Shown here piece after piece: positions 1 through 64,000 of a stretch of DNA of 64,000 nucleotides. Position numbers and translations under genes: made by a program. Positions within the stretch are counted from its first letter, which is position 1. The number at the start of each line of letters is the position of its first letter. The DNA comes from Sneathiella sp. HT1-7 (GTDB lineage Bacteria; Pseudomonadota; Alphaproteobacteria; Sneathiellales; Sneathiellaceae). The stretch is from contig NZ_JAJFZN010000001.1 of NCBI RefSeq assembly GCF_020731145.1, positions 310,001-374,000 of the forward strand. Direction: 5' to 3'. The notes under the pieces are model-generated. The model was not told the origin of the DNA, searched no databases, and was given only the letters and a program-made list of their open reading frames with translations.

Positions 1-682
1 CAAGACCGGCATCAATGCACCGCAGGGTAAAAACCTCATCGGGGCCTTTTATCAACCACGTATAGTACTCGCGGATATTTCCACTCTGGACACCCTGCCG
101 CGTCGCGAGGTTCTGGCGGGTTACGCCGAAGTTGTGAAATACGGACTGCTCGGCGACTACGCATTTTTCGAATGGCTCGAAGCGAATGGTCAAAAGGTGA
201 TTGAAGGCGATACCGGCGCGCGCATATATGCGGTGGAGCAAAGCGTGAAGGCCAAAGCAGATATTGTCGCTCAGGATGAGAGAGAGTGTGGCGTCCGGGC
301 CCTTCTCAATCTTGGACACACATTCGGCCATGCGCTTGAGGCAGAGACCGGTTACGGCGCGCATCTCAATCATGGTGAAGCCGTTGCCATTGGTATGATG
401 ATGGCGGCGGAGCTTTCCGCCCAACTCGGCTTTCTCGATCGTCAGGATTGCGGGCGAATTCGCGCACATTTCAAATCTGTCGGACTGCCTGTTGCTGTCC
501 CCCAAATTGATGGCATTCTCTGGACTGCGGAAAAACTTCTCGCTCACATGCGGCAAGATAAGAAAATCAGTGGCGGCAAGATCACTCTTATTCTTATGAA
601 CGCCATTGGCGACGCTTTCAGCACAAAAACAATCGATGAATCGGATATCCTGTCACTTCTTCGACAGGAACTACAGGAATAG
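1..682 (+). CDS. aroB: 3-dehydroquinate synthase, C-terminal part
   Basis: This is the C-terminal part of 3-dehydroquinate synthase, which converts DAHP to 3-dehydroquinate in the shikimate pathway. The 5' end lies outside the window; the frame is open from base 2 and about 226 residues are present of the usual 360-370. The fragment opens with the AroB signature KTGINAPQGKNLIGAF, then EVVKYGLLGD, and has the two histidine metal-site motifs GHTFGHALE and LNHGEAVAIGM. A GTG at 134 could be mistaken for a start but lies inside the EVVKYG motif. The CNNM gene follows 9 bases after the stop, suggesting co-transcription. Confidence 0.97.
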   Translation, partial: KTGINAPQGKNLIGAFYQPRIVLADISTLDTLPRREVLAGYAEVVKYGLLGDYAFFEWLEANGQKVIEGDTGARIYAVEQSVKAKADIVAQDERECGVRALLNLGHTFGHALEAETGYGAHLNHGEAVAIGMMMAAELSAQLGFLDRQDCGRIRAHFKSVGLPVAVPQIDGILWTAEKLLAHMRQDKKISGGKITLILMNAIGDAFSTKTIDESDILSLLRQELQE

Positions 683-691
683 AATAAGGAA

Positions 692-1984
692 ATGGACACG
701 GGTGAAATAAATTTGGAATTGATCCTTCTGCCGCTCGCAATTTTTTTGCTGTTAGTGCTTTCTGCTTTCTTTTCAGGTTCGGAAACCGCACTAACCGGTG
801 CCTCCCGCGCCCGTCTGCATCAGATGGAACAATCCGGCGACCATCGGGCCGGACTTGTAAACAGGCTACGCGACAAGCATACGAAACTTATCAGTGCCAT
901 TCTGCTCGGCAATAATCTGGTCAATATTCTAGCTTCTGCCCTGGCGACAAGTATTTTCATTTCGCTGTTCGGAGATATTGGCGTTGCCTATGCGACCCTT
1001 GTCATGACCGTTCTTGTGCTGGTCTTTGCGGAGGTTTTACCAAAAACGATTGCACTCCGGCGGACAATCCCCGTCGCACTTTTTGTTGCGCCCGTGCTGC
1101 GGCCCGCGATCTTCCTCCTCTCTCCCGTGGTCTTGGGTATCAACTATATTGTCGAGGTTACCCTGAGTCTTATGGGCATTAAGGGAGGTGACGGCGACTC
1201 TGATACCTTAACGGACGCCGCGCAGGATGAGCTGCGCGGGGCAATCGAACTCCATTCCGAAGATGCCGGCGTTATCATGCATGAGCGTTACATGCTGGAT
1301 ACAATCCTCGATATGGATGAGGTGGACCTTGAAGAGATCATGGTTCATCGCAAGAATGTGGAAATGGTCGATGCAGAGAAACCAGTCCGCGAAATTATCG
1401 ATCAGGTTCTCGGGAGCCCCTTTACAAGACTGCCCCTATGGAAGAAAAATCCTGAGAATATTATCGGCATCATCCATGCGAAGGATATGCTTCGTGCCCT
1501 GATCCCTCTGGGCGGGGATTACGAGAAACTGGATATCGAATCAATCGCACTCGAAGCTTGGTTCGTGCCGGAAACCACAACCCTGCGCAGCCAGCTCAAC
1601 GCGTTTCTGGAAAGAAAAAGCCATTTCGCCCTTGTCGTCGATGAATATGGCGCGCTTATGGGGCTGGTCACGCTTGAAGATATTCTTGAGGAAATCGTTG
1701 GCGATATAGCGGACGAGCATGATCTTGCTGTAAGCGATGTCCGACTGATGAAGGACGGCAGCATCATCACAAAAGGCGATGTCACCATCCGTGACCTGAA
1801 CAGGCAGCTCAACTGGGCACTTCCCGATGAAGAGGCCGCGACGGTTGCCGGATTGGTCATCCACGAAGCACAGATTATCCCGGAAATTGGTCAAGCTTTT
1901 ATATTTCATGGGTATAAGTTTGAAATTCTCAAAAAAGATCTTAACCAGATTACCGAACTTCGAGTCACCTCTCTTGAGTTATAG
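692..1984 (+). CDS. CNNM/HlyC-CorC family membrane protein with CBS domains
   Basis: This 430-residue protein is a CNNM (DUF21) membrane protein of the HlyC/CorC group, linked in other bacteria to magnesium or cobalt transport and often annotated as hemolysin-related. About four hydrophobic segments fill residues 9-155, starting with a run of leucines and the conserved FSGSETALTGASRARL motif. A CBS pair covers roughly 210-340, including LWKKNPENIIGIIHAKDML and EYGALMGLVTLEDILEEIVGDI, and a CorC_HlyC domain forms the last 80 residues. The start at 692 follows AAGGA closely. It sits 9 bases after aroB, an arrangement common in alphaproteobacteria. The transported substrate cannot be read from sequence. 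Confidence 0.93.
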   Translation: MDTGEINLELILLPLAIFLLLVLSAFFSGSETALTGASRARLHQMEQSGDHRAGLVNRLRDKHTKLISAILLGNNLVNILASALATSIFISLFGDIGVAYATLVMTVLVLVFAEVLPKTIALRRTIPVALFVAPVLRPAIFLLSPVVLGINYIVEVTLSLMGIKGGDGDSDTLTDAAQDELRGAIELHSEDAGVIMHERYMLDTILDMDEVDLEEIMVHRKNVEMVDAEKPVREIIDQVLGSPFTRLPLWKKNPENIIGIIHAKDMLRALIPLGGDYEKLDIESIALEAWFVPETTTLRSQLNAFLERKSHFALVVDEYGALMGLVTLEDILEEIVGDIADEHDLAVSDVRLMKDGSIITKGDVTIRDLNRQLNWALPDEEAATVAGLVIHEAQIIPEIGQAFIFHGYKFEILKKDLNQITELRVTSLEL

Positions 1985-2022
1985 AATTTCTACCGGGCAG
2001 GCCAATTGGAAATTCCGCCAAT

Positions 2023-2898
2023 ATGTTTGAAATTCTCCTCAACATTATTGCTCCAGTCGTTGTAACCGCCGGGATTGGTTTTTTCTGGGCCAAGACCGGG
2101 CGCGCCTTTCATACGGAAACAGTGACCGGGCTGGTAACGAATGTCGGCTCCCCGATGCTGATTTTCTCAACGCTCGTCAAACTCGACATGGAACTTGGCG
2201 CATTCCTTGAGTTCGCGATGTTCGCTGCACTTTCAGCATTAGCTTTTTGCATCATTGGCGTCATTACACTAAAGCTCTGCCGCCTTAATATCCGCAATTA
2301 CCTACCCGGTCTGATGTTTCCGAACACAGGCAACATGGGCCTGCCGCTTTGTTTCTTCGCCTTTGGGGAGGCTGGTCTCGCGCTCGCCATTGCCGTCTTT
2401 ACCGTCTTTTCCACCCTGCAATTCACCTTCGGCATCTGGCTTTCTTCTGGGGTCAGTTCCCCCCGTCAGTTAATACGTACACCCCTGATTTATGCCGTGG
2501 TCCTCGGCCTGGGGTTAAAGGCTCTTTCCTTCCCTGTCCCGCTCTGGATCATAAATACCACCGAGCTTATTGGCAGCCTGACTATTCCCTTGATGATCCT
2601 TGCTCTGGGTGTAAGTCTTGCAAGTCTTTCTGTAAATCACATCCGGCTCGCAACCGGACTATCAGTTCTTCGACTTGCTATGGGATTTGCCGTTGGATAC
2701 GGCCTTGCCGCCCTGTTTGGGTTGGAAGGGGTCGAACGCGGGGTCCTTATCCTGGAATGCAGTATGCCGGTCGCGGTGTTCAACTATCTTTTCTCGCTTC
2801 GTTATGACCGCGCCCACAGCCATGTTGCAGGGATGGTGCTCATATCGACCTTGCTCTCCTTTATCACCCTCCCCGCGCTATTGTTCTACCTTCTTTAA
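2023..2898 (+). CDS. AEC family transporter
   Basis: A 291-residue, almost wholly hydrophobic protein of the auxin efflux carrier (AEC) family, whose bacterial members export or exchange small organic acids such as malonate or malate. About ten membrane segments can be drawn. Typical family features are the N-terminal PVVVTAGIGFFWAKTGR, the NTGNMGLPLCFFAFGEAGLA motif after segment 4, and SLTIPLMILALGVSLASL in the second half. The length is slightly shorter than the usual 300-320 but both halves look complete. It lies 38 bases after the CNNM gene on the same strand. The substrate is unknown. Confidence 0.9.
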   Translation: MFEILLNIIAPVVVTAGIGFFWAKTGRAFHTETVTGLVTNVGSPMLIFSTLVKLDMELGAFLEFAMFAALSALAFCIIGVITLKLCRLNIRNYLPGLMFPNTGNMGLPLCFFAFGEAGLALAIAVFTVFSTLQFTFGIWLSSGVSSPRQLIRTPLIYAVVLGLGLKALSFPVPLWIINTTELIGSLTIPLMILALGVSLASLSVNHIRLATGLSVLRLAMGFAVGYGLAALFGLEGVERGVLILECSMPVAVFNYLFSLRYDRAHSHVAGMVLISTLLSFITLPALLFYLL

Positions 2899-2903
2899 GA
2901 AGA

Positions 2904-3206
2904 TCAGGAGTCGAGCTTACCGGACTGACTGCGATAATGATCAAGGATGGCAGATCGTATTCGGGAAGTCCGGGAATGCTCGCGCCGCCTCTCATCGCTG
3001 TCCGCTTTACAGCAGAAATCATTGATCGACATATTTTCACGCGTGCAAATATCGCGCAGGGCCTCCCATTCGATTTCCTCCAGCCTGATACTGGTCCGAT
3101 GCGTCTGACCTGAAACGGGATCAATGATTGAAATATTACGATTGACGAGGGATTGGCTTATCTGGGTCACGTTAGGGCTCCTGTTGATGCTCTTATAAGT
3201 TGCCAT
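2904..3206 (-). CDS. Ribbon-helix-helix domain protein
   Basis: A 100-residue protein with a ribbon-helix-helix DNA-binding domain of the alphaproteobacterial RHH_4 type. The recognisable core is RTSIRLEEIEWEALRDICTRE followed by MSINDFC, around residues 37-65; the C-terminal part is arginine-rich. Such proteins are presumed small DNA-binding regulators of unknown targets. It is convergent with the AEC gene, with only 5 bases between stops, and lies downstream of the BolA gene on the same strand. The ATG at 3206 has no strong Shine-Dalgarno sequence, so the start is the least certain part. Confidence 0.8.
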   Translation of the reverse strand: MATYKSINRSPNVTQISQSLVNRNISIIDPVSGQTHRTSIRLEEIEWEALRDICTRENMSINDFCCKADSDERRREHSRTSRIRSAILDHYRSQSGKLDS

Positions 3207-3301
3207 ATTTTTTTATAAACTCTCAAAAAGAGCATATAGGGGCGTGCCAAAATTGTTCAACAGTTTTTTCTGATGCTTTTATCTTATCTCGAATAGCGAC
3301 G

Positions 3302-3559
3302 TTACGATCTTACGTTCAGTGCCAGCGCGTGAATATCTGTCTTAAGCTCCTCCGAAAGGACATCATACACAGCCCGTTGGCTGGCAACGCGGGACATCCC
3401 CTTAAATTTCTCCGCGGTTATTTCCACCCGGAAATGGCTTTCCCCTTGAGGGCGAGCCCCTGCATGGCCCGCGTGCAGATGCGATTCGTCAACGACAACA
3501 AGGCTGGTTGGGGAAAACGCCTCTTTGAGCTTATTTTCTATGGTTGCTGCGACTGACAT
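3302..3559 (-). CDS. BolA family protein
   Basis: An 85-residue BolA-family protein. BolA proteins bind monothiol glutaredoxins and 2Fe-2S clusters and act in iron-sulfur trafficking or as transcription factors. The protein shows the family pattern: IENKLKEAFSPTSLVVVDESHLHAGHAG, with the histidine region used in cluster binding, then SHFRVEITAEKFKGMSRVASQRAVYDVL and a short C-terminal helix containing IHALALNVRS. It is divergent from the J-domain gene. BolA next to a J-domain protein and cobST is a recurring alphaproteobacterial arrangement. Confidence 0.92.
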   Translation of the reverse strand: MSVAATIENKLKEAFSPTSLVVVDESHLHAGHAGARPQGESHFRVEITAEKFKGMSRVASQRAVYDVLSEELKTDIHALALNVRS

Positions 3560-3781
3560 TATGCCTGCATTCCTTACTATCTTGATGTAACACCGTACTG
3601 ACAGTCTTATAGCAAATTTTTACGCTACGTATCGATTGCGTAGAATATTTTTTCTGGGTGCTTGGTGTCAAAACACCTCTACAGGTGAATGTTGCCCAAT
3701 TACCGTCGTCACGGAGTTAAAAAACGACTCCTTTTCGACCCCGGCCTTGCTATGGGAGCAGGCAACACCCATAATTGTCAA

Positions 3782-4372
3782 ATGTCGAAGAATAGAGAAA
3801 TACCACTTGATGATGACGCCCCGGAACCGTTCAACAGGCAGTGCGAACATGAGGATTGTTTCGAGACGGGAGAATTTAGGGCGCCGAAGGCACGGCTGCT
3901 TGATCGAGGAAACCCGGCAGATTATCAGTGGTTCTGTCTTGCGCATATCCGTGAATTCAATAAATCATGGAATTTCTTTGACGGCATGTCGGCGGAAGAA
4001 GTCCTTCGCTACAAGGATGAGGATATTACCGGCCATCGCCCAACCTGGAAACTAGGTACCCGCACAGCAAGTTCGCGCGACGAATATCGCTATAATGATC
4101 CGTTCGATTTTCGTGACGATATGGGGGCTTCGGAAAAGGCCTCTGCTAAATCCCGTGCAAACGGTCATCCGGAAATGGATCCAAAGGAACGAGAGGCACT
4201 TGCCGTCTTGAATTTACATCCCGGAAGCAGTCTCGAACAAATCAAGCGCAGACATAAGCAACTTGCAAAAAAATACCACCCTGATATCCGTGGTGGTGAT
4301 AAAAAGGCTGAAGAAATACTAAAAAACATCAATCAGGCCTATACACATTTGCGATCTTGCGCTAACTCGTAA
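3782..4372 (+). CDS. J-domain (DnaJ-like) protein
   Basis: A 196-residue protein ending in a J domain that would recruit and stimulate an Hsp70 (DnaK). The J domain fills about residues 130-193: LGxx-like entry at [28 protein letters not shown], with the essential HPD tripeptide, then [12 protein letters not shown]. The N-terminal 100 residues contain cysteine/histidine pairs ([10 protein letters not shown] and [10 protein letters not shown]) that could bind a metal ion. The start at 3782 (MSKNREI) is chosen over an upstream in-frame ATG at 3689 because family similarity begins there. It lies 49 bases before cobS and may assist folding or assembly of the cobaltochelatase; that role is inferred from context. 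Confidence 0.88.
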
Positions 4373-4421
4373 GCTTGCCCGTAAAAGAAACACCACAAAT
4401 TGTGACACGGAACTACATTTT

Positions 4422-5423
4422 ATGACGTCCTTAGAACTTGCCGGTGAAACGCCGGAAATAAAAATTGATTTGCCCGATACGAAGGTTTCCGTTCGGGAAG
4501 TTTTTAAAATTGATAGTGACCTGGAAGTTCCGGCCTTCAGCGTGACGACCGACCGCGTGCCCGATCTCGATCCGGCCTATGTTTTCGATCACGACACCAC
4601 GCTCGCGATTTTGGCAGGATTTGCCTATAATCGCCGCGTGATGGTGCAGGGATATCATGGTACCGGGAAATCCACCCATATCGAACAAGTCGCCGCACGT
4701 CTGAACTGGCCTTGTGTCCGGATTAACCTCGACAGCCATATTTCACGTATCGATCTGATTGGCAAGGATGCCATTGTCCTGCGCGACGGCAAGCAGGTAA
4801 CAGAGTTTCGCGAAGGGATTCTCCCTTGGGCGCTACAGTCACCAACAGCGATTGTCTTCGATGAATATGACGCCGGGCGTCCGGACGTCATGTTCGTGAT
4901 CCAGCGCGTTCTGGAAGTTGAAGGCAAACTAACCCTCCTCGACCAGAACAGAGTTATACGCCCTCATCCGGCATTCCGGATGTTTTCGACGACGAACACC
5001 GTAGGTCTTGGCGACACAACCGGTCTATATCACGGCACCCAGCAATTGAACCAGGGCCAGATGGACCGCTGGAATATTGTAACAACATTGAATTACCTGC
5101 CGGAAGATACCGAAAACGAAATCGTACTCGCGAAACTGCCAGGCTATGATAATGAAGAAGGCCGCAAGAAAATCCGTGCCATGGTAGCCTGCGCAGATCT
5201 TAGTCGGGCCGGCTTTATCGCTGGCGACATCTCCACCGTAATGAGCCCAAGAACTGTGATTACATGGGCTGAAAATGCTCAGATTTTTGGAGACGTTGGC
5301 TTCGCCTTCCGTGTGACCTTCCTCAATAAATGCGATGAAATGGAACGGCCAATAGTTGCCGAATATTATCAACGCAGCTTTGGTGAAGAACTCCCTGAAT
5401 CCGCTGCCAATATCGTCGCGTAA
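4422..5423 (+). CDS. cobS: Aerobic cobaltochelatase subunit CobS
   Basis: CobS is the AAA+ ATPase subunit of the aerobic CobNST cobaltochelatase, which inserts cobalt into hydrogenobyrinate diamide during vitamin B12 synthesis. The 333-residue protein has the N-terminal CobS extension, a Walker A motif GYHGTGKS at 77-84, a Walker B AIVFDEYD at 143-150, and a sensor segment [12 protein letters not shown] with the [19 protein letters not shown] insert typical of CobS. Length matches the family. cobT follows after 8 bases, so the two are almost certainly co-translated. CobN, the large chelating subunit, is not in this window. Confidence 0.96.
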
Positions 5424-5431
5424 GCGCTCCC

Positions 5432-7300
5432 GTGGCCTTTATCAAAAATAAGGAGCCTGCGGCAGAGCCCTTTAAGCGCGCCGTCACCGCCACCATGCGG
5501 GCGATGTCACACGAGAAGGAACTTGAAGTTGTCTATGGCAATGACGCACCGGGGATGAGCGGTGATCGCGCGCGCCTGCCAAACCCGGCAAAAGACCTCC
5601 CGGCAGAGGATATTCGCCTCGTGCGCGGGCTCGCCGACAGTATCGCCCTTCGTAAACGCTATCACGACGACGGTATGCATGCGCGTTATGCCCCGGAAGG
5701 CGGCGACGCCAAGGCTGTATTTGATGCAATTGAACAGGCTCGGGTGGAAGCCATTGGCGCAGGCCGGATGAAAGGCGTTGCCGACAATCTTTTTAACCGC
5801 CTCGATAACCATTGTAAGGAAAGCGGCTTTGACCGCATTTATGATAAGGCTGACGCCCCAATTTCAGAGGTTCTTGGGCTTCTCGCCCGAGAAAAGCTGG
5901 CCAACATACCTGTCCCTGAGAGCGCCCGAAACATGGTTGACCTCTGGCGCGCCGAGATTGAAGAAAAAAGCGGCGACGATTTTACTGATATGCTCGACGC
6001 CATTGCAAGCCAGAAAGAGTTTGCGAGTGCGGCACGGAAACTCCTTAAAGATCTCGACCTGATCGACGATGCTGAGGGCGAGTTTTCCGACGAGGATGAC
6101 AGCGGAGACGGTGATGAAGGCGAACAGCAACCAGATGCTGAGAGCAGCGGCTCCGAAAGTGATGATGAGGCGCAAGACGCCAGCGCCGCCGAGGATGCGG
6201 ATACGCAAGAAGGCGCCGGTGAAGACGGCACCGATACCGAAGCGGGCGAAAGCGCCGATATGGAAGCAACAAGCACCGGCGAAGATGCGGGCCGTGACAG
6301 CCGCCCGGTTTACCCTGATGACTTCCGCAATTCACCGGAGGCTGCCGCCTATAAAGCATACACCACCGAATTCGATGAAGTCATTCAGGCGGGGGACTTA
6401 TGTGAACCGGGAGAACTCGCCAGACTTCGCCAGCAGCTCGATCAACAGCTAACCAACATGCATAGCCTGGTCAGCAAACTGGCCAACCGGCTGCAACGCA
6501 AACTTCTTGCGCAACAGAACCGTTCCTGGGAATTTGACCTGGAGGAAGGCATTCTGGATGCTGCGCGTCTTTCCCGCGTGGTTGTCGATCCGCAACTCCC
6601 GCTTTCCTTCAAGGTGGAGCAAGATACGAATTTCCGCGATACGGTTGTCACGCTGCTGATCGATAACTCCGGCTCCATGCGCGGAAGGCCGATCTCAGTT
6701 GCGGCGATGTGCGCCGATGTACTCGCCCGCACGCTGGAGCGGTGCTCGGTCAAGGTCGAGATTCTCGGTTTTACGACCCGCGCCTGGAAGGGTGGTCAGT
6801 CACGTGAAAAATGGCTTGAACAGGGGAAGGAGGCAAACCCTGGTCGCCTCAATGATCTCCGTCACATCGTTTATAAATCGGCCGACTACCCCTATCGCCG
6901 CGCCCGTCAAGCACTTGGCTTGATGCTACGCGAAGGGCTGCTAAAAGAGAATATCGACGGGGAAGGTCTGTTATGGGCCCACAACCGTCTGCTCGGCCGG
7001 CCAGAGCAACGACGCATCCTGATGGTAATCTCCGATGGTGCACCAGTGGATGACAGCACGCTGTCAGTCAATCCAGGCAATTACCTCGACAAGCATCTGC
7101 GCGAGGTAATCAAATGGATTGAAACGCGCTCCCCGGTCGAATTAATTGCCATCGGCATCGGCCATGACGTCACGCGCTATTATCAACAAGCCGTTACCAT
7201 CATCGATGCCGAACAATTAGGCGGCGTTATGATGGAACAACTTGCCGATCTTTTTGACGAGCAGAAGCGCACAACGCGGAAAAAATCCGACCGCTGGTAG
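5432..7300 (+). CDS. cobT: Aerobic cobaltochelatase subunit CobT
   Basis: CobT (622 residues) is the von Willebrand A partner of CobS in the aerobic cobaltochelatase; CobS and CobT form a hexameric chaperone-like complex that powers CobN. Visible parts are an alpha-helical N-terminal region, a very acidic low-complexity linker at about 213-290 (runs of D, E, S and G), and a C-terminal vWA domain with an intact MIDAS motif D411-N-S413-G-S415. Translation starts at a GTG 8 bases after the cobS stop; no ATG alternative preserves the N-terminus. Length agrees with CobT of other alphaproteobacteria. Confidence 0.95.
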
Positions 7301-7307
7301 AGCTTTC

Positions 7308-8075
7308 CTAACCCCTTAGGTTCTTCTTGAAAAACTCAAGACTACGTTTCCAGGCTAGCTGTGCATCCGCCTGGTCATAACGGCCGCCTGACGGGTTTGC
7401 GAATGCATGGTCCGCATCGTACCAGAAGACTTCCGGTGCTGGCTCCCCTGCGAGCTTCATCTGCTCCACAAAGCCGTCAACCATTGCCTTGTTGATCCAT
7501 TGATCCTTTTCGGCAAAATGGCCCATAACCGGTCCTTTAAGGACCTTTAACTGGTCTGCGGTCCGTTCAACACTACCGTAATAAACAATTGTCGCCTCGG
7601 TCGGAGCCGCTATGGAAGCGTTCAGTGCCCAGCCGCCGCCAAAGCACCAACCGATAGTTCCAAGACTATCCGTGGTTTTTTCATTCGCACGTGCCCATGA
7701 AATCCATTTTTCAAGCGTTTCTGTTGCGTCGGCAGGTTTGACAGCCTTCATATACTGCCCGGCCTCTTCACGGGTTGTGCCGACATTACCGCCATAAAGG
7801 TCGACCGCTACGGCGACATATCCTTCCCGGGCAAGTTCTGCTGCAACCGCCTTGATCTGGTCATTGAGGCCCCACCATTCATGAACGAGAAGAACGGCTG
7901 GTGCCGGTGTTACCTCCGGATAGATGACGGAGGCCGTTACTGATTGCCCGCCATCAAGCTTAATGGTCACATCTTCCGTCATGTCAGCGGCTGCTCTCGC
8001 GAGCAATGGATCCGCCAGAATTGCCGCCAACGGTAAAGTTGCCGCGCCTTTTACGATATCACGTCGTGCATACAT
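7308..8075 (-). CDS. Dienelactone hydrolase family protein, exported
   Basis: A 255-residue alpha/beta hydrolase of the dienelactone hydrolase family. The catalytic triad can be read as C144 in GWCFGGG, D191 in HFAEKDQW and H223 in YDADHAF. The N-terminus MYARRDIVKGAATLPLAAIL resembles a twin-arginine signal, with cleavage likely after LARA near residue 28, so the enzyme is probably periplasmic. The natural substrate is unknown; family members hydrolyse lactones and esters. It is convergent with cobT (7 bases between stops) and downstream of the rpmB terminator, so it appears to be an independent unit. Confidence 0.9.
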   Translation of the reverse strand: MYARRDIVKGAATLPLAAILADPLLARAAADMTEDVTIKLDGGQSVTASVIYPEVTPAPAVLLVHEWWGLNDQIKAVAAELAREGYVAVAVDLYGGNVGTTREEAGQYMKAVKPADATETLEKWISWARANEKTTDSLGTIGWCFGGGWALNASIAAPTEATIVYYGSVERTADQLKVLKGPVMGHFAEKDQWINKAMVDGFVEQMKLAGEPAPEVFWYDADHAFANPSGGRYDQADAQLAWKRSLEFFKKNLRG

Positions 8076-8151
8076 CTAAATTTCCCCTATTGAAAAGCCG
8101 ATCAGGATCCTTTTTAGATAGGACGCGCAATTCAGGAGGCAAATTTGACAT

Positions 8152-8180
8152 AAAAAAACGGGTGAGGAAAACTCACCCGT
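8152..8180 (-). terminator. Intrinsic terminator of rpmB
   Basis: A nine-base-pair GC-rich hairpin (ACGGGTGAG at 8158-8166 pairing with CTCACCCGT at 8172-8180, five-base loop) is followed on the minus strand by a run of seven T. It lies 28 bases after the rpmB stop codon and fits a Rho-independent terminator for rpmB. Confidence 0.9.
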
Positions 8181-8208
8181 TTATCTTTTCTTGATCTTCA
8201 GATCAGAT

Positions 8209-8496
8209 TTATGCGGAAGCTGCCGCTTTCTTGATCTCGCGCTTAACCCGCTGGGCCTGCAGCGACAGATTTGTGTCACGCGCCTTCAGCAGGAATTTGT
8301 CCAGACCGCCATTATGTTCAACAGATCGTAGCGCCGATGCCGACACTTTCATGTTGAAGGAGCGACCAAGTGCCTCGGACATCAAGCGGACTTCCTGCAC
8401 ATTCGGCAAAAACCGGCGACGGGTTCTATTTTTGGCGTGGCTGACATTATTACCCGCCTGAACACCTTTACCTGTCAATTCGCAACGACGTGCCAT
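8209..8496 (-). CDS. rpmB: 50S ribosomal protein L28
   Basis: Ribosomal protein L28 of the large subunit, 95 residues. It begins [21 protein letters not shown], followed by [13 protein letters not shown] and the [19 protein letters not shown] segment, all standard for alphaproteobacterial L28. It has a strong terminator downstream and a short upstream leader (8497-8607) carrying a small CCGGCG hairpin at 8529-8545 of unknown role. It is encoded alone, as is usual in this class. Confidence 0.98.
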
Positions 8497-8607
8497 CCTG
8501 GACCTCTTTAACCAATTAAATAGGAATGCCGGCGCAAAACGCCGGACGTGAGGACGCTATTTAAGGAATGACGGCGCATCCGTCAAGCATATTAGGCCGT
8601 TATCTGC

Positions 8608-9609
8608 CTATTTTCCCAAAAAGATTTCCAAGAGCTTCTCTGCGGCGGCTGTGGGCGCAATTTGCGCGGCCTTTACATCCGCTTCCATCTTTTTAATGCG
8701 CGCGGCCACAGCCTCATGGCTCTTGAATCGCGTCATCAGGGAATCACCCAGCTCAGACCACATCCAGGCAACCGCCTGCTCTCGTCTCTGTTCGGTGAGT
8801 TCGTCGTCTTCGCCGCGCGCCTCGCGATAATTCGTGATCGTATCCCAAAGTTTGTCGATCCCGACTTTATTCAGCGCAGAAACCATCAGGACTTTCGGTT
8901 TCCAGTTCTTGCTTTTTGGACGCATCAAGCCAATTGCGCCTTTATATTCCGCTGCTGCCCGCGCCGCTGCTGCTTTCAAGTCTCCATCTGCCTTGTTGAT
9001 AACAACAATGTCTGCGAGTTCCATCACGCCGCGCTTGATTCCCTGTAATTCATCCCCGCCCGCGGGCGCAAGAAGAAGAAGGAACACGTCAACCATTTCC
9101 GCCACGGTGGTTTCGGATTGCCCGACACCGACTGTCTCAATCAGGATAACATCAAATCCCGCCGCCTCGGTCAGCAGCATGGCCTCCCGTGTGCGTCGCG
9201 CAACACCGCCAAGCGAACCGCCAGAGGGCGATGGCCGGATAAAGGCGTTCGGGTCACGGACCAGCTCTTCCATCCGCGTCTTATCTCCCAAGATAGAGCC
9301 GCCGCTCCGCTGGGAGGATGGATCGATGGTCAGTACAGCAACTTTATGCCCCGCACCTGTCAAAAGTTTGCCAAAGGTTTCGATAAAGGTGGATTTACCA
9401 ACACCCGGGGTACCCGATATCCCAATCCGGATAGAATTACCTGTGGACGGGAGGATCAGGTTGAGCAGTGCCTGCGCTGTAGCCCGATGATCATCCCGCA
9501 CGGATTCCACGAGTGTAATAGCCCGCGCGAGCGCCCGCCGATCTCCCTGCCGTAATTTCTCAGCTATTCTCTCGGCATCCGCCGCTATTTTTTCGCCCGT
9601 TTCATTCAT
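8608..9609 (-). CDS. meaB: Methylmalonyl-CoA mutase-associated GTPase MeaB
   Basis: MeaB is the G3E-family GTPase that protects methylmalonyl-CoA mutase and gates adenosylcobalamin loading. The 333-residue protein has a P-loop GTPGVGKS at 66-73, the GSILGDKTRM and RPSPSGGSLGGVARRTREAM segments, a Walker B-like ETVGVGQSE, and the guanine-specificity motif NKADG. The ATG at 9609 is chosen; an in-frame GTG at 9660 would add 17 residues, and neither has a clear Shine-Dalgarno sequence. The mutase lies about 2.6 kb away on the same strand rather than directly adjacent, but both are clearly one functional unit. Confidence 0.94.
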   Translation of the reverse strand: MNETGEKIAADAERIAEKLRQGDRRALARAITLVESVRDDHRATAQALLNLILPSTGNSIRIGISGTPGVGKSTFIETFGKLLTGAGHKVAVLTIDPSSQRSGGSILGDKTRMEELVRDPNAFIRPSPSGGSLGGVARRTREAMLLTEAAGFDVILIETVGVGQSETTVAEMVDVFLLLLAPAGGDELQGIKRGVMELADIVVINKADGDLKAAAARAAAEYKGAIGLMRPKSKNWKPKVLMVSALNKVGIDKLWDTITNYREARGEDDELTEQRREQAVAWMWSELGDSLMTRFKSHEAVAARIKKMEADVKAAQIAPTAAAEKLLEIFLGK

Positions 9610-9711
9610 AGACTTGGGTATGGGAAAATCCCGCGCCTGCGTCAAGTCAATTGAAAGCACTATCGGAATTTAACGGAAGGCCCTAATCTAGATACAAAGG
9701 ATGAGTAAAAG

Positions 9712-10716
9712 ATGATCAGCAGTATACAGACAGTCGAAATGCATACCGGTGGGGAACCGCTTCGCATCATCACAGATGGCGTGCCGATGCCGGACGGGCA
9801 TACCCTGCTAGAAAAGCGGGCTTATCTTCGTGCTCATGCCGATCAGTATCGCCGTTTTTTGATGTTTGAACCACGCGGCCATAAGGACATGTATGGCGCA
9901 CTTCTCGTACCGCCTGACCATCCGGAGGCCGACCTTGCCGTTATATTCATGCATAATGAGGGATACAGCACCATGTGCGGCCACGCGATCATGGCACTTG
10001 GCCGTTATGCGCTGGACTATGGCTTGATCGTGAAAGAAGACAAGGAAACGCCGGTCAATATCCAGTGTCCTTGTGGTTTGGTTCGCGCCCATGTGGCGAC
10101 TGAGAATGGTGTAACCGGCGCGGTCAGGTTTGATAGTGTGCCAGCCTTCGCCTATAAAATTGGACAGTTTGTCGAGACACCTGACTATGGCCCGGTAGAG
10201 CTGGATATCGGGTATGGCGGTGCGTTTTACGCTATTCTAGATGCTGGGAACCTTGGACTGGATGTGCGAACAGCCCGCACCCGTGACTTGGTGATGGCAG
10301 CAACCCAAATTTCCGACGCGGTAAAAGCGCAAATTCAGATCACCCATCCGGAGGAAGACGATCTAGGTTATCTCTATGGCACCATACTGACAGATGGCGC
10401 CACGGGACAGGGCGGCAGCCCAAGCGTAAATATCTGCGTGTTCGCGGATGAGCAGGTGGACCGCAGCCCAACCGGATCAGGCGTCACCGCACGCATGGCC
10501 CTTGCCGCCGCCCGAAAGGCAATCGAGCCCAGAGAAACCTGCCAGTTCGAAAGCGTGACCGGCGCCATCTTCGACGGAAAAATTGCAAACGAAACGAAAG
10601 TGGGGCCGTATAATGCCGTGACGGTTGAGGTTGCGGGCCACGCCCATTATTCTGGAACGGCTGAGTTTACATTCGAAGACGGTGATCCTCTCGGCAGTGG
10701 ATTTCTCCTTCGATAG
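9712..10716 (+). CDS. Trans-3-hydroxy-L-proline dehydratase (proline racemase family)
   Basis: A 334-residue proline-racemase-fold enzyme. The first catalytic cysteine is present (C89 in GYSTMCGHAIM) but the second is replaced by threonine (T254 in DRSPTGSGVTAR). In this family the Cys/Thr pair marks trans-3-hydroxy-L-proline dehydratases, which yield pyrroline-2-carboxylate, rather than Cys/Cys epimerases or racemases. The gene is divergent from meaB with about 100 bases between the starts, and cytidine deaminase follows 23 bases after its stop. No pyrroline-2-carboxylate reductase is visible beside it. Substrate assignment rests on the active-site residue only. Confidence 0.88.
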   Translation: MISSIQTVEMHTGGEPLRIITDGVPMPDGHTLLEKRAYLRAHADQYRRFLMFEPRGHKDMYGALLVPPDHPEADLAVIFMHNEGYSTMCGHAIMALGRYALDYGLIVKEDKETPVNIQCPCGLVRAHVATENGVTGAVRFDSVPAFAYKIGQFVETPDYGPVELDIGYGGAFYAILDAGNLGLDVRTARTRDLVMAATQISDAVKAQIQITHPEEDDLGYLYGTILTDGATGQGGSPSVNICVFADEQVDRSPTGSGVTARMALAAARKAIEPRETCQFESVTGAIFDGKIANETKVGPYNAVTVEVAGHAHYSGTAEFTFEDGDPLGSGFLLR

Positions 10717-10739
10717 TATTGTAAAGGAAATACGGGATC

Positions 10740-11138
10740 ATGGACAAAGTCGACCTGAAAACCGAAGCGGACAAGGCGCTCGAGAACGCCTACTCCCCTT
10801 ATTCCAAATTCAAGGTCGGGGCGGCTATCCTGACGGAAGCCGGCAACCTCTATACAGGTTGCAATGTCGAGAATGTTTCCTACGGCCTTACCATCTGCGC
10901 GGAACGCACCGCCATTACCCAAGCGGTAGCTAGGGAGGGCCCGGACATGAAACTCCGCGAAGTGCTCATCGCCAATCGCAATGAAAAAGGCGTATCCATC
11001 CCCTGCTCCCCTTGCGGAGCGTGCCGCCAGTTTATCGCCGAATTCGCAACACAGAACACCCGGGTCCGTTACGCGGGCAAGAGCGGAGAAGTCACCAAAT
11101 CCGTGAGTGATCTCCTCCCGGACGGATTTAGTTTCTAA
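10740..11138 (+). CDS. cdd: Cytidine deaminase
   Basis: A 132-residue tetrameric-type cytidine deaminase that converts cytidine or deoxycytidine to the uridine form in pyrimidine salvage. It has the substrate-binding SKFKVGAAI and the two zinc motifs: TICAERTA with ligand C53 and proton-shuttling E55, and PCSPCGACRQ with ligands C89 and C92. Length matches the short homotetrameric class. It follows the hydroxyproline dehydratase by 23 bases and is convergent with the deacetylase-family gene. A salvage thymidine kinase is encoded elsewhere in the window at 22108. Confidence 0.95.
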   Translation: MDKVDLKTEADKALENAYSPYSKFKVGAAILTEAGNLYTGCNVENVSYGLTICAERTAITQAVAREGPDMKLREVLIANRNEKGVSIPCSPCGACRQFIAEFATQNTRVRYAGKSGEVTKSVSDLLPDGFSF

Positions 11139-11155
11139 CGCGTTTACCGCAACAG

Positions 11156-12190
11156 CTAACGCACCTCTTCAAAACCGGAGATAAAGCTTGTGATATTCGC
11201 GCCGAGGAAATCGCGATTATAGCCCCCTTCCTGCACCAGAACCGTCGGAAGATTGAGCTGCGCGATCCGCGCTGCAATCCGCCCAAACCCCTCCGTCGTA
11301 ATGGAAAGCCCGATCAGCGGATCGCCCTTAAACGCATCAAGACCCAGCGCGATAAAAAGAACATCCGGCGCATAAGCCCGAAGCGCCGTCATAGCCTCCT
11401 CCATGCGGTCGAGGAAGGCTTCATCCGCGCTCTCGGGTGCAAGTGGCAGGTTCAGGTTATAACCTTCTCCTGCGCCCGTTCCGCGCTCATGTGCATAGCC
11501 GGAGAAGAAGGGATAAAAATCCGTCGGATCGCAATGGAGGGAGATTGTGAACACATCCGCGCGGTCATAGAAAATTCCCTGCGTGCCGTTGCCGTGGTGC
11601 ACATCGACATCAAGGATTGCGACACGGTTCACTTTCCGGCGCGCATATTCGGCGGCAATGGCGATATTATTGAGAAAACAGAAACCGCCGGCCTGGTCCT
11701 TGAAGGCGTGGTGTCCTGGTGGGCGGCAAAGCGCATAGGCGGAGAGCTTGTCATCCAGATTGGACAGCACATAGTCCGTTGCCGTTAACGCAACATTGTT
11801 GGAGGCGACCGCCGCCTCCCACGTCGTCGGGCCAACGGGTGCGGAGATATCGGTGGTATAAAAACCAACCTCGCCAACGATCCCGCTCGGCATCGACGAC
11901 ATATGCCGCCCCGGGTGAATGTTGGGGAGCACTTCCTCGCCGCCCATCTGCGCCGCCAACCAACGCGCATGTATGGTCTCGAGAAAATGAAGATAGCCCG
12001 GCGTATGCACCGCCGCCCGTGGGCTCGGACCAAAATCCGTCGGTGCCAAAATCTCATGACCGGCCTCTTTCAGCCCCTTAACCAGCGCATCCGCTCGGCC
12101 CGGTACTTCCTGCGGCTCATGAAATGCCCCGCCCTTGAAATATGTTTTCGGATCATGCTTTGCATGATCGGGGCTATAGATAATCTTCAT
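11156..12190 (-). CDS. Histone deacetylase family protein (acetylpolyamine amidohydrolase-like)
   Basis: A 344-residue zinc-dependent deacetylase of the arginase/deacetylase fold. Active-site signatures are RPPGHHA with H160/H161, DVDVHHGNGTQ with zinc ligands D196 and H198, and LGLDAFKGDPL containing the third ligand. The sequence resembles bacterial class II-like enzymes and acetylpolyamine amidohydrolases rather than AcuC; the true substrate is not determinable here. It lies 61 bases downstream of the methylmalonyl-CoA mutase gene on the same strand and could share its transcript. Confidence 0.92.
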   Translation of the reverse strand: MKIIYSPDHAKHDPKTYFKGGAFHEPQEVPGRADALVKGLKEAGHEILAPTDFGPSPRAAVHTPGYLHFLETIHARWLAAQMGGEEVLPNIHPGRHMSSMPSGIVGEVGFYTTDISAPVGPTTWEAAVASNNVALTATDYVLSNLDDKLSAYALCRPPGHHAFKDQAGGFCFLNNIAIAAEYARRKVNRVAILDVDVHHGNGTQGIFYDRADVFTISLHCDPTDFYPFFSGYAHERGTGAGEGYNLNLPLAPESADEAFLDRMEEAMTALRAYAPDVLFIALGLDAFKGDPLIGLSITTEGFGRIAARIAQLNLPTVLVQEGGYNRDFLGANITSFISGFEEVR

Positions 12191-12251
12191 GAATGGCTCC
12201 CTGCCCTGTTGTAATGACGTCTATATCATACAACACCGGACAGGAAACAGG

Positions 12252-14402
12252 TCAAGCCGCCTTGCGTTTTTTCCGGATCAATTCGAGTACTTCCGCAGCA
12301 GCCTTCGGAATATTGGTTCCGGGGCCGTAGATAGCGGCAACGCCCGCATCATAGAGCACGTCATAATCCTGCGCCGGAATCACACCACCGCAGACGACGA
12401 GAATATCTTCTGCACCCTGCTTCTTAAGCTCATCGATGATCTGAGGGACAAGTGTCTTGTGGCCCGCCGCCTGTGAGGAAATTCCGATGACATGGACATC
12501 GCTCTCGATCGCGTCCTGTGCGGCTTCTGCAGGGGTCTGGAAGAGCGGCCCGACATCCACGTCGAAGCCGATATCGGCGAACGCAGTCGCGATCACCTTG
12601 GCGCCGCGATCATGCCCGTCCTGCCCAAGCTTGACCACCAGCATACGCGGGCGGCGTCCTTCCTCACGAGTAAAAGCATCGATATCGTCGCTAATCTTCA
12701 TAAAGCCCTCATCCCCCTCATAAGCTGCCCCATAAACTCCGGAAATGGAACGGATTTCCGCCCGATGCCGGGTGAAAACCTTTTCCATGGCGTCGGAAAT
12801 CTCGCCAACGGTTGCCCGCGCCCGTGCGGCGTTTACACAAAGCTCCAGAAGATTTTCCTTGCCTTCTGCACCCTTTGTCAGGGCGACCAGCGCTGCCGTG
12901 CAGGCCGCGCTATCCCGCGTACTCCTGATTTTCTCAAGCCGCGCAACCTGCTGTCGGAGAACTTCCGTATTATCGACATCAAGAATTTCTATATTGCTGT
13001 CGTCCTTGTCGATCCGGTATTTATTAACCCCGACGATTACCTCTTCGCCGCGGTCAATGGCGGCTTGACGGCGGGCAGCGGATTCTTCAATCCGAAGCTT
13101 TGGCATCCCGCTTTCGACTGCTTTGGTCATACCGCCCATTTCCTCAACCTCCTCAATCAGCTTCCAGGCTTCCGCCGCGATGGAGTTGGTCAGGCTTTCC
13201 ACATAATAGCTGCCGCCAAGCGGGTCGATCACATGAGGTATGCCGGTTTCTTCAGCGAGGATAAGCTGCGTGTTGCGGGCAATGCGCGCGGAGAAATCCG
13301 TCGGCAGCGCAATTGCCTCATCAAGCGCATTTGTATGCAGGCTTTGTGTGCCGCCAAGAACTGCCGCCATGGCCTCGTAAGCCGTGCGGATAACATTGTT
13401 GTAGGGGTCCTGCTCGGTCAGACTGACGCCTGATGTCTGGCAATGGGTGCGCAGCATCAGGGAGCTTTGGTTCTGTGGTTCAAACTGCTTTATCATTTTC
13501 GCCCAGAGCATTCTCGCCGCGCGCAGCTTGGCAATCTCCATAAAGAAATTCATGCCGATAGCGAAGAAGAAGCTGAGGCGTGGCGCAAAATCATCAATTT
13601 TCAGGCCGTACGCCATGGCGGCACGCGCGTATTCCAAACCGTCGGCCAGCGTAAATGCAAGTTCCTGCACCTGTGTCGCACCGGCTTCCTGCATGTGATA
13701 GCCGGATATGGAAATGGAGTTAAACCGCGGCATGTTGGCGGAGGTATAGCCGATGATATCGCCTATGATCCGCATGCTTGGCGCCGGCGGATAGATATAG
13801 GTATTGCGGACCATGAACTCTTTCAGAATATCATTCTGGATCGTGCCGGAAAGCTGCTCCGGCTTCACGCCCTGCTCTTCTGCCGCGACGATATAGTTCG
13901 CTAGAATTGGCAGAACCGCCCCGTTCATAGTCATGGAAACGGACATCTGATCGAGCGGAATGCTATCGAACAGGATTTTCATATCCTCAACACTATCGAT
14001 GGCCACACCGGCCTTTCCGACATCCCCGACAACGCGTGGATGATCCGAATCATATCCGCGATGTGTGGCCAGATCAAAGGCAACGGAGAGGCCCTTCTGG
14101 CCGGCGGCTAAGTTACGGCGATAGAAAGCGTTTGATTCTTCGGCGGTTGAAAAGCCAGCATACTGACGGATCGTCCATGGGCGGTTGGCGTACATTGTCG
14201 CGCGTACACCGCGCTGAAATGGGGCAACTCCGGGCAAAGCGCCCTCCAATTCCATGCCTTCCAGATCGGCGGCTGTGTAAAGCGGCTTGACGGTAATTCC
14301 TTCGGACGTTTCCCAATTAAGTTCATCCAGCTTGCGGCCGCGAAGTTCCTTCTCCGACAGCTTTTCCCAGTCCTGAAATGTTTGTTTTGGAAAGTCGCCC
14401 AT
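12252..14402 (-). CDS. scpA: Methylmalonyl-CoA mutase
   Basis: The adenosylcobalamin-dependent mutase that interconverts methylmalonyl-CoA and succinyl-CoA, completing propionyl-CoA catabolism. The 716-residue protein is the single-chain form: a TIM-barrel substrate domain (for example [21 protein letters not shown] and [20 protein letters not shown]) and a C-terminal B12 domain with the DxHxxG ligand motif [11 protein letters not shown] around residue 590. Length matches full family members. It is divergent from the helicase gene across a 332-base gap. Its chaperone MeaB (8608-9609) and B12 genes cobS/cobT are nearby; the epimerase and propionyl-CoA carboxylase are not in the window. Confidence 0.97.
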
Positions 14403-14734
14403 AATTTCTTTTCCTTTTTATCCCGCCACACAATAAGCCGTTACCCAATCGATAGCCCATTCTGGCCGGGACCTATATCATAGAATTTTAAAAATACCAA
14501 ACGAGCGTTAGCTTTACGATACAGCGAGCCTAATATGACGCATCGAAATCGACTTTTCTGTATACAATAATGCGAATTTATAGCCGGAAGGCGAGACATT
14601 TTTGACATAATGCTTACATATAAAACGTCTTACGATATGCCGTGCCATGTAAGTTTTTCCTGTTCTCGGCAGGATGGCTGCGTATAAATTAAAGTTGAGG
14701 ACGTTATCCCCCTCACCCACAAATCAGGTTTGCA
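14403..14734 (+). other. Divergent intergenic region, no recognised element
   Basis: This 332-base AT-rich gap separates the divergently transcribed mutase and helicase genes and must hold both promoters. I see no convincing sigma-70 pair, riboswitch or coding sequence; the 68-codon minus-strand reading frame inside it has no family resemblance or ribosome-binding site. Confidence 0.5.
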
Positions 14735-17674
14735 ATGCGCCGTATTTCCCCCCGCAATTTTAAAACAGGTCAGGTAACGGCTATTCTAGGCCCGACCAAT
14801 ACGGGCAAAACGCATCTCGCGGTAGAACGGATGATGGGGCATGCGGACGGTATCATCGGCCTTCCTTTGAGATTGCTGGCGCGAGAGGTCTATGAACGTG
14901 TTGTTGCCCAAAAGGGCGCGGCAAACGTGGCCCTTGTGACCGGCGAGGAAAAGATCATCCCACCGCAAGCCGCCTATTTTATCTGTACTGTGGAAGCCAT
15001 GCCGCTGGACCGCGGCTTTGAATTTCTGGCCGTGGATGAGATCCAACTCGCTGAAGATCCTGAACGCGGTCATATCTTCACAGACCGCCTGCTCTATGCA
15101 CGCGGCCGCGAAGAAACTCTCTTTCTAGGTGCGGAGACAATCCGACCGTGGATAAAGCGCCTGATCCCGGAGGCGTCCTATATCTCCCGCCCGCGATTCT
15201 CAAAACTTGTCTATCGTGGCGCGAAAAAAATATCCCGGCTTCGGCCGCGCACGGCGATTGTCGCTTTTTCCTCTAACGATGTTTATGCCATCGCCGAATT
15301 GGTACGGCGACAGAGAGGCGGTGCCGCCGTCGTGATGGGCAGTCTATCCCCGCGGACACGTAACGCACAGGTCGAGCTTTATCAATCGGGCGATGTGGAT
15401 TATCTCGTGGCGACGGACGCGATCGGCATGGGCCTTAACATGGATATCGACCATGTTGCCTTCGCTGGCACGGTCAAGTATGACGGCGCCATGTCTCGCC
15501 GTCTTCGCCCGGCGGAATTTGCCCAAATCGCTGGCCGCGCAGGACGTCATATGAACGATGGCACCTTCGGCACCACCGCCAATGTCGAGCCTCTGGAAGA
15601 TGAACTCATAGAAAAAATCGAAAGTCATAATTTCGATCCAGTTAGTCAGATACGATGGCGCAATCTGGATCTCGAATTTACGACGGCCCGCGATCTCTTG
15701 AGGTCGCTTGAAAGGCTTCCCGGGATTGATGGCATGGTCTTACCCCGGGAGCCGGATGACCATAATGCGTTCAAGACGCTGATCAAGGATGAGGAGGTGC
15801 GCCGCCATTCACAGACGATGCCGGGCGTCCGTCAGTTATGGCAGGTCTGCCAGATACCGGATTTTCGCAAAACGATGCATGATGTTCATGTTCGTCTGCT
15901 GCGAGAAATATTCATGCACCTGCAAGGACCGACCGGAAAACTCCCTCCAGATTGGGTTTCCGGACATCTGAAAAGTCTGGAAAAAATTGATGGCGATATA
16001 GACACACTTGCAACACGTATTGCCCATACGCGCACTTGGACGTATATTTCCCATGTTTCCGATTGGATGGACGACTATAAATACTGGCAGGAAACGGCGA
16101 GAAATATAGAAGATAAATTGTCAGACGCTCTTCATGAGCGGTTGACACAAAGATTTGTAGACAGACGCACCGCAATGTTGGTGCGAAAACTGAAAGACCG
16201 AAGTCAATTGGAAGCACAGATAAGCGAGACCGGGGAAGTCCATGTTGAAGGACATTTTCTGGGCACCCTCTCAGGTTTGAGATTTAACGCCGATACCAGC
16301 CTGAATAATACCGAGGCCAGAACGCTCCGAAATATCGGAAACAAGGCTGTCGCTGCGGAAATTGCCGCGCGGGCGGCTCAGCTTGCCGCTGCGCAGGATG
16401 CCGATATTACCCTTGATTCAGAGGGCAAACTATTGTGGCAGGACACCCAAATAGCGAGCCTTGTCAAGGGAGAGACTTTTCTGAAACCTCGCGTCCAGTT
16501 GCTCGCGAGCGAGCAGTTAAATGGCAGCGCGCAGGATGCAGTCTCCAAGCGATTAAATGACTGGATCTTAGCTCAAATCGAAACCCGACTGAAACCGCTT
16601 GTACAGCTCGAAACGCTGCCACTCACCGGCGCGGCGCGGGGAATCGCCTTCCAGGTCAGCGAGAATCTAGGTGCAATGCCGCGCTATAAACTTGGTGATC
16701 AGATTCGCCTTCTGGAGAAAAAAGACTACGGCCGATTGAAGTTTGGCGGCATTCGAGTGGGGTACGAGCATGTTTTTATGCCAATCCTGTTAAAGCCTGA
16801 CCCAACCGCGCTTCGTTGTCTTTTATGGTCAATCTATCAGGAGCGCACTGAAATTCCGCCCGCCCCGCCCGCTGGCCGTGTTTCGTTTGAAACTGATGGC
16901 AGACTTCCCTGGACCTATTACCTTATCGCAGGCTATGCGGTTTTCGATACGCTGGCAGTTCGGGTGGATATGCTGGACCGGCTCGCCGGATTGCTGCGTC
17001 GGGCATCTCGCGGCTTGTTCGAAGAAGCAGAACCCAAGAAAGAGACGAGCGACGCGCCAACGGCACCACAAGAAGAGGCCGCCACCGAAACGGATGTAAA
17101 AGAAACCGAAGCCGAAAAGGCAGAGATACTTTCGCATTCGATGGATACAGAGATCGCAAAGACTTCTCCCGCGCCAGAACAGCCAGCGGATGAGGCTCAA
17201 CCCACGCCTGAGGTAACTGTAGCGCCGAGTGAGACACCGGAATCAGCCACCCCCGCAGTAACCACTTCGGAAGAGCCAGCCTCAACTGCAGCTACGCCTC
17301 AGGAAGTAAAGCCTGCAGCAGCAGGGACGAATGATCAAAAGAAAAAGGATCTGCCACGCAATCTGCCGTTCAAACCAACGCATGAAATGCTTTCTCTCGT
17401 TGGGACCACGCGGGAGCAATTCTCGCTCATCCTTGATAAGCTCGGCTATGTCGCTGAAGGCGAAGGAGATGATCTTACCTATCGTAGAAAGTCCTTCAAA
17501 AAGAAAAAGAAAGGCCCAAAAACGGACCGCAAGGACAGGCCACAAGCCCATGCGAAGAAGGGAACCCAGAAACCTAATGACAAACGTTCTGCGCAAAAGC
17601 GGCCGCAACCGAAACCCAAGGAAATTGATCCAGATTCGCCTTTTGCGATTCTCAAGACACTCGGTAAAAAGTAG
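14735..17674 (+). CDS. Suv3-like superfamily 2 RNA helicase with long charged C-terminal tail
   Basis: A 979-residue helicase resembling mitochondrial SUV3, the RNA helicase of the degradosome; bacterial orthologues are largely alphaproteobacterial. Motif I is GPTNTGKT at 19-26, the DExH-type motif II reads DEIQ at 101-104, and motifs V/VI appear as VATDAIGMGLNMDI and QIAGRAGR. The Suv3-type C-terminal region continues to about residue 760. A low-complexity tail follows: an acidic, Glu/Pro/Ala/Thr-rich stretch, a short conserved-looking block, and a final Lys/Arg-rich segment (KKKKKGPKTDRKDRPQ). The tail suggests RNA or protein contacts. An S4 RNA-binding gene follows after 3 bases, supporting an RNA-metabolism operon. 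Confidence 0.93.
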   Translation: MRRISPRNFKTGQVTAILGPTNTGKTHLAVERMMGHADGIIGLPLRLLAREVYERVVAQKGAANVALVTGEEKIIPPQAAYFICTVEAMPLDRGFEFLAVDEIQLAEDPERGHIFTDRLLYARGREETLFLGAETIRPWIKRLIPEASYISRPRFSKLVYRGAKKISRLRPRTAIVAFSSNDVYAIAELVRRQRGGAAVVMGSLSPRTRNAQVELYQSGDVDYLVATDAIGMGLNMDIDHVAFAGTVKYDGAMSRRLRPAEFAQIAGRAGRHMNDGTFGTTANVEPLEDELIEKIESHNFDPVSQIRWRNLDLEFTTARDLLRSLERLPGIDGMVLPREPDDHNAFKTLIKDEEVRRHSQTMPGVRQLWQVCQIPDFRKTMHDVHVRLLREIFMHLQGPTGKLPPDWVSGHLKSLEKIDGDIDTLATRIAHTRTWTYISHVSDWMDDYKYWQETARNIEDKLSDALHERLTQRFVDRRTAMLVRKLKDRSQLEAQISETGEVHVEGHFLGTLSGLRFNADTSLNNTEARTLRNIGNKAVAAEIAARAAQLAAAQDADITLDSEGKLLWQDTQIASLVKGETFLKPRVQLLASEQLNGSAQDAVSKRLNDWILAQIETRLKPLVQLETLPLTGAARGIAFQVSENLGAMPRYKLGDQIRLLEKKDYGRLKFGGIRVGYEHVFMPILLKPDPTALRCLLWSIYQERTEIPPAPPAGRVSFETDGRLPWTYYLIAGYAVFDTLAVRVDMLDRLAGLLRRASRGLFEEAEPKKETSDAPTAPQEEAATETDVKETEAEKAEILSHSMDTEIAKTSPAPEQPADEAQPTPEVTVAPSETPESATPAVTTSEEPASTAATPQEVKPAAAGTNDQKKKDLPRNLPFKPTHEMLSLVGTTREQFSLILDKLGYVAEGEGDDLTYRRKSFKKKKKGPKTDRKDRPQAHAKKGTQKPNDKRSAQKRPQPKPKEIDPDSPFAILKTLGKK

Positions 17675-17677
17675 CGC

Positions 17678-18088
17678 ATGATAGAAGGTGGAGGACCCGC
17701 AACTGCCAGCATTCGTGTTGATAAATGGTTATGGTATGCGCGGTTCTTCAAAAGTCGATCTATCGCAGCAAAGCTTGTTCAGTCCCGCAAGCTCCGCATC
17801 AACAGCATAATCGTTTCAAAGGCAAGTACGGCGGTAAAGGCGGAAGACGTTCTCACGTTCGCGCAGGGTAAAAACATACGTGTAATCCGTATTTGTGATC
17901 TCGGCACCCGTCGAGGGCCCGCCCCGGAAGCCCAATCTCTTTATGAGGATCTGGCGCCCCTGGAAAAAAAGACGACAGAAACAGACCCTGCCATCTCCCC
18001 CGTGGCGAAACGCGACAGCGGAGCGGGAAGGCCGACAAAAGCGGATCGACGAGCGCTTGACAAATTGCGCTCAAACGCCGAGGAATGA
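17678..18088 (+). CDS. S4 domain RNA-binding protein (Hsp15-like)
   Basis: A 136-residue protein with an S4 RNA-binding domain at about residues 11-70 (SIRVDKWLWYARFFKSRSIAAKLV followed by KLRINSIIVSKAS). This is the Hsp15/RlmH-neighbour type; E. coli Hsp15 binds stalled 50S subunits. The C-terminal third is charged and probably disordered. It starts 3 bases after the helicase stop, so the two are co-translated, and the combination points to ribosome or RNA quality control. The exact target is unknown. Confidence 0.9.
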   Translation: MIEGGGPATASIRVDKWLWYARFFKSRSIAAKLVQSRKLRINSIIVSKASTAVKAEDVLTFAQGKNIRVIRICDLGTRRGPAPEAQSLYEDLAPLEKKTTETDPAISPVAKRDSGAGRPTKADRRALDKLRSNAEE

Positions 18089-18115
18089 GCCAGATTCTTC
18101 GCGAAGGAGACCACG

Positions 18116-18607
18116 GTGACACGCCAGAATAATATTGCTCAATACATTACAACCTGGAACACGGACGATACAGGCTATTTCAAGGTTGCACGCGTCCTCT
18201 TGAACGAAACGAATGATGCCCGAAAGTTGGAAGCCGAGGCCAAGAGAGCCGCGCGGGACATCGAGGCGGAGGTGATGTATGCCTGGGATCTTGGCACTCC
18301 GAAAAGCGATGCCTGGTGGCTCGGCTGGGGGGGCTTTGATCTTGAAGAAGATATTCCGTTCTTCGCTGCGATGACAAAGGCCGAAGTGCAGGAAAAAATC
18401 AAGACGTTCGATCCGAAAGATAACGAGTTCGAGTGCGGCAGCATCGATGAGTATAAAGAAATGTTATTCAACGCCTATGATGAGGAATTGACTGCGGAAG
18501 ATCTGACCCGTGGCTTTGAGGATTGGTTTAAAGCGCTCGATGAAGCGGCGCAGAAGACCTTGCTCAAAGACCTCCAGAGTTGGCAACGAAATTCAGAAGA
18601 AAAGTAA
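18116..18607 (+). CDS. Unknown protein
   Basis: I do not recognise this 163-residue acidic protein. It starts at a GTG 27 bases after the S4 gene, preceded by AAGGAGACC, a good Shine-Dalgarno sequence, which supports the start. The middle has an aromatic patch, AWWLGWGGF, and a helix-rich, strongly acidic C-terminal half containing EDLTRGFEDWFKALDEAAQK. There are no membrane segments, signal peptide or metal motifs. Position after the helicase and S4 genes suggests the same operon, but that does not establish a role in RNA metabolism. Confidence 0.75.
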   Translation: MTRQNNIAQYITTWNTDDTGYFKVARVLLNETNDARKLEAEAKRAARDIEAEVMYAWDLGTPKSDAWWLGWGGFDLEEDIPFFAAMTKAEVQEKIKTFDPKDNEFECGSIDEYKEMLFNAYDEELTAEDLTRGFEDWFKALDEAAQKTLLKDLQSWQRNSEEK

Positions 18608-18633
18608 ACTCTCCTCAAGAAAGTCCTCCCGTC

Positions 18634-19323
18634 ATGGCCTATGTTTTTGACCCGATAGAAACCCCGACAGTTACTGTAGCGGGTACCGATCGCCGTTTTC
18701 CGGTAAGACGTATTTTCTGCATCGGCCGCAATTACGCGGAACATGCCCGTGAAATGGGAGGTGACCCTGACCGCGAACCACCCTTTTTCTTTACAAAGCC
18801 AGCGGATGCCGTCGTAGAGAGCGGCGCTGAAATCCGGTTTCCCAAGATCACAAAAGACCTTCATCATGAAGTTGAGTTGGTCGTTGCCATTGGCAAAAAG
18901 GGAGAAAATATCCTCGCAAGCGCCGCGAAGAAACATATCTTCGGTTATGCCGTCGGCATCGATCTTACCCGCCGAGACCTTCAGAAATTTGCTAAAGAGA
19001 AGGGGCGGCCATGGGATAGCGGCAAGGCGTTTGATCAATCCGCCCCCTGCAGTGTGATTACACCCGCCTCAGAATTAGCAGATATTGAGTCTGCGAAAAT
19101 CTGGCTGACTGTAAACGATGAGATTCGTCAATCTGCAACCATCGCGGACCTTGTCTGGTCAATCGAGGAAGTGATTGCGGCCCTTTCGGAGGCGTTTATC
19201 CTGATGCCGGGCGATCTGATCTACACTGGCACCCCCGCAGGCGTGGGCCCCTTAAGTCCCGGCGATCATATAACCGGGCATGTTGACGGTTTGGCCCCTA
19301 TTGACGTCACGCTAACGCCATAG
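18634..19323 (+). CDS. Fumarylacetoacetate hydrolase family protein
   Basis: A 229-residue FAH-family enzyme; members are metal-dependent hydrolases, decarboxylases or isomerases acting on acylpyruvates and related diketo acids. Visible features are IFCIGRNYAEHA near the N-terminus, the metal-binding glutamates in LHHEVELVVAIG (E79, E81), and the aspartate in AVGIDLTRRDLQ, followed by the common C-terminal LMPGDLIYTGTPAGVGPL. The ATG at 18634 is chosen because family similarity starts there; an in-frame ATG at 18580 overlaps the preceding gene. The substrate cannot be specified; acylpyruvase activity is the commonest for this size. Confidence 0.92.
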   Translation: MAYVFDPIETPTVTVAGTDRRFPVRRIFCIGRNYAEHAREMGGDPDREPPFFFTKPADAVVESGAEIRFPKITKDLHHEVELVVAIGKKGENILASAAKKHIFGYAVGIDLTRRDLQKFAKEKGRPWDSGKAFDQSAPCSVITPASELADIESAKIWLTVNDEIRQSATIADLVWSIEEVIAALSEAFILMPGDLIYTGTPAGVGPLSPGDHITGHVDGLAPIDVTLTP

Positions 19324-19444
19324 TTCTCCGACATTCGATCAACAATTTATTTGACTAGTCGGAACTCCACGATACATAGAAAAATAAAGCTAATTCCGAC
19401 TTCTGCGCCAATGCGCGCCAAAGCAAACTTTATACAGGTGATCA

Positions 19445-19804
19445 ATGCAGAACTTTCGAAATATTGTGACTTGTGGAGTAGCGTTGTTCGCTATTGCGTC
19501 ATGCACGAGCAATAACGAATATCTCCAAAAGAGTATTGCCGCATTCGGTCCAAAAGATTGCAAACCAGTCGTTGAGCAACAAATCGATAGATTGAATATT
19601 GAGCGGAGCAAAATTTCAAAGATCGAGTATCTGACATATTACATTTCCGAGAGCGATGCTGGCGAAGAGTATAACTATCAGGGCTGGCTGAGCTTCAACA
19701 GCTGCAAAGGTAATTTCGTCGTTGATATGAATAAGTCATGCCAAATCGAGAGAACATATCTTATGGGAAATTGCAGGATGGAAGATATCGTTGCCCAGAA
19801 ATAA
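19445..19804 (+). CDS. Small putative lipoprotein, unknown
   Basis: I do not recognise this 119-residue protein. Its N-terminus MQNFRNIVTCGVALFAIASC ends in a lipobox-like IASC, so it is probably a lipoprotein with acylated Cys at residue 20. The mature part has four further cysteines (CKPV, CKGN, CQIE, CRME) that could form two disulfides in the periplasm. The gene is clearly AT-richer than its neighbours and carries an isolated promoter region on both sides, which hints at recent acquisition. It recalls the second AT-rich lipoprotein gene at 22783 in style but not in sequence. Confidence 0.65.
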   Translation: MQNFRNIVTCGVALFAIASCTSNNEYLQKSIAAFGPKDCKPVVEQQIDRLNIERSKISKIEYLTYYISESDAGEEYNYQGWLSFNSCKGNFVVDMNKSCQIERTYLMGNCRMEDIVAQK

Positions 19805-20116
19805 ATTTGGCACGGCGCGGTCGGAAAGCTGATTCGTGTTAACCATAACCTTATGAAAAATCAGTGTTTTTCTTCTGGGATAGCCAAACAGAAGAATATT
19901 TTTGTAGGTCTAGAGGATATTTTTCTTACATTTTTGAAATTTTCACCAATTTTATCGAAATTTTGGCCGAAATTAACCATAAAACTTAGTTTTTTGGTGG
20001 TTTCTGTACAAATTTCCCGTTAAAATCCTAAAAGTGATCCAAAACTATTTATATCGGTTTAATAGAAACAGGATTGCAACCAATCATTCGAGAATGAGAC
20101 GGGAAAAGCGCATCAT
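19805..20116 (+). promoter_or_regulatory. AT-rich intergenic region with two TTAACCAT CtrA-like half-sites
   Basis: This 312-base gap has no coding sequence and is very AT-rich. It contains two exact TTAACCAT octamers, at 19839-19846 and 19973-19980, the sequence of one half of the alphaproteobacterial CtrA site, plus a GANTC methylation site (GATTC at 19831-19835). Neither octamer has a perfect TTAA partner at the canonical distance. If real, the sites would place the unknown gene at 20117 under cell-cycle or motility-type CtrA control. Confidence 0.35.
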
Positions 20117-20842
20117 ATGAGTTTCGCTCGCCACAATCGTGGAAGGCCTCTCTTCAGCCAGACTGACATTGTGTCAGCGCGGGAACGCGCGTTGATTGCT
20201 GAAAACAGGCAGCTGCGTGAGAGGAATGAACGACTGAAGAACGCGATGCTTACGCTCGTCGAGCGGGTTGAGATGCAACTGCCATATCTCAAAGAAAACA
20301 CCGCGACATTTGAACAATCAAAAGCGACCAATTCAAACCAGCAGAAGTCAGGCAAGCATGCTTATCGGGAGCGGTCCCGGCGGTATCGATATTCTCCTCC
20401 TCCCAAAATGGAGATTTATGAAACCTTCGAGGAACCGATCGAATTTGGTGAGCCTGCCCCACAAATGCGCTTTCGGTCGAACACGACATCACGCCAGGAA
20501 AAGCCAACGGCGCGCGCGCCTTATAAAACGGAAAGCCCCTCTGCGGATTATTTCATTTCGCCCGAGCTTGCACCGGAAGAAATTGATATCCTTAAGTCGC
20601 CAACCCGCAAGCGACCCCGCAAGAGGCCCGCTCAGCGCGAAACAGTTGATGTCGTAGATCTACATCCCGCCAAAGAAACTGGCGCTGACAAAAACGAATG
20701 GTATGAATCAGGCGCGGCCAGCCCATCTGAAATTCCAGCTTTCGAATTTCCGGAAGAGGAAGAAATTATCGATATCGATTTCGAGCGCCGGGAAACGCTG
20801 CGCGCAGCCATGCGTCGGCGAGTAAATCGCCTACGCTGGTAA
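20117..20842 (+). CDS. Unknown protein with N-terminal coiled coil
   Basis: I do not recognise this 241-residue protein. Residues about 20-60 are predicted by eye to form a coiled coil (SARERALIAENRQLRERNERL followed by a leucine/valine-patterned helix). The middle is low-complexity, proline- and charge-rich and probably disordered. The last 40 residues go from an acidic stretch (EFPEEEEIIDIDFE) to a basic helix (RRETLRAAMRRRVNRLRW). No signal peptide or membrane segment is present. It may be a cytoplasmic scaffold or cell-pole/division accessory protein, an inference only, in line with the CtrA-like half-sites upstream. Confidence 0.7.
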   Translation: MSFARHNRGRPLFSQTDIVSARERALIAENRQLRERNERLKNAMLTLVERVEMQLPYLKENTATFEQSKATNSNQQKSGKHAYRERSRRYRYSPPPKMEIYETFEEPIEFGEPAPQMRFRSNTTSRQEKPTARAPYKTESPSADYFISPELAPEEIDILKSPTRKRPRKRPAQRETVDVVDLHPAKETGADKNEWYESGAASPSEIPAFEFPEEEEIIDIDFERRETLRAAMRRRVNRLRW

Positions 20843-20917
20843 ATCCCGAGAAGTTTCGCTATTCTCGACCCCCACTGTGATTTCATCCGTGGCAAACGCA
20901 TATTCTGAAATACTGAC

Positions 20918-21607
20918 ATGTCCCAACTCGCCGATCGCCCAGAGGAAATTTCTCTGCCTGTTCTTTATAGTTTCCGCCGCTGTCCCTATGCGATGCGGGC
21001 GCGTATGGCGATTGCCTACTCTGTCGCGACGGTTGAACTGCGCGATATATTATTGAAAGACAAGCCAGCAGAGATGGTTGCCGCAAGCCCCAAAGCCACT
21101 GTTCCCGTGCTGACGCTGCCGGATGGCAGCGTGTTGGAGGAAAGCCTGGATATCATGCTCTGGGCGCTCGCGCAGAACGATCCAGATGGATGGCTCCCTG
21201 AGGATGCAGCTACTCGTGAGGAGATCTTCGCCTTGGTCGAGGAAAATGACAGCCCGTTCAAGTCGAGTCTCGACCGGTATAAGTACCATGTTCGCTTTCC
21301 TGAAAAATCACGCGAAGATTACCGGCAGGACGGAGAGGCTTTTTTTCATAAGCTTGAGAAACGATTGGCAGATCATCCGTTTCTGGTGTCGACTAAGGTC
21401 ACTCTCGCGGACATTGCTATTTTCCCTTTCATTCGGCAATTTGCGAATACCGACATCGACTGGTTTAACACAGCCCCTTATCCTCACTTGCAACGCTGGC
21501 TTGCCAGATTTCTTTCCTCAGATCGCTTCGCCTATATCATGAAGAAGCGGCCCATCTGGGTGAAAGGAATGGCGGGCGAATTATTTCCAGTTCCCGATGC
21601 AAGCTGA
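20918..21607 (+). CDS. Glutathione S-transferase family protein (cysteine-type)
   Basis: A 229-residue GST-fold protein. The N-terminal thioredoxin-like domain carries a glutaredoxin-like cysteine, C22 in FRRCPYAMRARM, as in omega-type GSTs and glutathionyl-hydroquinone-type reductases, rather than the tyrosine or serine of classical GSTs. The conserved cis-proline lies in KATVPVLTLPDG, and the C-terminal all-helical domain contains TLADIAIFPFIRQFA. The enzyme probably catalyses glutathione-dependent reduction or dethiolation. Its stop overlaps the start of the DUF1643 gene by 11 bases, so the two are co-translated. Confidence 0.9.
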   Translation: MSQLADRPEEISLPVLYSFRRCPYAMRARMAIAYSVATVELRDILLKDKPAEMVAASPKATVPVLTLPDGSVLEESLDIMLWALAQNDPDGWLPEDAATREEIFALVEENDSPFKSSLDRYKYHVRFPEKSREDYRQDGEAFFHKLEKRLADHPFLVSTKVTLADIAIFPFIRQFANTDIDWFNTAPYPHLQRWLARFLSSDRFAYIMKKRPIWVKGMAGELFPVPDAS

Positions 21608-22094
21608 ATTTTTTGGAGAGTCCGGGGCGGACTTCAGCCCCTGCGGAGCCTATCGCTATCGACTGTGGCGTCGATGGAGGGATGGGCCGAGCGTTGCCTT
21701 TATCATGCTTAACCCCTCCACCGCCGATGAATTCCGCAACGATCCTACCATCGAAAGATGCCACCGCCGCGCCGTCGATATGGGATATGGCGCCCTTGAG
21801 GTCGTTAATATCTTCGCCTATCGCGCAACGGACCCGAGGGAGCTTAAAAAATACGCTCACCCGATAGGTCCAAATAATGATGCCACCCTTCTGGAAACCG
21901 CGAGTAGGGCGGATATGGTGATTTGTGCTTGGGGTGGACACGGAAATCATCGGGACCGCCATACGGAGGTTCAGCGCCTGCTGAAAGAGCAAAAGATAAT
22001 GCCGCATGTCCTGGCGCTTACCCAGAAAGGACTGCCCGGCCACCCCCTCTATCTGCCTTATTCACGGCAACCCGTCCCCTGGACAGATTTTTAG
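21597..22094 (+). CDS. DUF1643 domain protein
   Basis: A 165-residue member of DUF1643, a family without assigned function. It shows the family hallmarks: [12 protein letters not shown] at the N-terminus, [34 protein letters not shown], and the C-terminal AWGGHG motif followed by LGLT-like [16 protein letters not shown]. Conserved histidines and aspartates suggest an enzyme or nucleic-acid-binding protein. It overlaps the GST gene by 11 bases and thymidine kinase follows after 13 bases, so the three probably form one operon. Confidence 0.9.
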
Positions 22095-22107
22095 GATCAG
22101 AACTGCT

Positions 22108-22686
22108 ATGGCGAAGCTGTATTTCAACTATTCCACCATGAATGCCGGAAAGTCGACCACTCTCCTGCAATCGAGCTTCAATTATCAGGAACGGGGAATG
22201 CGTCCCTTTCTCTTTACTGCCGCGCTTGATGATCGCTATGGAGTTGGAAAAATCTCCTCCCGCATCGGCCTGCAGGCGGAAGCGAGTCTTTTCTCAGCAG
22301 AAACCGATCTTTTGAAGGTCATTGAGGAAGAATTAGAGAACCAGCTGATCGACTGCGTCATGGTGGATGAAGCCCAGTTCCTGACCAAGGGTCAAGTGTT
22401 CCAGCTTTCGGAAATTACGGACAAACTCAAAATCCCGGTTCTCGCCTATGGGCTTCGGACGGACTTTCAAGGCAATCTATTTGAGGGGAGCCAGTACCTC
22501 CTCGCCTGGGCGGATGAACTTCGGGAATTGAAGACCATCTGCCATTGCGGCAAGAAAGCCACCATGGTGATCCGCGTCAGCGAAGACGGACAACCCGTCC
22601 GGGAAGGCGCACAAAAAGAAATCGGTGGCAACGACCGCTACGTCGCCCTCTGCCGCCTGCATTTCAAGAAAGCTACGCAAAACTGA
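22108..22686 (+). CDS. tdk: Thymidine kinase
   Basis: A 192-residue type II thymidine kinase that phosphorylates thymidine in deoxynucleoside salvage. It has the P-loop [10 protein letters not shown] at 9-18, the Walker B-like VMVDEAQF (DEAQ at 87-90), the lasso-loop region [18 protein letters not shown], and zinc-binding cysteines in ICHCGKKA and near the C-terminus in ALCRLHF. The ATG at 22108 begins [16 protein letters not shown] as in the family; an upstream in-frame ATG at 22006 lies within the DUF1643 gene. It belongs to the GST/DUF1643 operon by spacing. Confidence 0.96.
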
Positions 22687-22782
22687 GAGCATGATCTGCA
22701 CCTCATGAATTCTCAAAATCTAAAATTGCAATAAAATCCCATGCTATACTATCATGAGTAATAGTATTAGCAGGGAGAAAGT

Positions 22783-23256
22783 ATGCGATATCTTATAATT
22801 CTGGTGGGGTTTCTTGTTCTGGTTTCTTGCGCAGACAAAGGCAACGAAACTGGCGAGCCTTCCATTAAAATGACAGGCGATCCCACGACCGATGCGATTT
22901 ATAATGAATTGATGGCAAGAATATTAGGAAGCAAGATAAGTTCGGTAAACAACAACTCTAATAATAGACCCGGACAAATAAACTCTTATAGAAATGGTAT
23001 AGCTAGAACGCATAAAGCGCTGGCTGCTTGTTTGCTATGGGATGAAAAGAATTTACAAGTACCTTATAAGTTCTGGAACTCATCTGGCTCATCAGATTGG
23101 AGCTATTCATCCTTCCAAGCGCTGGATAACTGCGATAAACATAAGTTGCAAAAAATCTATGATTGCAAATGCCAGCTTATCGATCATGACGATGTGAATG
23201 TGTTGGAAGTACCGGAAGATTATCGAGCGGCCTATGACCGCTCGAAATCGACTTAA
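22783..23256 (+). CDS. Putative lipoprotein, unknown, AT-rich
   Basis: I do not recognise this 157-residue protein. MRYLIILVGFLVLVSC ends in a lipobox with acylated Cys at residue 16, and a clear Shine-Dalgarno sequence (GCAGGGAGAAAGT) precedes the ATG. The mature part includes an asparagine-rich linker (NNNSNNR), aromatic residues in FWNSSGSSDWSYSSF and a C-terminal cysteine cluster (CDKHK, CKCQ). The gene and its upstream region are AT-rich compared with surrounding genes. It is convergent with the acyl-CoA dehydrogenase at 23259, with 2 bases between stops. Transfer or fast evolution would explain the composition. Confidence 0.7.
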   Translation: MRYLIILVGFLVLVSCADKGNETGEPSIKMTGDPTTDAIYNELMARILGSKISSVNNNSNNRPGQINSYRNGIARTHKALAACLLWDEKNLQVPYKFWNSSGSSDWSYSSFQALDNCDKHKLQKIYDCKCQLIDHDDVNVLEVPEDYRAAYDRSKST

Positions 23257-23258
23257 AA

Positions 23259-24395
23259 TCAGCTGGCCAGCGCAGCGTATTTCTTGAAGTGGTAATCGGT
23301 GTTGCCGAACAACATTTCAAGAGTCGTCAGGCGCTTAAAATAATGGCCAATGGAATATTCGTCCGTCATGCCCATACCGCCATGCAGCTGGATTGATTGC
23401 TGACCGACAAACTTTGCGGCCTGCCCCACTTGTGCCTTGGCGGCGGCAACCGCCTTGCGACGCTCTGTTGCATCATCAAGGTCCAGCTTCATCGCCACCA
23501 TATCGGACATGGATTTGGATTGCTCCGCCTCCATATACATATCGACCATGCGATGCTGTAGCACCTGGAACTTGCCGATCGGAGTGCCGAACTGCTTGCG
23601 TTCCTTCAGATATTCATTGGTGATATTGTTCGCGGCCTGCATTGCCCCCACGGCTTCAGCGCAGAGCGCAGCAATGGCCTGATCAACTACTTTTTCAATA
23701 ACCGGGAAAGCCGCACCTTCCTCACCGAGCAGGGCATCAGCACCAACCTTAACATTCTCAAGCTTGATATCAGCGGCTCTCTGGCCGTCAATCGTACGAT
23801 AATCACGACGACTTACACCATCGGAGTTATTATCAACAACAAAGAGTGAGATACCGCTCTCATCACGGGAGCCACCGCTAGTACGGGCCGAGACAATAAT
23901 CTTGTCCGCCGTCGTGCCGTGATAGACAACGGCCTTATGACCGTTCAGTACATAGCCGTCGCCCGATTTGGTTGCCGAGGTTTCAACATCATTCAGATCA
24001 AAACGCGACTGCGGCTCCGCATATGCGAACGCAAGCATCATATTACCTTCGATGACTTGCGGAATAATCGCCTCGATCTGGGCCTCGTTGCCCGCTTCGG
24101 CAACAAGGCCTCCGCCAAGAATGACAGTGCTCAGGAATGGCTCCAGCACGAGGCCACTGCCCATATTCTCCATCATGATCGCTGTCTCAACGGCCGTGCC
24201 GCCAAATCCGCCGACTTCTTCCGGGAATGGGAGGCCCAACCAGCCTAGTTCCGCCATCTTTTTCCAATGGTCCCGGCTGAATCCGAGCTCCGTATCCGCG
24301 AGTTTCGCGCGTGCCTCGGCCGAATAGTTATCCTTCACGAACCGTTCGACACTGTCTTTGAGCATGTTCTGCTCATCGGAAAGTTCAAAATCCAT
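23259..24395 (-). CDS. Acyl-CoA dehydrogenase (PimD-like small subunit type)
   Basis: A 378-residue acyl-CoA dehydrogenase. It begins MDFELSDEQNMLKDSVERF and resembles pimeloyl-CoA dehydrogenase small subunits (PimD); the C-terminus contains QLHGGMGMTDEYSIGHYFKRL, the common FAD-side motif. The first domain loop that normally reads ExxxGSD is AFAYAEPQSRFDL here, which is diverged and fits a non-catalytic or specialised partner subunit. The ATG at 24395 is chosen over the longer reading frame because family similarity starts there. It follows the second dehydrogenase gene by 13 bases, which supports a heteromeric enzyme acting on a dicarboxyl- or other unusual acyl-CoA. Confidence 0.92.
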   Translation of the reverse strand: MDFELSDEQNMLKDSVERFVKDNYSAEARAKLADTELGFSRDHWKKMAELGWLGLPFPEEVGGFGGTAVETAIMMENMGSGLVLEPFLSTVILGGGLVAEAGNEAQIEAIIPQVIEGNMMLAFAYAEPQSRFDLNDVETSATKSGDGYVLNGHKAVVYHGTTADKIIVSARTSGGSRDESGISLFVVDNNSDGVSRRDYRTIDGQRAADIKLENVKVGADALLGEEGAAFPVIEKVVDQAIAALCAEAVGAMQAANNITNEYLKERKQFGTPIGKFQVLQHRMVDMYMEAEQSKSMSDMVAMKLDLDDATERRKAVAAAKAQVGQAAKFVGQQSIQLHGGMGMTDEYSIGHYFKRLTTLEMLFGNTDYHFKKYAALAS

Positions 24396-24408
24396 TTTAT
24401 AGTTATCC

Positions 24409-25605
24409 TTATAATCCCAGAACCATTTTGGAGACGATATTACGTTGAATTTCATTACTGCCGCCGTAAATCGTGGAGGCGCGCAAGTACAAATGCTCGG
24501 CCATCGGGCCATGCGCATAATCCGGCCCGACCGGGGCTTCATTACGGCCTTCGTAAGCGCGCTCAGCCTCATAGGGTGCGCCATACATGCCAAGGGATTC
24601 AACCAGTAAACCAGTCAACCGCTGCTGAATTTCCGACCCCTTGATTTTAAGAAGAGACGGTTCCGCCGAAAGCTGCTTACCACTGGCGATCATCGAGAGA
24701 TATCGAAGCTCCGTATATTCAAGTGCCATCAAGTCAACTTCGATGCGTGTCAGCTTGTTGTTAAAATCCGTATCCTCAGCAAGCGGGCGTCCACCGCTGA
24801 GTTCAGTTTTTGCGATCTCCTTAAGCCGTTCAACCTGCCGTTTGGATCGGGCGACACGGGCAATGCCTGTCCGCTCATTCCCCAGCAGGAATTTGGCATA
24901 AGTCCAGCCCTTGTTCTCCTCACCAATGCGGTTGGCAACAGGAACCCTTACATCCTCAAAGAAGACTTCATTCAGACTGTGTTCCTTATCAATCACGGTG
25001 ATTGGCTTAACGGTAATTCCCGGTGTCTTCATATCGATCAACAAGAAGGAAATGCCTTCTTGTTGCTTGACCGAGCTATCGGTGCGGACAAGGCAAAATA
25101 TCATGTCCGCATATTGCGCGTAAGAGGTCCATATTTTCTGACCATTCACAATATAGTCGTCGCCATCACGAACCGCCTTCGTCTGGAGAGAGGCAAGGTC
25201 TGAACCCGATCCCGGCTCCGAATAACCCTGGCACCACCAGTCATCGGAATTTAGGATACGCGGCAAATACTTATCCTTCTGCTCCTGGTTACCGAAGGTA
25301 TAAATCACCGGGCCAACCATGCTGACCCCGAACGGCGTCGCAATTGGGGCCGAAGCATGCCCGAACTCTTGCGAGGCGATGTATTTCTGTGTGAAGGTCC
25401 AGCCGGTACCGCCATACTCAACGGGCCAGTTCGGCGCCATCCATCCCTTTTCGTTTAGAATCTTCTGCCATCTGACTTGCCCTTCCTTAGTCGGATGCAG
25501 GCCGCGATCACATCGATCCTTAACGTCCGCCGGCAACGAAGTTGCGAGAAACTCTCTCACTTCATCACGAAACGCCAGATCTTCTTTACTAAATGATAAA
25601 TCCAT
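24409..25605 (-). CDS. Acyl-CoA dehydrogenase (PimC-like large subunit type)
   Basis: A 398-residue acyl-CoA dehydrogenase of the type found as pimeloyl-CoA dehydrogenase large subunit (PimC). It has VSMVGPVIYTFGNQEQKDKY, the FAD/substrate loop GYSEPGSGSDLASLQTKAV, WTSYAQYADMIFCLVRTD, and the C-terminal STIYGGSNEIQRNI. The ATG at 25605 (MDLSFSKEDLAFRDEV) is chosen because GGAG lies 7 bases before it; two further ATGs upstream are in frame. Together with the gene at 23259 it likely forms a two-subunit dehydrogenase. A palindrome related to the MerR-type box lies upstream at 25726-25744. Confidence 0.93.
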   Translation of the reverse strand: MDLSFSKEDLAFRDEVREFLATSLPADVKDRCDRGLHPTKEGQVRWQKILNEKGWMAPNWPVEYGGTGWTFTQKYIASQEFGHASAPIATPFGVSMVGPVIYTFGNQEQKDKYLPRILNSDDWWCQGYSEPGSGSDLASLQTKAVRDGDDYIVNGQKIWTSYAQYADMIFCLVRTDSSVKQQEGISFLLIDMKTPGITVKPITVIDKEHSLNEVFFEDVRVPVANRIGEENKGWTYAKFLLGNERTGIARVARSKRQVERLKEIAKTELSGGRPLAEDTDFNNKLTRIEVDLMALEYTELRYLSMIASGKQLSAEPSLLKIKGSEIQQRLTGLLVESLGMYGAPYEAERAYEGRNEAPVGPDYAHGPMAEHLYLRASTIYGGSNEIQRNIVSKMVLGL

Positions 25606-25725
25606 CGGGTTCTCCATTATTGTCATGGGTTTCTATAGGCCCATTTTTACCCCATGCTAAGACGGGTTTTTCTTCTTTGCAAGCGCAGCCTTCAGTATGT
25701 CGCTCCACCTTTCACAAGGCAAGTG

Positions 25726-25744
25726 TTCCCTTACGTAAACGGAA
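25726..25744. promoter_or_regulatory. Possible MerR/LiuR-type operator, imperfect
   Basis: The sequence TTCCCTTACGTAAACGGAA shares the 11-base core TTACGTAAACG with the two strong palindromes at 35625 and 47902 but differs in the outer arms. It lies about 120 bases upstream of the PimC-like dehydrogenase gene. Weak candidate for the same regulator. Confidence 0.3.
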
Positions 25745-25777
25745 ACAATGCCACACCTTAATTTGGCCAATCCATAT

Positions 25778-27376
25778 TCAAAATTTCCGAAATCGGGCAA
25801 GTCCATCGCGTTCAATCTGCTGCACTAAACCAACTTCCCAGTCCAGATATTCCTGCATCCGACGCCTAATCGCCTCCGGGTCGTTCGTATCATAAGGCTT
25901 ATACCAAACATCATCCGTACGGCTTAACAGGTTCGTTTCACCGCTCTCCATAGCGAGAGACGCGCTTGCCCACGCATTCGTTCCACCGTCAAGAACACGG
26001 ACGATGGTTTGTGGACGCAACCGTTCAACTTCCGGCGCAGCAAGATGGGCTAGGTCTCCATCAGGGGATGTCAGGACAATTAATCCGACCGCCGGGATAA
26101 AAATGTGATCTTCCGCCAAACGCGCCCGAATTGTCCAATTGGCACCCGGAACATGACCGCTTCGGTATTCGAGAGAACTGGCCAAGTCAATCACAGCCAC
26201 CGCCTCACCAGATGCCAGCACCGCATCGAGCTCCAGCGCGGAAAGAACCGGCGCTTTGGTGATTTCGGATATAGGCGCAGGCCCGCTTTCCGCCATATCC
26301 GCATCCGTCGCGGTATATACATAGACGTCAGGCCAATCCATCTGGATCAGCCAGGAGGCCGTCATCACGCCGCGCACGGCATCATCATCGATCAGCACGA
26401 TCCGGCTATTGCGGATGCCGACATATTCATCCGTTGCCTGAACCAACTGACCTCCCGGCGCATGACGCGCGCCCGGAATATGTCCGGCAAGAAACTCTTC
26501 TTCACTTCGCACATCCAGCAAGTAAAAGCTGCGCTCTTCCGTATTCAGCTGTAATGACCGAAACGCGGCTTGATCTATCCTTTTAACACCGAAGCGGGCA
26601 GCAACTTCTTTTGCCGACTGCTGACTGCGCGCGAGAGCCTGTTCCCCCGGCGAAGGAGCAATCTTATCTTCCCGATGGGCCAAATCCAGACCAGCCAAAT
26701 GCCATCCCATAGTCCCGTCTTTCAATGCAGCAATCGGGTTTTTCACTCCCGCATTGATCAAGGATTGTGCACCAATAATGCTGCGGGTCCGGCCTGCGCA
26801 ATTTACTACTATCTGAGTTTCTTCATCCCCAACCGTTTCATACACACGATGGACCAACTCTGCCCCCGGCATATCCACGCCGCCCGGTATAGACATGCGA
26901 TGAAATTCAGGGAAAGGGCGGCTATCGAGAACAAAAATCTTCTCCCCCGCGTCTCGCCTCGCCGCCAAATCGGCGGCATTAATATGCGGCGTACCGTAAG
27001 TTTCTTCGACGAATTCACCGAACGCCTTGCTCGGCACATTAACACCGGAAAATAACTCGTAGCCAGCATCATGCCACCCGACAACGCCGCCTTCCACTAG
27101 GAATAAATTGCTAAACCCAAGTTCCTGGAGTTTTTCTGCAGCTCGCTCACCAAGCGGCAACTCCGGCCCCTGATCGAGAATATAGATTGGAGCCGATTTG
27201 CGCGGGAGCAACGCATTGGCCCTCAGTTCCAATTTACTGAGTGGCAGAGGAACGGCGAAATAAGGGTGCCCTTCGGAATGAACCCCATGCTCCCGCACAT
27301 CGATGAGGGCGTACTCCTCCACGTTTTTCTTCATAATCGTGCGGAGAGCCGTCGGGGTAATTGTTTTGAAACTCAA
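25778..27376 (-). CDS. Four-domain rhodanese protein
   Basis: A 532-residue protein made of four tandem rhodanese-like domains, at roughly 5-110, 130-235, 265-370 and 385-480. Only domain 2 has the catalytic loop cysteine (C193 in VNCAGRTRS); the corresponding loops of domains 1 (YILDQGPELP), 3 (VLIDDDAVRG) and 4 (VLTSPDGDLA) lack cysteine. The protein could transfer sulfane sulfur from persulfides, with the inactive domains serving binding roles. Its ATG overlaps the stop of the cysteine-dioxygenase-like gene by 4 bases (ATGA), so the two are translationally coupled and probably act in one cysteine or thiol sulfur pathway. Confidence 0.92.
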   Translation of the reverse strand: MSFKTITPTALRTIMKKNVEEYALIDVREHGVHSEGHPYFAVPLPLSKLELRANALLPRKSAPIYILDQGPELPLGERAAEKLQELGFSNLFLVEGGVVGWHDAGYELFSGVNVPSKAFGEFVEETYGTPHINAADLAARRDAGEKIFVLDSRPFPEFHRMSIPGGVDMPGAELVHRVYETVGDEETQIVVNCAGRTRSIIGAQSLINAGVKNPIAALKDGTMGWHLAGLDLAHREDKIAPSPGEQALARSQQSAKEVAARFGVKRIDQAAFRSLQLNTEERSFYLLDVRSEEEFLAGHIPGARHAPGGQLVQATDEYVGIRNSRIVLIDDDAVRGVMTASWLIQMDWPDVYVYTATDADMAESGPAPISEITKAPVLSALELDAVLASGEAVAVIDLASSLEYRSGHVPGANWTIRARLAEDHIFIPAVGLIVLTSPDGDLAHLAAPEVERLRPQTIVRVLDGGTNAWASASLAMESGETNLLSRTDDVWYKPYDTNDPEAIRRRMQEYLDWEVGLVQQIERDGLARFRKF

Positions 27377-27951
27377 TTGCGTGCCTCACGGATATCTGTA
27401 TGAGCGGGAAAAACTTTCCATTCCTTCGTATTGTTGTTCCAGAAGTTTCGTCCGTGCAATTGCTCAAGGCCAAGCCCGTACATATGGAAATTCAGGACCG
27501 GCTTGTCGGCCTCGATATGGATGGTATGGATTTCATCGGGAAGCATGGTCACACCTGTTCCCTGCTCCACCACATGGCTGGCAATTTGCTCAACCCCGTC
27601 CGGCACTTTTTTATAGAAACGGTTCTCCTCCTGCCCCTCAATTCCCACAATAACAGCCCATGTTGTGTGATCATGCGGCGGGGCATTTACCGATCCATCG
27701 GCGACGTTGAGATAAAGCGCAAACCCATGATCATCATCCTCAGACAGCCGATAGAGGCAGCTGCGGCGCTTGGAATCTGCGCCCGGTGGCGGAAAATCCT
27801 CAATCGAAAAAAGCTCCTTTCGACTGGCAAGTCCTATCAATTCTGCCCTGATATCGCCTAGCACCGCTTTCGTTATTTCCTGATTTTCCGCGGTCTGCCG
27901 AATTCTATCAACAGTATCTTTTACTGCGCTTTTGCGTTCTTCCTGCGCCAT
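27373..27951 (-). CDS. Cysteine dioxygenase-type cupin protein
   Basis: A 192-residue cupin similar to cysteine dioxygenase and 3-mercaptopropionate dioxygenase, which oxidise thiols to sulfinates using non-haem iron. The iron triad can be read as H93 and H95 in PPHDHTTWAV and a third histidine in DEIHTIH (H142 or H145). The protein lacks an obvious Cys93-Tyr157 crosslink pair of mammalian CDO, which is usual for bacterial thiol dioxygenases. Its stop overlaps the start of the rhodanese gene by 4 bases. The likely substrate is cysteine or 3-mercaptopropionate, to be settled biochemically. Confidence 0.85.
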   Translation of the reverse strand: MAQEERKSAVKDTVDRIRQTAENQEITKAVLGDIRAELIGLASRKELFSIEDFPPPGADSKRRSCLYRLSEDDDHGFALYLNVADGSVNAPPHDHTTWAVIVGIEGQEENRFYKKVPDGVEQIASHVVEQGTGVTMLPDEIHTIHIEADKPVLNFHMYGLGLEQLHGRNFWNNNTKEWKVFPAHTDIREARN

Positions 27952-28045
27952 TATCTCACTCCCATTTTTTATTTGCCTTTATATTTACCATCCTGCACCC
28001 TTCAGGAAAAGGATTACCGCTAAAAATTCGAACAGGAGAGCTATT

Positions 28046-29509
28046 ATGATGTTCAAGAAAATTGGTCTTTTTGTTGTCATCGTAATTGTTGTCCTGATCG
28101 GAGTAATGACATTTAACACCTTCACGAATACGGCAGACGACCCTATTTTCGAAGTGGTTGAGATGCCCGCAATCGACACCAATGCAGTCGCGGCGCGCCT
28201 CTCCGAAGCAGTTCGCATTAAGACCATCTCCACCGATGTCGGCGATCCTCCGGCAAGCGCGGAATTTGACCAGCTGCATCTTTTGATCACCAGCGCGTTT
28301 CCCCTTGTTCATGAGAATCTGAAGCGTGACGTGGTCGGGGATCATAGCCTGCTATATAGCTGGGAAGGCAGCGATACAAGTCTGCCGCCGGCGCTGCTGA
28401 TGGGCCATATGGATGTGGTCCCGGTCGAACCCGGCACAGAGGGAGACTGGGAAGAAGATGCTTTCTCCGGTGCGATCAAGGACGGGAAAATTTGGGGGCG
28501 CGGCACGCTAGATGACAAGTTGTCCGTTTTTGCCATTTTGGAGGCAGCCGAACTTCAATTGGCCGCAGGCTTCAAACCTAAGCGTACGCTCTATTTCGCT
28601 TTCGGCCATGACGAGGAAATTGGCGGAGAAAATGGCGCGGGGAAAATCGCGGACTTGCTTGAAGAGCGCGGCGTCAAGCTTGCCTTCACGCTGGATGAAG
28701 GCATGGTGATTGTCCAAGGAATGATGCCCGGCGTAGAGGAACCAATTGCCTTTATTGCGCTTGCAGAAAAAGGATATCTTACCCTGAAGCTGACGGCCAC
28801 GACGGAAGGCGGGCATTCCTCTATTCCTCCCAAAACAACAGCGATCGGGAAAATCGCGCGAGCTATCACCCGGCTTGAAGAAAATCGTTTTCCTGCGGCC
28901 CTCAACAGCCCAGCCTCTGACATGTTTGATACACTCGCGCCACATATGGGATTGCCGTTGAAGGCCATCATTTCGAACCGCTGGTTGCTTGATCCTCTGC
29001 TGGTCAGCGAGCTTGGTAAGGGCGGCGCGACAAACGCCATGGTCCGCACCACCACAGCCATCACCATTACAGAGAGCGGCACGAAAGATAATGTCCTCCC
29101 ATCGACTGCCACGGCGACCGTTAATTTCCGCCTGCTCCCGGACACCAGCATTGATGATGTTGTTGATCACGTCACGAAGGTGGTGGACGATCCGGATATT
29201 AAAATCTCCGTCAAGCAGGGTAACGAGCCGTCACGAATTTCCAGTAAGTCGGGAGAGGGTTATCAACTGATCGAAAAAACTATTCGTGAAACACTACCCG
29301 ATGTGCTGGTATCACCCGGTCTGATGCTGGCCGGATCGGACAGTAAACATTATGAAACCATCGCCGAGAACAGCTACCGCTTCCTGCCCATGCGCTTCGG
29401 CCCGGACGATCTTTCGCGGGTGCATGGCACGAATGAGCGGATTTACATCGATAGCTATGTCGAGATCATCCAATTCTATCGCCGGCTTTTGGAGAATACC
29501 GGAGGCTAA
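28046..29509 (+). CDS. M20 family metallopeptidase (carboxypeptidase S / PM20D1-like)
   Basis: A 487-residue M20 zinc amidohydrolase resembling carboxypeptidase S and PM20D1 N-acyl amino acid hydrolases. A hydrophobic N-terminal segment (residues 3-25) makes it membrane-anchored or exported. Metal and catalytic motifs are LLMGHMDVVPVE, GRGTLDDKLSVFA and FGHDEEIGGENGAG, and the dimerisation/lid domain contains TEGGHSSIPP. The ATG at 28046 follows CAGGAGAGC and directly precedes the hydrophobic segment; the in-frame ATG at 27932 lies inside the divergent gene. The gene is divergent from the cupin gene. Confidence 0.92.
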   Translation: MMFKKIGLFVVIVIVVLIGVMTFNTFTNTADDPIFEVVEMPAIDTNAVAARLSEAVRIKTISTDVGDPPASAEFDQLHLLITSAFPLVHENLKRDVVGDHSLLYSWEGSDTSLPPALLMGHMDVVPVEPGTEGDWEEDAFSGAIKDGKIWGRGTLDDKLSVFAILEAAELQLAAGFKPKRTLYFAFGHDEEIGGENGAGKIADLLEERGVKLAFTLDEGMVIVQGMMPGVEEPIAFIALAEKGYLTLKLTATTEGGHSSIPPKTTAIGKIARAITRLEENRFPAALNSPASDMFDTLAPHMGLPLKAIISNRWLLDPLLVSELGKGGATNAMVRTTTAITITESGTKDNVLPSTATATVNFRLLPDTSIDDVVDHVTKVVDDPDIKISVKQGNEPSRISSKSGEGYQLIEKTIRETLPDVLVSPGLMLAGSDSKHYETIAENSYRFLPMRFGPDDLSRVHGTNERIYIDSYVEIIQFYRRLLENTGG

Positions 29510-29515
29510 GTCGTA

Positions 29516-29761
29516 TCAGTGCCGCCGTGCCTGAACGATAACTGCGTCTATACTTTCTTCCCCAAGCGCCTTGATCGCCTCCAGACGATGCAATCCTTCA
29601 ATCAGGACATAGCGATCCTGGCCGAGGCGGACCTGTATCGGTGATTTCTGGCCATTCTCCAATATATCCTCCGCCAGCGCGTCGACACGCGCCATGTCGA
29701 GAAGTTTACGGGCCTTGCTCGTAACATAAATCTTCTCGGTCTCGATAACGACGGTCTTCAT
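29516..29761 (-). CDS. ParB-like nuclease/sulfiredoxin-fold small protein
   Basis: An 81-residue single-domain protein of the ParB N-terminal/Srx fold: EDILENGQKSPIQVRLG followed by DRYVLIEGLHRLEAIKALGEESI. The GLHRxEAxxxLG motif is the nucleotide-binding signature of the fold (usually GxxRxxA). No helix-turn-helix follows, so it is not a partition protein; related domains bind or hydrolyse nucleotides such as CTP. The ATG at 29761 follows GGAG at a good distance. It is convergent with the M20 peptidase gene. Function unknown. Confidence 0.82.
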   Translation of the reverse strand: MKTVVIETEKIYVTSKARKLLDMARVDALAEDILENGQKSPIQVRLGQDRYVLIEGLHRLEAIKALGEESIDAVIVQARRH

Positions 29762-29865
29762 CACGGCTCCAATTCAAGGAAAAATATATAGTGGCCACAC
29801 TCTCAATATCTCACAAATCACTGTTTGGCGCGTCTAAATTTATATTTAGCGAATGGAGAAATGTT

Positions 29866-30054
29866 ATGAAAATTACAGGCGACAGAGATAAGTGGGAATT
29901 TTATCAGGATCACAATGAAAAGCATCATAAATGGCGCTGGCGCCGCACAGCATCGAATGGACGAATTGTTGGCGCCTCCACGCAAGGGTACGCGGAAAAG
30001 GAAGAATGCGTGGAGAATGCCGAACGGAACGGCTTTGTGAAATCGTCCGGGTAG
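29866..30054 (+). CDS. YegP-type DUF1508 protein
   Basis: A 62-residue protein with the short DUF1508/YegP repeat fold: WEFYQDHNEKHHKWRWRRTA followed by SNGRIVGASTQGYAEKEEC. The ATG at 29866 follows ATGGAGAA with good spacing and begins MKITGDRDKW; an in-frame ATG at 29791 has no ribosome-binding site. YegP-like proteins are small stress-associated proteins without known biochemistry. Confidence 0.8.
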   Translation: MKITGDRDKWEFYQDHNEKHHKWRWRRTASNGRIVGASTQGYAEKEECVENAERNGFVKSSG

Positions 30055-30060
30055 ATCTGC

Positions 30061-30717
30061 CTAGTTCAAGGAGGAGGGCACCGGACGCGGGTTGTCCTCC
30101 TCGCGAATTTCACCAAGCGCCTGGCGGATCACCACCCAGGCACCCTGCAAGGCGAGGAACGCCATTATCGCGGCAACGATAAAATCCGGCCAGCCCGTTC
30201 CAGTGCCGAAGACTCCCCCAGCGGCAATCAGAACAGCAATATTACCAAGCACATCATTACGGGTGCAAAGCCAGACGGATCGCATATTGCTATCCCCTGC
30301 CCGATAGGACCATAAAAGGATAAAAACAGCGGCGTTGGCAATTAGGGCAACCGTACCCACGACACCCATGGTCATGGCGCCCGGTAATGTCCCGGAAATA
30401 ACATGCGTAATGACATTCCCGATTACCCAAATCCCGAATACAGCCATGACCAAGCCCTTGAACAAGGCGGCCTTCGCCCGGACGCGCAGAGCCATGCCTA
30501 AAACGAAGAGGCTAATTGCGTAATTTCCCGCATCACCCAGAAAATCAAGCGCATCAGCCTGAAGCGAGGCAGAGCCCGCCGCCAGACCTGCAAGTATCTC
30601 AACCAGGAACATCCCGCCGTTGACAATCAAGGCAAGCCACAGAACCAACCGGTATCGGCCGGTTTGCAGCTCCGCCCCCTTGTCGAAATTGGATCCCCCA
30701 CAGCAATTCGTGCTCAT
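30061..30717 (-). CDS. Cation diffusion facilitator family transporter
   Basis: A 218-residue cation transporter of the CDF family, short of the cytoplasmic C-terminal domain. The N-terminus has a CC pair (TNCCGG). Transmembrane residues expected for metal binding are visible: SASLQADALDFLGDAGNYAIS in segment 2 (D, D) and WLCTRNDVLGNIAVLIAA in segment 5 (N, D). About six membrane segments can be placed. Such proteins export Zn, Co, Cd or Fe; the metal is undetermined. A 7-bp inverted repeat upstream (30790-30808) may be a binding site. Confidence 0.88.
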   Translation of the reverse strand: MSTNCCGGSNFDKGAELQTGRYRLVLWLALIVNGGMFLVEILAGLAAGSASLQADALDFLGDAGNYAISLFVLGMALRVRAKAALFKGLVMAVFGIWVIGNVITHVISGTLPGAMTMGVVGTVALIANAAVFILLWSYRAGDSNMRSVWLCTRNDVLGNIAVLIAAGGVFGTGTGWPDFIVAAIMAFLALQGAWVVIRQALGEIREEDNPRPVPSSLN

Positions 30718-30789
30718 CTTCTGAACTTCCTTATATCAAGACAACACGTTAGCATTCCCTATCCCTCTCACGTCAAGGGTCCTCCTTTT

Positions 30790-30808
30790 AGTTGCTAATG
30801 CAGCAACT
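30790..30808. repeat. Inverted repeat upstream of CDF transporter
   Basis: AGTTGCT (30790-30796) and AGCAACT (30802-30808) are separated by five bases between the divergent transporter and thioesterase genes. It could be an operator for a metal-responsive regulator or a small hairpin; no regulator gene is adjacent. Confidence 0.3.
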
Positions 30809-30869
30809 CTCTTGCGCAATGAACAATAATTGCGATACTAAAAAAGAAAAATGATAAAGAGTTCCCTGC

Positions 30870-31280
30870 ATGACCAGTTCCTCAATTCCGGAAGGCTTCC
30901 GCCTTTATGGCGCACGAAGCCCCTTCACATCAAAAATTGGCCCCCTCTACTACAAAGCTGATGGCGACGACTTTATATATGGTTTTCTTGCAGAGGAAGG
31001 CCATACCAATAGCAATGGTGTCGTACATGGCGGCATGCTGTTCAGTTTTCTTGACGACATTCTAGGGCATATCGTCTGGCGCTCCCTCAACCAAAAGCGC
31101 TGCGCGACAATCTCCATGAATTGTGACTTTGTCGCATCCGCCAAACCGGGCGACTGGGTGGAAGCACGATCAGAAATCAGCCGCAAAGGCATGGCAGTAA
31201 TCTTCATGCGCGGCGAACTACTGGTCAGGGGAGAGCGGATCCTGTCCGCTGACGGCATATGGAAAATTATCGGGAAGTAA
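30870..31280 (+). CDS. PaaI-type hotdog thioesterase
   Basis: A 136-residue hotdog-fold acyl-CoA thioesterase of the PaaI family. The signature VVHGGMLFSFLDDILG, with HGG at 53-55 and the acidic residues of the catalytic helix, is intact, as is the strand CATISMNCDFVASAKPGDWVEA. It would hydrolyse small acyl- or aryl-CoA thioesters. The Ser/Thr dehydratase gene follows after 7 bases, so both are in one transcript; the acyl-CoA ligase lies downstream. Confidence 0.92.
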   Translation: MTSSSIPEGFRLYGARSPFTSKIGPLYYKADGDDFIYGFLAEEGHTNSNGVVHGGMLFSFLDDILGHIVWRSLNQKRCATISMNCDFVASAKPGDWVEARSEISRKGMAVIFMRGELLVRGERILSADGIWKIIGK

Positions 31281-31287
31281 GAGATAC

Positions 31288-32232
31288 ATGACCACGGAAA
31301 TCTCGCTAGAAGCTATTGAAAGCGCCCGCAATCGGCTTGCTCCGCGCATCCGCCGAACACCTCAGATGATATTCACGCTAGATAGCGGACAGGAGGTATC
31401 GGCAAAGCTTGAGAATCTGCAGGTATCCGGATCCTTCAAAATTCGCGGCGCACTCAATACTGTTCTTGGCCTTTCGAAAGAAAAGTTGGAACGCGGCCTA
31501 GTCACGGCCTCTGGTGGTAATCATGGGATGGGTGTCGCAACTGCGGGCGCGATGACCGGAACGAAGACGACCATTTACCTGCCCGAAAACACGCCCCAAT
31601 CCAAAGTCGACAAACTTCGGAAAATAGCGACGGAGGTTATTGTTTCAGGGTCGGTTTGGGATGATGCAAATGCCCTGGCCCTGACCGCGGCAAAAGAAGG
31701 AAAGCACTATGTTCACCCGTTTGCAGACACCAGTGTCATTGCCGGTCAGGGCACGATCGGCCTTGAAATACTGGAGGATGCCCCTGACCTCGATATCCTT
31801 CTGGTCGCCATCGGAGGCGGCGGCCTGATTTCAGGTGTGGCGTCGGCGGTGAAAGCAATTAATCCCAACATCAAGGTGATCGGCGTGGAGGCAATCGGTG
31901 CGCCCACTCTGAAAACAAGTCTTGATGCCGGAGAGCTCACTACGTTAGACAAAATTGAAACTAAGGCTAGTACGCTCGCCCCGCGTCGGTCAGAAGAAGT
32001 TAATTTTCGGATTATCTCCCGCCTCGTTGATGATATCCTCCTTGTCTCGGATGAGGACATGAAGAGAGCAGCGGAGTGGCTATGGCAGAACGTTGGTCTT
32101 GGCGTTGAACTATCTGCCGCCGCCGCAGTTGCGGCACTACAATCCGGACGGTTCTCCCCCGACCCTTCTGCGAAAACTGGCGTTATAATATGTGGCGCCG
32201 GACCCGACGGGTTTGACATTTCCGGAAAGTGA
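31288..32232 (+). CDS. PLP-dependent threonine/serine dehydratase
   Basis: A 314-residue fold-type II PLP enzyme. The PLP lysine is K51 in SGSFKIRGA, the phosphate-side SGGNHG is at 75-80, and a glycine-rich loop AIGGGGLISG binds the PLP phosphate. It lacks a regulatory ACT domain, so it is the catabolic/serine racemase-like type rather than biosynthetic IlvA. Possible reactions are threonine to 2-oxobutyrate, serine to pyruvate, or hydroxyaspartate dehydration. It follows the PaaI thioesterase by 7 bases. Confidence 0.9.
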   Translation: MTTEISLEAIESARNRLAPRIRRTPQMIFTLDSGQEVSAKLENLQVSGSFKIRGALNTVLGLSKEKLERGLVTASGGNHGMGVATAGAMTGTKTTIYLPENTPQSKVDKLRKIATEVIVSGSVWDDANALALTAAKEGKHYVHPFADTSVIAGQGTIGLEILEDAPDLDILLVAIGGGGLISGVASAVKAINPNIKVIGVEAIGAPTLKTSLDAGELTTLDKIETKASTLAPRRSEEVNFRIISRLVDDILLVSDEDMKRAAEWLWQNVGLGVELSAAAAVAALQSGRFSPDPSAKTGVIICGAGPDGFDISGK

Positions 32233-32322
32233 ATTCTCTTCACACGGTTTCGATTGACCCTCCTTCCCTTGCGACGTAACCTGAGTTTAAACAGGGAATA
32301 ATAATATGTTCTGGGGAGTTAT

Positions 32323-34041
32323 ATGTCTGAATTTCTATGGGAGAAGTCTTACCCAAAAGGGGTAAAATGGGAAATCGAAATCGAGGAAAAGCCGGTCTAC
32401 AGCCTTCTCGATGAAGCCGTTAAAAAATGGCCCAACCAATATGCCATTGATTTCATGGACAAGCGGATCACCTATGCGGAACTCAATGACATGGTCGACC
32501 GAGCCGCAAAGGGTTTCCGTGAACTTGGCGTAAAGGAAGGGGTGCATGTCGGGCTGTACCTGCCAAACACACCTCATTACATTGTCTGCTTCTTCGGTAT
32601 CCTGAAAGCGGGAGGCACGGTGGTCAACTATTCACCACTCGATGCAAAACGCGAATTGCGTCACAAGATTGAAGATAGCAATACGGATTTTATTGTTACA
32701 CTTGATTTGGAAGTTCTTTATCCGAATATTGCGGCGATGTTGCAGGAGACCCGACTAAAGAAGATCATTGTTGGTTGTCTCAAGGAAGTTCTCCCATTTC
32801 CAAAGAATTTCCTGTATCCGTTGGTCAAATCAAAAGAGATTTCAAAAATACCGGCCGATGACAACCATCTCACATTCAAGCAATTGCTTGCCAATGATGG
32901 TCGTGGCGAGGCAAGCCCCGTTCCCGACCCATCGGAGCAGGTTGCGGTCTTGCAATATACCGGCGGTACTACAGGCCTTCCCAAGGGCGCTATGCTGACC
33001 CACAAGAACCTGATTGCGGCGTGTCAGCAACTGCGGGCGATGCAGCAGGGAGAAGATGCTGTCCTCATTGACGGAGCTGAAAAGGTACTTGCCGTTTTAC
33101 CGCTTTTCCATATCTACGCTCTGACCGTCATTATGAATTTTGGGATTGCTGGCGGCGCAGAGATTATCCTTCATCCGAAGTTCGAGCTTGATGACGTGAT
33201 GAAGGATATCGACAAGAAAAAGCCGACGATGTTTCCGGGCGTGCCCACCATGTATATGGCAATCGCCAACCATCCGGAGATTTCCAAATATGATCTGTCC
33301 TCCCTGAAATTCTGTGCCTCCGGCGGCGCTCCCTTGCCTGTCGAAGTACAGGATCTGTTCCAGAAGGTGACCGGATGTCGATTACTTGAAGGCTGGGGCA
33401 TGACAGAAACATCCCCGTCTGGCACCTCCACACCAATGACGGACAAGCAGATTGCAGGTGCCGCAGGCGTGCCAGTCCCTGGCGTTGAAATTCGCATCCT
33501 TGATGTAGACGACAAGAGCAAGATCATGCCCACAGGAGAAATCGGAGAAATTACGATCAAGGGCCCGAATATCATGAAAGGCTATTGGAATAAACCCGAG
33601 GCCACAGAGGCGAGCTTCATCGGCGATTTCTTCCTGACCGGCGATACTGGTTTTATTGACGAAGAAGGGTATATGCATATCGTCGATCGGACCAAGGACA
33701 TGATTACGTCTGGTGGCTTTAACGTATATCCGCGTATCATTGAGGAAGCCATATTTGAACACCCGGCCGTGGCCGAGGTGACAGTTGTCGGCATTCCCGA
33801 TGATTATCGCGGAGAGTCAGCCAAAGCCTTTATCAAGCTAACACCGAGTGGCAAGGAATTCACTTTGGAAGAACTCCGCGAGTTTCTCGCAGATAAGCTG
33901 GGTAAGCATGAACTGCCAACGGCAGTGGAATTCCGGCCTGAGCTTCCAAAAACCCTGGTAGGTAAACTCTCCAAGAAAGAGCTTGTAGAAGAAGAAAAAC
34001 TTAAATATGAGGCCCGCAAAAAGGCAGAAGCCTCTGCATGA
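32323..34041 (+). CDS. Long-chain acyl-CoA ligase (AMP-forming)
   Basis: A 572-residue ANL-superfamily acyl-CoA synthetase. The P-loop-like ATP motif is YTGGTTGLPKGA at 212-223, the A4/A5 region reads EGWGMTETSP, and the A8/hinge region is DRTKDMITSGGFNVYPRIIEE. The C-terminal lysine for adenylation lies in LPKTLVGKLSKKEL. Length and overall sequence fit medium- to long-chain fatty acid activation. A GGGGAG Shine-Dalgarno sequence precedes the ATG. It fits with the many beta-oxidation genes of the window. Confidence 0.95.
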   Translation: MSEFLWEKSYPKGVKWEIEIEEKPVYSLLDEAVKKWPNQYAIDFMDKRITYAELNDMVDRAAKGFRELGVKEGVHVGLYLPNTPHYIVCFFGILKAGGTVVNYSPLDAKRELRHKIEDSNTDFIVTLDLEVLYPNIAAMLQETRLKKIIVGCLKEVLPFPKNFLYPLVKSKEISKIPADDNHLTFKQLLANDGRGEASPVPDPSEQVAVLQYTGGTTGLPKGAMLTHKNLIAACQQLRAMQQGEDAVLIDGAEKVLAVLPLFHIYALTVIMNFGIAGGAEIILHPKFELDDVMKDIDKKKPTMFPGVPTMYMAIANHPEISKYDLSSLKFCASGGAPLPVEVQDLFQKVTGCRLLEGWGMTETSPSGTSTPMTDKQIAGAAGVPVPGVEIRILDVDDKSKIMPTGEIGEITIKGPNIMKGYWNKPEATEASFIGDFFLTGDTGFIDEEGYMHIVDRTKDMITSGGFNVYPRIIEEAIFEHPAVAEVTVVGIPDDYRGESAKAFIKLTPSGKEFTLEELREFLADKLGKHELPTAVEFRPELPKTLVGKLSKKELVEEEKLKYEARKKAEASA

Positions 34042-34070
34042 CTAGATGAAATGGAGCGCAAGAGGCGTGT

Positions 34071-34622
34071 ATGAGTAAATTTCTTGCGATTGATTTTGAA
34101 ACGGCGAATAACGCGCCAGATAGCGCCTGCGCCATCGGTCTTGTTCGGGGGGAAAATGGAAAAATTGTTCAAGAAGAATCTTTCCTGATCCGCCCGCCGA
34201 GCCCGGAATTCTTTTTCACTCATATCCATGGACTGACATGGGAACATGTAATGGATGCGCCTGATTTCGGATTGCTCTGGCCGGACATTGCGCCTCTATT
34301 CGAAGGTGTGGATTTTCTCGCTGCACATAATGCAGGCTTTGATTCGCGTGTGCTTAAAAGCTGCTGCTCCCTCCATGATCTCACAATGCCCCATCAGGAA
34401 TTCACCTGCACGGTTAAGCTCGCCCGGGGCATGTGGGAGGTGCGGCCTACAAAACTTCCCAATGTTGCACATTTTCTGGGGCTGGACCTCAATCACCATG
34501 ACGCCCTTTCCGATAGTCGGGCCTGCGCGAATATTGTCCTCGCCGCAGAGCGGGACGGATGGTCGTTTGATACAGGGTATGACAATGTCGGCGAGCGCTA
34601 TATTGCCATTGATCAGATCTAA
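34071..34622 (+). CDS. DnaQ-type 3'-5' exonuclease
   Basis: A 183-residue DEDD exonuclease similar to the epsilon proofreading domain. Exo I is AIDFETAN with D8 and E10, Exo II is LAAHNAGFDSRVL, and Exo IIIh is NHHDALSDSRA with the histidine and final aspartate. There is no C-terminal BRCT or PHP domain. It could act in DNA repair or RNA trimming. It starts 29 bases after the acyl-CoA ligase gene, probably a chance neighbour. Confidence 0.9.
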   Translation: MSKFLAIDFETANNAPDSACAIGLVRGENGKIVQEESFLIRPPSPEFFFTHIHGLTWEHVMDAPDFGLLWPDIAPLFEGVDFLAAHNAGFDSRVLKSCCSLHDLTMPHQEFTCTVKLARGMWEVRPTKLPNVAHFLGLDLNHHDALSDSRACANIVLAAERDGWSFDTGYDNVGERYIAIDQI

Positions 34623-34637
34623 ATTTCTCGAAATTAT

Positions 34638-34652
34638 TGCGAATCGTTCTCA
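34638..34652. promoter_or_regulatory. Fur-family box 1
   Basis: TGCGAATCGTTCTCA has the 7-1-7 inverted layout of a Fur or Mur box and sits in a longer dyad, ATTG.GAA.c.TTC.CAAT. It lies upstream of the -35 hexamer of the promoter at 34660-34688. Fur represses with iron; Mur, its alphaproteobacterial manganese-sensing relative, uses very similar boxes. Confidence 0.65.
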
Positions 34653-34659
34653 ATATCTA

Positions 34660-34688
34660 TTGACGGGATCGTTCGGCTAATATTTAAT
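34660..34688 (+). promoter_or_regulatory. Sigma-70 promoter between two Fur boxes
   Basis: TTGACG (34660-34665) and TTTAAT (34683-34688) are 17 bases apart, giving a predicted start near 34695 inside Fur box 2. The placement of one box upstream of -35 and one over the start site is typical of metal-repressed promoters. Confidence 0.55.
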
Positions 34689-34690
34689 AA

Positions 34691-34705
34691 TGCAAATCAT
34701 TTGCA
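34691..34705. promoter_or_regulatory. Fur-family box 2, perfect palindrome
   Basis: TGCAAATCATTTGCA is a perfect 7-1-7 palindrome. It covers the predicted transcription start and would block initiation when bound by metal-loaded Fur or Mur. Confidence 0.7.
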
Positions 34706-34720
34706 ATATGGAAATGCCCG

Positions 34721-34891
34721 ATGATCCGAATCAGATGCCTCTCACCCGCTGCAATGGCTTCTCTTCTCACAAAGACCGCAGAAGAACAACGTGCTGCCGG
34801 CAGACAGCCTTGCAAACATTTAAATGAAGGATTTGGAGATCCGCATATTTTATATTATGCCAAGGCACAAAAAGAAGGGCGGTCCCGGTAA
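34721..34891 (+). CDS. Candidate 56-residue protein under Fur boxes
   Basis: A short reading frame (begins MIRIRCLSPAAMASLLTK, ends AKAQKEGRSR) lies just downstream of the double Fur box. It fills nearly the whole candidate transcript and its stop falls in the loop of the terminator hairpin. There is a weak GGAA eight bases before the ATG. I recognise no family; it has two cysteines and is basic. It is not similar to the iron-regulated small protein HemP. It may be a real small protein or a chance frame in a regulatory RNA. Confidence 0.35.
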   Translation: MIRIRCLSPAAMASLLTKTAEEQRAAGRQPCKHLNEGFGDPHILYYAKAQKEGRSR

Positions 34892-34907
34892 ACCCGGAAC
34901 CGCCCTT
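34875..34907. terminator. Bidirectional intrinsic terminator
   Basis: A 14-bp stem (34875-34888 with 34894-34907, one mismatch, five-base loop) of high GC content. On the minus strand it is followed by CTTTTT and would end the 68-residue basic protein gene; on the plus strand AACTTTT follows and would end the Fur-box transcript. Confidence 0.8.
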
Positions 34908-34927
34908 AACTTTTCAATACGCTATAT

Positions 34928-35134
34928 TCAGGCTGCAGCGCGTGTCGCGGCCTGGACTTTCTTCAACTGACGCCGGGCCGCGTGACGACCATGGGCTTTC
35001 AAATTCATTTTACGGGCTGCGCGCTGCTGATTGGACCGGCTGCTCTTGGTCAGTCCGCTCCCGCTTCCGCCGCCGCCTTTTTTACGGCTCTTGCCGCCCT
35101 GATTGCGGCCATTCCGTGCTGATCTCGCTGTCAT
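34928..35134 (-). CDS. Small, highly basic protein, unknown
   Basis: A 68-residue protein rich in Arg, Lys, Gly, Ser and Ala and with almost no acidic residues. The N-terminal half is glycine/serine-rich with KSRKKGGGG, and the C-terminal half forms a basic helix (NLKAHGRHAARRQLKKVQAA). GGAG precedes the ATG by 8 bases and a terminator follows 21 bases after the stop, so it is very likely expressed. Composition suggests nucleic-acid binding, for example nucleoid or ribosome association. I do not recognise a family. Confidence 0.65.
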   Translation of the reverse strand: MTARSARNGRNQGGKSRKKGGGGSGSGLTKSSRSNQQRAARKMNLKAHGRHAARRQLKKVQAATRAAA

Positions 35135-35242
35135 GTGACTAGCTCCACTCGCTTCAAACTAAAATTCGAAGCGCCTTACATAATGGCTCATGGCCGAAAG
35201 GTACAGAAAAAATTTCACCTACAGGCGCAAATTTTCCAAATA

Positions 35243-35545
35243 TCAGGAAAAAACGCTCTGTAGCTTCATAGCAATCCCCATATTACCAGCGATTTTCAGC
35301 TTACCCATCATAAAGGCGGTTGTGGGGTCCAGTTCACCTTTTGCCAAAGCTTCGAAATTCTCTTTCGTAATTGTAATGGTGCAATCGGCCTCTTCATCTT
35401 CATTAGAGATAGTGTTTGGCACAGACGCCGCATCGACGAAAACGATCCCGTCATCACCAAAATCGAATTTCAGCGTCGCATCCAGGCCACTATCCTCCCC
35501 AACACGTTCCCGCATGCCTTCAGTAATCTCTTCTAGCGTCGCCAT
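35243..35545 (-). CDS. SCP2 sterol-binding domain protein
   Basis: A 100-residue single SCP2-domain protein. SCP2 folds form a hydrophobic tunnel that binds acyl-CoAs, fatty acids or sterols. The fold pattern is clear: LKFDFGDDGIVFVD, ADCTITITKENFEALAKGELDPTTAFMMGKLKIAGNMGIAMKL. The ATG at 35545 follows AGGAAAAGAAAG; the longer reading frame upstream runs through the operator region and is not coding. The gene is divergent from the SDR/acyl-CoA dehydrogenase pair and the shared gap holds a MerR-type palindrome, so it is probably an acyl-CoA carrier of that regulon. Confidence 0.93.
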   Translation of the reverse strand: MATLEEITEGMRERVGEDSGLDATLKFDFGDDGIVFVDAASVPNTISNEDEEADCTITITKENFEALAKGELDPTTAFMMGKLKIAGNMGIAMKLQSVFS

Positions 35546-35624
35546 CTTTCTTTTCCTTTCAGCATTAGACCAAAACTGTCTATAAATTAGGGTATAAGAC
35601 CTACCTGGGTCCTCTACAATAAAA

Positions 35625-35646
35625 TTGACGTTAACGTAAACGTCAA
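35625..35646. promoter_or_regulatory. 22-bp MerR/LiuR-type operator
   Basis: A near-perfect palindrome with arms TTGACGTT and AACGTCAA around AACGTA. It is almost identical to the palindrome before the MerR gene at 47902-47923. It lies between the divergent SCP2 and SDR genes, 80 and 95 bases from their starts, and may control both. LiuR-type MerR regulators of acyl-CoA catabolism bind sites of this kind. Confidence 0.7.
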
Positions 35647-35740
35647 CCCAAGGTCTGTCAAATGCTGATCCAGTGTGAGGCTGCAACGTCGGGGACCAAA
35701 TGAAACGCAATAATAATAAAAAGAAGCGCGGGAGAAGTAG

Positions 35741-36616
35741 ATGAGTTATCGATCAATTTATCGGCCGGGACTGTTTGACGGTCAATCCATTGTCATCACC
35801 GGTGGCGGCAGCGGGATCGGTCGCTGCACTGCGCATGAACTTGTCTCACTCGGGGCAAAGGTTGCGTTGGTCGGGCGCTCGCTGGAAAAGCTGGAAACGG
35901 TGCAGGCTGAATTGTCCGAAGCTGGTGGTGAGGCCACTATTCATACCTGCGATATCCGCGATGAGGAGGCCGTCAAAGCGACTGTTGCGGAAATCATCGC
36001 ACAACAGGGCGCCATTCATGGCCTTGTCAATAATGCCGGAGGACAGTTCCCCGCCAAGCTTGAAGAAATCACGCTCAAAGGGTGGGATGCAGTCATCAAG
36101 ACCAATCTCACCGGTGGATTCCTGTTCGCGCGGGAATGCTATGTCCAGTGGATGAAGGAAAACGGCGGCGGCCCAATCGTCAATATGGTTGCGGACATGT
36201 GGAATTCCATGCCGGGCATGGGCCATTCTGGCGCCGCGCGCAAAGGCATGGTGAGCTTCACCGAAACGGCGGCACTTGAATGGGCCTCGGCAGGCGTTCG
36301 AGTCAACGCTATCGCCCCCGGCATGATTGTCTCCTCCGGCATGGATACCTATCCGGATTGGTGGAAAGAAAGGGTGACGGCCCGCATTGCCTCCCACCCC
36401 GTGAAGCGAATGGGAACCGAATCGGAAGTTTCCGCTGGCATCATCTACCTGTTGTCTGAAGCGGCCTCTTTCATAACTGGGAGCTGCCTCCGCATTGATG
36501 GTGGCGCACCAAATATCCGCATGAACTGGGACATGCCGGACCACAAGAATAATAAAGCCTTCAATGGCTTTCATCTGACCGACATACCGGCTTTTTTGCG
36601 GGAGAATGAAGAGTGA
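35741..36616 (+). CDS. SDR oxidoreductase (PECR/dienoyl-CoA reductase-like)
   Basis: A 291-residue short-chain dehydrogenase. The NADP-binding motif is TGGGSGIG at 20-27 and NNAGG is present, but the usual YxxxK catalytic pair is replaced by HSGAARKG. This replacement is seen in peroxisomal trans-2-enoyl-CoA reductase (HSGAARAG in human PECR) and 2,4-dienoyl-CoA reductases, so an enoyl- or dienoyl-CoA substrate is likely. The C-terminus GSCLRIDGGAP is standard. The acyl-CoA dehydrogenase gene overlaps its end by 4 bases (GTGA). It lies downstream of the 22-bp palindrome. Confidence 0.9.
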   Translation: MSYRSIYRPGLFDGQSIVITGGGSGIGRCTAHELVSLGAKVALVGRSLEKLETVQAELSEAGGEATIHTCDIRDEEAVKATVAEIIAQQGAIHGLVNNAGGQFPAKLEEITLKGWDAVIKTNLTGGFLFARECYVQWMKENGGGPIVNMVADMWNSMPGMGHSGAARKGMVSFTETAALEWASAGVRVNAIAPGMIVSSGMDTYPDWWKERVTARIASHPVKRMGTESEVSAGIIYLLSEAASFITGSCLRIDGGAPNIRMNWDMPDHKNNKAFNGFHLTDIPAFLRENEE

Positions 36617-37773
36617 TTTACGGAACGGAGCATCAGGAGTTGATCCGCTCTCTCACTAAGTTTATTGATCATGAAATCAACCCATATGTCGATGAGTGGG
36701 AGAAAGACGGCGCCTTCCCCGCCCATGAGCTTTTCAAGAAGCTCGGGCAGCAGGGATTTCTTGGTGTTTGCAAACCGGAGGAATATGGCGGGCTTGGCTT
36801 AGATTATTCCTACAGCCTTGCCGTCTCCGAAACCCTCGGCCATATAAATTGCGGTGGCGTTCCCATGGCTATCGGCGTGCAAACCGATATGGCAACCCCA
36901 GCGATTGCCCGTTTCGGCTCCGACTATGTAAGGGAGACTTACCTCAAACCCGCCATCACCGGCGATTATGTTGCTTGTATCGGGGTCTCGGAACCCGGCG
37001 CAGGATCCGACGTTGCCGCCATTAAAAGCAATGCCCGCAAAGATGGCGATGATTACATCATCAACGGACAGAAAATGTGGATCACCAACGGCGCGCAGGC
37101 TGACTTTATGTGCATGCTGGTCAACACCAGCGATGGCCCCATGCATGAAAGCAAGTCATTGATAGTTGTGCCGATGGACAGCCCCGGCATCACTCTCGCC
37201 CGAAAGCTCGACAAGCTGGGCATGCGCTCATCAGATACGGCGCAGCTTTTTTTCGAGGATGTTCGCGTACCGCAACGGAACCTGATCGGGGAAGAAGGCA
37301 AAGGCTTCACCTACCAAATGATGCAGTTCCAGGAAGAGCGTCTCTGGGCCGCAGGCGCAGGCCTGAAGCCCCTAGAAAAGGCTATTAGTGACGTTATCGA
37401 CTATGCCCAGAGCCGCGAGGCGTTCGGCAAACCGCTAATCGATAATCAGTATATCCATTTCCGTCTTGCGGAGTTGCTGACGGAAGTGGAACAGCTGCGC
37501 TCCCTCGCCTATCGGGCGGTATATAATTACGTGCGCGGGGAGGATGTGACAATGCTGGCCTCGATGGCGAAACTGAAAGTCGGACGCCTGACGCGCGAAA
37601 TTGCCGATGCCTGCCTCCAATATTACGGTGGCATGGGATTCATGAACGAAACGCCTATCACACGGCTCTATCGAGACGGTCGCCTTTCCTCCATCGGTGG
37701 CGGTGCGGATGAAGTAATGCTCGGCATTATCTGCAAATATATGGATACCCTGCCCAAGCAGCGGCGAGGTTAG
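36613..37773 (+). CDS. Acyl-CoA dehydrogenase (AtuD-like)
   Basis: A 386-residue acyl-CoA dehydrogenase translated from a GTG that overlaps the SDR stop. It has VGCIGVSEPGAGSDVAAIKS-type FAD loop (VACIGVSEPGAGSDVAAIKS), NGQKMWITNGAQADFM, and the C-terminal QYYGGMGFMNETPITRLYRD. Segments such as GVPMAIGVQTDMATPAIARFG and SIGGGADEVMLGIICKYM strongly recall citronellyl-CoA dehydrogenase AtuD of pseudomonads, suggesting branched or isoprenoid acyl-CoA substrates. The usual C-terminal glutamate motif is GGGADEVML. The rest of an Atu cluster (geranyl-CoA carboxylase) is absent here. Confidence 0.92.
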   Translation: MIYGTEHQELIRSLTKFIDHEINPYVDEWEKDGAFPAHELFKKLGQQGFLGVCKPEEYGGLGLDYSYSLAVSETLGHINCGGVPMAIGVQTDMATPAIARFGSDYVRETYLKPAITGDYVACIGVSEPGAGSDVAAIKSNARKDGDDYIINGQKMWITNGAQADFMCMLVNTSDGPMHESKSLIVVPMDSPGITLARKLDKLGMRSSDTAQLFFEDVRVPQRNLIGEEGKGFTYQMMQFQEERLWAAGAGLKPLEKAISDVIDYAQSREAFGKPLIDNQYIHFRLAELLTEVEQLRSLAYRAVYNYVRGEDVTMLASMAKLKVGRLTREIADACLQYYGGMGFMNETPITRLYRDGRLSSIGGGADEVMLGIICKYMDTLPKQRRG

Positions 37774-37800
37774 CGCAGATACATTCTGACGGCAGAAATC

Positions 37801-37838
37801 AAAAGACCCGCTCTTCCAATGGAGTAAAGAAGAGCGGG
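37801..37838 (-). terminator. Intrinsic terminator of EF-hand gene
   Basis: Stem CCCGCTCTT (37807-37815) pairs with AAGAGCGGG (37830-37838); on the minus strand it is followed by TCTTTTG. It lies between the convergent acyl-CoA dehydrogenase and EF-hand genes and may stop both. Confidence 0.8.
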
Positions 37839-37876
37839 CCTCGCTTACGCGATGACAAGGGTATCGCGTCTAAAAA

Positions 37877-38401
37877 TCAACTTTTTTTCTTACCGTGTTT
37901 TTTCGACCCCATTTTCTGGAGTTCATCCCCGGAAAGGACGCCGTCATTGTTGCTGTCGGCAGCCTCGAAACGTGCTTCTGATGCCGCGGCAAACTCTTCC
38001 TTGGTTACCGTACCATCTTTATCCTTATCGAGGATTTCAAGCATCCGGGAAGAATGGCGCTCCTTACGCTCTTCACGCTTCATTTCGTGAAAGGCGCGAG
38101 CTTCTTCCTTGTTGATGGTGCCGTTTCCATCCGCATCAATCTTGTCGAAGAATTCCTTCTTTTGAACAGTCATTTCTTCAACACTGATGGTGCCGTTCCC
38201 ATCTTTATCCAGCTTTGAAAACCGCTCTGTGGATTTCGCGGTCATTTCTTCGAACGTGATTTCACCATCCTTGTTCGTGTCCAGCCGTTCAAAAATCCCG
38301 CCCTTATGCGGGCCTTTCGGTGCATCGTCCGTTGCGGCATAGGCAAGAGCGGGAATTGCCAAGGCGGCAATCACAGAACCAATAATAATCTTACGTTTCA
38401 T
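37877..38401 (-). CDS. Exported EF-hand calcium-binding protein
   Basis: A 174-residue periplasmic or secreted protein with a signal peptide (cleavage likely after LAYA near residue 22) and five EF-hand loops: residues 41-52, 65-76, 89-100, 125-136 and 149-160, each of the DxNxDGxIxxxE type with all calcium ligands present. A basic tail (KKHGKKKS) follows. Calmodulin-like exported proteins of this kind are common in marine alphaproteobacteria; function is usually unknown, with calcium buffering or envelope signalling as options. It is divergent from the TetR gene. Confidence 0.93.
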   Translation of the reverse strand: MKRKIIIGSVIAALAIPALAYAATDDAPKGPHKGGIFERLDTNKDGEITFEEMTAKSTERFSKLDKDGNGTISVEEMTVQKKEFFDKIDADGNGTINKEEARAFHEMKREERKERHSSRMLEILDKDKDGTVTKEEFAAASEARFEAADSNNDGVLSGDELQKMGSKKHGKKKS

Positions 38402-38508
38402 TACTCAAGTCTCCTTCATTGGTTTGACTTACCTATTCAACGAACTCCGAAATATGTTTCCGTCGGAAAAAGAAAATTAATTTTTCAGGATATCTGAGAA
38501 AAATATAT

Positions 38509-38521
38509 TGAACATAGTTCA
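38509..38521. promoter_or_regulatory. TetR operator candidate over -35
   Basis: TGAACATAGTTCA is a perfect 5-3-5 palindrome. It overlaps the -35 hexamer TTGAAC of a promoter whose -10 would be GATAAT (38530-38535), 24 bases before the TetR start. Autorepression by TetR and co-control of the two downstream hotdog genes is likely. Confidence 0.55.
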
Positions 38522-38558
38522 TTTATATGGATAATGTTTATTATTCGGAGGCACAGTT

Positions 38559-39188
38559 ATGAATGACGTGCAAAAAAAGCGAAGGCGCGCTGAAAGTCTG
38601 GCGAAGTTCAAGCGGCAGCATATTCTTGCCGCAGCGCGCCGGATTTTCGACGCAGAAGGAACAAGCGGCCTCAATATGCGGGCCATTGCAAAGGAAGCCG
38701 GCTATTCACTAGGGGCAGCCTACAGCTATTTCCGCACCAAGGAAGAAATCGAAGTTGAATTACTAGCCGTCATTCTTGGCGAGGTGACACGCCATATCAA
38801 AGCAACCCTTCCGCACCAATCCGGCAACAGAGGCACGCAGGCATTCTCAATTTTTTCGACCTATTTTCGGGAGCGGCCGGAAACTCGCAGGCTCTTCCTT
38901 GTATCTATCGCCGGGTTAGGTGAGAAATCAGACGACATCCCTGCCTCCACTCGGAAAGAGCTGAACAGCCGTCTGCTTAGCCTGATGGGCCTGCTGGCAA
39001 ATGATTTGCATCAACGGACTCCGGCCTCTGCCGCCCACGCTCAGGAGGAAACAACAGATTTCGTCACTTATCTGCTGGGACTGATGATACTCGAAAGCGG
39101 CAATTGCCTTAAATTGCTGAACCAAAACAGTCAAGAAATGGTCGACCGCCATGGTAAACGGATGCTATTAAGAGTGACCCAACAATAA
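38559..39188 (+). CDS. TetR/AcrR family regulator
   Basis: A 209-residue TetR-family repressor. The N-terminal helix-turn-helix covers residues 17-62: RQHILAAARRIFDAEGTSGLN, MRAIAKEAGYSLGAAYSYFRTKEEI. The C-terminal ligand domain is diverged, as expected. GGAGG precedes the ATG. The adjacent downstream hotdog genes suggest that the ligand is an acyl-CoA or fatty acid and that the regulator controls a three-gene operon. A perfect palindrome covers its own -35 region. Confidence 0.93.
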   Translation: MNDVQKKRRRAESLAKFKRQHILAAARRIFDAEGTSGLNMRAIAKEAGYSLGAAYSYFRTKEEIEVELLAVILGEVTRHIKATLPHQSGNRGTQAFSIFSTYFRERPETRRLFLVSIAGLGEKSDDIPASTRKELNSRLLSLMGLLANDLHQRTPASAAHAQEETTDFVTYLLGLMILESGNCLKLLNQNSQEMVDRHGKRMLLRVTQQ

Positions 39189-39225
39189 GAACAACAAGTA
39201 AGTGTATGGACAGGAGCCCCCCTTA

Positions 39226-39660
39226 ATGAGCGGTTATATGGAGAGCTATCGCGGTCAGGTACTGACGCGAGAATGCGATCTTCTGGGACATATGAATATT
39301 CAATATTACGGTTCCCGCATCAGTGTGGCGATGTGCAATATGTTTTATGTCATCGGCCTGGACCCTGAGGACTTGAAAAACGGCAAGCGAGGCCTCGCTG
39401 TTGTGCAGCAGGACTCCCGCTATGTCGCAGAGCTCCATGCAGGCGACATCATTCATATGGAAAGCGCGGTTGTTGGAAGTTCGGAAAAGACTGTTACCTT
39501 CGATCACCGTCTCTATGACAGTGCAACCGGTGCTCTTGTATTTTCGAGCAGGATGACATCAGCCTATATGGATCTTGAAAGCCGCAAGGCTATCTCCTTA
39601 AGCAACGCGATCCGACAAAAGGTCAATGATCTAATGACCAATGGGGAGGATGCAGCATGA
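39226..39660 (+). CDS. Hotdog-fold acyl-CoA thioesterase-like protein
   Basis: A 144-residue single hotdog domain of the 4-hydroxybenzoyl-CoA thioesterase type: RECDLLGHMNIQYYGSRISVA contains the catalytic-helix acidic residue and HMN motif, followed by SRYVAELHAGDIIHM. The ATG at 39226 follows GGAG; a GTG at 39202 is in frame but has no ribosome-binding site. Its stop overlaps the start of the next gene by 4 bases (ATGA), so the two are co-translated. It is related to the two domains of that next protein, suggesting duplication. Confidence 0.88.
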   Translation: MSGYMESYRGQVLTRECDLLGHMNIQYYGSRISVAMCNMFYVIGLDPEDLKNGKRGLAVVQQDSRYVAELHAGDIIHMESAVVGSSEKTVTFDHRLYDSATGALVFSSRMTSAYMDLESRKAISLSNAIRQKVNDLMTNGEDAA

Positions 39661-40559
39661 ACAAGCTTCTTTCTCTCTATCGCGGCGGTGTCGAGGCCTG
39701 GGAATGCGACCAGATGCGCCATATGAATGTGCAGTTTTATATGTCGAAAGCCTCCGACGCCTTTGCCCATCTACAAAATACGCTTGGTCTCTCCCCTGCG
39801 CTTATCCGCTCTACCCGCAAGGGCCTTCGATTCAAAACCATTCGTACGCAGTATAAATCAGAGGTGCATGTGGGCACGCCGCTCTATGGCCTCGGCGGTG
39901 TGCGGGAGGTATCGGGCGATCTGATTGTCGGCTTTATCCATATTTTCAATGCGATCAATGACGGGCTATCGGCGGTTTATGAATTTACCGCCGACTATGC
40001 GGACTATGACACGGACGCATCTCTGCCCCTGCCTGATGAGGTTAGGACAGCCGCAGAGGAGCTTGTAGATCCGCATACGGAGAGTTTTCAGCTAAAACCC
40101 TTCGCCGGCACTTTCATGCCGGACCGTCCGCTCAATCATATGTTTGACAGCGCGCGCGGTTCCGTGGATGTTTGGGAATGTGATCAGTTTGACCATATGG
40201 AGATGCGGCATATCGTAGGCTATTTCTCTGATGCAGCAACTCATATTATAAACGAAGTCGGTCTCACACGGGAAGTTATCCGTAGCCGCAATCTCGGGTC
40301 AGCGGCACTAGACTACCATTCGGAATTCCACGCACCGATCAGGAAGTCCACCGCGATCTTGCTTAAAAGCGGGCTTATCGACGCGGAGGGAAAGTTATTC
40401 CGTTTTGGCCATAACCTATTTGATATGGACACAGGCAAATTGGCAGTCACAACCACTGTCATTGGTTGCTATTTTGATATGGCAACGCGAAAATCCGTTC
40501 CCATTCCAAAAGAATTTACGGATTACCCTGCGGGTAAACTGCTTAAAGAGCAGATGTAA
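39657..40559 (+). CDS. Tandem double-hotdog thioesterase-like protein
   Basis: A 300-residue protein of two hotdog domains. Domain 1 (residues 5-145) has WECDQMRHMNVQFYMSKASDA and domain 2 (165-295) has WECDQFDHMEMRHIVGYFSDA; both keep the D..HM signature of 4HBT thioesterases. The two domains could form an intramolecular dimer. Similar domains occur in betainyl-CoA thioesterases, but the substrate here is unknown. The gene overlaps its single-domain neighbour by 4 bases and belongs to the TetR-controlled group. Confidence 0.87.
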   Translation: MNKLLSLYRGGVEAWECDQMRHMNVQFYMSKASDAFAHLQNTLGLSPALIRSTRKGLRFKTIRTQYKSEVHVGTPLYGLGGVREVSGDLIVGFIHIFNAINDGLSAVYEFTADYADYDTDASLPLPDEVRTAAEELVDPHTESFQLKPFAGTFMPDRPLNHMFDSARGSVDVWECDQFDHMEMRHIVGYFSDAATHIINEVGLTREVIRSRNLGSAALDYHSEFHAPIRKSTAILLKSGLIDAEGKLFRFGHNLFDMDTGKLAVTTTVIGCYFDMATRKSVPIPKEFTDYPAGKLLKEQM

Positions 40560-40627
40560 AGCACTTCTTAAGGAAAATAAAAAGCACCGAGACCTATTCG
40601 AAGCTTCGGCGACTACACATAACGAAA

Positions 40628-40653
40628 CGGGGAGTTTTACGTAAAACTCCCCG
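40628..40653. repeat. 26-bp perfect palindrome
   Basis: CGGGGAGTTTTAC (40628-40640) is followed at once by its exact reverse complement (40641-40653). It lies between the convergent hotdog and acyl-CoA dehydrogenase genes. As RNA it makes a stable hairpin, but no T-run follows on either strand, so a simple terminator role is not assured. It contains TTTTACGTAAAA at its centre. Confidence 0.7.
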
Positions 40654-40689
40654 ACGCGTACGATGCTGAAACATCTTATATTGTCAGAC

Positions 40690-40720
40690 CTTATCGCCCT
40701 TATAGACTTCGGGCGATAAG
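40690..40720 (-). repeat. Hairpin spanning the stop codon of the acyl-CoA dehydrogenase gene
   Basis: CTTATCGCCC (40690-40699) and GGGCGATAAG (40711-40720) form a perfect 10-bp stem with the TAA stop in the loop. The right arm lies within the last codons of the acyl-CoA dehydrogenase. Confidence 0.6.
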
Positions 40721-41836
40721 CTCTTTCATGATTTCATTAGTACCGCCATAGATGCGTTGCACACGGGCATCGGCATAGGACCTGGCGACACGGAATTCCC
40801 ACATAAAGCCATAACCGCCATGAAGTTGCAGGCACTCATCGATAACCTTGTTTTCAATATCGGAGCACCAGTATTTCGCCATGGCCGCCGTCGCAACGTC
40901 CAGCTGACCTTTCAGCAACTCCTCAATACATTTATCGACGAAGACCCGTGCGATCTGAACCTGTGTCTTCTGTTCGGCCAGTTTAAATCGGGAATTCTGG
41001 AACTCTATAATATTCTTGCCGAAGGCGCTGCGGTCCTTGGTATATTCGATCGTTTCTTCGAGAACCGCCTCCATTGTCGCTGTGGCACCGATGGCGATCT
41101 GAAGCCGCTCCCATGCGAGTTCCTGCATCAGGCAGAAGAAGCCCTTGCCTTCCCCACCAAGCATATTGCTGGCCGGAACGCGGACATCATCGAAGAAAAG
41201 CTCCGCTGTGTCCTGCGCCTTGAGGCCCAGCTTATCGAGATTACGACCCTTCTCAAAACCGGGTGTATCCGCTTCGACCAGAAACAAAGACGTGCCCTTC
41301 GCGCCCGCGGTTGGGTCAGTCTTAGTCACAACGATCACCAAATCGCACATATAGCCATTGGTAATAAAGGTTTTAGAGCCGTTTATAATATAATCATCAC
41401 CGTCCTTTACGGCACGGGTTTTCACGCCCTGCAAATCGGAGCCTGCGCCAGGTTCCGTCATGGCAATCGCGCCAATCATCTCTCCGGTCGCCAATTTTGG
41501 GAGGTACTTCTTTTTCTGCTCCTCAGTGCCGTAATTAAAAATATAGGGCGCAACAATCTCGGAATGCAGGCCAAACCCGGGGCCAGTTGTACCGGCGCGC
41601 GCCTGCTCTTCCATCATGATAATGCTATAGAGTTTATCTGCACCGGCACCACCATACTCCTCAGGGATTGGCATGCACAGAAGACCCTGCTTACCCGCTT
41701 CCCGCCAAGCATCGCGGCTCACCTGACCGTCTTTCTCCCACTGGGCGTGATGCGGAGTGATATGTTCCTCGTAAAACCGGCGAACTGATTCCCGGAAAAT
41801 ATTGTGTTCTTCGCTGAAAATGCTTCTTTCGATCAT
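40700..41836 (-). CDS. Acyl-CoA dehydrogenase (long-chain, ACADL-like)
   Basis: A 378-residue acyl-CoA dehydrogenase resembling long-chain enzymes (LCAD). Motifs: YSIIMMEEQARAG, IGAIAMTEPGAGSDLQGVKT as FAD loop, GSKTFITNGYMCDLVIVVTK, WERLQIAIGATA, and a C-terminal QLHGGYGFMWEFRVARSYAD with RIYGGTNEIMKELIARSL. The ATG at 41836 follows AAGGTGGCGAG; the longer frame to 41887 runs into the promoter. An inverted repeat at 41880-41896 lies about 50 bases upstream. It would catalyse the first step of beta-oxidation of long acyl-CoAs. Confidence 0.94.
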   Translation of the reverse strand: MIERSIFSEEHNIFRESVRRFYEEHITPHHAQWEKDGQVSRDAWREAGKQGLLCMPIPEEYGGAGADKLYSIIMMEEQARAGTTGPGFGLHSEIVAPYIFNYGTEEQKKKYLPKLATGEMIGAIAMTEPGAGSDLQGVKTRAVKDGDDYIINGSKTFITNGYMCDLVIVVTKTDPTAGAKGTSLFLVEADTPGFEKGRNLDKLGLKAQDTAELFFDDVRVPASNMLGGEGKGFFCLMQELAWERLQIAIGATATMEAVLEETIEYTKDRSAFGKNIIEFQNSRFKLAEQKTQVQIARVFVDKCIEELLKGQLDVATAAMAKYWCSDIENKVIDECLQLHGGYGFMWEFRVARSYADARVQRIYGGTNEIMKELIARSL

Positions 41837-41879
41837 CTCGCCACCTTTGTTTTTAATTTTAGTGCGATTTTTCCCTGCA

Positions 41880-41896
41880 ATTGACATTTTGTCAAT
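41880..41896. promoter_or_regulatory. Inverted repeat / possible operator
   Basis: ATTGAC and GTCAAT flank five bases (ATTGACATTTTGTCAAT). On the minus strand this contains TTGACA, a consensus -35, for the acyl-CoA dehydrogenase gene starting at 41836. A repressor bound here would block that promoter. It is unlike the MerR and TetR palindromes of the window. Confidence 0.4.
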
Positions 41897-41978
41897 TTGA
41901 TCATGAAGTTTAACGAGCTGCCCTGTCAGATACCACTAAAAAGTAGATAGCCAGCCGCGTTTTGTACCTCACGAAATA

Positions 41979-42001
41979 AAGGCGGGATCAAGCCCCGCCT
42001 T
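41979..42001 (-). terminator. Terminator of the fadA-fadN-dmdC-like operon
   Basis: Stem AAGGCGGG (41979-41986) pairs with CCCGCCTT (41994-42001); on the minus strand TTTATTTCG follows. It lies 14 bases after the stop of the 596-residue acyl-CoA dehydrogenase. Confidence 0.7.
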
Positions 42002-42014
42002 CAGATTCCTTAAA

Positions 42015-43805
42015 CTAGAAAGCTTCCGCATCCAGTTCCATCATGGTTTTTGATCCGGCGCTCATCTTCACGAGGAGGGAGGAAACATCCGGGATCATGC
42101 GCTCAAAGAAGAAACGCGCGGTGACCAGCTTGGTGTTATAGAATTCCGGATCATCTGTTCCTTCCGCAAGTTTCGCTTTAGCGATCTTCGCCATCTGCGC
42201 CCACATAAAGCCAAGCGCAACAAGACCAAACATCCGGAGATACTCGGTTGAAGCTGCGCCGGCTTCATCGGGGTTTTTCATCCCCTTCTCGCCGATAAGC
42301 GCTGTACCTTGCTGCAACTTCGCAAAGGCTTTGGCCAACGGCATGACAAATTCCTTCTGTTCAGGATCCATCATATTTTCCTGGATGAAGGCGTCCACCG
42401 GATGGAAGAACTGGCGGAGGTTTCGGCCCAAATTCTGAGGCAACTTACGCCCCACAAGATCCAGCGCCTGAATGCCGTTCGCTCCTTCATAAATCTGGGT
42501 AATGCGAGCATCGCGAACAAACTGCTCCATCCCCCATTCATGAATATAGCCATGACCGCCATAACACTGCATTGCGGTCGCGGCGAGTTCGAACCCCATG
42601 TCGGTGAAGTAGGCCTTGATAACCGGCGTTAAGAGTCCAAGTGCCTCGTCGGCTGCGCGGCGTCCCTCTTCATCGGGGTGTTTTTCCACCATATCGACCT
42701 GCAACCCGGCCCAGAGACCGAGGGCACGCGCGCCTTCTGTAAAGGCGCGGATCATCAAAAGGTTCCGGCGGATGTCGGGATGTACGATAATCGGATCAGC
42801 GGATTTATCCGGTGCTTTGACGCCCGAGATGGAGCGGCCCTGCAAACGATCTTTCGCATAAATAACCGCATTCTGATAGGCAACTTCAGCTTGGCTGAGA
42901 CCCTGAATCCCAACGCCCAGCCGGGCGGCATTCATCATGGTGAACATGGCCCGCATACCTTTATGCTTCTCGCCCAGCAACCAACCTGTCGCATCATCAT
43001 AGTTCATGACACAGGTGGAGTTGCCGTGGATACCCATCTTGTGCTCAATTGAGCCACATTCAACCCCGTTGCGCGTCGCCGGGTTTCCATTTTCGTCCAA
43101 CAAGAACTTCGGTACAATAAAAAGAGAGACGCCTTTGATCCCATCCGGTCCTCCCGGAATTTTGGCAAGCACGAGATGGACGATATTGTCCGCCATGTCA
43201 TGCTCACCGGCGGAAATAAAGATCTTCGTACCGGTTACCTTGTAGCTGCCATCGTCTTGAGGCACTGCCTTGGTACGCATAAGGCCCAAGTCCGTCCCGC
43301 AATGCGGCTCGGTCAGGTTCATGGTGCCGGTCCAGTCGCCGCTCACCATTTTCGGAAGCCATGTCTGCTTCTGCTCATCAGTGCCGTGCTTATGGATCGC
43401 GGCATACGCCCCATGGGTCAGGCCCGGATACATGCCGAACGCCATATTGGCAGCGCTCATCATCTCGGCGAAGGCAATGCCGACAACATGGGGCAACCCC
43501 TGCCCACCATATTCCGGATCGGCATCAAGCCCCATCCAGCCCGCAGCGCGATATTCGTCATAGGCTTCCTTGAAACCGGTCGGGGTTGTTACTTCGCCAT
43601 CTTTCCAAGTGCAACCTTCCTTGTCACCAACCAGATTGAGCGGCTGGATAACCTCGCTCATCAATTTACCGCCCTCCTCGAGGATAGCATCGATCATATC
43701 GGGCGTCGCGTCTTCGAACCCCGGCATGTTGGTCATCTTGTCGAGACCCAAAAGGTCGTTGAGGACAAATTTGAAGTCTTTTACCGGTGCGTTATAAACA
43801 GGCAT
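42015..43805 (-). CDS. Long acyl-CoA dehydrogenase (DmdC/FadE5-like)
   Basis: A 596-residue acyl-CoA dehydrogenase of the extended family with an extra C-terminal domain, as in FadE5 and in 3-methylmercaptopropionyl-CoA dehydrogenase DmdC. It starts MPVYNAPVKDFKFVLNDLL and has GTMNLTEPHCGTDLGLMRTK as FAD loop, KGVSLFIVPKFL, GIQGLSQAEVAYQNA, and QCYGGHGYIHEWGMEQFVRD with TQIYEGANGIQALDLVGRK. DmdC versus general fatty acyl-CoA use cannot be told apart by eye. It is the third gene of an operon after thiolase and the hydratase/dehydrogenase fusion (12-base gap), which favours a general beta-oxidation role. Confidence 0.93.
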   Translation of the reverse strand: MPVYNAPVKDFKFVLNDLLGLDKMTNMPGFEDATPDMIDAILEEGGKLMSEVIQPLNLVGDKEGCTWKDGEVTTPTGFKEAYDEYRAAGWMGLDADPEYGGQGLPHVVGIAFAEMMSAANMAFGMYPGLTHGAYAAIHKHGTDEQKQTWLPKMVSGDWTGTMNLTEPHCGTDLGLMRTKAVPQDDGSYKVTGTKIFISAGEHDMADNIVHLVLAKIPGGPDGIKGVSLFIVPKFLLDENGNPATRNGVECGSIEHKMGIHGNSTCVMNYDDATGWLLGEKHKGMRAMFTMMNAARLGVGIQGLSQAEVAYQNAVIYAKDRLQGRSISGVKAPDKSADPIIVHPDIRRNLLMIRAFTEGARALGLWAGLQVDMVEKHPDEEGRRAADEALGLLTPVIKAYFTDMGFELAATAMQCYGGHGYIHEWGMEQFVRDARITQIYEGANGIQALDLVGRKLPQNLGRNLRQFFHPVDAFIQENMMDPEQKEFVMPLAKAFAKLQQGTALIGEKGMKNPDEAGAASTEYLRMFGLVALGFMWAQMAKIAKAKLAEGTDDPEFYNTKLVTARFFFERMIPDVSSLLVKMSAGSKTMMELDAEAF

Positions 43806-43817
43806 CTCGATACTCCC

Positions 43818-46151
43818 TTAATTCCTGAGCGGCTTGCCGGTGGTGAGCATATGCTCAATCCGGTCGAGCGTCTTATGATTATGGATGAGGGTCATGAAGC
43901 CTTCGCGTTCCAACTGAAGCAGCTTCTTTTCCGTCACTGGTTCTGTAATGTCAGTGTCACCACCGGTTAGCACTCGTGCAACCTGCTCGCTGACGACACC
44001 ATCGTAGGCCGTGGCCCTACCCATTTCGACAAAACCGGAAACCGCCATGTCGAAAGCGGCAGCCGCTGTCGCGCCAGGGAGGTTGACTTCCACCGGTTCG
44101 GGTTTAGTGTAGCCATCTACCATTTCAAGCGCACGCGCCTTCGCATCGGCGAGCACACGCTTGCGGTTCATGGTGACCCGGTCACCATCGCGCAAGATCA
44201 TCATATCACGGGCCTCTGCTGCGCTGGTCGCGACCTTGGCGGTGGAGATGGCTTCGAATACACCAGAAAGCGCAGGCATTGCACCACCCGGGCGTTTCTT
44301 GTTTAGCATCGCGCGGATCACCAGTTCCTTGCATCCGCCGAAGCCGGGGATAACACCGACACCAACCTCGACAAGGCCCATATAGCTTTCCGCATGCGCC
44401 TGAACAGCCGCCGCCGCAAGAACAATCTCACATCCACCACCAAGGGCCATACCCGCAGGCGCCGCAACCACCGGGAAGGGCGCATACTTCAGTTTCATCA
44501 ATGCGTTCTGACCTTCGGAGATCGAGTTTTCGATCACCGGCCACATCGCCGCATTTGCAGCAAAAAGCGCAAGGCCGACATTCGCACCAACTGAGAAGTT
44601 ATCCGCGTCGTTGCCTATAATAAGCGCCTTGAAGCCTTTCTTGTCGATCTTGCCAGCTTCCACCAGCATGGCGACCACGTCCTGATCGATGGAGTTCATC
44701 TTAGTGTGGATTTCAAGGCAAGCAACGCCATCACCAAGATCCCAGATGCTGGCGCCCTTGTTGGAAACCACAGGCTCACCGCCTCGCTTGATATCGGCGA
44801 GCATCCACGCGCCTTCCGCAACGGGCACGACAGCATAATCGCCGTCAACCGTCATGAAGTAAGCGTCCTTGCCTTCTTCCTTGTAAAGCGGACGATCGCC
44901 GACCTTTTTGAGAAATTCCGGAACGGGCAGGCCTTCGGCCTCCAGCCGGTCAATGAAATACTGATTGCCGAGTTGGTTGAGTTGTTCAAAAGGTCCATAT
45001 TTCCAAGCATAACCGGTTTTCATGGCTGTATCGATAGCAATGATGTCATCGGCGATCTCACCCACTAGCGACGCAGCATAGGAAATCGTTTTGGAGAGGA
45101 TCGCCCAGGCATATTGCCCACCCTTGTCGTCATATTCGACAAGAGCGCGGAGGCCCTTTTTCGCCGCCTTCACGGAACCAAGTTGTGGCTTTTGCGCCTT
45201 GGCATATTCACCGGTCTTGAGGTTGCGGGCTTCCTTTACTTTTTTTCCGCCTTCTTTATTCATGCGGTAGAAGCCACCCTTGCCCTTACGACCAGTATAA
45301 CCGTCCTCAATCATCTTGGCGGTCATCGCGACCAGAGGATGGTTGGGATCATACTCCTTCGAAAAAGCGTCACTCGCAGGGAGTTCCGATAGCATAGAAG
45401 CGATGACTTTCGGACCCAGGTCGATCCCCGTCAGGTCACCAAGGCCGAAGATCCCGGTGGAGGGAATGCCCATCGGTTTACCGCAAACTGCGTCCGCCTC
45501 TTCAACCGTAAGGCCAAGGTCATAAGCTGAACTTGTAGCGACGGACGACCAGTAAATACCAATGCGATTGCCGACAAAGCCCGGGGTGTCATAGCAATCA
45601 ACGACTTCCTTTCCAAGCGAGATATCCGCGAAGTTGCGCAAATCTTTCAGCGCTTCTTTTCGCGTATGCTCCCCACCAACTAGCTCAAACAGCCGCATGT
45701 AGCGCGGCGGGTTGAAGAAATGAGTAATGGCGAAATCTTTCTGCAGGCTTTCGGGCAACCCCTCCATCAAGGTTTTAAGTGGAATGGTAGAGGTGTTGGA
45801 AGTTACGATTGAGCCATCTTTTCGAACGCCATCGAGGCGTTTGTAGAGGTCCTGCTTGAGGCCGGTATTCTCGATAATCGCCTCGCAGATCCAATCGCAA
45901 TCAGCAACAAGGTCGAGGTTATCTTCCAAGTTTCCTGTCGTAACCAGCCGGGCATTCTTTTTGTGCATGAACGGCGCCGGCTTGGTTTTCAGCATGGTCG
46001 CAACCGCGCCCTCGGCCAGCATATTCTTGTTTTTCGCGTCCTTCGGAACGATATCCAGCAGCACAACCGGAACGCCCGCATTGGTGACATGGGCGGCAAT
46101 CGCTGCGCCCATAACGCCGGCGCCTATTACAGCGACTTTTTCAATAGCCAT
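43818..46151 (-). CDS. 3-hydroxyacyl-CoA dehydrogenase / enoyl-CoA hydratase fusion (FadN-like order)
   Basis: A 777-residue bifunctional beta-oxidation enzyme. The NAD-binding 3-hydroxyacyl-CoA dehydrogenase is N-terminal (GAGVMGAAIAAH at 10-21; FNPPRYMRLFELVGGEHT; DTPGFVGNRIG), and an enoyl-CoA hydratase/isomerase domain occupies about 480-700 (ANVGLALFAANA, APAGMALGGGCEIVLAA, GVGVIPGFGG). This order is that of Bacillus FadN and the reverse of E. coli FadB. The ATG at 46151 (MAIEKVAVIGAG) is chosen; the frame is open 51 bases further into the thiolase gene. It is 2 bases after the thiolase stop and 12 before the dehydrogenase gene. Confidence 0.95.
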   Translation of the reverse strand: MAIEKVAVIGAGVMGAAIAAHVTNAGVPVVLLDIVPKDAKNKNMLAEGAVATMLKTKPAPFMHKKNARLVTTGNLEDNLDLVADCDWICEAIIENTGLKQDLYKRLDGVRKDGSIVTSNTSTIPLKTLMEGLPESLQKDFAITHFFNPPRYMRLFELVGGEHTRKEALKDLRNFADISLGKEVVDCYDTPGFVGNRIGIYWSSVATSSAYDLGLTVEEADAVCGKPMGIPSTGIFGLGDLTGIDLGPKVIASMLSELPASDAFSKEYDPNHPLVAMTAKMIEDGYTGRKGKGGFYRMNKEGGKKVKEARNLKTGEYAKAQKPQLGSVKAAKKGLRALVEYDDKGGQYAWAILSKTISYAASLVGEIADDIIAIDTAMKTGYAWKYGPFEQLNQLGNQYFIDRLEAEGLPVPEFLKKVGDRPLYKEEGKDAYFMTVDGDYAVVPVAEGAWMLADIKRGGEPVVSNKGASIWDLGDGVACLEIHTKMNSIDQDVVAMLVEAGKIDKKGFKALIIGNDADNFSVGANVGLALFAANAAMWPVIENSISEGQNALMKLKYAPFPVVAAPAGMALGGGCEIVLAAAAVQAHAESYMGLVEVGVGVIPGFGGCKELVIRAMLNKKRPGGAMPALSGVFEAISTAKVATSAAEARDMMILRDGDRVTMNRKRVLADAKARALEMVDGYTKPEPVEVNLPGATAAAAFDMAVSGFVEMGRATAYDGVVSEQVARVLTGGDTDITEPVTEKKLLQLEREGFMTLIHNHKTLDRIEHMLTTGKPLRN

Positions 46152-46153
46152 GA

Positions 46154-47290
46154 TTAGCAGGCCTCCAGAACCGTGGCGATGCCCTGTCCGCCGCCGATGC
46201 ACTGAGTTGCTAGACCAAGCGCCTTACCTTCGCGTTGCAGAAGGCTCGCGACCTTGCCGGTGATGCGCGCGCCCGTTGCACCCATCGGATGACCGAGCGC
46301 GATGGCGCCACCATCGAGATTGGTTTTGGCGAAGTCCATACCGGATTCCTTCAAGACCGCCAAGGCTTGCGCCGCAAACGCCTCATTCAGTTCAATGATA
46401 TCAATATCTGCGAGAGTGACGCCCGCACGCTCCAGCGCCTTCTTGGTGGCCGGAACCGGACCGATACCCATCAGTTCTGGCGCGCAGCCCGCAACGGCAA
46501 TCGACTTGATCCGTGCAAGTTTTTTCAGCCCGTTCGCATCGGCATATTCCTCAGAACAGACCAGCGTTGCCGAGGCACCGTCGGTAAGCGGTGAAGATGT
46601 CGCCGCCGTAACAGTACCATTCTCATCGAACGCAGGCTTCAATCCTGCAAGAGTTTCCATCGTAGTGTCAGGCCGGATACACCCGTCCTGCTCCACACGG
46701 ATGTTGCCGTCAACAATCGGGACGATCTCATCACTGAACTTGCCTGCTTCACGGGCAGCTGTCGCACGAGCGTGACTTTCAACGGCCACCTCTTCCTGCT
46801 CTTGGCGGGAGATGCCATATTTTTTTGCGAGGTTTTCTGCCGTTATCCCCATGGAAACATAAGCCTCGGGATAAGATTTATAGAGCCCGGGATGCGGAGC
46901 GGGATTGAAACCGCCCATCGGCACGCGGGTCATGCTTTCAATACCGCCGCAAACAAAAACTTCGCCTGCGCCCATCTGGATCGCACCAGCGGCCATATGG
47001 ATCGCCTGCATGGAAGAACCGCAGAAACGGTTAACCGTCGTTGCCGCCGTCGATTTCGGAATGCCCGCCAGAAAGCTGATGATGCGCGCTACATTCAGGC
47101 CCTGCTCTGCTTCCGGAAAGGCACAGCCGATAATCACATCCTCAATATCCTCGACATTGACACCAGTCGTAGCAATCAGCCCCTTGACCACCTGTCCCGT
47201 CATCTCATCAGGTCGGATCTTGATCATCTCCCCCTTATTTGCGAGGGTGAAGGGAGAGCGTGCATATCCCGCGATTACGACATTTCTCAT
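46154..47290 (-). CDS. Acetyl-CoA acyltransferase (FadA-like thiolase)
   Basis: A 378-residue thiolase that cleaves 3-ketoacyl-CoA to acetyl-CoA and a shortened acyl-CoA. Nucleophile C90 is in VNRFCGSSMQAIH, the histidine motif is ALGHPMGATGAR near 337, and the second cysteine is in TQCIGGGQG near 367. It heads a three-gene operon with the hydratase/dehydrogenase fusion and the 596-residue acyl-CoA dehydrogenase. The MerR gene lies upstream on the same strand with a 126-base gap, so the operon probably has its own promoter there; no copy of the MerR palindrome is visible in that gap. Confidence 0.96.
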   Translation of the reverse strand: MRNVVIAGYARSPFTLANKGEMIKIRPDEMTGQVVKGLIATTGVNVEDIEDVIIGCAFPEAEQGLNVARIISFLAGIPKSTAATTVNRFCGSSMQAIHMAAGAIQMGAGEVFVCGGIESMTRVPMGGFNPAPHPGLYKSYPEAYVSMGITAENLAKKYGISRQEQEEVAVESHARATAAREAGKFSDEIVPIVDGNIRVEQDGCIRPDTTMETLAGLKPAFDENGTVTAATSSPLTDGASATLVCSEEYADANGLKKLARIKSIAVAGCAPELMGIGPVPATKKALERAGVTLADIDIIELNEAFAAQALAVLKESGMDFAKTNLDGGAIALGHPMGATGARITGKVASLLQREGKALGLATQCIGGGQGIATVLEAC

Positions 47291-47416
47291 TGTCTCGACT
47301 TCCTTTCAGATCGTATAAATGAACCGGCTACTCCCGGTCGTTTTCTATAGTTTTACCCCAGAATATAGGGCTCGATTTTGACGAAATCTACTTTAGCTGA
47401 CCCTTTAAACAGGGTT

Positions 47417-47857
47417 TCAGGCAATGGTTTTTCTGCAGCCGTCCGCCGCTAAGTCGCCGGACGCTAAATGTTCCTTCAACTGGGAGATACCGTCTTCCAG
47501 TTCTGAGATGGCCTCATTTATATCAGCCCTTTGCGTGATTAGCTTTTCGAGCTGCTCTTCGCATTTATTCAGGGTGAAGGTGAGTTGCCCTGTACTACCG
47601 CTCTCCGGCGAGTACATATCCAGCATCTTCTTGATATCTTGCAGACTAAAGCCGAGGCGACGACCCCGCAGGATAATCTTTAGCCGCCCGCGGTCTTTAC
47701 GGGAATAAATACGTGTTGTGCCTTCCCGCGCGGGATTCACAAGCCCTTTGTCCTCGTAAAAACGAATTGTGCGGGAGGTTACACCGAATTCCTCAGCAAG
47801 CTCCGTGATGGAGAAGCTGACACGACCTTCTTTGTCAATTTCTGCTCTGGCATTCAT
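47417..47857 (-). CDS. MerR family regulator, LiuR-like
   Basis: A 146-residue MerR-family regulator. The winged helix is at residues 14-80: SITELAEEFGVTSRTIRFYEDKGL, then REGTTRIYSRKDRGRLKIILRGRRLGFSLQDI. A dimerisation coiled coil follows (LNKCEEQLEKLITQRADINEAI) and a single C-terminal cysteine (DGCRKT). Its position next to beta-oxidation genes and the palindrome 45 bases upstream match LiuR-type regulators of branched-chain and short acyl-CoA catabolism in proteobacteria. Autoregulation is likely because the same palindrome precedes its own gene. Confidence 0.9.
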   Translation of the reverse strand: MNARAEIDKEGRVSFSITELAEEFGVTSRTIRFYEDKGLVNPAREGTTRIYSRKDRGRLKIILRGRRLGFSLQDIKKMLDMYSPESGSTGQLTFTLNKCEEQLEKLITQRADINEAISELEDGISQLKEHLASGDLAADGCRKTIA

Positions 47858-47901
47858 TATATGTATAGAGTCCCAATCCTGTTTTACGGAAACGATTATA
47901 C

Positions 47902-47923
47902 TTTACGTTTACGTAAACGTCAA
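47902..47923. promoter_or_regulatory. 22-bp MerR/LiuR-type operator before the MerR gene
   Basis: A palindrome with arms TTTACGTT and AACGTCAA around TACGTA, nearly the same as the one at 35625-35646. It lies 45 bases upstream of the MerR start and about 85 bases from the divergent DUF962 gene. Confidence 0.75.
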
Positions 47924-48008
47924 CCTTGGGCGGACAGCTTGGAGTTATTGGATTGGGCAGGGTATTATTTGGTATAATGTAAAACAAATATAAAGGGAGA
48001 TGCAAGAA

Positions 48009-48335
48009 ATGGCGGCGAAAATTACTGAATACACGGATTTCTGGCCCTACTATCTGCGGGAACATTCCAACGTGAATTGCCGCCGATTGCATTATCTCGG
48101 TTCCACGCTCGCTTTGCTATGCCTGATCGCCGCGATTATTTTTATGATGCCCTGGCTGATCCTCTTTGCACTCGTCGCCGGGTATGGACCTGCATGGATC
48201 GCGCATTTCTTCGTTCAAAAGAACCGGCCAGCGACTTTTACCTACCCGTTCTGGTCACTCTTCAGCGATTTTCGTATGTTTTTTTATTGGCTGGCCGGAA
48301 AATTGCCCGAAGAACTCAAAAAAGCTGGAGTTTGA
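48009..48335 (+). CDS. DUF962 / Mpo1-like membrane protein
   Basis: A 108-residue DUF962 protein. The eukaryotic relative Mpo1 is a dioxygenase in alpha-oxidation of 2-hydroxy fatty acids. Family features are WPYYLREHSNVNCRRLHYLGS, two membrane segments (about 33-65), and GPAWIAHFFVQKNRPATFTYPFWSLFSDFRMF with the conserved histidine and asparagine. The ATG at 48009 is chosen because GGGAG lies 8 bases before it; an ATG at 48000 is too close. It is divergent from the MerR gene and may belong to the lipid theme. Confidence 0.88.
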   Translation: MAAKITEYTDFWPYYLREHSNVNCRRLHYLGSTLALLCLIAAIIFMMPWLILFALVAGYGPAWIAHFFVQKNRPATFTYPFWSLFSDFRMFFYWLAGKLPEELKKAGV

Positions 48336-48339
48336 CAAA

Positions 48340-49368
48340 TTATATTCGATGCAGCACTATCGGCCACTGATAATCCTCGCTCAGTTCCAAACGGAAAGTT
48401 ACCTCGGTAATGTATTTGGCAACTAGCTGCTCGTTGAATATCTCGTGAATACGTTTCCAGCCATTTTTGGCAATAGTCCGCGCTTCGTCATCATGCTCAT
48501 TGAAATAGGCAATTCTTTCAAGTAGTTGATCGAAATCATCGTAAAAGGCCAATTCATCCTCTTTGAAAATCCGGTCATAGCCTGTCCGGCGGTGGATAAA
48601 GGTCATCAGACCGTTGCCGATATATTGTGCCATCCGGTCCGAGCTATACAGCGGATCCCCCTCTCCCTGACTGAGATTCAAGCCCATTCGGGCATTCCCA
48701 AGGTGCCGCTGATAGACAATGCTCGCAAGTGGGATCTTGCCGCGCATACCAAGAATTTCAATTACCTCATCGCCGAACCTGTCAAGAATTCGGCTGGCAA
48801 TATTAAACCGCTCACTCTCCGGCAGCGCGTTACCCATGCCATAAAACAGTCGGAATTGAGGGTCGTCATTCTCAAACGCTCGAACCGTATCTATCGACTT
48901 ATCAACGAGGTTCGGAAAATAGGAAACGACGTTATTCTTACGGGCGAACTGATTGAGTTGATCGCCCGCAGTCGTGATAAAAATCGCATCGGATTCATCC
49001 GCATGCGCCGTAATTCTGTTGACATTATCGGGATGCCAGAGTGCATCAAAATTATAGGTCGCAATTTTGATATGCGGGACGGCCTTACGTATCTGTTTCA
49101 GCGTAGTCGCAAAAATGGGGTCCGCATGGCCGATGACAAGCAGGTCCGGCCAGAAATTCTTTGCGGTTTCCAAGAGGCGGAAATTTGCCGGAACAATCCC
49201 GAACTTACGAGAACCGAACCAGGTTGATGCACGCGCGATATCGCGGTCGCTGAACTGGTATATTTGATGGCCATTCCGAATGAATCCGTTTGCCAGCTTC
49301 CTGTTTGAATCATAAAAGCGGGCACCGTTGGATTTCTCGTTGAAATTTCCAACATAAAGGACACGCAT
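48340..49368 (-). CDS. CgeB-like glycosyltransferase family protein
   Basis: A 342-residue protein with a GT-B type glycosyltransferase outline. The N-terminal domain begins MRVLYVGNFNEKSNGARFYD and holds PDLLVIGHADPIF; the C-terminal domain contains NLSQGEGDPLYSSDRMAQYIGNG and HRRTGYDRIFKEDELAFYDD, as in CgeB/Glyco_trans_1_2 proteins. These transfer sugars to unknown acceptors, sometimes the cell surface or flagellin. It is convergent with the DUF962 gene (4 bases between stops) and stands alone. Acceptor and donor are unknown. Confidence 0.82.
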   Translation of the reverse strand: MRVLYVGNFNEKSNGARFYDSNRKLANGFIRNGHQIYQFSDRDIARASTWFGSRKFGIVPANFRLLETAKNFWPDLLVIGHADPIFATTLKQIRKAVPHIKIATYNFDALWHPDNVNRITAHADESDAIFITTAGDQLNQFARKNNVVSYFPNLVDKSIDTVRAFENDDPQFRLFYGMGNALPESERFNIASRILDRFGDEVIEILGMRGKIPLASIVYQRHLGNARMGLNLSQGEGDPLYSSDRMAQYIGNGLMTFIHRRTGYDRIFKEDELAFYDDFDQLLERIAYFNEHDDEARTIAKNGWKRIHEIFNEQLVAKYITEVTFRLELSEDYQWPIVLHRI

Positions 49369-49630
49369 GCTAACTCCTGAACATCTTCGTCGCAGACAAT
49401 AGTCGCCTAGATACCTTGGTGGTCGCGCACTTCACAAGAAAATTCTCAAAGTTTGTCTCGTCGACAATCAGCAAGCATGACGATAACAGCAAATTGAAGG
49501 TAAAAATTGGCTCTGAATTAGAAGTTTTCCCTAGGTCCCCTTCCCTTCCAAGGCCTTTTAATGTATAGCCAACAGAATCGGCGTCACTCCCCGCCGAAGC
49601 CACTCAAAAAAAGAAGGCCAAAGCTGTCGA

Positions 49631-50548
49631 ATGACTGTTTATCTGCCCATTGCCGAAATTTCAGTCAATCTGTTTCTGATCTTGGGCATGGGCGGCGCAA
49701 TCGGGCTACTCTCAGGAATGTTTGGCGTTGGCGGCGGCTTTCTAATGACACCACTGCTGATATTTGTCGGCATCCCACCGGCAGTGTCCGTTGCCACAGT
49801 TTCCAACCAGATTACGGCCGCGAGTGTGTCCGGCGTTCTCGCCCATTGGCGACGTGGAAATGTTGACTTCAAAATGGGCTTGGTTCTCCTAATTGGCGGT
49901 ATCGTTGGGTCTGTCGCCGGTGCATGGATATTCACAATCCTTAATTCGGTCGGCCAGCTCGACCTGATGATTTCTCTGTCTTACGTTATTTTTCTCGGAA
50001 CAATTGGCTTCTTGATGTTGTTTGAAAGCGTAAACGCATTGATCAACACACGGCGAGGCACAGTAAAGCGCAAGAAACTTCATCAGCATTATTGGATCCA
50101 CGGCCTCCCTTTCAAAATGCGGTTTCGAAAATCAAAGCTCTATATCAGCGCTCTGATGCCGCTTGGCATTGGTGCCCTGGTGGGTATCCTTTCGGCTATC
50201 ATGGGTGTAGGTGGTGGATTCGTTATGGTTCCGGCGATGATCTATCTTCTTGGCATGCCGACCAGCGTTGTGATTGGCACCTCCCTCTTTCAGATTATAT
50301 TTGTGACGGCAAACGTTACGTTGTTACATGCCATCAATACGCAGACGGTAGATGTCATGCTGGCCCTTCTCCTGATGAGCAGTTCGGTTGTTGGGGCCCA
50401 GATTGGCACTCGCTTCGGCACCAAATTGCGCGGAGAACAGCTTCGCAGCCTCCTTGCCCTGCTGGTCATCATTGTCTGCCTGAAACTGGCCTTCGACCTC
50501 GTGATCACGCCGGATGATCTATATTCGATTGGCGCGGGGGGGCATTGA
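49631..50548 (+). CDS. Sulfite exporter TauE/SafE family protein
   Basis: A 305-residue membrane protein of the TauE/SafE family, exporters of sulfite, sulfoacetate or other organic anions. It has the two half-repeats with the signature GMFGVGGGFLMTPLLIFVGI and SAIMGVGGGFVMVPAMIYLLG, and about eight membrane segments. The TIGR02186 gene follows after 4 bases, a pairing conserved in alphaproteobacteria. The sulfur link to the cupin/rhodanese pair at 25778-27951 is possible but the genes are not adjacent. Confidence 0.93.
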   Translation: MTVYLPIAEISVNLFLILGMGGAIGLLSGMFGVGGGFLMTPLLIFVGIPPAVSVATVSNQITAASVSGVLAHWRRGNVDFKMGLVLLIGGIVGSVAGAWIFTILNSVGQLDLMISLSYVIFLGTIGFLMLFESVNALINTRRGTVKRKKLHQHYWIHGLPFKMRFRKSKLYISALMPLGIGALVGILSAIMGVGGGFVMVPAMIYLLGMPTSVVIGTSLFQIIFVTANVTLLHAINTQTVDVMLALLLMSSSVVGAQIGTRFGTKLRGEQLRSLLALLVIIVCLKLAFDLVITPDDLYSIGAGGH

Positions 50549-50552
50549 TCGA

Positions 50553-51332
50553 ATGTTCTTTTCCACGAGACTGCAAATAAAAACCTTTGCCATCTTTTAC
50601 GCGCTTGCTTTGACATGGGCACCTCAAAGCCATGCTCAGTCATCATTAGTCACTGATATTTCTTCACATTTAGTCTCGGTGACGTCCGATTTCACAGGTA
50701 CAGAATTGCTTCTCTTTGGCGCAATTAATATCGACGACGATGAAGAAGGACCGAACCGCGGTGATGTACTGGTTGTCGTCCGTGGCCCGGAAAACGACGT
50801 CATTGTCCGGCGAAAAGAGCGAGTTGCCGGTATTTGGGTCAATACTAAAGCAATAGAATTTGCCCGCGTACCAAGTTTCTACGCCTTAGCGAGCAATCGG
50901 CCAGTGCAAGAAATCGCGCCACCGGATGTCCTTAAGCGTCTCCGTATCGGGCCTTCACGTCTGAACTTTCGCGCGGCCGAATCTGAGCAAGAAAAGCTCC
51001 CATTCGAGGAAGCCATTGTCCGACAGAAATCTCTGGCAAATCTCTATTCAGACCAGGAAACAGCGGTCTATTTTCTTGGTGATACCCTTTTCCGGACAAC
51101 GATTGCTATCCCGACGAATGTGCCGGTCGGAGACTATATTGCCGAATTTTATCTCTTCAAAGACGGAGAGCTATTGGGTGCCCAGTCGTCTCCGTTGTTC
51201 ATCAAAAAATCAGGGCTCGGGCGGCAAATCTATGATTTCGCCTATGATTACCCAGCGCTTTACGGTATCGCAGCAATCCTCTTAGCGTTGCTCGCGGGCT
51301 GGATCGCCTCTGCCATCTTCCGCAAGGATTAA
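50553..51332 (+). CDS. TIGR02186-type membrane-anchored protein
   Basis: A 259-residue protein of the TIGR02186 family, found next to TauE-like genes in alphaproteobacteria. A signal peptide (MFFSTRLQIKTFAIFYALAL, cleavage near SHAQ) precedes a periplasmic beta-rich domain containing LVTDISSHLVSVTSDFTGTEL and VVVRGPENDVIVRRKE, and a C-terminal membrane segment (ALYGIAAILLALLAGWIASA). The ATG at 50553 is 4 bases after the TauE stop and begins the signal peptide; an ATG at 50514 lies within TauE. Function unknown; likely partner of the transporter. Confidence 0.88.
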   Translation: MFFSTRLQIKTFAIFYALALTWAPQSHAQSSLVTDISSHLVSVTSDFTGTELLLFGAINIDDDEEGPNRGDVLVVVRGPENDVIVRRKERVAGIWVNTKAIEFARVPSFYALASNRPVQEIAPPDVLKRLRIGPSRLNFRAAESEQEKLPFEEAIVRQKSLANLYSDQETAVYFLGDTLFRTTIAIPTNVPVGDYIAEFYLFKDGELLGAQSSPLFIKKSGLGRQIYDFAYDYPALYGIAAILLALLAGWIASAIFRKD

Positions 51333-51443
51333 AGTCTTTTAAATAAAGGGCATTTTATTTTGGCCGCAGTTCGATTAAAATAAACTGCACTAATAGTAAC
51401 CACCCTGATATCCCGGAAAAACAAAAAGAATGGAGCGGGGCAT

Positions 51444-52679
51444 TTGAGCCAACCCAACAAGACTGAATTTGTTCCAATTGCTATTGGCGTTCTCGTGCTG
51501 TGCTTTTTGATGGGGCTAGCCGGTCGTTTCGCATTCGAAAATTTTCCCAACCTTGTTTCACCGCTTAGTAACGAATTCCAATGGCCGCGCGGCACAGTGG
51601 CCTCCATCTACTCATTTGGTGCAGTTATCACAGGACTTACTGGACCTCTTGTCGGTATCCTGTTTGACCGGCTTGGCCCGCGCAGCGTTTATGGAATTGG
51701 TATTTTGTCTGCTGGCGTCGGACTGATGCTTGCCAGCTTTGCAACAAACATCTGGCAGTTCTATTTGACGATCAGCCTGCTCGTCGGTTTTTCCGCTTCC
51801 TGCTGCGGCAATGTGCCCAACGCCGCCATGGCCAGCCGATGGTTCAGGACACAAATCCCGCTCGCTCTCGCCATCATCTATTCTTCAATGGGTGCCGGCA
51901 CTCTCATCGGGCTATCCCTTTCGCAGATTTTCATCGAGAATTATGGCTGGCGACAGGCGGAACTCCTACTCGGCTTCTGTGTTCTTAGCCTTCTTGTCGT
52001 TGTATTTCTTCCATGGCGTCGCATTGCCGCGGGCAGTACAGAACTTACCCGTCCGCAGGCTACCGATGTCAAGAAACCGGAAATAGAATGGACTATGTCC
52101 AAGGCGGTCCGCACACTACCATTCTGGGGCTTGGCATCCGTCTTCTTTTTCACCGGGAATGGCATGTTCTCGGTGGTTATTCAGGCAGTTACGTACCTTA
52201 TAGAAGCTGGGTTTACCCCAATTGAGGCGTCGGTGAATTATGGCTTGTCAGGGTTGCTTATTCCTGTCGGCATGCTCGGCGCGGGATATATCGCCTTAAA
52301 AATTGGGCTCTTCAAAACGGCCATGATCAGCTATGTCATAACAATCGCGGCGGTGATTTTTATATGGTTGCTAGATCGATCGGATCACCTGTTACCGCTT
52401 TACGGTTTCATTATCTGCTTTGGCCTTTCAATGGGATCGCGTGGGCCGATGATTGGTTCCATCTCGTCACTTCTCTTTCATGGACGCAATTTTGGAACCA
52501 TTTATGGCGGGATTGCCGTCGGGGGCGGATTTGGCATGGCCAGCGGATCCTATTTCTCAGGCCTTATTTTTGACCTGACAGGAAGCTATGATGCGGTATT
52601 CACCTATTCAATTATTTGCCTTGTCATCGGCGCTGCCCCGTTTATCCTGATAAAAGAAATTAGAAATCAATCATGGTAA
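51444..52679 (+). CDS. MFS transporter (OxlT/monocarboxylate-type)
   Basis: A 411-residue major facilitator with about 12 membrane segments. The segment 2-3 loop is GILFDRLGPRSVYGIGI, a normal MFS signature, and the overall pattern recalls oxalate/formate and monocarboxylate antiporters. Translation starts at TTG (51444) preceded by GGAGCGGGG; no in-frame ATG fits. It heads a co-directional series with two CoA-transferase systems and a molybdenum hydroxylase (27 bases to the next gene), so it probably imports the organic acid that they process. Confidence 0.88.
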   Translation: MSQPNKTEFVPIAIGVLVLCFLMGLAGRFAFENFPNLVSPLSNEFQWPRGTVASIYSFGAVITGLTGPLVGILFDRLGPRSVYGIGILSAGVGLMLASFATNIWQFYLTISLLVGFSASCCGNVPNAAMASRWFRTQIPLALAIIYSSMGAGTLIGLSLSQIFIENYGWRQAELLLGFCVLSLLVVVFLPWRRIAAGSTELTRPQATDVKKPEIEWTMSKAVRTLPFWGLASVFFFTGNGMFSVVIQAVTYLIEAGFTPIEASVNYGLSGLLIPVGMLGAGYIALKIGLFKTAMISYVITIAAVIFIWLLDRSDHLLPLYGFIICFGLSMGSRGPMIGSISSLLFHGRNFGTIYGGIAVGGGFGMASGSYFSGLIFDLTGSYDAVFTYSIICLVIGAAPFILIKEIRNQSW

Positions 52680-52706
52680 GTTTGGACGGACCAGAAGGAG
52701 CAAAAA

Positions 52707-53537
52707 ATGCCCATGGGCTTTGAAGACGTTTCCATCGAAGATTTTGCAATGGCCATTCCAGATGGCGCAAAGGTTGCAATTCCGGCGGATTATGCCGGCG
52801 TTTCCATGGAGGCGACCCGCGCCCTTATCCGGCGTCGCGTGAAAAACCTTCACCTTGTCGGCGTTCCAACCAGCGGGCTACAAGCCGAACTGCTGATCGG
52901 TGCCGGTTGTGTTAAGATATTCGAAAGTTCCGCGCTTACGCTCGGTGAATATGGCCCTGCACCCCGCTTTACAAAGGCGGTGCGTGAAGGCAGTATTGAC
53001 CTCATTGACGCCACATGCCCGGCCATTCATACGGGGCTGCAAGCGTCACAGAAGGGCATACCTTTTATGCCCCTCCGCGGTATCTTGGGAAGTGATGTCC
53101 TGAAAAACCATCCGGGCTGGAAAGTAATACAAAATCCATTCGCAAACGAAGAGGATCCGATTGTTGCCATTCCCGCGATACAACCGGATATTGCCCTCTT
53201 TCATGCGCCCCTCGCGGATCGGGATGGCAATGTCTGGATCGGACGCAAGCGGGAGTTGGTAAATATGGCCCATGCGTCAAAGGCCGCATTCGTCACTGTC
53301 GATGCTATTTCAGAAACCAGCTTGTTCGAGACGGAGGAAAAGGCAGCCGGAGTGCTCCCCGCTCTCTATGTTGGCAAAGTTAGCGTCGCCCCGAACGGCA
53401 GCTGGCCACTTCCGTTCTGGAATGGAGCAGAAGTCGATGACGCCCATATGCGCCGCTATATGGATATGGCCAAGAGTGACGAAGGCTTTCAGGATTATCT
53501 CAATGAATTTATTCTACAGGAGACGGTCCCGGCATGA
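52707..53537 (+). CDS. CoA-transferase subunit A (class I)
   Basis: A 276-residue alpha subunit of a two-chain family I CoA-transferase. It has ADYAGVSMEATRALIRRRVKNL, GPAPRFTKAVREGSIDLID, FMPLRGILGSDVLKNHPGWK and ALFHAPLADRDGNVWIGRKRE, matching glutaconate CoA-transferase and IpdA-like proteins. The beta subunit gene overlaps by 4 bases. Substrate unknown. In this locus it would activate the acid delivered by the MFS transporter. Confidence 0.9.
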   Translation: MPMGFEDVSIEDFAMAIPDGAKVAIPADYAGVSMEATRALIRRRVKNLHLVGVPTSGLQAELLIGAGCVKIFESSALTLGEYGPAPRFTKAVREGSIDLIDATCPAIHTGLQASQKGIPFMPLRGILGSDVLKNHPGWKVIQNPFANEEDPIVAIPAIQPDIALFHAPLADRDGNVWIGRKRELVNMAHASKAAFVTVDAISETSLFETEEKAAGVLPALYVGKVSVAPNGSWPLPFWNGAEVDDAHMRRYMDMAKSDEGFQDYLNEFILQETVPA

Positions 53538-54289
53538 CGAATACAGCAGAGGAAAAGAAGGCACTTATCTGCCTTATTGCCAATCTCCTGCGCGATTGCA
53601 ATCACGTCGCTGTGGGTGCCGCCTCTCCGATCCCTGGCGCAGCAGCCCTGCTTGCCAAGGCCGCTTGGGGCAAGCCAAGGTTCGTCAATATCCTTGGGTC
53701 CGTCGCCAACAATTTCTTCACCGGCGGCGGCGGGGAGCTGTTTGATTGCGCAGCACAAGGACGGATTGATGCCTTTTTCCTTGGCGGTGGGCAGATCGAC
53801 GGACAGGCGAATATCAATCTCATGGGGCGCGGTAACTATCCGAATTGCAGCCCGAGATGGCCGGGCACGTTCGGCTCCGCTTATCTTTATTTTCTAATAC
53901 CGAAAGTGATCCTGTTCAGAGAGGAACATTCCCGGCGAACTCTGGTGGAGAAAGTAGATTTCATCAGCGCGCCTGGCATTTCCGATGAAAAGACCTATCG
54001 CAAAGGCGGCCCTTTCGGTTTGCTGACCAGCAAGGCATTCTTTCATTTTGACAAGGACAAGAAACGCTTTCGCCTGGAATCCATTCATCCGACCAGTTCG
54101 CTGGAGGATATCCTTGATAATACAGGATTCTCCTTTGATTATGCAGAAGATACACCTCTGACCTCACCGCCGGATCCGGCACTGCTCGAATTGCTCAACC
54201 GGGACGTTCGGGAGAAAGTAGCGGAAGTCTACCCGAATTTTGCAGATACGATATTTCCGGTGACTTCCCACGCCGCACAGGATATTTAA
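53534..54289 (+). CDS. CoA-transferase subunit B (class I)
   Basis: A 251-residue beta subunit partner of the preceding protein, with LRDCNHVAVGAASPIPGAAALLA, FFTGGGGELFDCAAQGRIDAF and GGGQIDGQANINLMG, typical of glutaconate CoA-transferase/IpdB-like subunits. Its ATG overlaps the stop of subunit A (ATGA), which ensures equal synthesis. Whether it is a true transferase or, like IpdAB, a CoA-ring hydrolase cannot be told from sequence. CaiB/BaiF CoA-transferase follows after 36 bases. Confidence 0.9.
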   Translation: MTNTAEEKKALICLIANLLRDCNHVAVGAASPIPGAAALLAKAAWGKPRFVNILGSVANNFFTGGGGELFDCAAQGRIDAFFLGGGQIDGQANINLMGRGNYPNCSPRWPGTFGSAYLYFLIPKVILFREEHSRRTLVEKVDFISAPGISDEKTYRKGGPFGLLTSKAFFHFDKDKKRFRLESIHPTSSLEDILDNTGFSFDYAEDTPLTSPPDPALLELLNRDVREKVAEVYPNFADTIFPVTSHAAQDI

Positions 54290-54325
54290 CCCTTCACGAA
54301 AAACAAAATAAGAAGTAGGACCAAC

Positions 54326-55522
54326 ATGTCTAGTAAAGGTGCCCTCTCGGGCTTGAAAGTGATTGATCTTTCCCGTGTTCTCGGGGGGCCATTCTGTACC
54401 CAGATGCTGGGGGATCACGGTGCCGAAGTCATCAAGATTGAACCCCCGCAGGGCGATGAGACACGCGGCTGGGGCCCGCCCTATAATGATGCCGGAATTG
54501 CGGCCTATTTCTCTGGAACTAACCGTAACAAACGGTCCATCGCACTCGACATCCGCCATGACGAAGGCAAGAAGATCCTTCTCAAGCTGCTCGAAGACGC
54601 GGATGTTATCGTTGAGAATTTCAAGACAGGCAGCCTTGAAAAATGGGGCCTTGGCTATGACGAGGTTCTTTCTGAAAAGTTCCCACGGCTCATCCATTGC
54701 CGTGTTACCGGCTTTGGCGCAGATGGCCCGTTTGGTGGATATCCTGGATATGACGCTGTTATTCAGGCCTGGGCAGGTCTCATCAGCATCAATGGATCTC
54801 CCGATTCCGGTCAGGTTCGCCTTGGCATCCCACTGGTTGATCTTGGAACCGGCATGAATGCGGTTATCGGGATTCTGATGGCGGTGAACGAACGGCATGT
54901 CTCCGGCAAGGGACAATCGGTAGAGGCATCCCTGTTCGACACGGGGATACAGCTGCAGCATCCGCATGCCGCAAACTATCTGATGTCTGGTAATGCGCCT
55001 AAACTGACAGGGAATTCGCATCCAAATATTGCTCCGTATGATCTTTATCCAACACGTACGACACCTGTCTTCCTTGGTGTCGGCAATCACGGCCAGTTCA
55101 CAAAACTCTGCGCATCTCTGGGTGAGCCGGAACTCGCGAACGACCCACGATTTGCAGACAACTCACTTCGTGTGAAAAATCGCAATGCCTTGAATGAGGC
55201 TCTGAACAGGCTTTTTGCTGACAAAGACGGAGTGGAAGTGGCGACACAGCTACTGGCGGCGGGCGTTCCCGCGGGTGCCGCCATGTCTGTCCCTGAGGCG
55301 ATCAATCATCCACATACCCGCCATCGTAATATGGTCGTCGAAATGGATGGCTATAAAGGCACAGGGGTTGCCGTTAAACTGAGCCGGACTCCGGGATCCG
55401 CAAAGTCGATCCCGCCTGCCTTTGGCGCGCAGGGTCGTGACATCCTTAAGGAACATGGCTTCGGCGATGATGAAATCGAGAATTTTGTAAGTGACGGTGT
55501 TTTATGGGAACAGCCCAAATGA
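54326..55522 (+). CDS. CaiB/BaiF family CoA-transferase
   Basis: A 398-residue class III CoA-transferase. The N-terminus LKVIDLSRVLGGPFCTQMLGDHGAEVIKIEPP is characteristic and the catalytic aspartate is D172 in VDLGTGMNAV. Relatives transfer CoA between acids such as carnitine, bile acids, oxalate, succinate and mesaconate. It lies in the middle of the run MFS / CoA-transferase AB / this gene / molybdenum hydroxylase on one strand with short gaps, so the same pathway has two different kinds of CoA-transferase. Confidence 0.94.
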   Translation: MSSKGALSGLKVIDLSRVLGGPFCTQMLGDHGAEVIKIEPPQGDETRGWGPPYNDAGIAAYFSGTNRNKRSIALDIRHDEGKKILLKLLEDADVIVENFKTGSLEKWGLGYDEVLSEKFPRLIHCRVTGFGADGPFGGYPGYDAVIQAWAGLISINGSPDSGQVRLGIPLVDLGTGMNAVIGILMAVNERHVSGKGQSVEASLFDTGIQLQHPHAANYLMSGNAPKLTGNSHPNIAPYDLYPTRTTPVFLGVGNHGQFTKLCASLGEPELANDPRFADNSLRVKNRNALNEALNRLFADKDGVEVATQLLAAGVPAGAAMSVPEAINHPHTRHRNMVVEMDGYKGTGVAVKLSRTPGSAKSIPPAFGAQGRDILKEHGFGDDEIENFVSDGVLWEQPK

Positions 55523-55636
55523 CTGTCTGAATCCTAAATTTTCAATTCGGGGGTTGAAGTCGGTTCGTCCCCGTCTGATAGTATAAAGTGAGATAACCAC
55601 GGTGGGCGCACCACATAAACGAAGGTGGACAGAAAA

Positions 55637-57967
55637 ATGGTGAAATTTGGTGTAAATCAGTCAGTGGAGCGTAAAGAGGATTTTCGTCTTATCACCGGAA
55701 CGGGCGAATATACCGACGACATCTCACTGGATGGGCAGCTTTATGGATATATGCTGCGGTCGCCGGTCGCCCACGGAAAAATCCTCTCCATCGACATTGA
55801 CGAGGCGAAACAGGCCCCGGGTGTCGTAGACATCATCCTCGGACAGGAACTGGAAGCCGACAAGGCAAACCAGCTCCCCTGCATGATTCCGCTTAAAAAT
55901 CGGGACGGCAGTGATCGTGCGGACCCCGGCCATCAGGTGCTCGCCACGGAAAAGGTTCGCTACGTGGGTGATAATATCGCCTATGTTATTGCGGAAACTC
56001 TTACTCAGGCAAAAGACGCCGCAGAATTGATCTATGTCGATTTCGAAGAAGAGGACGTCGTCGTTGATACGAAAACAGCGAACGCGCCGGGTCAGCCGCT
56101 GGTCCATGACAATGTCCCGAACAATGTTGCCTTCGACTGGGATCAGGGGGATGAGAAGAACATTCAGGACGTCTTTGCCAAGGCGGACCATGTCACCGAG
56201 ATTGAACTGATTAACAACCGGGTTGTCGTAAATTCAATGGAGCCCCGCGGCCTGATCGCGGATTGGGACGGCACTGCGGGAAAAATGACCGTGAGTATGG
56301 GTACGCAAGGTGGCTGGGTCCTCCGCTCCCTGCTTGCCAACGCGATTTTGCATGTTCCCGAAGAAGATATTCGGGTGATTACGCCAGATGTCGGCGGTGC
56401 CTTTGGCATGAAGCTTTTCTTCTATTCTGAATGCGCCGTCACGGTCTGGGCTTCCCGCAAGCTAGGACGACCGATCAAATGGATTGGGGAACGAAGCGAC
56501 GCGTTTCTTTCCGATACGCAAGGGCGCGATCATGTGACCCGCGCCAAGCTCGCTTTCGATGCCGATCACAAAATTACCGGCATGATGGTGGAAACCAATG
56601 CCAACCTCGGCGCTTATCTATCCACTTTCGGCCCGTTGATCCCGACTATGGCGGCAGTAAAAGTTCTGCCGGGCGTCTATGACATCCCAAATTTCTATTA
56701 CCGCAGCATCGGCGTCTTCACTAATACAGTGCCAGTAGATGCCTATCGCGGCGCGGGCCGGCCAGAAGCCATTTATGTGATCGAACGGCTGATGGATACA
56801 GCTGCGCGAGAACTTGGCCTCGGGCAAGATGAGATCCGGCGCAAGAACTTCATTCCCGTTTCTGCTATCCCTTATACAACCTCTACCGGCTGCGTTTATG
56901 ACAGTGGGGAATTTGAGCGAATTATGGATCGGGCGCTCGTAACATCCGACTGGGCGAATTTCGCTGATCGCCGCGACGCCTCCGCCGCGAACGGAAAACG
57001 TCGAGGTATCGGCATGTGTTATTATATCGAGGCAACTGCCGGCAACCCAACTGAGACTGCCACTATCCGTTTCGAGGACGATGATCATGTAACAGTTGCG
57101 GTCGGCACTCAATCCTCCGGACAGGGCCATTCGACCGCCTATGCACAGATTGTCGCAGAGCGGCTGGGTGTCCCTTTTGAGAATATTGAGATTGTTCAGG
57201 GCGATACGGACAAGATCAAGTCAGGTGGCGGCACAGGCGGCTCCCGGTCCCTCACAACGCAAGGACCGGCCATCCATGCGGCGAGTGACGAGGTGATCAA
57301 TAAAGGGAAAGAGCTTGCAGGCCACTTCCTTGAAGCGGCGGCTGTGGATATCGAGTTCTCAGCCGAGGAGGGCGAATTTGCAATCGCCGGAACGGACCGC
57401 AAGATCGGCATTCTTGAACTGGCCCATCGCGCCCGAGGTCTGGGACAACTTCCGGAGAACCTCGCGGAGGGTCTGGATTCAGAAGCAAGCTTCACGGTCG
57501 AGGCATTCACCTATCCCAACGGCTGCCATATTGCAGAGGTCGAAATCGATGAACTCACCGGCGCGACAGAGGTTGTCCGCTATGTCATCGTCGATGACTT
57601 CGGCACAATCGTCAATCCAGCTCTGGTCCGCAATCAGGTCATTGGCGGCGTCGGTCAGGGAATTGGCCAGGCTCTTACCGAACATACGGTCTATAGCGAC
57701 GATGGGCAGCTCCTGACCGGATCCTACATGGATTATGGCATGCCACGCGCGGACAATATCCCGCTTGATCTACTCTATGAAACGATCGAGGTCCCCTGTA
57801 CCATGAACCCGATGGGCGTTAAAGGCTGTGGGGAAGCTGGGTGTATTGGCGCGCCGCCCGCCGTCATAAACGCGATTATAGACGGCCTTGCCGATCTTGG
57901 TGTCCGTCATGTCGACATGCCCGCAACGCCGCAGCGGGTGTGGAATATCATCCAGCAAGCAAGTTAG
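55637..57967 (+). CDS. Xanthine dehydrogenase family molybdopterin-binding subunit, orphan
   Basis: A 776-residue large subunit of the xanthine oxidase/CO-dehydrogenase (CoxL-like) family, which binds the molybdopterin cytosine dinucleotide cofactor and hydroxylates organic substrates. It has GTGEYTDDISLDGQLYGYML, NVAF near the first domain, AYRGAGRPEAIYVIERLMD, VGTQSSGQGHSTAY, and the C-terminal GVKGCGEAG with the presumed catalytic glutamate. The ATG at 55637 follows AGGTGG. Unusually, no FAD (CoxM) or 2Fe-2S (CoxS) subunit gene is next to it. It follows the CaiB gene by 114 bases; the neighbours suggest hydroxylation of a CoA-activated acid. Confidence 0.93.
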   Translation: MVKFGVNQSVERKEDFRLITGTGEYTDDISLDGQLYGYMLRSPVAHGKILSIDIDEAKQAPGVVDIILGQELEADKANQLPCMIPLKNRDGSDRADPGHQVLATEKVRYVGDNIAYVIAETLTQAKDAAELIYVDFEEEDVVVDTKTANAPGQPLVHDNVPNNVAFDWDQGDEKNIQDVFAKADHVTEIELINNRVVVNSMEPRGLIADWDGTAGKMTVSMGTQGGWVLRSLLANAILHVPEEDIRVITPDVGGAFGMKLFFYSECAVTVWASRKLGRPIKWIGERSDAFLSDTQGRDHVTRAKLAFDADHKITGMMVETNANLGAYLSTFGPLIPTMAAVKVLPGVYDIPNFYYRSIGVFTNTVPVDAYRGAGRPEAIYVIERLMDTAARELGLGQDEIRRKNFIPVSAIPYTTSTGCVYDSGEFERIMDRALVTSDWANFADRRDASAANGKRRGIGMCYYIEATAGNPTETATIRFEDDDHVTVAVGTQSSGQGHSTAYAQIVAERLGVPFENIEIVQGDTDKIKSGGGTGGSRSLTTQGPAIHAASDEVINKGKELAGHFLEAAAVDIEFSAEEGEFAIAGTDRKIGILELAHRARGLGQLPENLAEGLDSEASFTVEAFTYPNGCHIAEVEIDELTGATEVVRYVIVDDFGTIVNPALVRNQVIGGVGQGIGQALTEHTVYSDDGQLLTGSYMDYGMPRADNIPLDLLYETIEVPCTMNPMGVKGCGEAGCIGAPPAVINAIIDGLADLGVRHVDMPATPQRVWNIIQQAS

Positions 57968-57979
57968 ACGGTCTGCCGC

Positions 57980-58429
57980 TTGACCAGGATTTTCATTGAT
58001 GCAGATGCCTGCCCGGTAAAGGACGAAATTTATCGCGTCGCCGGGCGGCACCAATTGACGACCTATGTGGTCAGCAATAGCTGGATGCGCATTCCGCAAA
58101 GCCAGCTTATCGAGCAAATTGTCGTCGATGATGGCTTTGATGCGGCAGATAACTGGATTGCCGAAAATGCGAATTCGGGTGATGTCGTTATTACATCGGA
58201 TATACCGCTTGCGGATAGAGCTCTCAAGAAATCTGCTGTCGTCCTCGGCCCGTCTGGTAAGGCCTTTACCGAACAATCCATCGGCATGTCCCTCGCCATG
58301 CGCGACCTTAACGCGCATCTTCGCGAAACCGGCGATATCTCAGGCGGCAACGCCCCGTTCAGTAAAAAAGACCGCAGCCAGTTCCTGAATGTATTGGAGA
58401 ACACTCTGCAGAAACTGCAGAAGGGATAG
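57980..58429 (+). CDS. YaiI/YqxD (DUF188) family protein
   Basis: A 149-residue DUF188 protein, family members of which have a PIN-like nuclease fold. The signature IFIDADACPVKDEIYRVA is at the N-terminus, followed by VVDDGFDAADNWIAENA and DVVITSDIPLADRAL. Translation starts at a TTG (57980) 12 bases after the molybdenum hydroxylase stop. RNA or DNA target unknown. It is convergent with the SDR gene; a 14-bp inverted repeat lies between. Confidence 0.9.
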   Translation: MTRIFIDADACPVKDEIYRVAGRHQLTTYVVSNSWMRIPQSQLIEQIVVDDGFDAADNWIAENANSGDVVITSDIPLADRALKKSAVVLGPSGKAFTEQSIGMSLAMRDLNAHLRETGDISGGNAPFSKKDRSQFLNVLENTLQKLQKG

Positions 58430-58456
58430 GGTTACTCCCCACTCATCTCCAAGATC

Positions 58457-58495
58457 TTATCTGCCGCCAATACTTATTTTCTTGGCGGCAGATAA
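58457..58495. repeat. 14-bp perfect inverted repeat between convergent genes
   Basis: TTATCTGCCGCCAA (58457-58470) and TTGGCGGCAGATAA (58482-58495) flank an 11-base loop. The hairpin lies between the convergent YaiI and SDR genes and would act as a transcription stop in both directions, although neither side has a T-run. Confidence 0.65.
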
Positions 58496-58533
58496 TAAGG
58501 GATTATTCTCTTGTTATCTCTACATTCGAAGCA

Positions 58534-59283
58534 TCAAATCTGGGCATACCCGCCGTCGACGAATACTTCGCTACCAGTCATAAAGCTGCTATCGTCAGAG
58601 GCGAGGAACGCTGCAACAGCTGCCGTTTCGGAAGGATCGCCGATCCGGCCCAAGGGCGTCTTTTCAATGAAGCCTGCGACAATTTCATCTTCCACCCCGG
58701 TTGTTGCAAAAATATCCTTGAGCTTTTGCGTTTCCGTTGCCCCAGGGGAGAGGACATTGACCCTGACACCCGTGCCCTTGAGATCGAGAGCCCAGCTTCG
58801 GGCGAAGTTACGAACTGCTGCTTTTGATGCACTGTAAACGCTCATAGCGGGCGTACCCGTCACCCCCACAGTCGACCCTGTCAGGATAATTGAGCTGCCA
58901 GACTCAAGCAGCGGAAGCGCCTTTTGAACCGTAAATAGCGTGCCTTTGACGTTTATCTCAAATGTTTGAGCGTAATGGTCCGGGGAAATCTCGCCAAGGG
59001 AGGAAAACTCACCAATCCCGGCATTGGCGAACAAAATATCGACACCGCCCTTCTCAGTTTTCACCGTTTCGAACAGATTATCCAGATCCGCCAGGTTCGT
59101 GATGTCGCCACGAATTGCGCGTGCGTTTGTGCCAAGTTCGTCCAATGCAGCGTCCAGAGCATCCTGCCGACGCCCGAAAATATAGACAAATGCGCCTTCG
59201 GCCAAAAACCGCTTAGCTGTCGCCAGGCCGATCCCGCTTGCGCCACCGGTGATGACAGCTGTTTTTCCTTCAAGCTTACCCAT
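58534..59283 (-). CDS. SDR family oxidoreductase
   Basis: A 249-residue classical short-chain dehydrogenase. The cofactor motif is TGGASGIG at 12-19 followed by GRR (NADP preference), the catalytic S137 and YSASK with Y150 and K154 are intact, and the end is MTGSEVFVDGGYAQI. The ATG at 59283 follows AAAGGAGATC. It is divergent from the HxlR regulator with an 86-base gap. This SDR/HxlR pairing is frequent and suggests that the regulator controls this gene in response to an electrophile or aldehyde. Confidence 0.93.
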   Translation of the reverse strand: MGKLEGKTAVITGGASGIGLATAKRFLAEGAFVYIFGRRQDALDAALDELGTNARAIRGDITNLADLDNLFETVKTEKGGVDILFANAGIGEFSSLGEISPDHYAQTFEINVKGTLFTVQKALPLLESGSSIILTGSTVGVTGTPAMSVYSASKAAVRNFARSWALDLKGTGVRVNVLSPGATETQKLKDIFATTGVEDEIVAGFIEKTPLGRIGDPSETAAVAAFLASDDSSFMTGSEVFVDGGYAQI

Positions 59284-59335
59284 GATTTGATCTCCTTTAT
59301 TTGAAACTAATCTGGAGATATGGGATAGTTTCTTT

Positions 59336-59364
59336 TTGACAAGTATGCACCTTTTGGTAAGTAT
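59336..59364 (+). promoter_or_regulatory. Promoter with AAGTAT repeats before HxlR gene
   Basis: TTGACA (59336-59341) and AAGTAT (59359-59364) are 17 bases apart. AAGTAT also occurs at 59341-59346, giving a direct repeat that HxlR might bind. The -10 ends only five bases before the HxlR ATG, so the mRNA may be leaderless. The gap also holds the divergent SDR promoter. Confidence 0.45.
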
Positions 59365-59369
59365 AAGGA

Positions 59370-59741
59370 ATGAATACAGAATCCACAGAACCATCCCCCT
59401 TTATCTGCGGTCTCGACGCATCCCTGCGTATCATTGGCGGAAAGTGGAAGCCGTTGATCCTCTTTTTCCTCGGCCATGGACCAAAGCGGTACGGCGAGTT
59501 AAAGCGGGAAGTGCGCGGCGTCAGCCACAAGATGCTAATCCAGCAATTAAAGGAACTCGAGGCGCATGGTGTCGTTTTACGCACGGATTACAAAGAAGTC
59601 CCGCCACGTGTCGACTATACGTTGACGCCATTTGGCGAGAGCCTCATCGAAGCTATGGTCCCGCTGTGCGGCTGGGGCGAAAGAAACTCGGAGGTTATCG
59701 AGAAAGTGATCTCTAAACGGAAAGAAGGGGCGTCGTCCTAA
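59370..59741 (+). CDS. HxlR family transcriptional regulator
   Basis: A 123-residue HxlR-type winged-helix regulator: LDASLRIIGGKWKPLILFFLG, RYGELKREVRGVSHKMLIQQLKELEAHGVVLR, and PPRVDYTLTPFGESLIEAM. A cysteine near the N-terminus (FICGLDA) matches the redox or electrophile-sensing cysteine found in many HxlR proteins. The ATG at 59370 has no spaced Shine-Dalgarno sequence. It is divergent from the SDR gene and probably represses it. Confidence 0.93.
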   Translation: MNTESTEPSPFICGLDASLRIIGGKWKPLILFFLGHGPKRYGELKREVRGVSHKMLIQQLKELEAHGVVLRTDYKEVPPRVDYTLTPFGESLIEAMVPLCGWGERNSEVIEKVISKRKEGASS

Positions 59742-59798
59742 CGCATCTACTATGCGAGACATGTCAGGCCGCATCGGTATAGAGTGACAAAAAGAAAG

Positions 59799-59875
59799 TG
59801 GCGCACCGGGGAAGATTCGAACTCCCGACCCCTAGATTCGTAGTCTAGTGCTCTATCCAGCTGAGCTACCGGTGC
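59799..59875 (-). tRNA. tRNA-Arg (anticodon ACG)
   Basis: A complete tRNA on the minus strand. The acceptor stem pairs GCACCGG with CCGGTGC, the discriminator is G and CCA is encoded. The D arm has TAGCTCAGCTGGATAGAGCA, the anticodon stem CTAGA/TCTAG encloses loop CTACGAA (anticodon ACG, read as ICG), and the T arm contains GGTTCGAATC-type sequence (GAGTTCGAATC). Confidence 0.95.
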
Positions 59876-59967
59876 TTATTTGCCAGCCTGTCTTTGACCG
59901 ACAGCAAGGCGCGAATTGCATGTGGCGCCTGCCTGAGGATCGGGAAATTAATCAAAAGGGGGAGGCA

Positions 59968-60057
59968 ATGCAAGCGATTAAACCAGATTTTCTTAAAAAG
60001 TTGTGTCGAAATCGCTTCTTGTCGCCACGCTTTTCATTAGATACTATCTGCCACTGA
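59968..60057 (+). CDS. Possible 29-residue peptide with strong ribosome-binding site
   Basis: A 30-codon frame (begins MQAIKPDFLKKLCRNRF) is preceded by AAGGGGGAGGCA, the strongest Shine-Dalgarno sequence in this area. It lies in the gap between tRNA-Arg and the lipoprotein gene at 60153. I recognise no family. It is basic, has two cysteines, and could be a leader peptide or a chance frame. Confidence 0.3.
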   Translation: MQAIKPDFLKKLCRNRFLSPRFSLDTICH

Positions 60058-60152
60058 TTTCCGGTTACAATAACCGCTCGGCATGGAACGGCGAAATTGC
60101 CCTCCCGCTACCGGGTTTTTGCGCGCACAGAAACTAAGAGTGTTTTACAACC

Positions 60153-61322
60153 ATGGTACTCAACCTTACCCGTCCCGTTGCAGTCAGCGCCGTGTTACTC
60201 GTCGCGAGTTGCTCTTTTGTTGATGAAAAACTGCTACCGCCCCTGGCGGGCGATCCGGCGCCCACGAAATCGGGCCAGGAAGCCGTTGCCAGCGCAGAGA
60301 AGGCGGCAATGTCCGCAGATCCCACAGCGACACAAGCGGCCTTGGCATCTGCCTCTTCAGCCGGAGCTGCGCCCGCACCACAGGCTACCACAGCAAGCCG
60401 GTTCCAACTGCCGGAGGTCACCACAGCGCCAAGTACGGGCACTGTCGTTGGACAGCGGGTTGAAACGTTGCGTGACAGCCTCCGGGCTCTGCAGGCACGC
60501 GTCAACCAGAGCAGCGCCCAATTCGAGGCAATGGAAGCCTCGACCACCGCAACGTCGCAGCGCTATCACGGAACCATGGCCGCCATCAATGCACGCCTTC
60601 AGATCGGCACGACCAAGGGTAACCCGATCCTGATCAGCCAGTGGAATGAAGCCCAAAGCGACCTGGAAAAAATTGCGGCGGATGTTTCGGAGATGAACAA
60701 CCTTGCGAATACAGTCGCAGGGGACGCGGGTGAGGTTGGTTTCTTGCTCGAATCGGTACAGTCCGCCTTTGAGCTTAGCGGCGCGATAGAAGAAGATCAC
60801 CGCCAGTTGACGGTGTTGGAGGATGAAACAAGCCGGACTTCCGTCCTGACAAACCGTCTCCTTAACCAGCTCACCAATGATATTAACCGCCAGACAGCCT
60901 ATGTGGGTACTGAGCGGATGAACCTCACCAACACGTCGATCGCAATCAAGAACGGTGGATTCTTGGGATCAAGCGCTGGCACGCGTAATTACCTTGAAAC
61001 GGCCAAGGCGGCGGATACGACATCTGGGGAACGTCAGGCGTTGGTAATTATCCGCTTCGACCGGGACGATGTCGCCTATGAACAGGCTCTCTATGATGCG
61101 ATCAGCCGCACCATGCAGGAACGGCCGCAATCTTCTTTCGATGTGGTCTCCATTGCACCGCTGAACAGCAATCTGGCTAACAATCAGGTGAAGTCAGTGC
61201 AAAATGCTGAACGGGTCCTTAGGTCTCTCATTGACATGGGCCTGCCTGCGTCGCGCGTTAAACTTGCCAGCACAGCGAATGCAAATGTTGCCTCTAACGA
61301 GGTACATGTATACGTCCGGTAA
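60153..61322 (+). CDS. Lipoprotein with OmpA-like C-terminal region
   Basis: A 389-residue lipoprotein: MVLNLTRPVAVSAVLLVASC gives a lipobox with Cys at residue 20. A long alanine/proline-rich linker (about 25-95) precedes a coiled-coil region around 100-260 (ETLRDSLRALQARVNQ, DEAQSDLEKIA-type heptads). The last 100 residues, from ALVIIRFDRDDVAYE through NAERVLRSLIDMGLPASRVKL, have the outline of an OmpA-like peptidoglycan-binding domain. It would link outer membrane and cell wall, though this is inferred from fold outline. A strong bidirectional terminator follows. Confidence 0.8.
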   Translation: MVLNLTRPVAVSAVLLVASCSFVDEKLLPPLAGDPAPTKSGQEAVASAEKAAMSADPTATQAALASASSAGAAPAPQATTASRFQLPEVTTAPSTGTVVGQRVETLRDSLRALQARVNQSSAQFEAMEASTTATSQRYHGTMAAINARLQIGTTKGNPILISQWNEAQSDLEKIAADVSEMNNLANTVAGDAGEVGFLLESVQSAFELSGAIEEDHRQLTVLEDETSRTSVLTNRLLNQLTNDINRQTAYVGTERMNLTNTSIAIKNGGFLGSSAGTRNYLETAKAADTTSGERQALVIIRFDRDDVAYEQALYDAISRTMQERPQSSFDVVSIAPLNSNLANNQVKSVQNAERVLRSLIDMGLPASRVKLASTANANVASNEVHVYVR

Positions 61323-61344
61323 AATCTGACTATTACGGCAATAA

Positions 61345-61378
61345 AAAAAGCGACGGTAAATCCGTCGCTTTTTCTTTT
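61345..61378. terminator. Bidirectional intrinsic terminator
   Basis: A hairpin with arms AAAAAGCGACGG (61345-61356) and CCGTCGCTTTTT (61362-61373), five-base loop, and T-runs on both strands. It separates the convergent lipoprotein and hupE genes. Confidence 0.9.
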
Positions 61379-61407
61379 CTAGAGCCGCCTCCGCGACCGA
61401 ATATTCT

Positions 61408-62037
61408 TTATCCGAAGATCATGCCTTCGACATTCTCAACGAAAAAGGCAATGCCGACACCGGCGGCAACAGCACCAGCAATGCGTGGCTTTGCCGCTGC
61501 GGTCTCAGTAGCGTGCCAGACTTTTTCAGCAATAAATCCAGCGCCGATGGCAATTGAATATTGAATAGCCGCGAACCCGATGAGATAGGCAACAAGCGGC
61601 GTATTTTCTGCACCAACAATTGCCTCACCATAGGCGCCGCCATGAAACAGGCCGGCAATAGCAAAGATCGCCATATGAAGGGCCGCAGGGATTTTCTTAC
61701 CCGACACCACCAATGCGCCCAGAAGAATAACCGATCCGGTGATCACCAGTTCAGCGAAGGGAAGCGCCACTCCATTTGTGATCAGCAAACATCCGGCAAT
61801 TGTTCCCAGAATAAAGGCAAGAGGCGCAATATATTTTCGTGTCAGAAAGACCGCTGCCAAGCCGACCAGAACCACGAAGGCCAAGTGATCGATCCCGATA
61901 ATTGGGTGCCCAATGCCTGACAAAAGACCTTCCGTGAAATTACTAGGTGTCGCGCCACCCATTGGATGATGCGCAAAAGCCAGTGTTGGAACCATCAGTG
62001 CAGCAAGCACTGTCGTCGCCGCTATTCTATATCGCAT
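61408..62037 (-). CDS. HupE/UreJ family metal transporter
   Basis: A 209-residue HupE/UreJ family protein, nickel or cobalt permeases. It has a signal peptide (cleavage after LAFA at 22), then the metal-ligand HHPMGG and the family motif HPIIGIDHLAF, and about six membrane segments ending with VGIAFFVENVEGMIFG. The ATG at 62037 follows AGGAGAATGAC. A cobalamin riboswitch directly upstream shows that it is regulated by B12, which favours cobalt as substrate. It supports the CobST chelatase encoded at 4422-7300. Confidence 0.92.
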   Translation of the reverse strand: MRYRIAATTVLAALMVPTLAFAHHPMGGATPSNFTEGLLSGIGHPIIGIDHLAFVVLVGLAAVFLTRKYIAPLAFILGTIAGCLLITNGVALPFAELVITGSVILLGALVVSGKKIPAALHMAIFAIAGLFHGGAYGEAIVGAENTPLVAYLIGFAAIQYSIAIGAGFIAEKVWHATETAAAKPRIAGAVAAGVGIAFFVENVEGMIFG

Positions 62038-62081
62038 GTCATTCTCCTGTTTTCGTCTCACCCGACGAATTGTCTTTACGT

Positions 62082-62268
62082 CCTGTCAGCGGCAGGTCTC
62101 CTGGCTTGCGCTATCACGGTGCTTTCTACCTTCCCAGAATGATCCAGTGGCATCTTTGAAAGCCCCTTCGCGCTAACAGTTGCGGGGGCAGCCATAGAAT
62201 TGGACGCTAAACCGTCCTCACTATATTCCCTTTTAACTGACCGATAAAATCGATAGAACCGCCTTCGG
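62082..62268 (-). promoter_or_regulatory. Cobalamin riboswitch
   Basis: On the minus strand the conserved core is clear: TTAAAAGGGAA at the junction, GCTGCCCCCGCAACTGT, GATGCCACTG, GGGAAGG, and the B12 box GCCAGGAGACCTGCC. It sits 45 bases upstream of the hupE start. Binding of adenosylcobalamin would lower expression of the cobalt transporter. Confidence 0.96.
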
Positions 62269-62495
62269 CAAACTCTATCAACTGCCATCGATGATGACCA
62301 GCGGCAATTACTGCCAATTGAAATCTTTTGCAGGCAGAGAGCAGACTGAAATGATAGTTTCGACGAGATGTTATCGGGTATTTTTAGGTCTCACATCTCA
62401 TATATTAAAATAATTCTAAAAACTACTTGCATAAATTTCTGAGCTGAATATATATGGCTCACGACAAGAATTTGCATACTGATGGAGTTAAAAAG

Positions 62496-63242
62496 ATGAA
62501 AAATATGGAAGGACAGAAAGTCCCGAATGTCACCTTCAAGACACGTGACGGCGATAGCTGGTGCGATGTGACAACGGATGAGCTTTTCAAAGGCCAGAAA
62601 GTTGTCCTGTTTGCTCTTCCCGGAGCCTTTACACCAACATGCTCTTCGTCGCATCTCCCCCGATACAACGAGCTTGTTCCGACTCTCGAGAAAGCTGGCG
62701 TCGACAGAGTCATCTGTCTTTCGGTCAACGATACATTTGTCATGAACGAGTGGAAGAAAGACCAGAAAGCTGAGAACATTACCTTCCTCCCGGATGGGAC
62801 AGGCGCTTTCTCCGAAGGCATGGGCATGCTTGTAAATAAGGATGATCTTGGCTTTGGTAACCGGAGCTGGCGCTATTCAATGCTGGTCAATGACGGCGTC
62901 ATAGAAAAAATGTTCATTGAGCCTGATGTCGAAGGCGATCCGTTTGAAGTTTCAGATGCGGACACAATGCTCGAATATCTGAGCCCGAGCGCAGAGAAGC
63001 CAAAGGCGATTACGGTCTTTTCAAAGCCGGGCTGTGGCCATTGTACAAGGGCCAAAGCTGCATTGGAGAAAGCCGGTCTTGGATATGAGGAAATCATTCT
63101 CGGTAGCGATGCAACAATGCGCTCCCTGAGAGCCGTTTCTGGCGTCCTGACCACACCGCAGATTTTTATCGACGGCCAGAAAATCGGTGGTGCTGACGAG
63201 TTGGAAAACTATCTTGGCGCCGGCAAATCCGCCGCCGCATAA
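62496..63242 (+). CDS. Peroxiredoxin-glutaredoxin fusion (Prx5-Grx)
   Basis: A 248-residue hybrid peroxidase. The N-terminal Prx5-type domain has peroxidatic cysteine C49 in [15 protein letters not shown], and the C-terminal glutaredoxin domain has the dithiol motif C180-G-H-C183 in [12 protein letters not shown] plus the GSH-binding [14 protein letters not shown]. Such fusions (as in Haemophilus PGdx) reduce peroxides directly with glutathione. The ATG at 62496 follows GGAG by 9 bases; the upstream in-frame ATG at 62454 has no ribosome-binding site. A strong terminator follows. Confidence 0.94.
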
Positions 63243-63286
63243 ATTTCCAAATACCGCGAAGAAGGTTTCGTCAATTTTCCTTCTTC

Positions 63287-63323
63287 AAAAAAACCCGCTG
63301 GTGAGAGCCAGCGGGTTTTTTTT
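63287..63323. terminator. Bidirectional intrinsic terminator
   Basis: Stem ACCCGCTGG (63293-63301) pairs with CCAGCGGGT (63308-63316), six-base loop, with eight T on the plus strand and seven on the minus strand. It ends the peroxiredoxin fusion and the convergent solute-binding protein gene. Confidence 0.93.
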
Positions 63324-63349
63324 ACAGCGTTTGATAGACCTAAAGGACG

Positions 63350-64000
63350 TTAATCACTCCAGGACATCCGTGACGCATCGGTGACGAAGAATGGCAGATC
63401 GTTCCATACACCGTTCAGCCCATTGCGAACCACAACCACACGCGGCAACTGGAACATAAAGCCGTTTACGGCATCTTCAGCCAGAATCTTCTGCGCGGTC
63501 TGCAAAAGTTCTGTGCGTTCAGCTGGTGAAGCTGCAGATTCAGCTGCGGCAACCACTTCGTTGAACTTCGGATTATTATAATTGAAGTAGTAGTTTTCAC
63601 GAGCGTAAATGCCAATATCCATTGGTTCTACATGCGAGACAATTGACAGGTCATAGTTTTTCTTTTTGTAGACTTCATCAAGCCATTTCGGCCAGTCAAC
63701 ATTCTCAATTTTGATTTTGAAGCCGGCTTTTTCAAGCTGTGCTGCAACAATCTGTCCACCTTTACGGGCGTAGTCATCCACTGGCGGTAGCTTCAATGAA
63801 AGCTCCAATCCGTCCGGATATCCTGCCTCGGCAAGAAGCTGCTTGGATTTTTCAGGGTCAAATGGATAAGTTCCAGTCAGATCGAGATAATCCGGATGAT
63901 GTGGTGCGAAATGCGTTCCGATTGGCGTTCCAAAACCAAACATCGCACCATCAATCAGTTCCTGACGATTGATCGCATGTGCGATTGCCTGACGGACTTT
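63350..64000 (-). CDS. ABC transporter solute-binding protein family 5, C-terminal part
   Basis: The C-terminal 216 residues of a periplasmic dipeptide/oligopeptide-type substrate-binding protein (SBP family 5); the N-terminus lies beyond base 64000 on this strand. The frame continues past the apparent ATG at 63943 as KVRQAIAHAINRQELIDGAM, a hallmark of the family, and then GYPDGLELSLKLPP and AQKILAEDAVNGFMFQLPR. It would bind peptides or related compounds for an ABC importer whose permease genes are outside the window. Confidence 0.94.
   Translation of the reverse strand, partial: KVRQAIAHAINRQELIDGAMFGFGTPIGTHFAPHHPDYLDLTGTYPFDPEKSKQLLAEAGYPDGLELSLKLPPVDDYARKGGQIVAAQLEKAGFKIKIENVDWPKWLDEVYKKKNYDLSIVSHVEPMDIGIYARENYYFNYNNPKFNEVVAAAESAASPAERTELLQTAQKILAEDAVNGFMFQLPRVVVVRNGLNGVWNDLPFFVTDASRMSWSD

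Follow-up and report, generated by a model that had tools for sequence, protein, structure and literature searches.

A Fur-type promoter followed by a small protein gene

The region between the stop codon of an exonuclease gene and a convergent 68-aa frame (34630-34910 of the window, which is the whole 64-kb stretch of DNA analysed) probably holds a monocistronic gene of the Fur regulon. Its product would be a basic protein of 56 aa that is induced by iron starvation, docks through its N-terminal 25 residues and has a role in iron sparing or iron uptake. The gene is conserved across Sneathiella together with its promoter and boxes, shows coding selection and belongs to no known family.

The promoter, boxes and frame of the unit lie on the plus strand. 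Fur-type box 1 (TGCGAATCGTTCTCA, 34638-34652) is located just upstream of the -35 element TTGACG (34660-34665), which is recognized by sequence and conservation and is separated by a 17-nt spacer from the -10 element TTTAAT (34683-34688). Fur-type box 2 (TGCAAATCATTTGCA, 34691-34705) overlies the predicted transcription start at about 34695-34697. A Shine-Dalgarno-like GGAA (34710-34713) follows 7 nt 5' of the ATG of the 56-codon protein gene MIRIRCLSPAAMASLLTKTAEEQRAAGRQPCKHLNEGFGDPHILYYAKAQKEGRSR (34721-34891), whose assignment builds on the open frame, its orthologues and coding selection. The initial annotation had described a TTGACG-17-TTTAAT promoter flanked by two 7-1-7 boxes, the second over the predicted start, and a 56-codon frame in a unit without any known gene. 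The promoter, boxes and frame are all found at these positions, the promoter elements are kept in relatives, and searches of the unit against Pfam and Rfam revealed no family inside it.

The promoter combination TTGACG-17-TTTAAT has a single exact match in the 64-kb window, the expectation for up to one mismatch being 0.25. Single boxes taken alone are at chance level: the 7-1-7 consensus TGATAATNATTATCA is matched at 10/14 or better at 24 sites in 64 kb, where simulated sequence gives 22 ± 5, and 58 of 200 simulations contain a pair of boxes 15-60 nt apart. A 64-kb sequence should thus contain matches of this kind by chance, so that the boxes are not significant from sequence alone; the strong evidence for them is their conservation across species.

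Conservation and loss across Sneathiella

To follow the unit through the genus, 25 Sneathiella genomes were searched with the exonuclease and the sequence downstream of it was read. This gene encodes a DEDD/RNase T-type 3'-5' exonuclease (34071..34622, plus strand; PF00929, E 7.6e-16); it lies outside the unit, is present in 23 of the 25 genomes and serves as the upstream syntenic anchor. Frame, promoter and box 2 stand behind the same exonuclease gene in 17 of the 23 genomes with the locus assembled. Among these 17 orthologous promoters, TTGAC[GC] occurs 17-18 nt 5' of TTTAAT or AATAAT in 15, TAATAAT and box 2 occupy the same place in every one, and box 1 is clear in 14, being weak or absent in G011, G004 and G012. 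Box 2 takes the form of the classical Fur box core, TAATAATGATTATCA, in the most divergent Sneathiella orthologues. Boxes that are not conserved among close relatives had been named beforehand as grounds for abandoning the proposal; on examination, the boxes are kept. Most relatives also keep the GGA, the start codon is retained, and the alignment gap amounts to one whole codon.

In the other six loci the whole unit is missing and the exonuclease gene is followed directly by the terminator of the convergent frame. These absences need three changes on the exonuclease tree, many branches of which are weakly supported, and the complete unit has therefore probably disappeared on more than one occasion. 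Since six Sneathiella genomes do without it, the gene is not essential.

Evidence for a translated frame

The short frames of the relatives begin with M[IV]x[IVL]RxL in all 17 Sneathiella loci. A comparison of 10 orthologues gave a ps of 0.70 against a pn of 0.20 for codons 1-25, with heterozygosities of 0.24, 0.15 and 0.49 at codon positions 1, 2 and 3, respectively; the C-terminal half is looser (0.62/0.39). Synonymous sites are near saturation across the species compared, and the amino-acid sequence is still conserved. As synonymous differences far exceed amino-acid-changing ones in codons 1-25, the 56-codon frame is, judging by this substitution pattern, a protein gene under purifying selection on its codons. 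Fortuitous promoter- and box-like sequence around a spurious frame, with no gene at all, would agree with box matches that by themselves occur at chance frequency in 64 kb and with a protein that lacks a family match. This explanation is rendered extremely improbable by promoter, boxes and amino acids that stay conserved over species whose synonymous sites are nearly saturated.

Terminator and RNA-based alternatives

A GC-rich hairpin at 34875-34907, a bidirectional terminator, overlaps the last codons of the 56-codon frame, and the stop codon falls within it. Its fold is strong in both directions (z -4.7 read on the plus strand and -6.4 on the minus strand). The strong terminator of the initial annotation is thus present as a hairpin, but the clean T-tract lies on the minus and not on the plus strand, where the tail reads TTAACTTTT; for this reason the hairpin serves the convergent 68-aa frame as terminator no less than the 56-codon frame. 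That frame (34928-35134, minus strand), Arg/Lys-rich and with Gly also prominent, has no match in Pfam or NCBIfam. Its position is conserved across Sneathiella, and it is found downstream of the exonuclease in the loci read, including those without the 56-aa gene. It probably shares no more than the terminator with the 56-aa gene, a functional link being unlikely.

A short unit with a Fur-type promoter, a strong terminator and a whole-transcript fold of z -3.2 resembles the genes of RyhB/PrrF-class sRNAs, and the initial annotation had accordingly allowed for an sRNA or a small protein. An RNA that is mainly an iron-responsive regulator, with the frame incidental, is nevertheless very unlikely. 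The fold excess comes from the terminator, since the transcript body without it has a z of +1.07, and three of the four compensatory pairs in the whole alignment fall within the terminator hairpin. Third codon positions vary most while amino acids are conserved, and a distant relative in the genome G388 keeps the protein motif in a different transcript. We looked in the alignment for RNA structure or sequence conserved without coding constraint, as in the RyhB class, and found none. Where the initial annotation suggested comparing the conservation of the 56 codons with that of RNA structure, it is the codons that are conserved, compensatory changes being essentially restricted to the terminator. 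With a transcript body no more structured than usual, the sRNA reading is not supported and was rejected on the basis of fold and covariation. Codon selection, the start codon, the SD-like GGA and the 17 orthologues argue for the small protein, so that, unlike in RyhB/PrrF-class units, the conserved information in Sneathiella is a protein and not an RNA.

Fur box and regulator

The genome encodes three proteins of the FUR family and no fourth: one closest to Fur, one IrrA, assigned above the family cut-off, and one Zur-like protein that adjoins a znuC-like ATPase. A box of the same type precedes hemP (PF10636, E 5.3e-14), with a TonB receptor plug-domain protein encoded behind it; a weaker box lies ahead of a solute-binding protein of the iron-transporter type. 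When up to three mismatches are allowed, the genome has 51 occurrences of TGCGAATCATTCTCA per strand, compared with 10 of the reversed control. As in known Fur regulons, a box conserved in orthologues lies over the core promoter, and the genome encodes Fur and carries similar boxes before known iron genes.

Fur, Irr and Zur are the only family members encoded, and boxes of this kind also occur upstream of hemP and of genes of the iron-transport type; Fe-Fur therefore appears the more likely regulator, rather than Mur. Between the two options of the initial annotation, iron through Fur or manganese through Mur, the former is favoured and the latter has become less likely. Mur, or a FUR-family protein other than the iron-responsive Fur, could be considered because box 2 (TGCAAATCATTTGCA) resembles manganese-type sites of Rhizobiales, an order in which the Fur-clade protein acts as Mur. 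Control of this kind is unlikely in a genome with one Fur-clade protein only, whose boxes precede hemP with its TonB receptor and an iron-type solute-binding protein; the classical Fur core in divergent orthologues and an imelysin gene adjoining one distant relative also argue against it. We infer iron control and Fur binding from the boxes; as the promoter carries two Fur-type sites, the small protein would probably be made only when iron is scarce. Neither Fur in Sneathiella nor the 56-aa protein was the subject of any paper found by searching the literature.

Several further sites were noted along the way. A family of about 170 aa without a Pfam match (L040 1558-2082 and L145 1764-2276) has its Sneathiella gene immediately downstream of a TGCGAATGATTATCA box, and its relative in G171 (25% identity) lies near an iron-type solute-binding protein; it is a candidate for another uncharacterised Fur target. 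Another candidate target is marked by a TGCGAATGATTTGCA box at L036 1501-1515, which has an ABC transporter gene on one side and, on the other, a divergent gene whose 360-aa product has a start resembling a signal peptide and no match in Pfam. Within the window, palindromic sites of the TTGACGTTNACGTNAA type occur at 35625-35646 and 47902-47923, the pattern having nine matches with up to two mismatches against 0.33 expected. One of the two is just upstream of a MerR-family-like gene (47417-47857, minus strand), and the other separates an SCP2-domain gene from an SDR/acyl-CoA dehydrogenase cluster; both resemble binding sites for an acyl-CoA catabolism regulator of the LiuR type. The window also contains a cobalamin riboswitch (62074-62278, minus strand; 103.7 bits).

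A conserved N-terminal motif and its distant relatives

The protein is basic, with 10 Arg/Lys against 5 Asp/Glu in its 56 aa. Its N-terminal 25 residues are conserved as M[IV]x[IVL]RxLxPxxLAxLLxxxAEE, and an AlphaFold2 model places a helix at residues 9-25 (pLDDT about 72-88) with low values for the remainder. The C-terminal half is a variable basic tail that is probably disordered. Searches of the protein and its orthologues against Pfam, NCBIfam and PHROGs yielded only isolated matches at chance level, none of 18 members matched the HemP domain PF10636, and the PDB gave no match by sequence or fold, the fold search returning nothing at E <= 0.001. A similarity of the motif to ribbon-helix-helix (FitA-like) proteins was considered; this reading was dropped because a second helix is not conserved and the PDB sequence and fold searches were empty.

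Distant relatives are rare and occur in two other alphaproteobacterial families. The relative in G388 combines a Fur-like box, TTGATATTGATTATCATTATTAATA, with a Shine-Dalgarno sequence and a 51-aa frame that carries the motif. In both G171 and G418 the relative is present twice. The G171 copies are without a clear Fur box and adjoin AphA_like and DUF2325 genes, and beside one copy lies a gene for imelysin, a protein linked to iron uptake. The G171 arrangement (L144 and L145) is a duplicated cluster of an AphA_like regulator, a 60-aa relative and a DUF2325 protein, with one cluster near the imelysin gene and the other near copper-ATPase-like and cytochrome-c-like frames. DUF2325 was considered as a general partner and set aside: the link is local, since DUF2325 is absent from the HT1-7 genome and found only in G171 among 190 genomes. 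A sample of other Pseudomonadota and the viral and plasmid collections searched yielded no credible relative. Weak profile matches in other genomes were discarded, as they fell within longer frames or in very short ones that lack boxes.

Functional parallels and proposed role

Small proteins under Fur control have been described in other bacteria. FbpA, FbpB and FbpC of Bacillus subtilis are Fur-regulated small basic proteins (FbpB has 48 aa) that work with the sRNA FsrA and are proposed iron-sparing effectors (PMC7430163). The 56-aa protein resembles them by description, being small, basic and encoded behind a Fur-type promoter; they belong to another bacterial phylum and have FsrA as partner, whereas the Sneathiella protein has the conserved 25-residue N-terminal motif. 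Closer in taxonomy, CC0681 and CC0682 of the alphaproteobacterium Caulobacter crescentus are Fur-repressed hypothetical small proteins with a presumed role in iron sparing (PMC3751524), again a likeness by description; they form one putative operon with candidate sRNAs, in contrast to the monocistronic Sneathiella gene. By analogy, these two sets would be the nearest functional parallels and not family assignments. HemP is similar in size and promoter, the hemP of the same genome encoding 57 aa (L041 1607-1780) behind the same box type, but a TonB receptor gene follows it, and the 56-aa protein lacks its PF10636 domain.

The pairing of a Fur-controlled sRNA with small proteins in Bacillus (FsrA and FbpA/B/C; PMC7430163) and the Fur-repressed operon of small proteins and sRNAs proposed in Caulobacter (PMC3751524) suggest that one RNA might both be translated into the 56-aa protein and act by base pairing. 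The chance of such a dual function is small: neither alignment nor fold test reveals conserved structure outside the terminator, and with a leader of about 25 nt the RNA has little non-coding space.

Returning to a translated gene that is probably under Fur control, we propose that in iron-replete cells Fe-Fur would bind box 1, upstream of the -35 element, and box 2, at the start point, and thereby block RNA polymerase. When iron falls, Fur would leave, and a transcript of about 200 nt, starting near 34696 and ending at the hairpin (34875-34907), would be made and translated into the basic 56-aa protein. Its N-terminal 25 residues, an extended hydrophobic start and then a helix, might serve to dock a partner, either protein or RNA. 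Most likely the protein would be an adaptor or regulator in the response to iron starvation, in iron sparing or uptake.

Fur-controlled small proteins as such are already known, and the 56-aa protein forms a family of its own. We know of no RyhB-like RNA in bacteria carrying this family. More tentatively, it could represent an undescribed family of Fur-controlled small proteins with the 25-residue N-terminal motif, patchily distributed in Alphaproteobacteria, that act as effectors of iron sparing or uptake, either as adaptor or as RNA chaperone. Little is known in Alphaproteobacteria about the effectors that respond to iron starvation, and short genes frequently escape notice; the Sneathiella gene offers a concrete protein with orthologues, species with natural gene loss and a culturable carrier, S. 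chungangensis.
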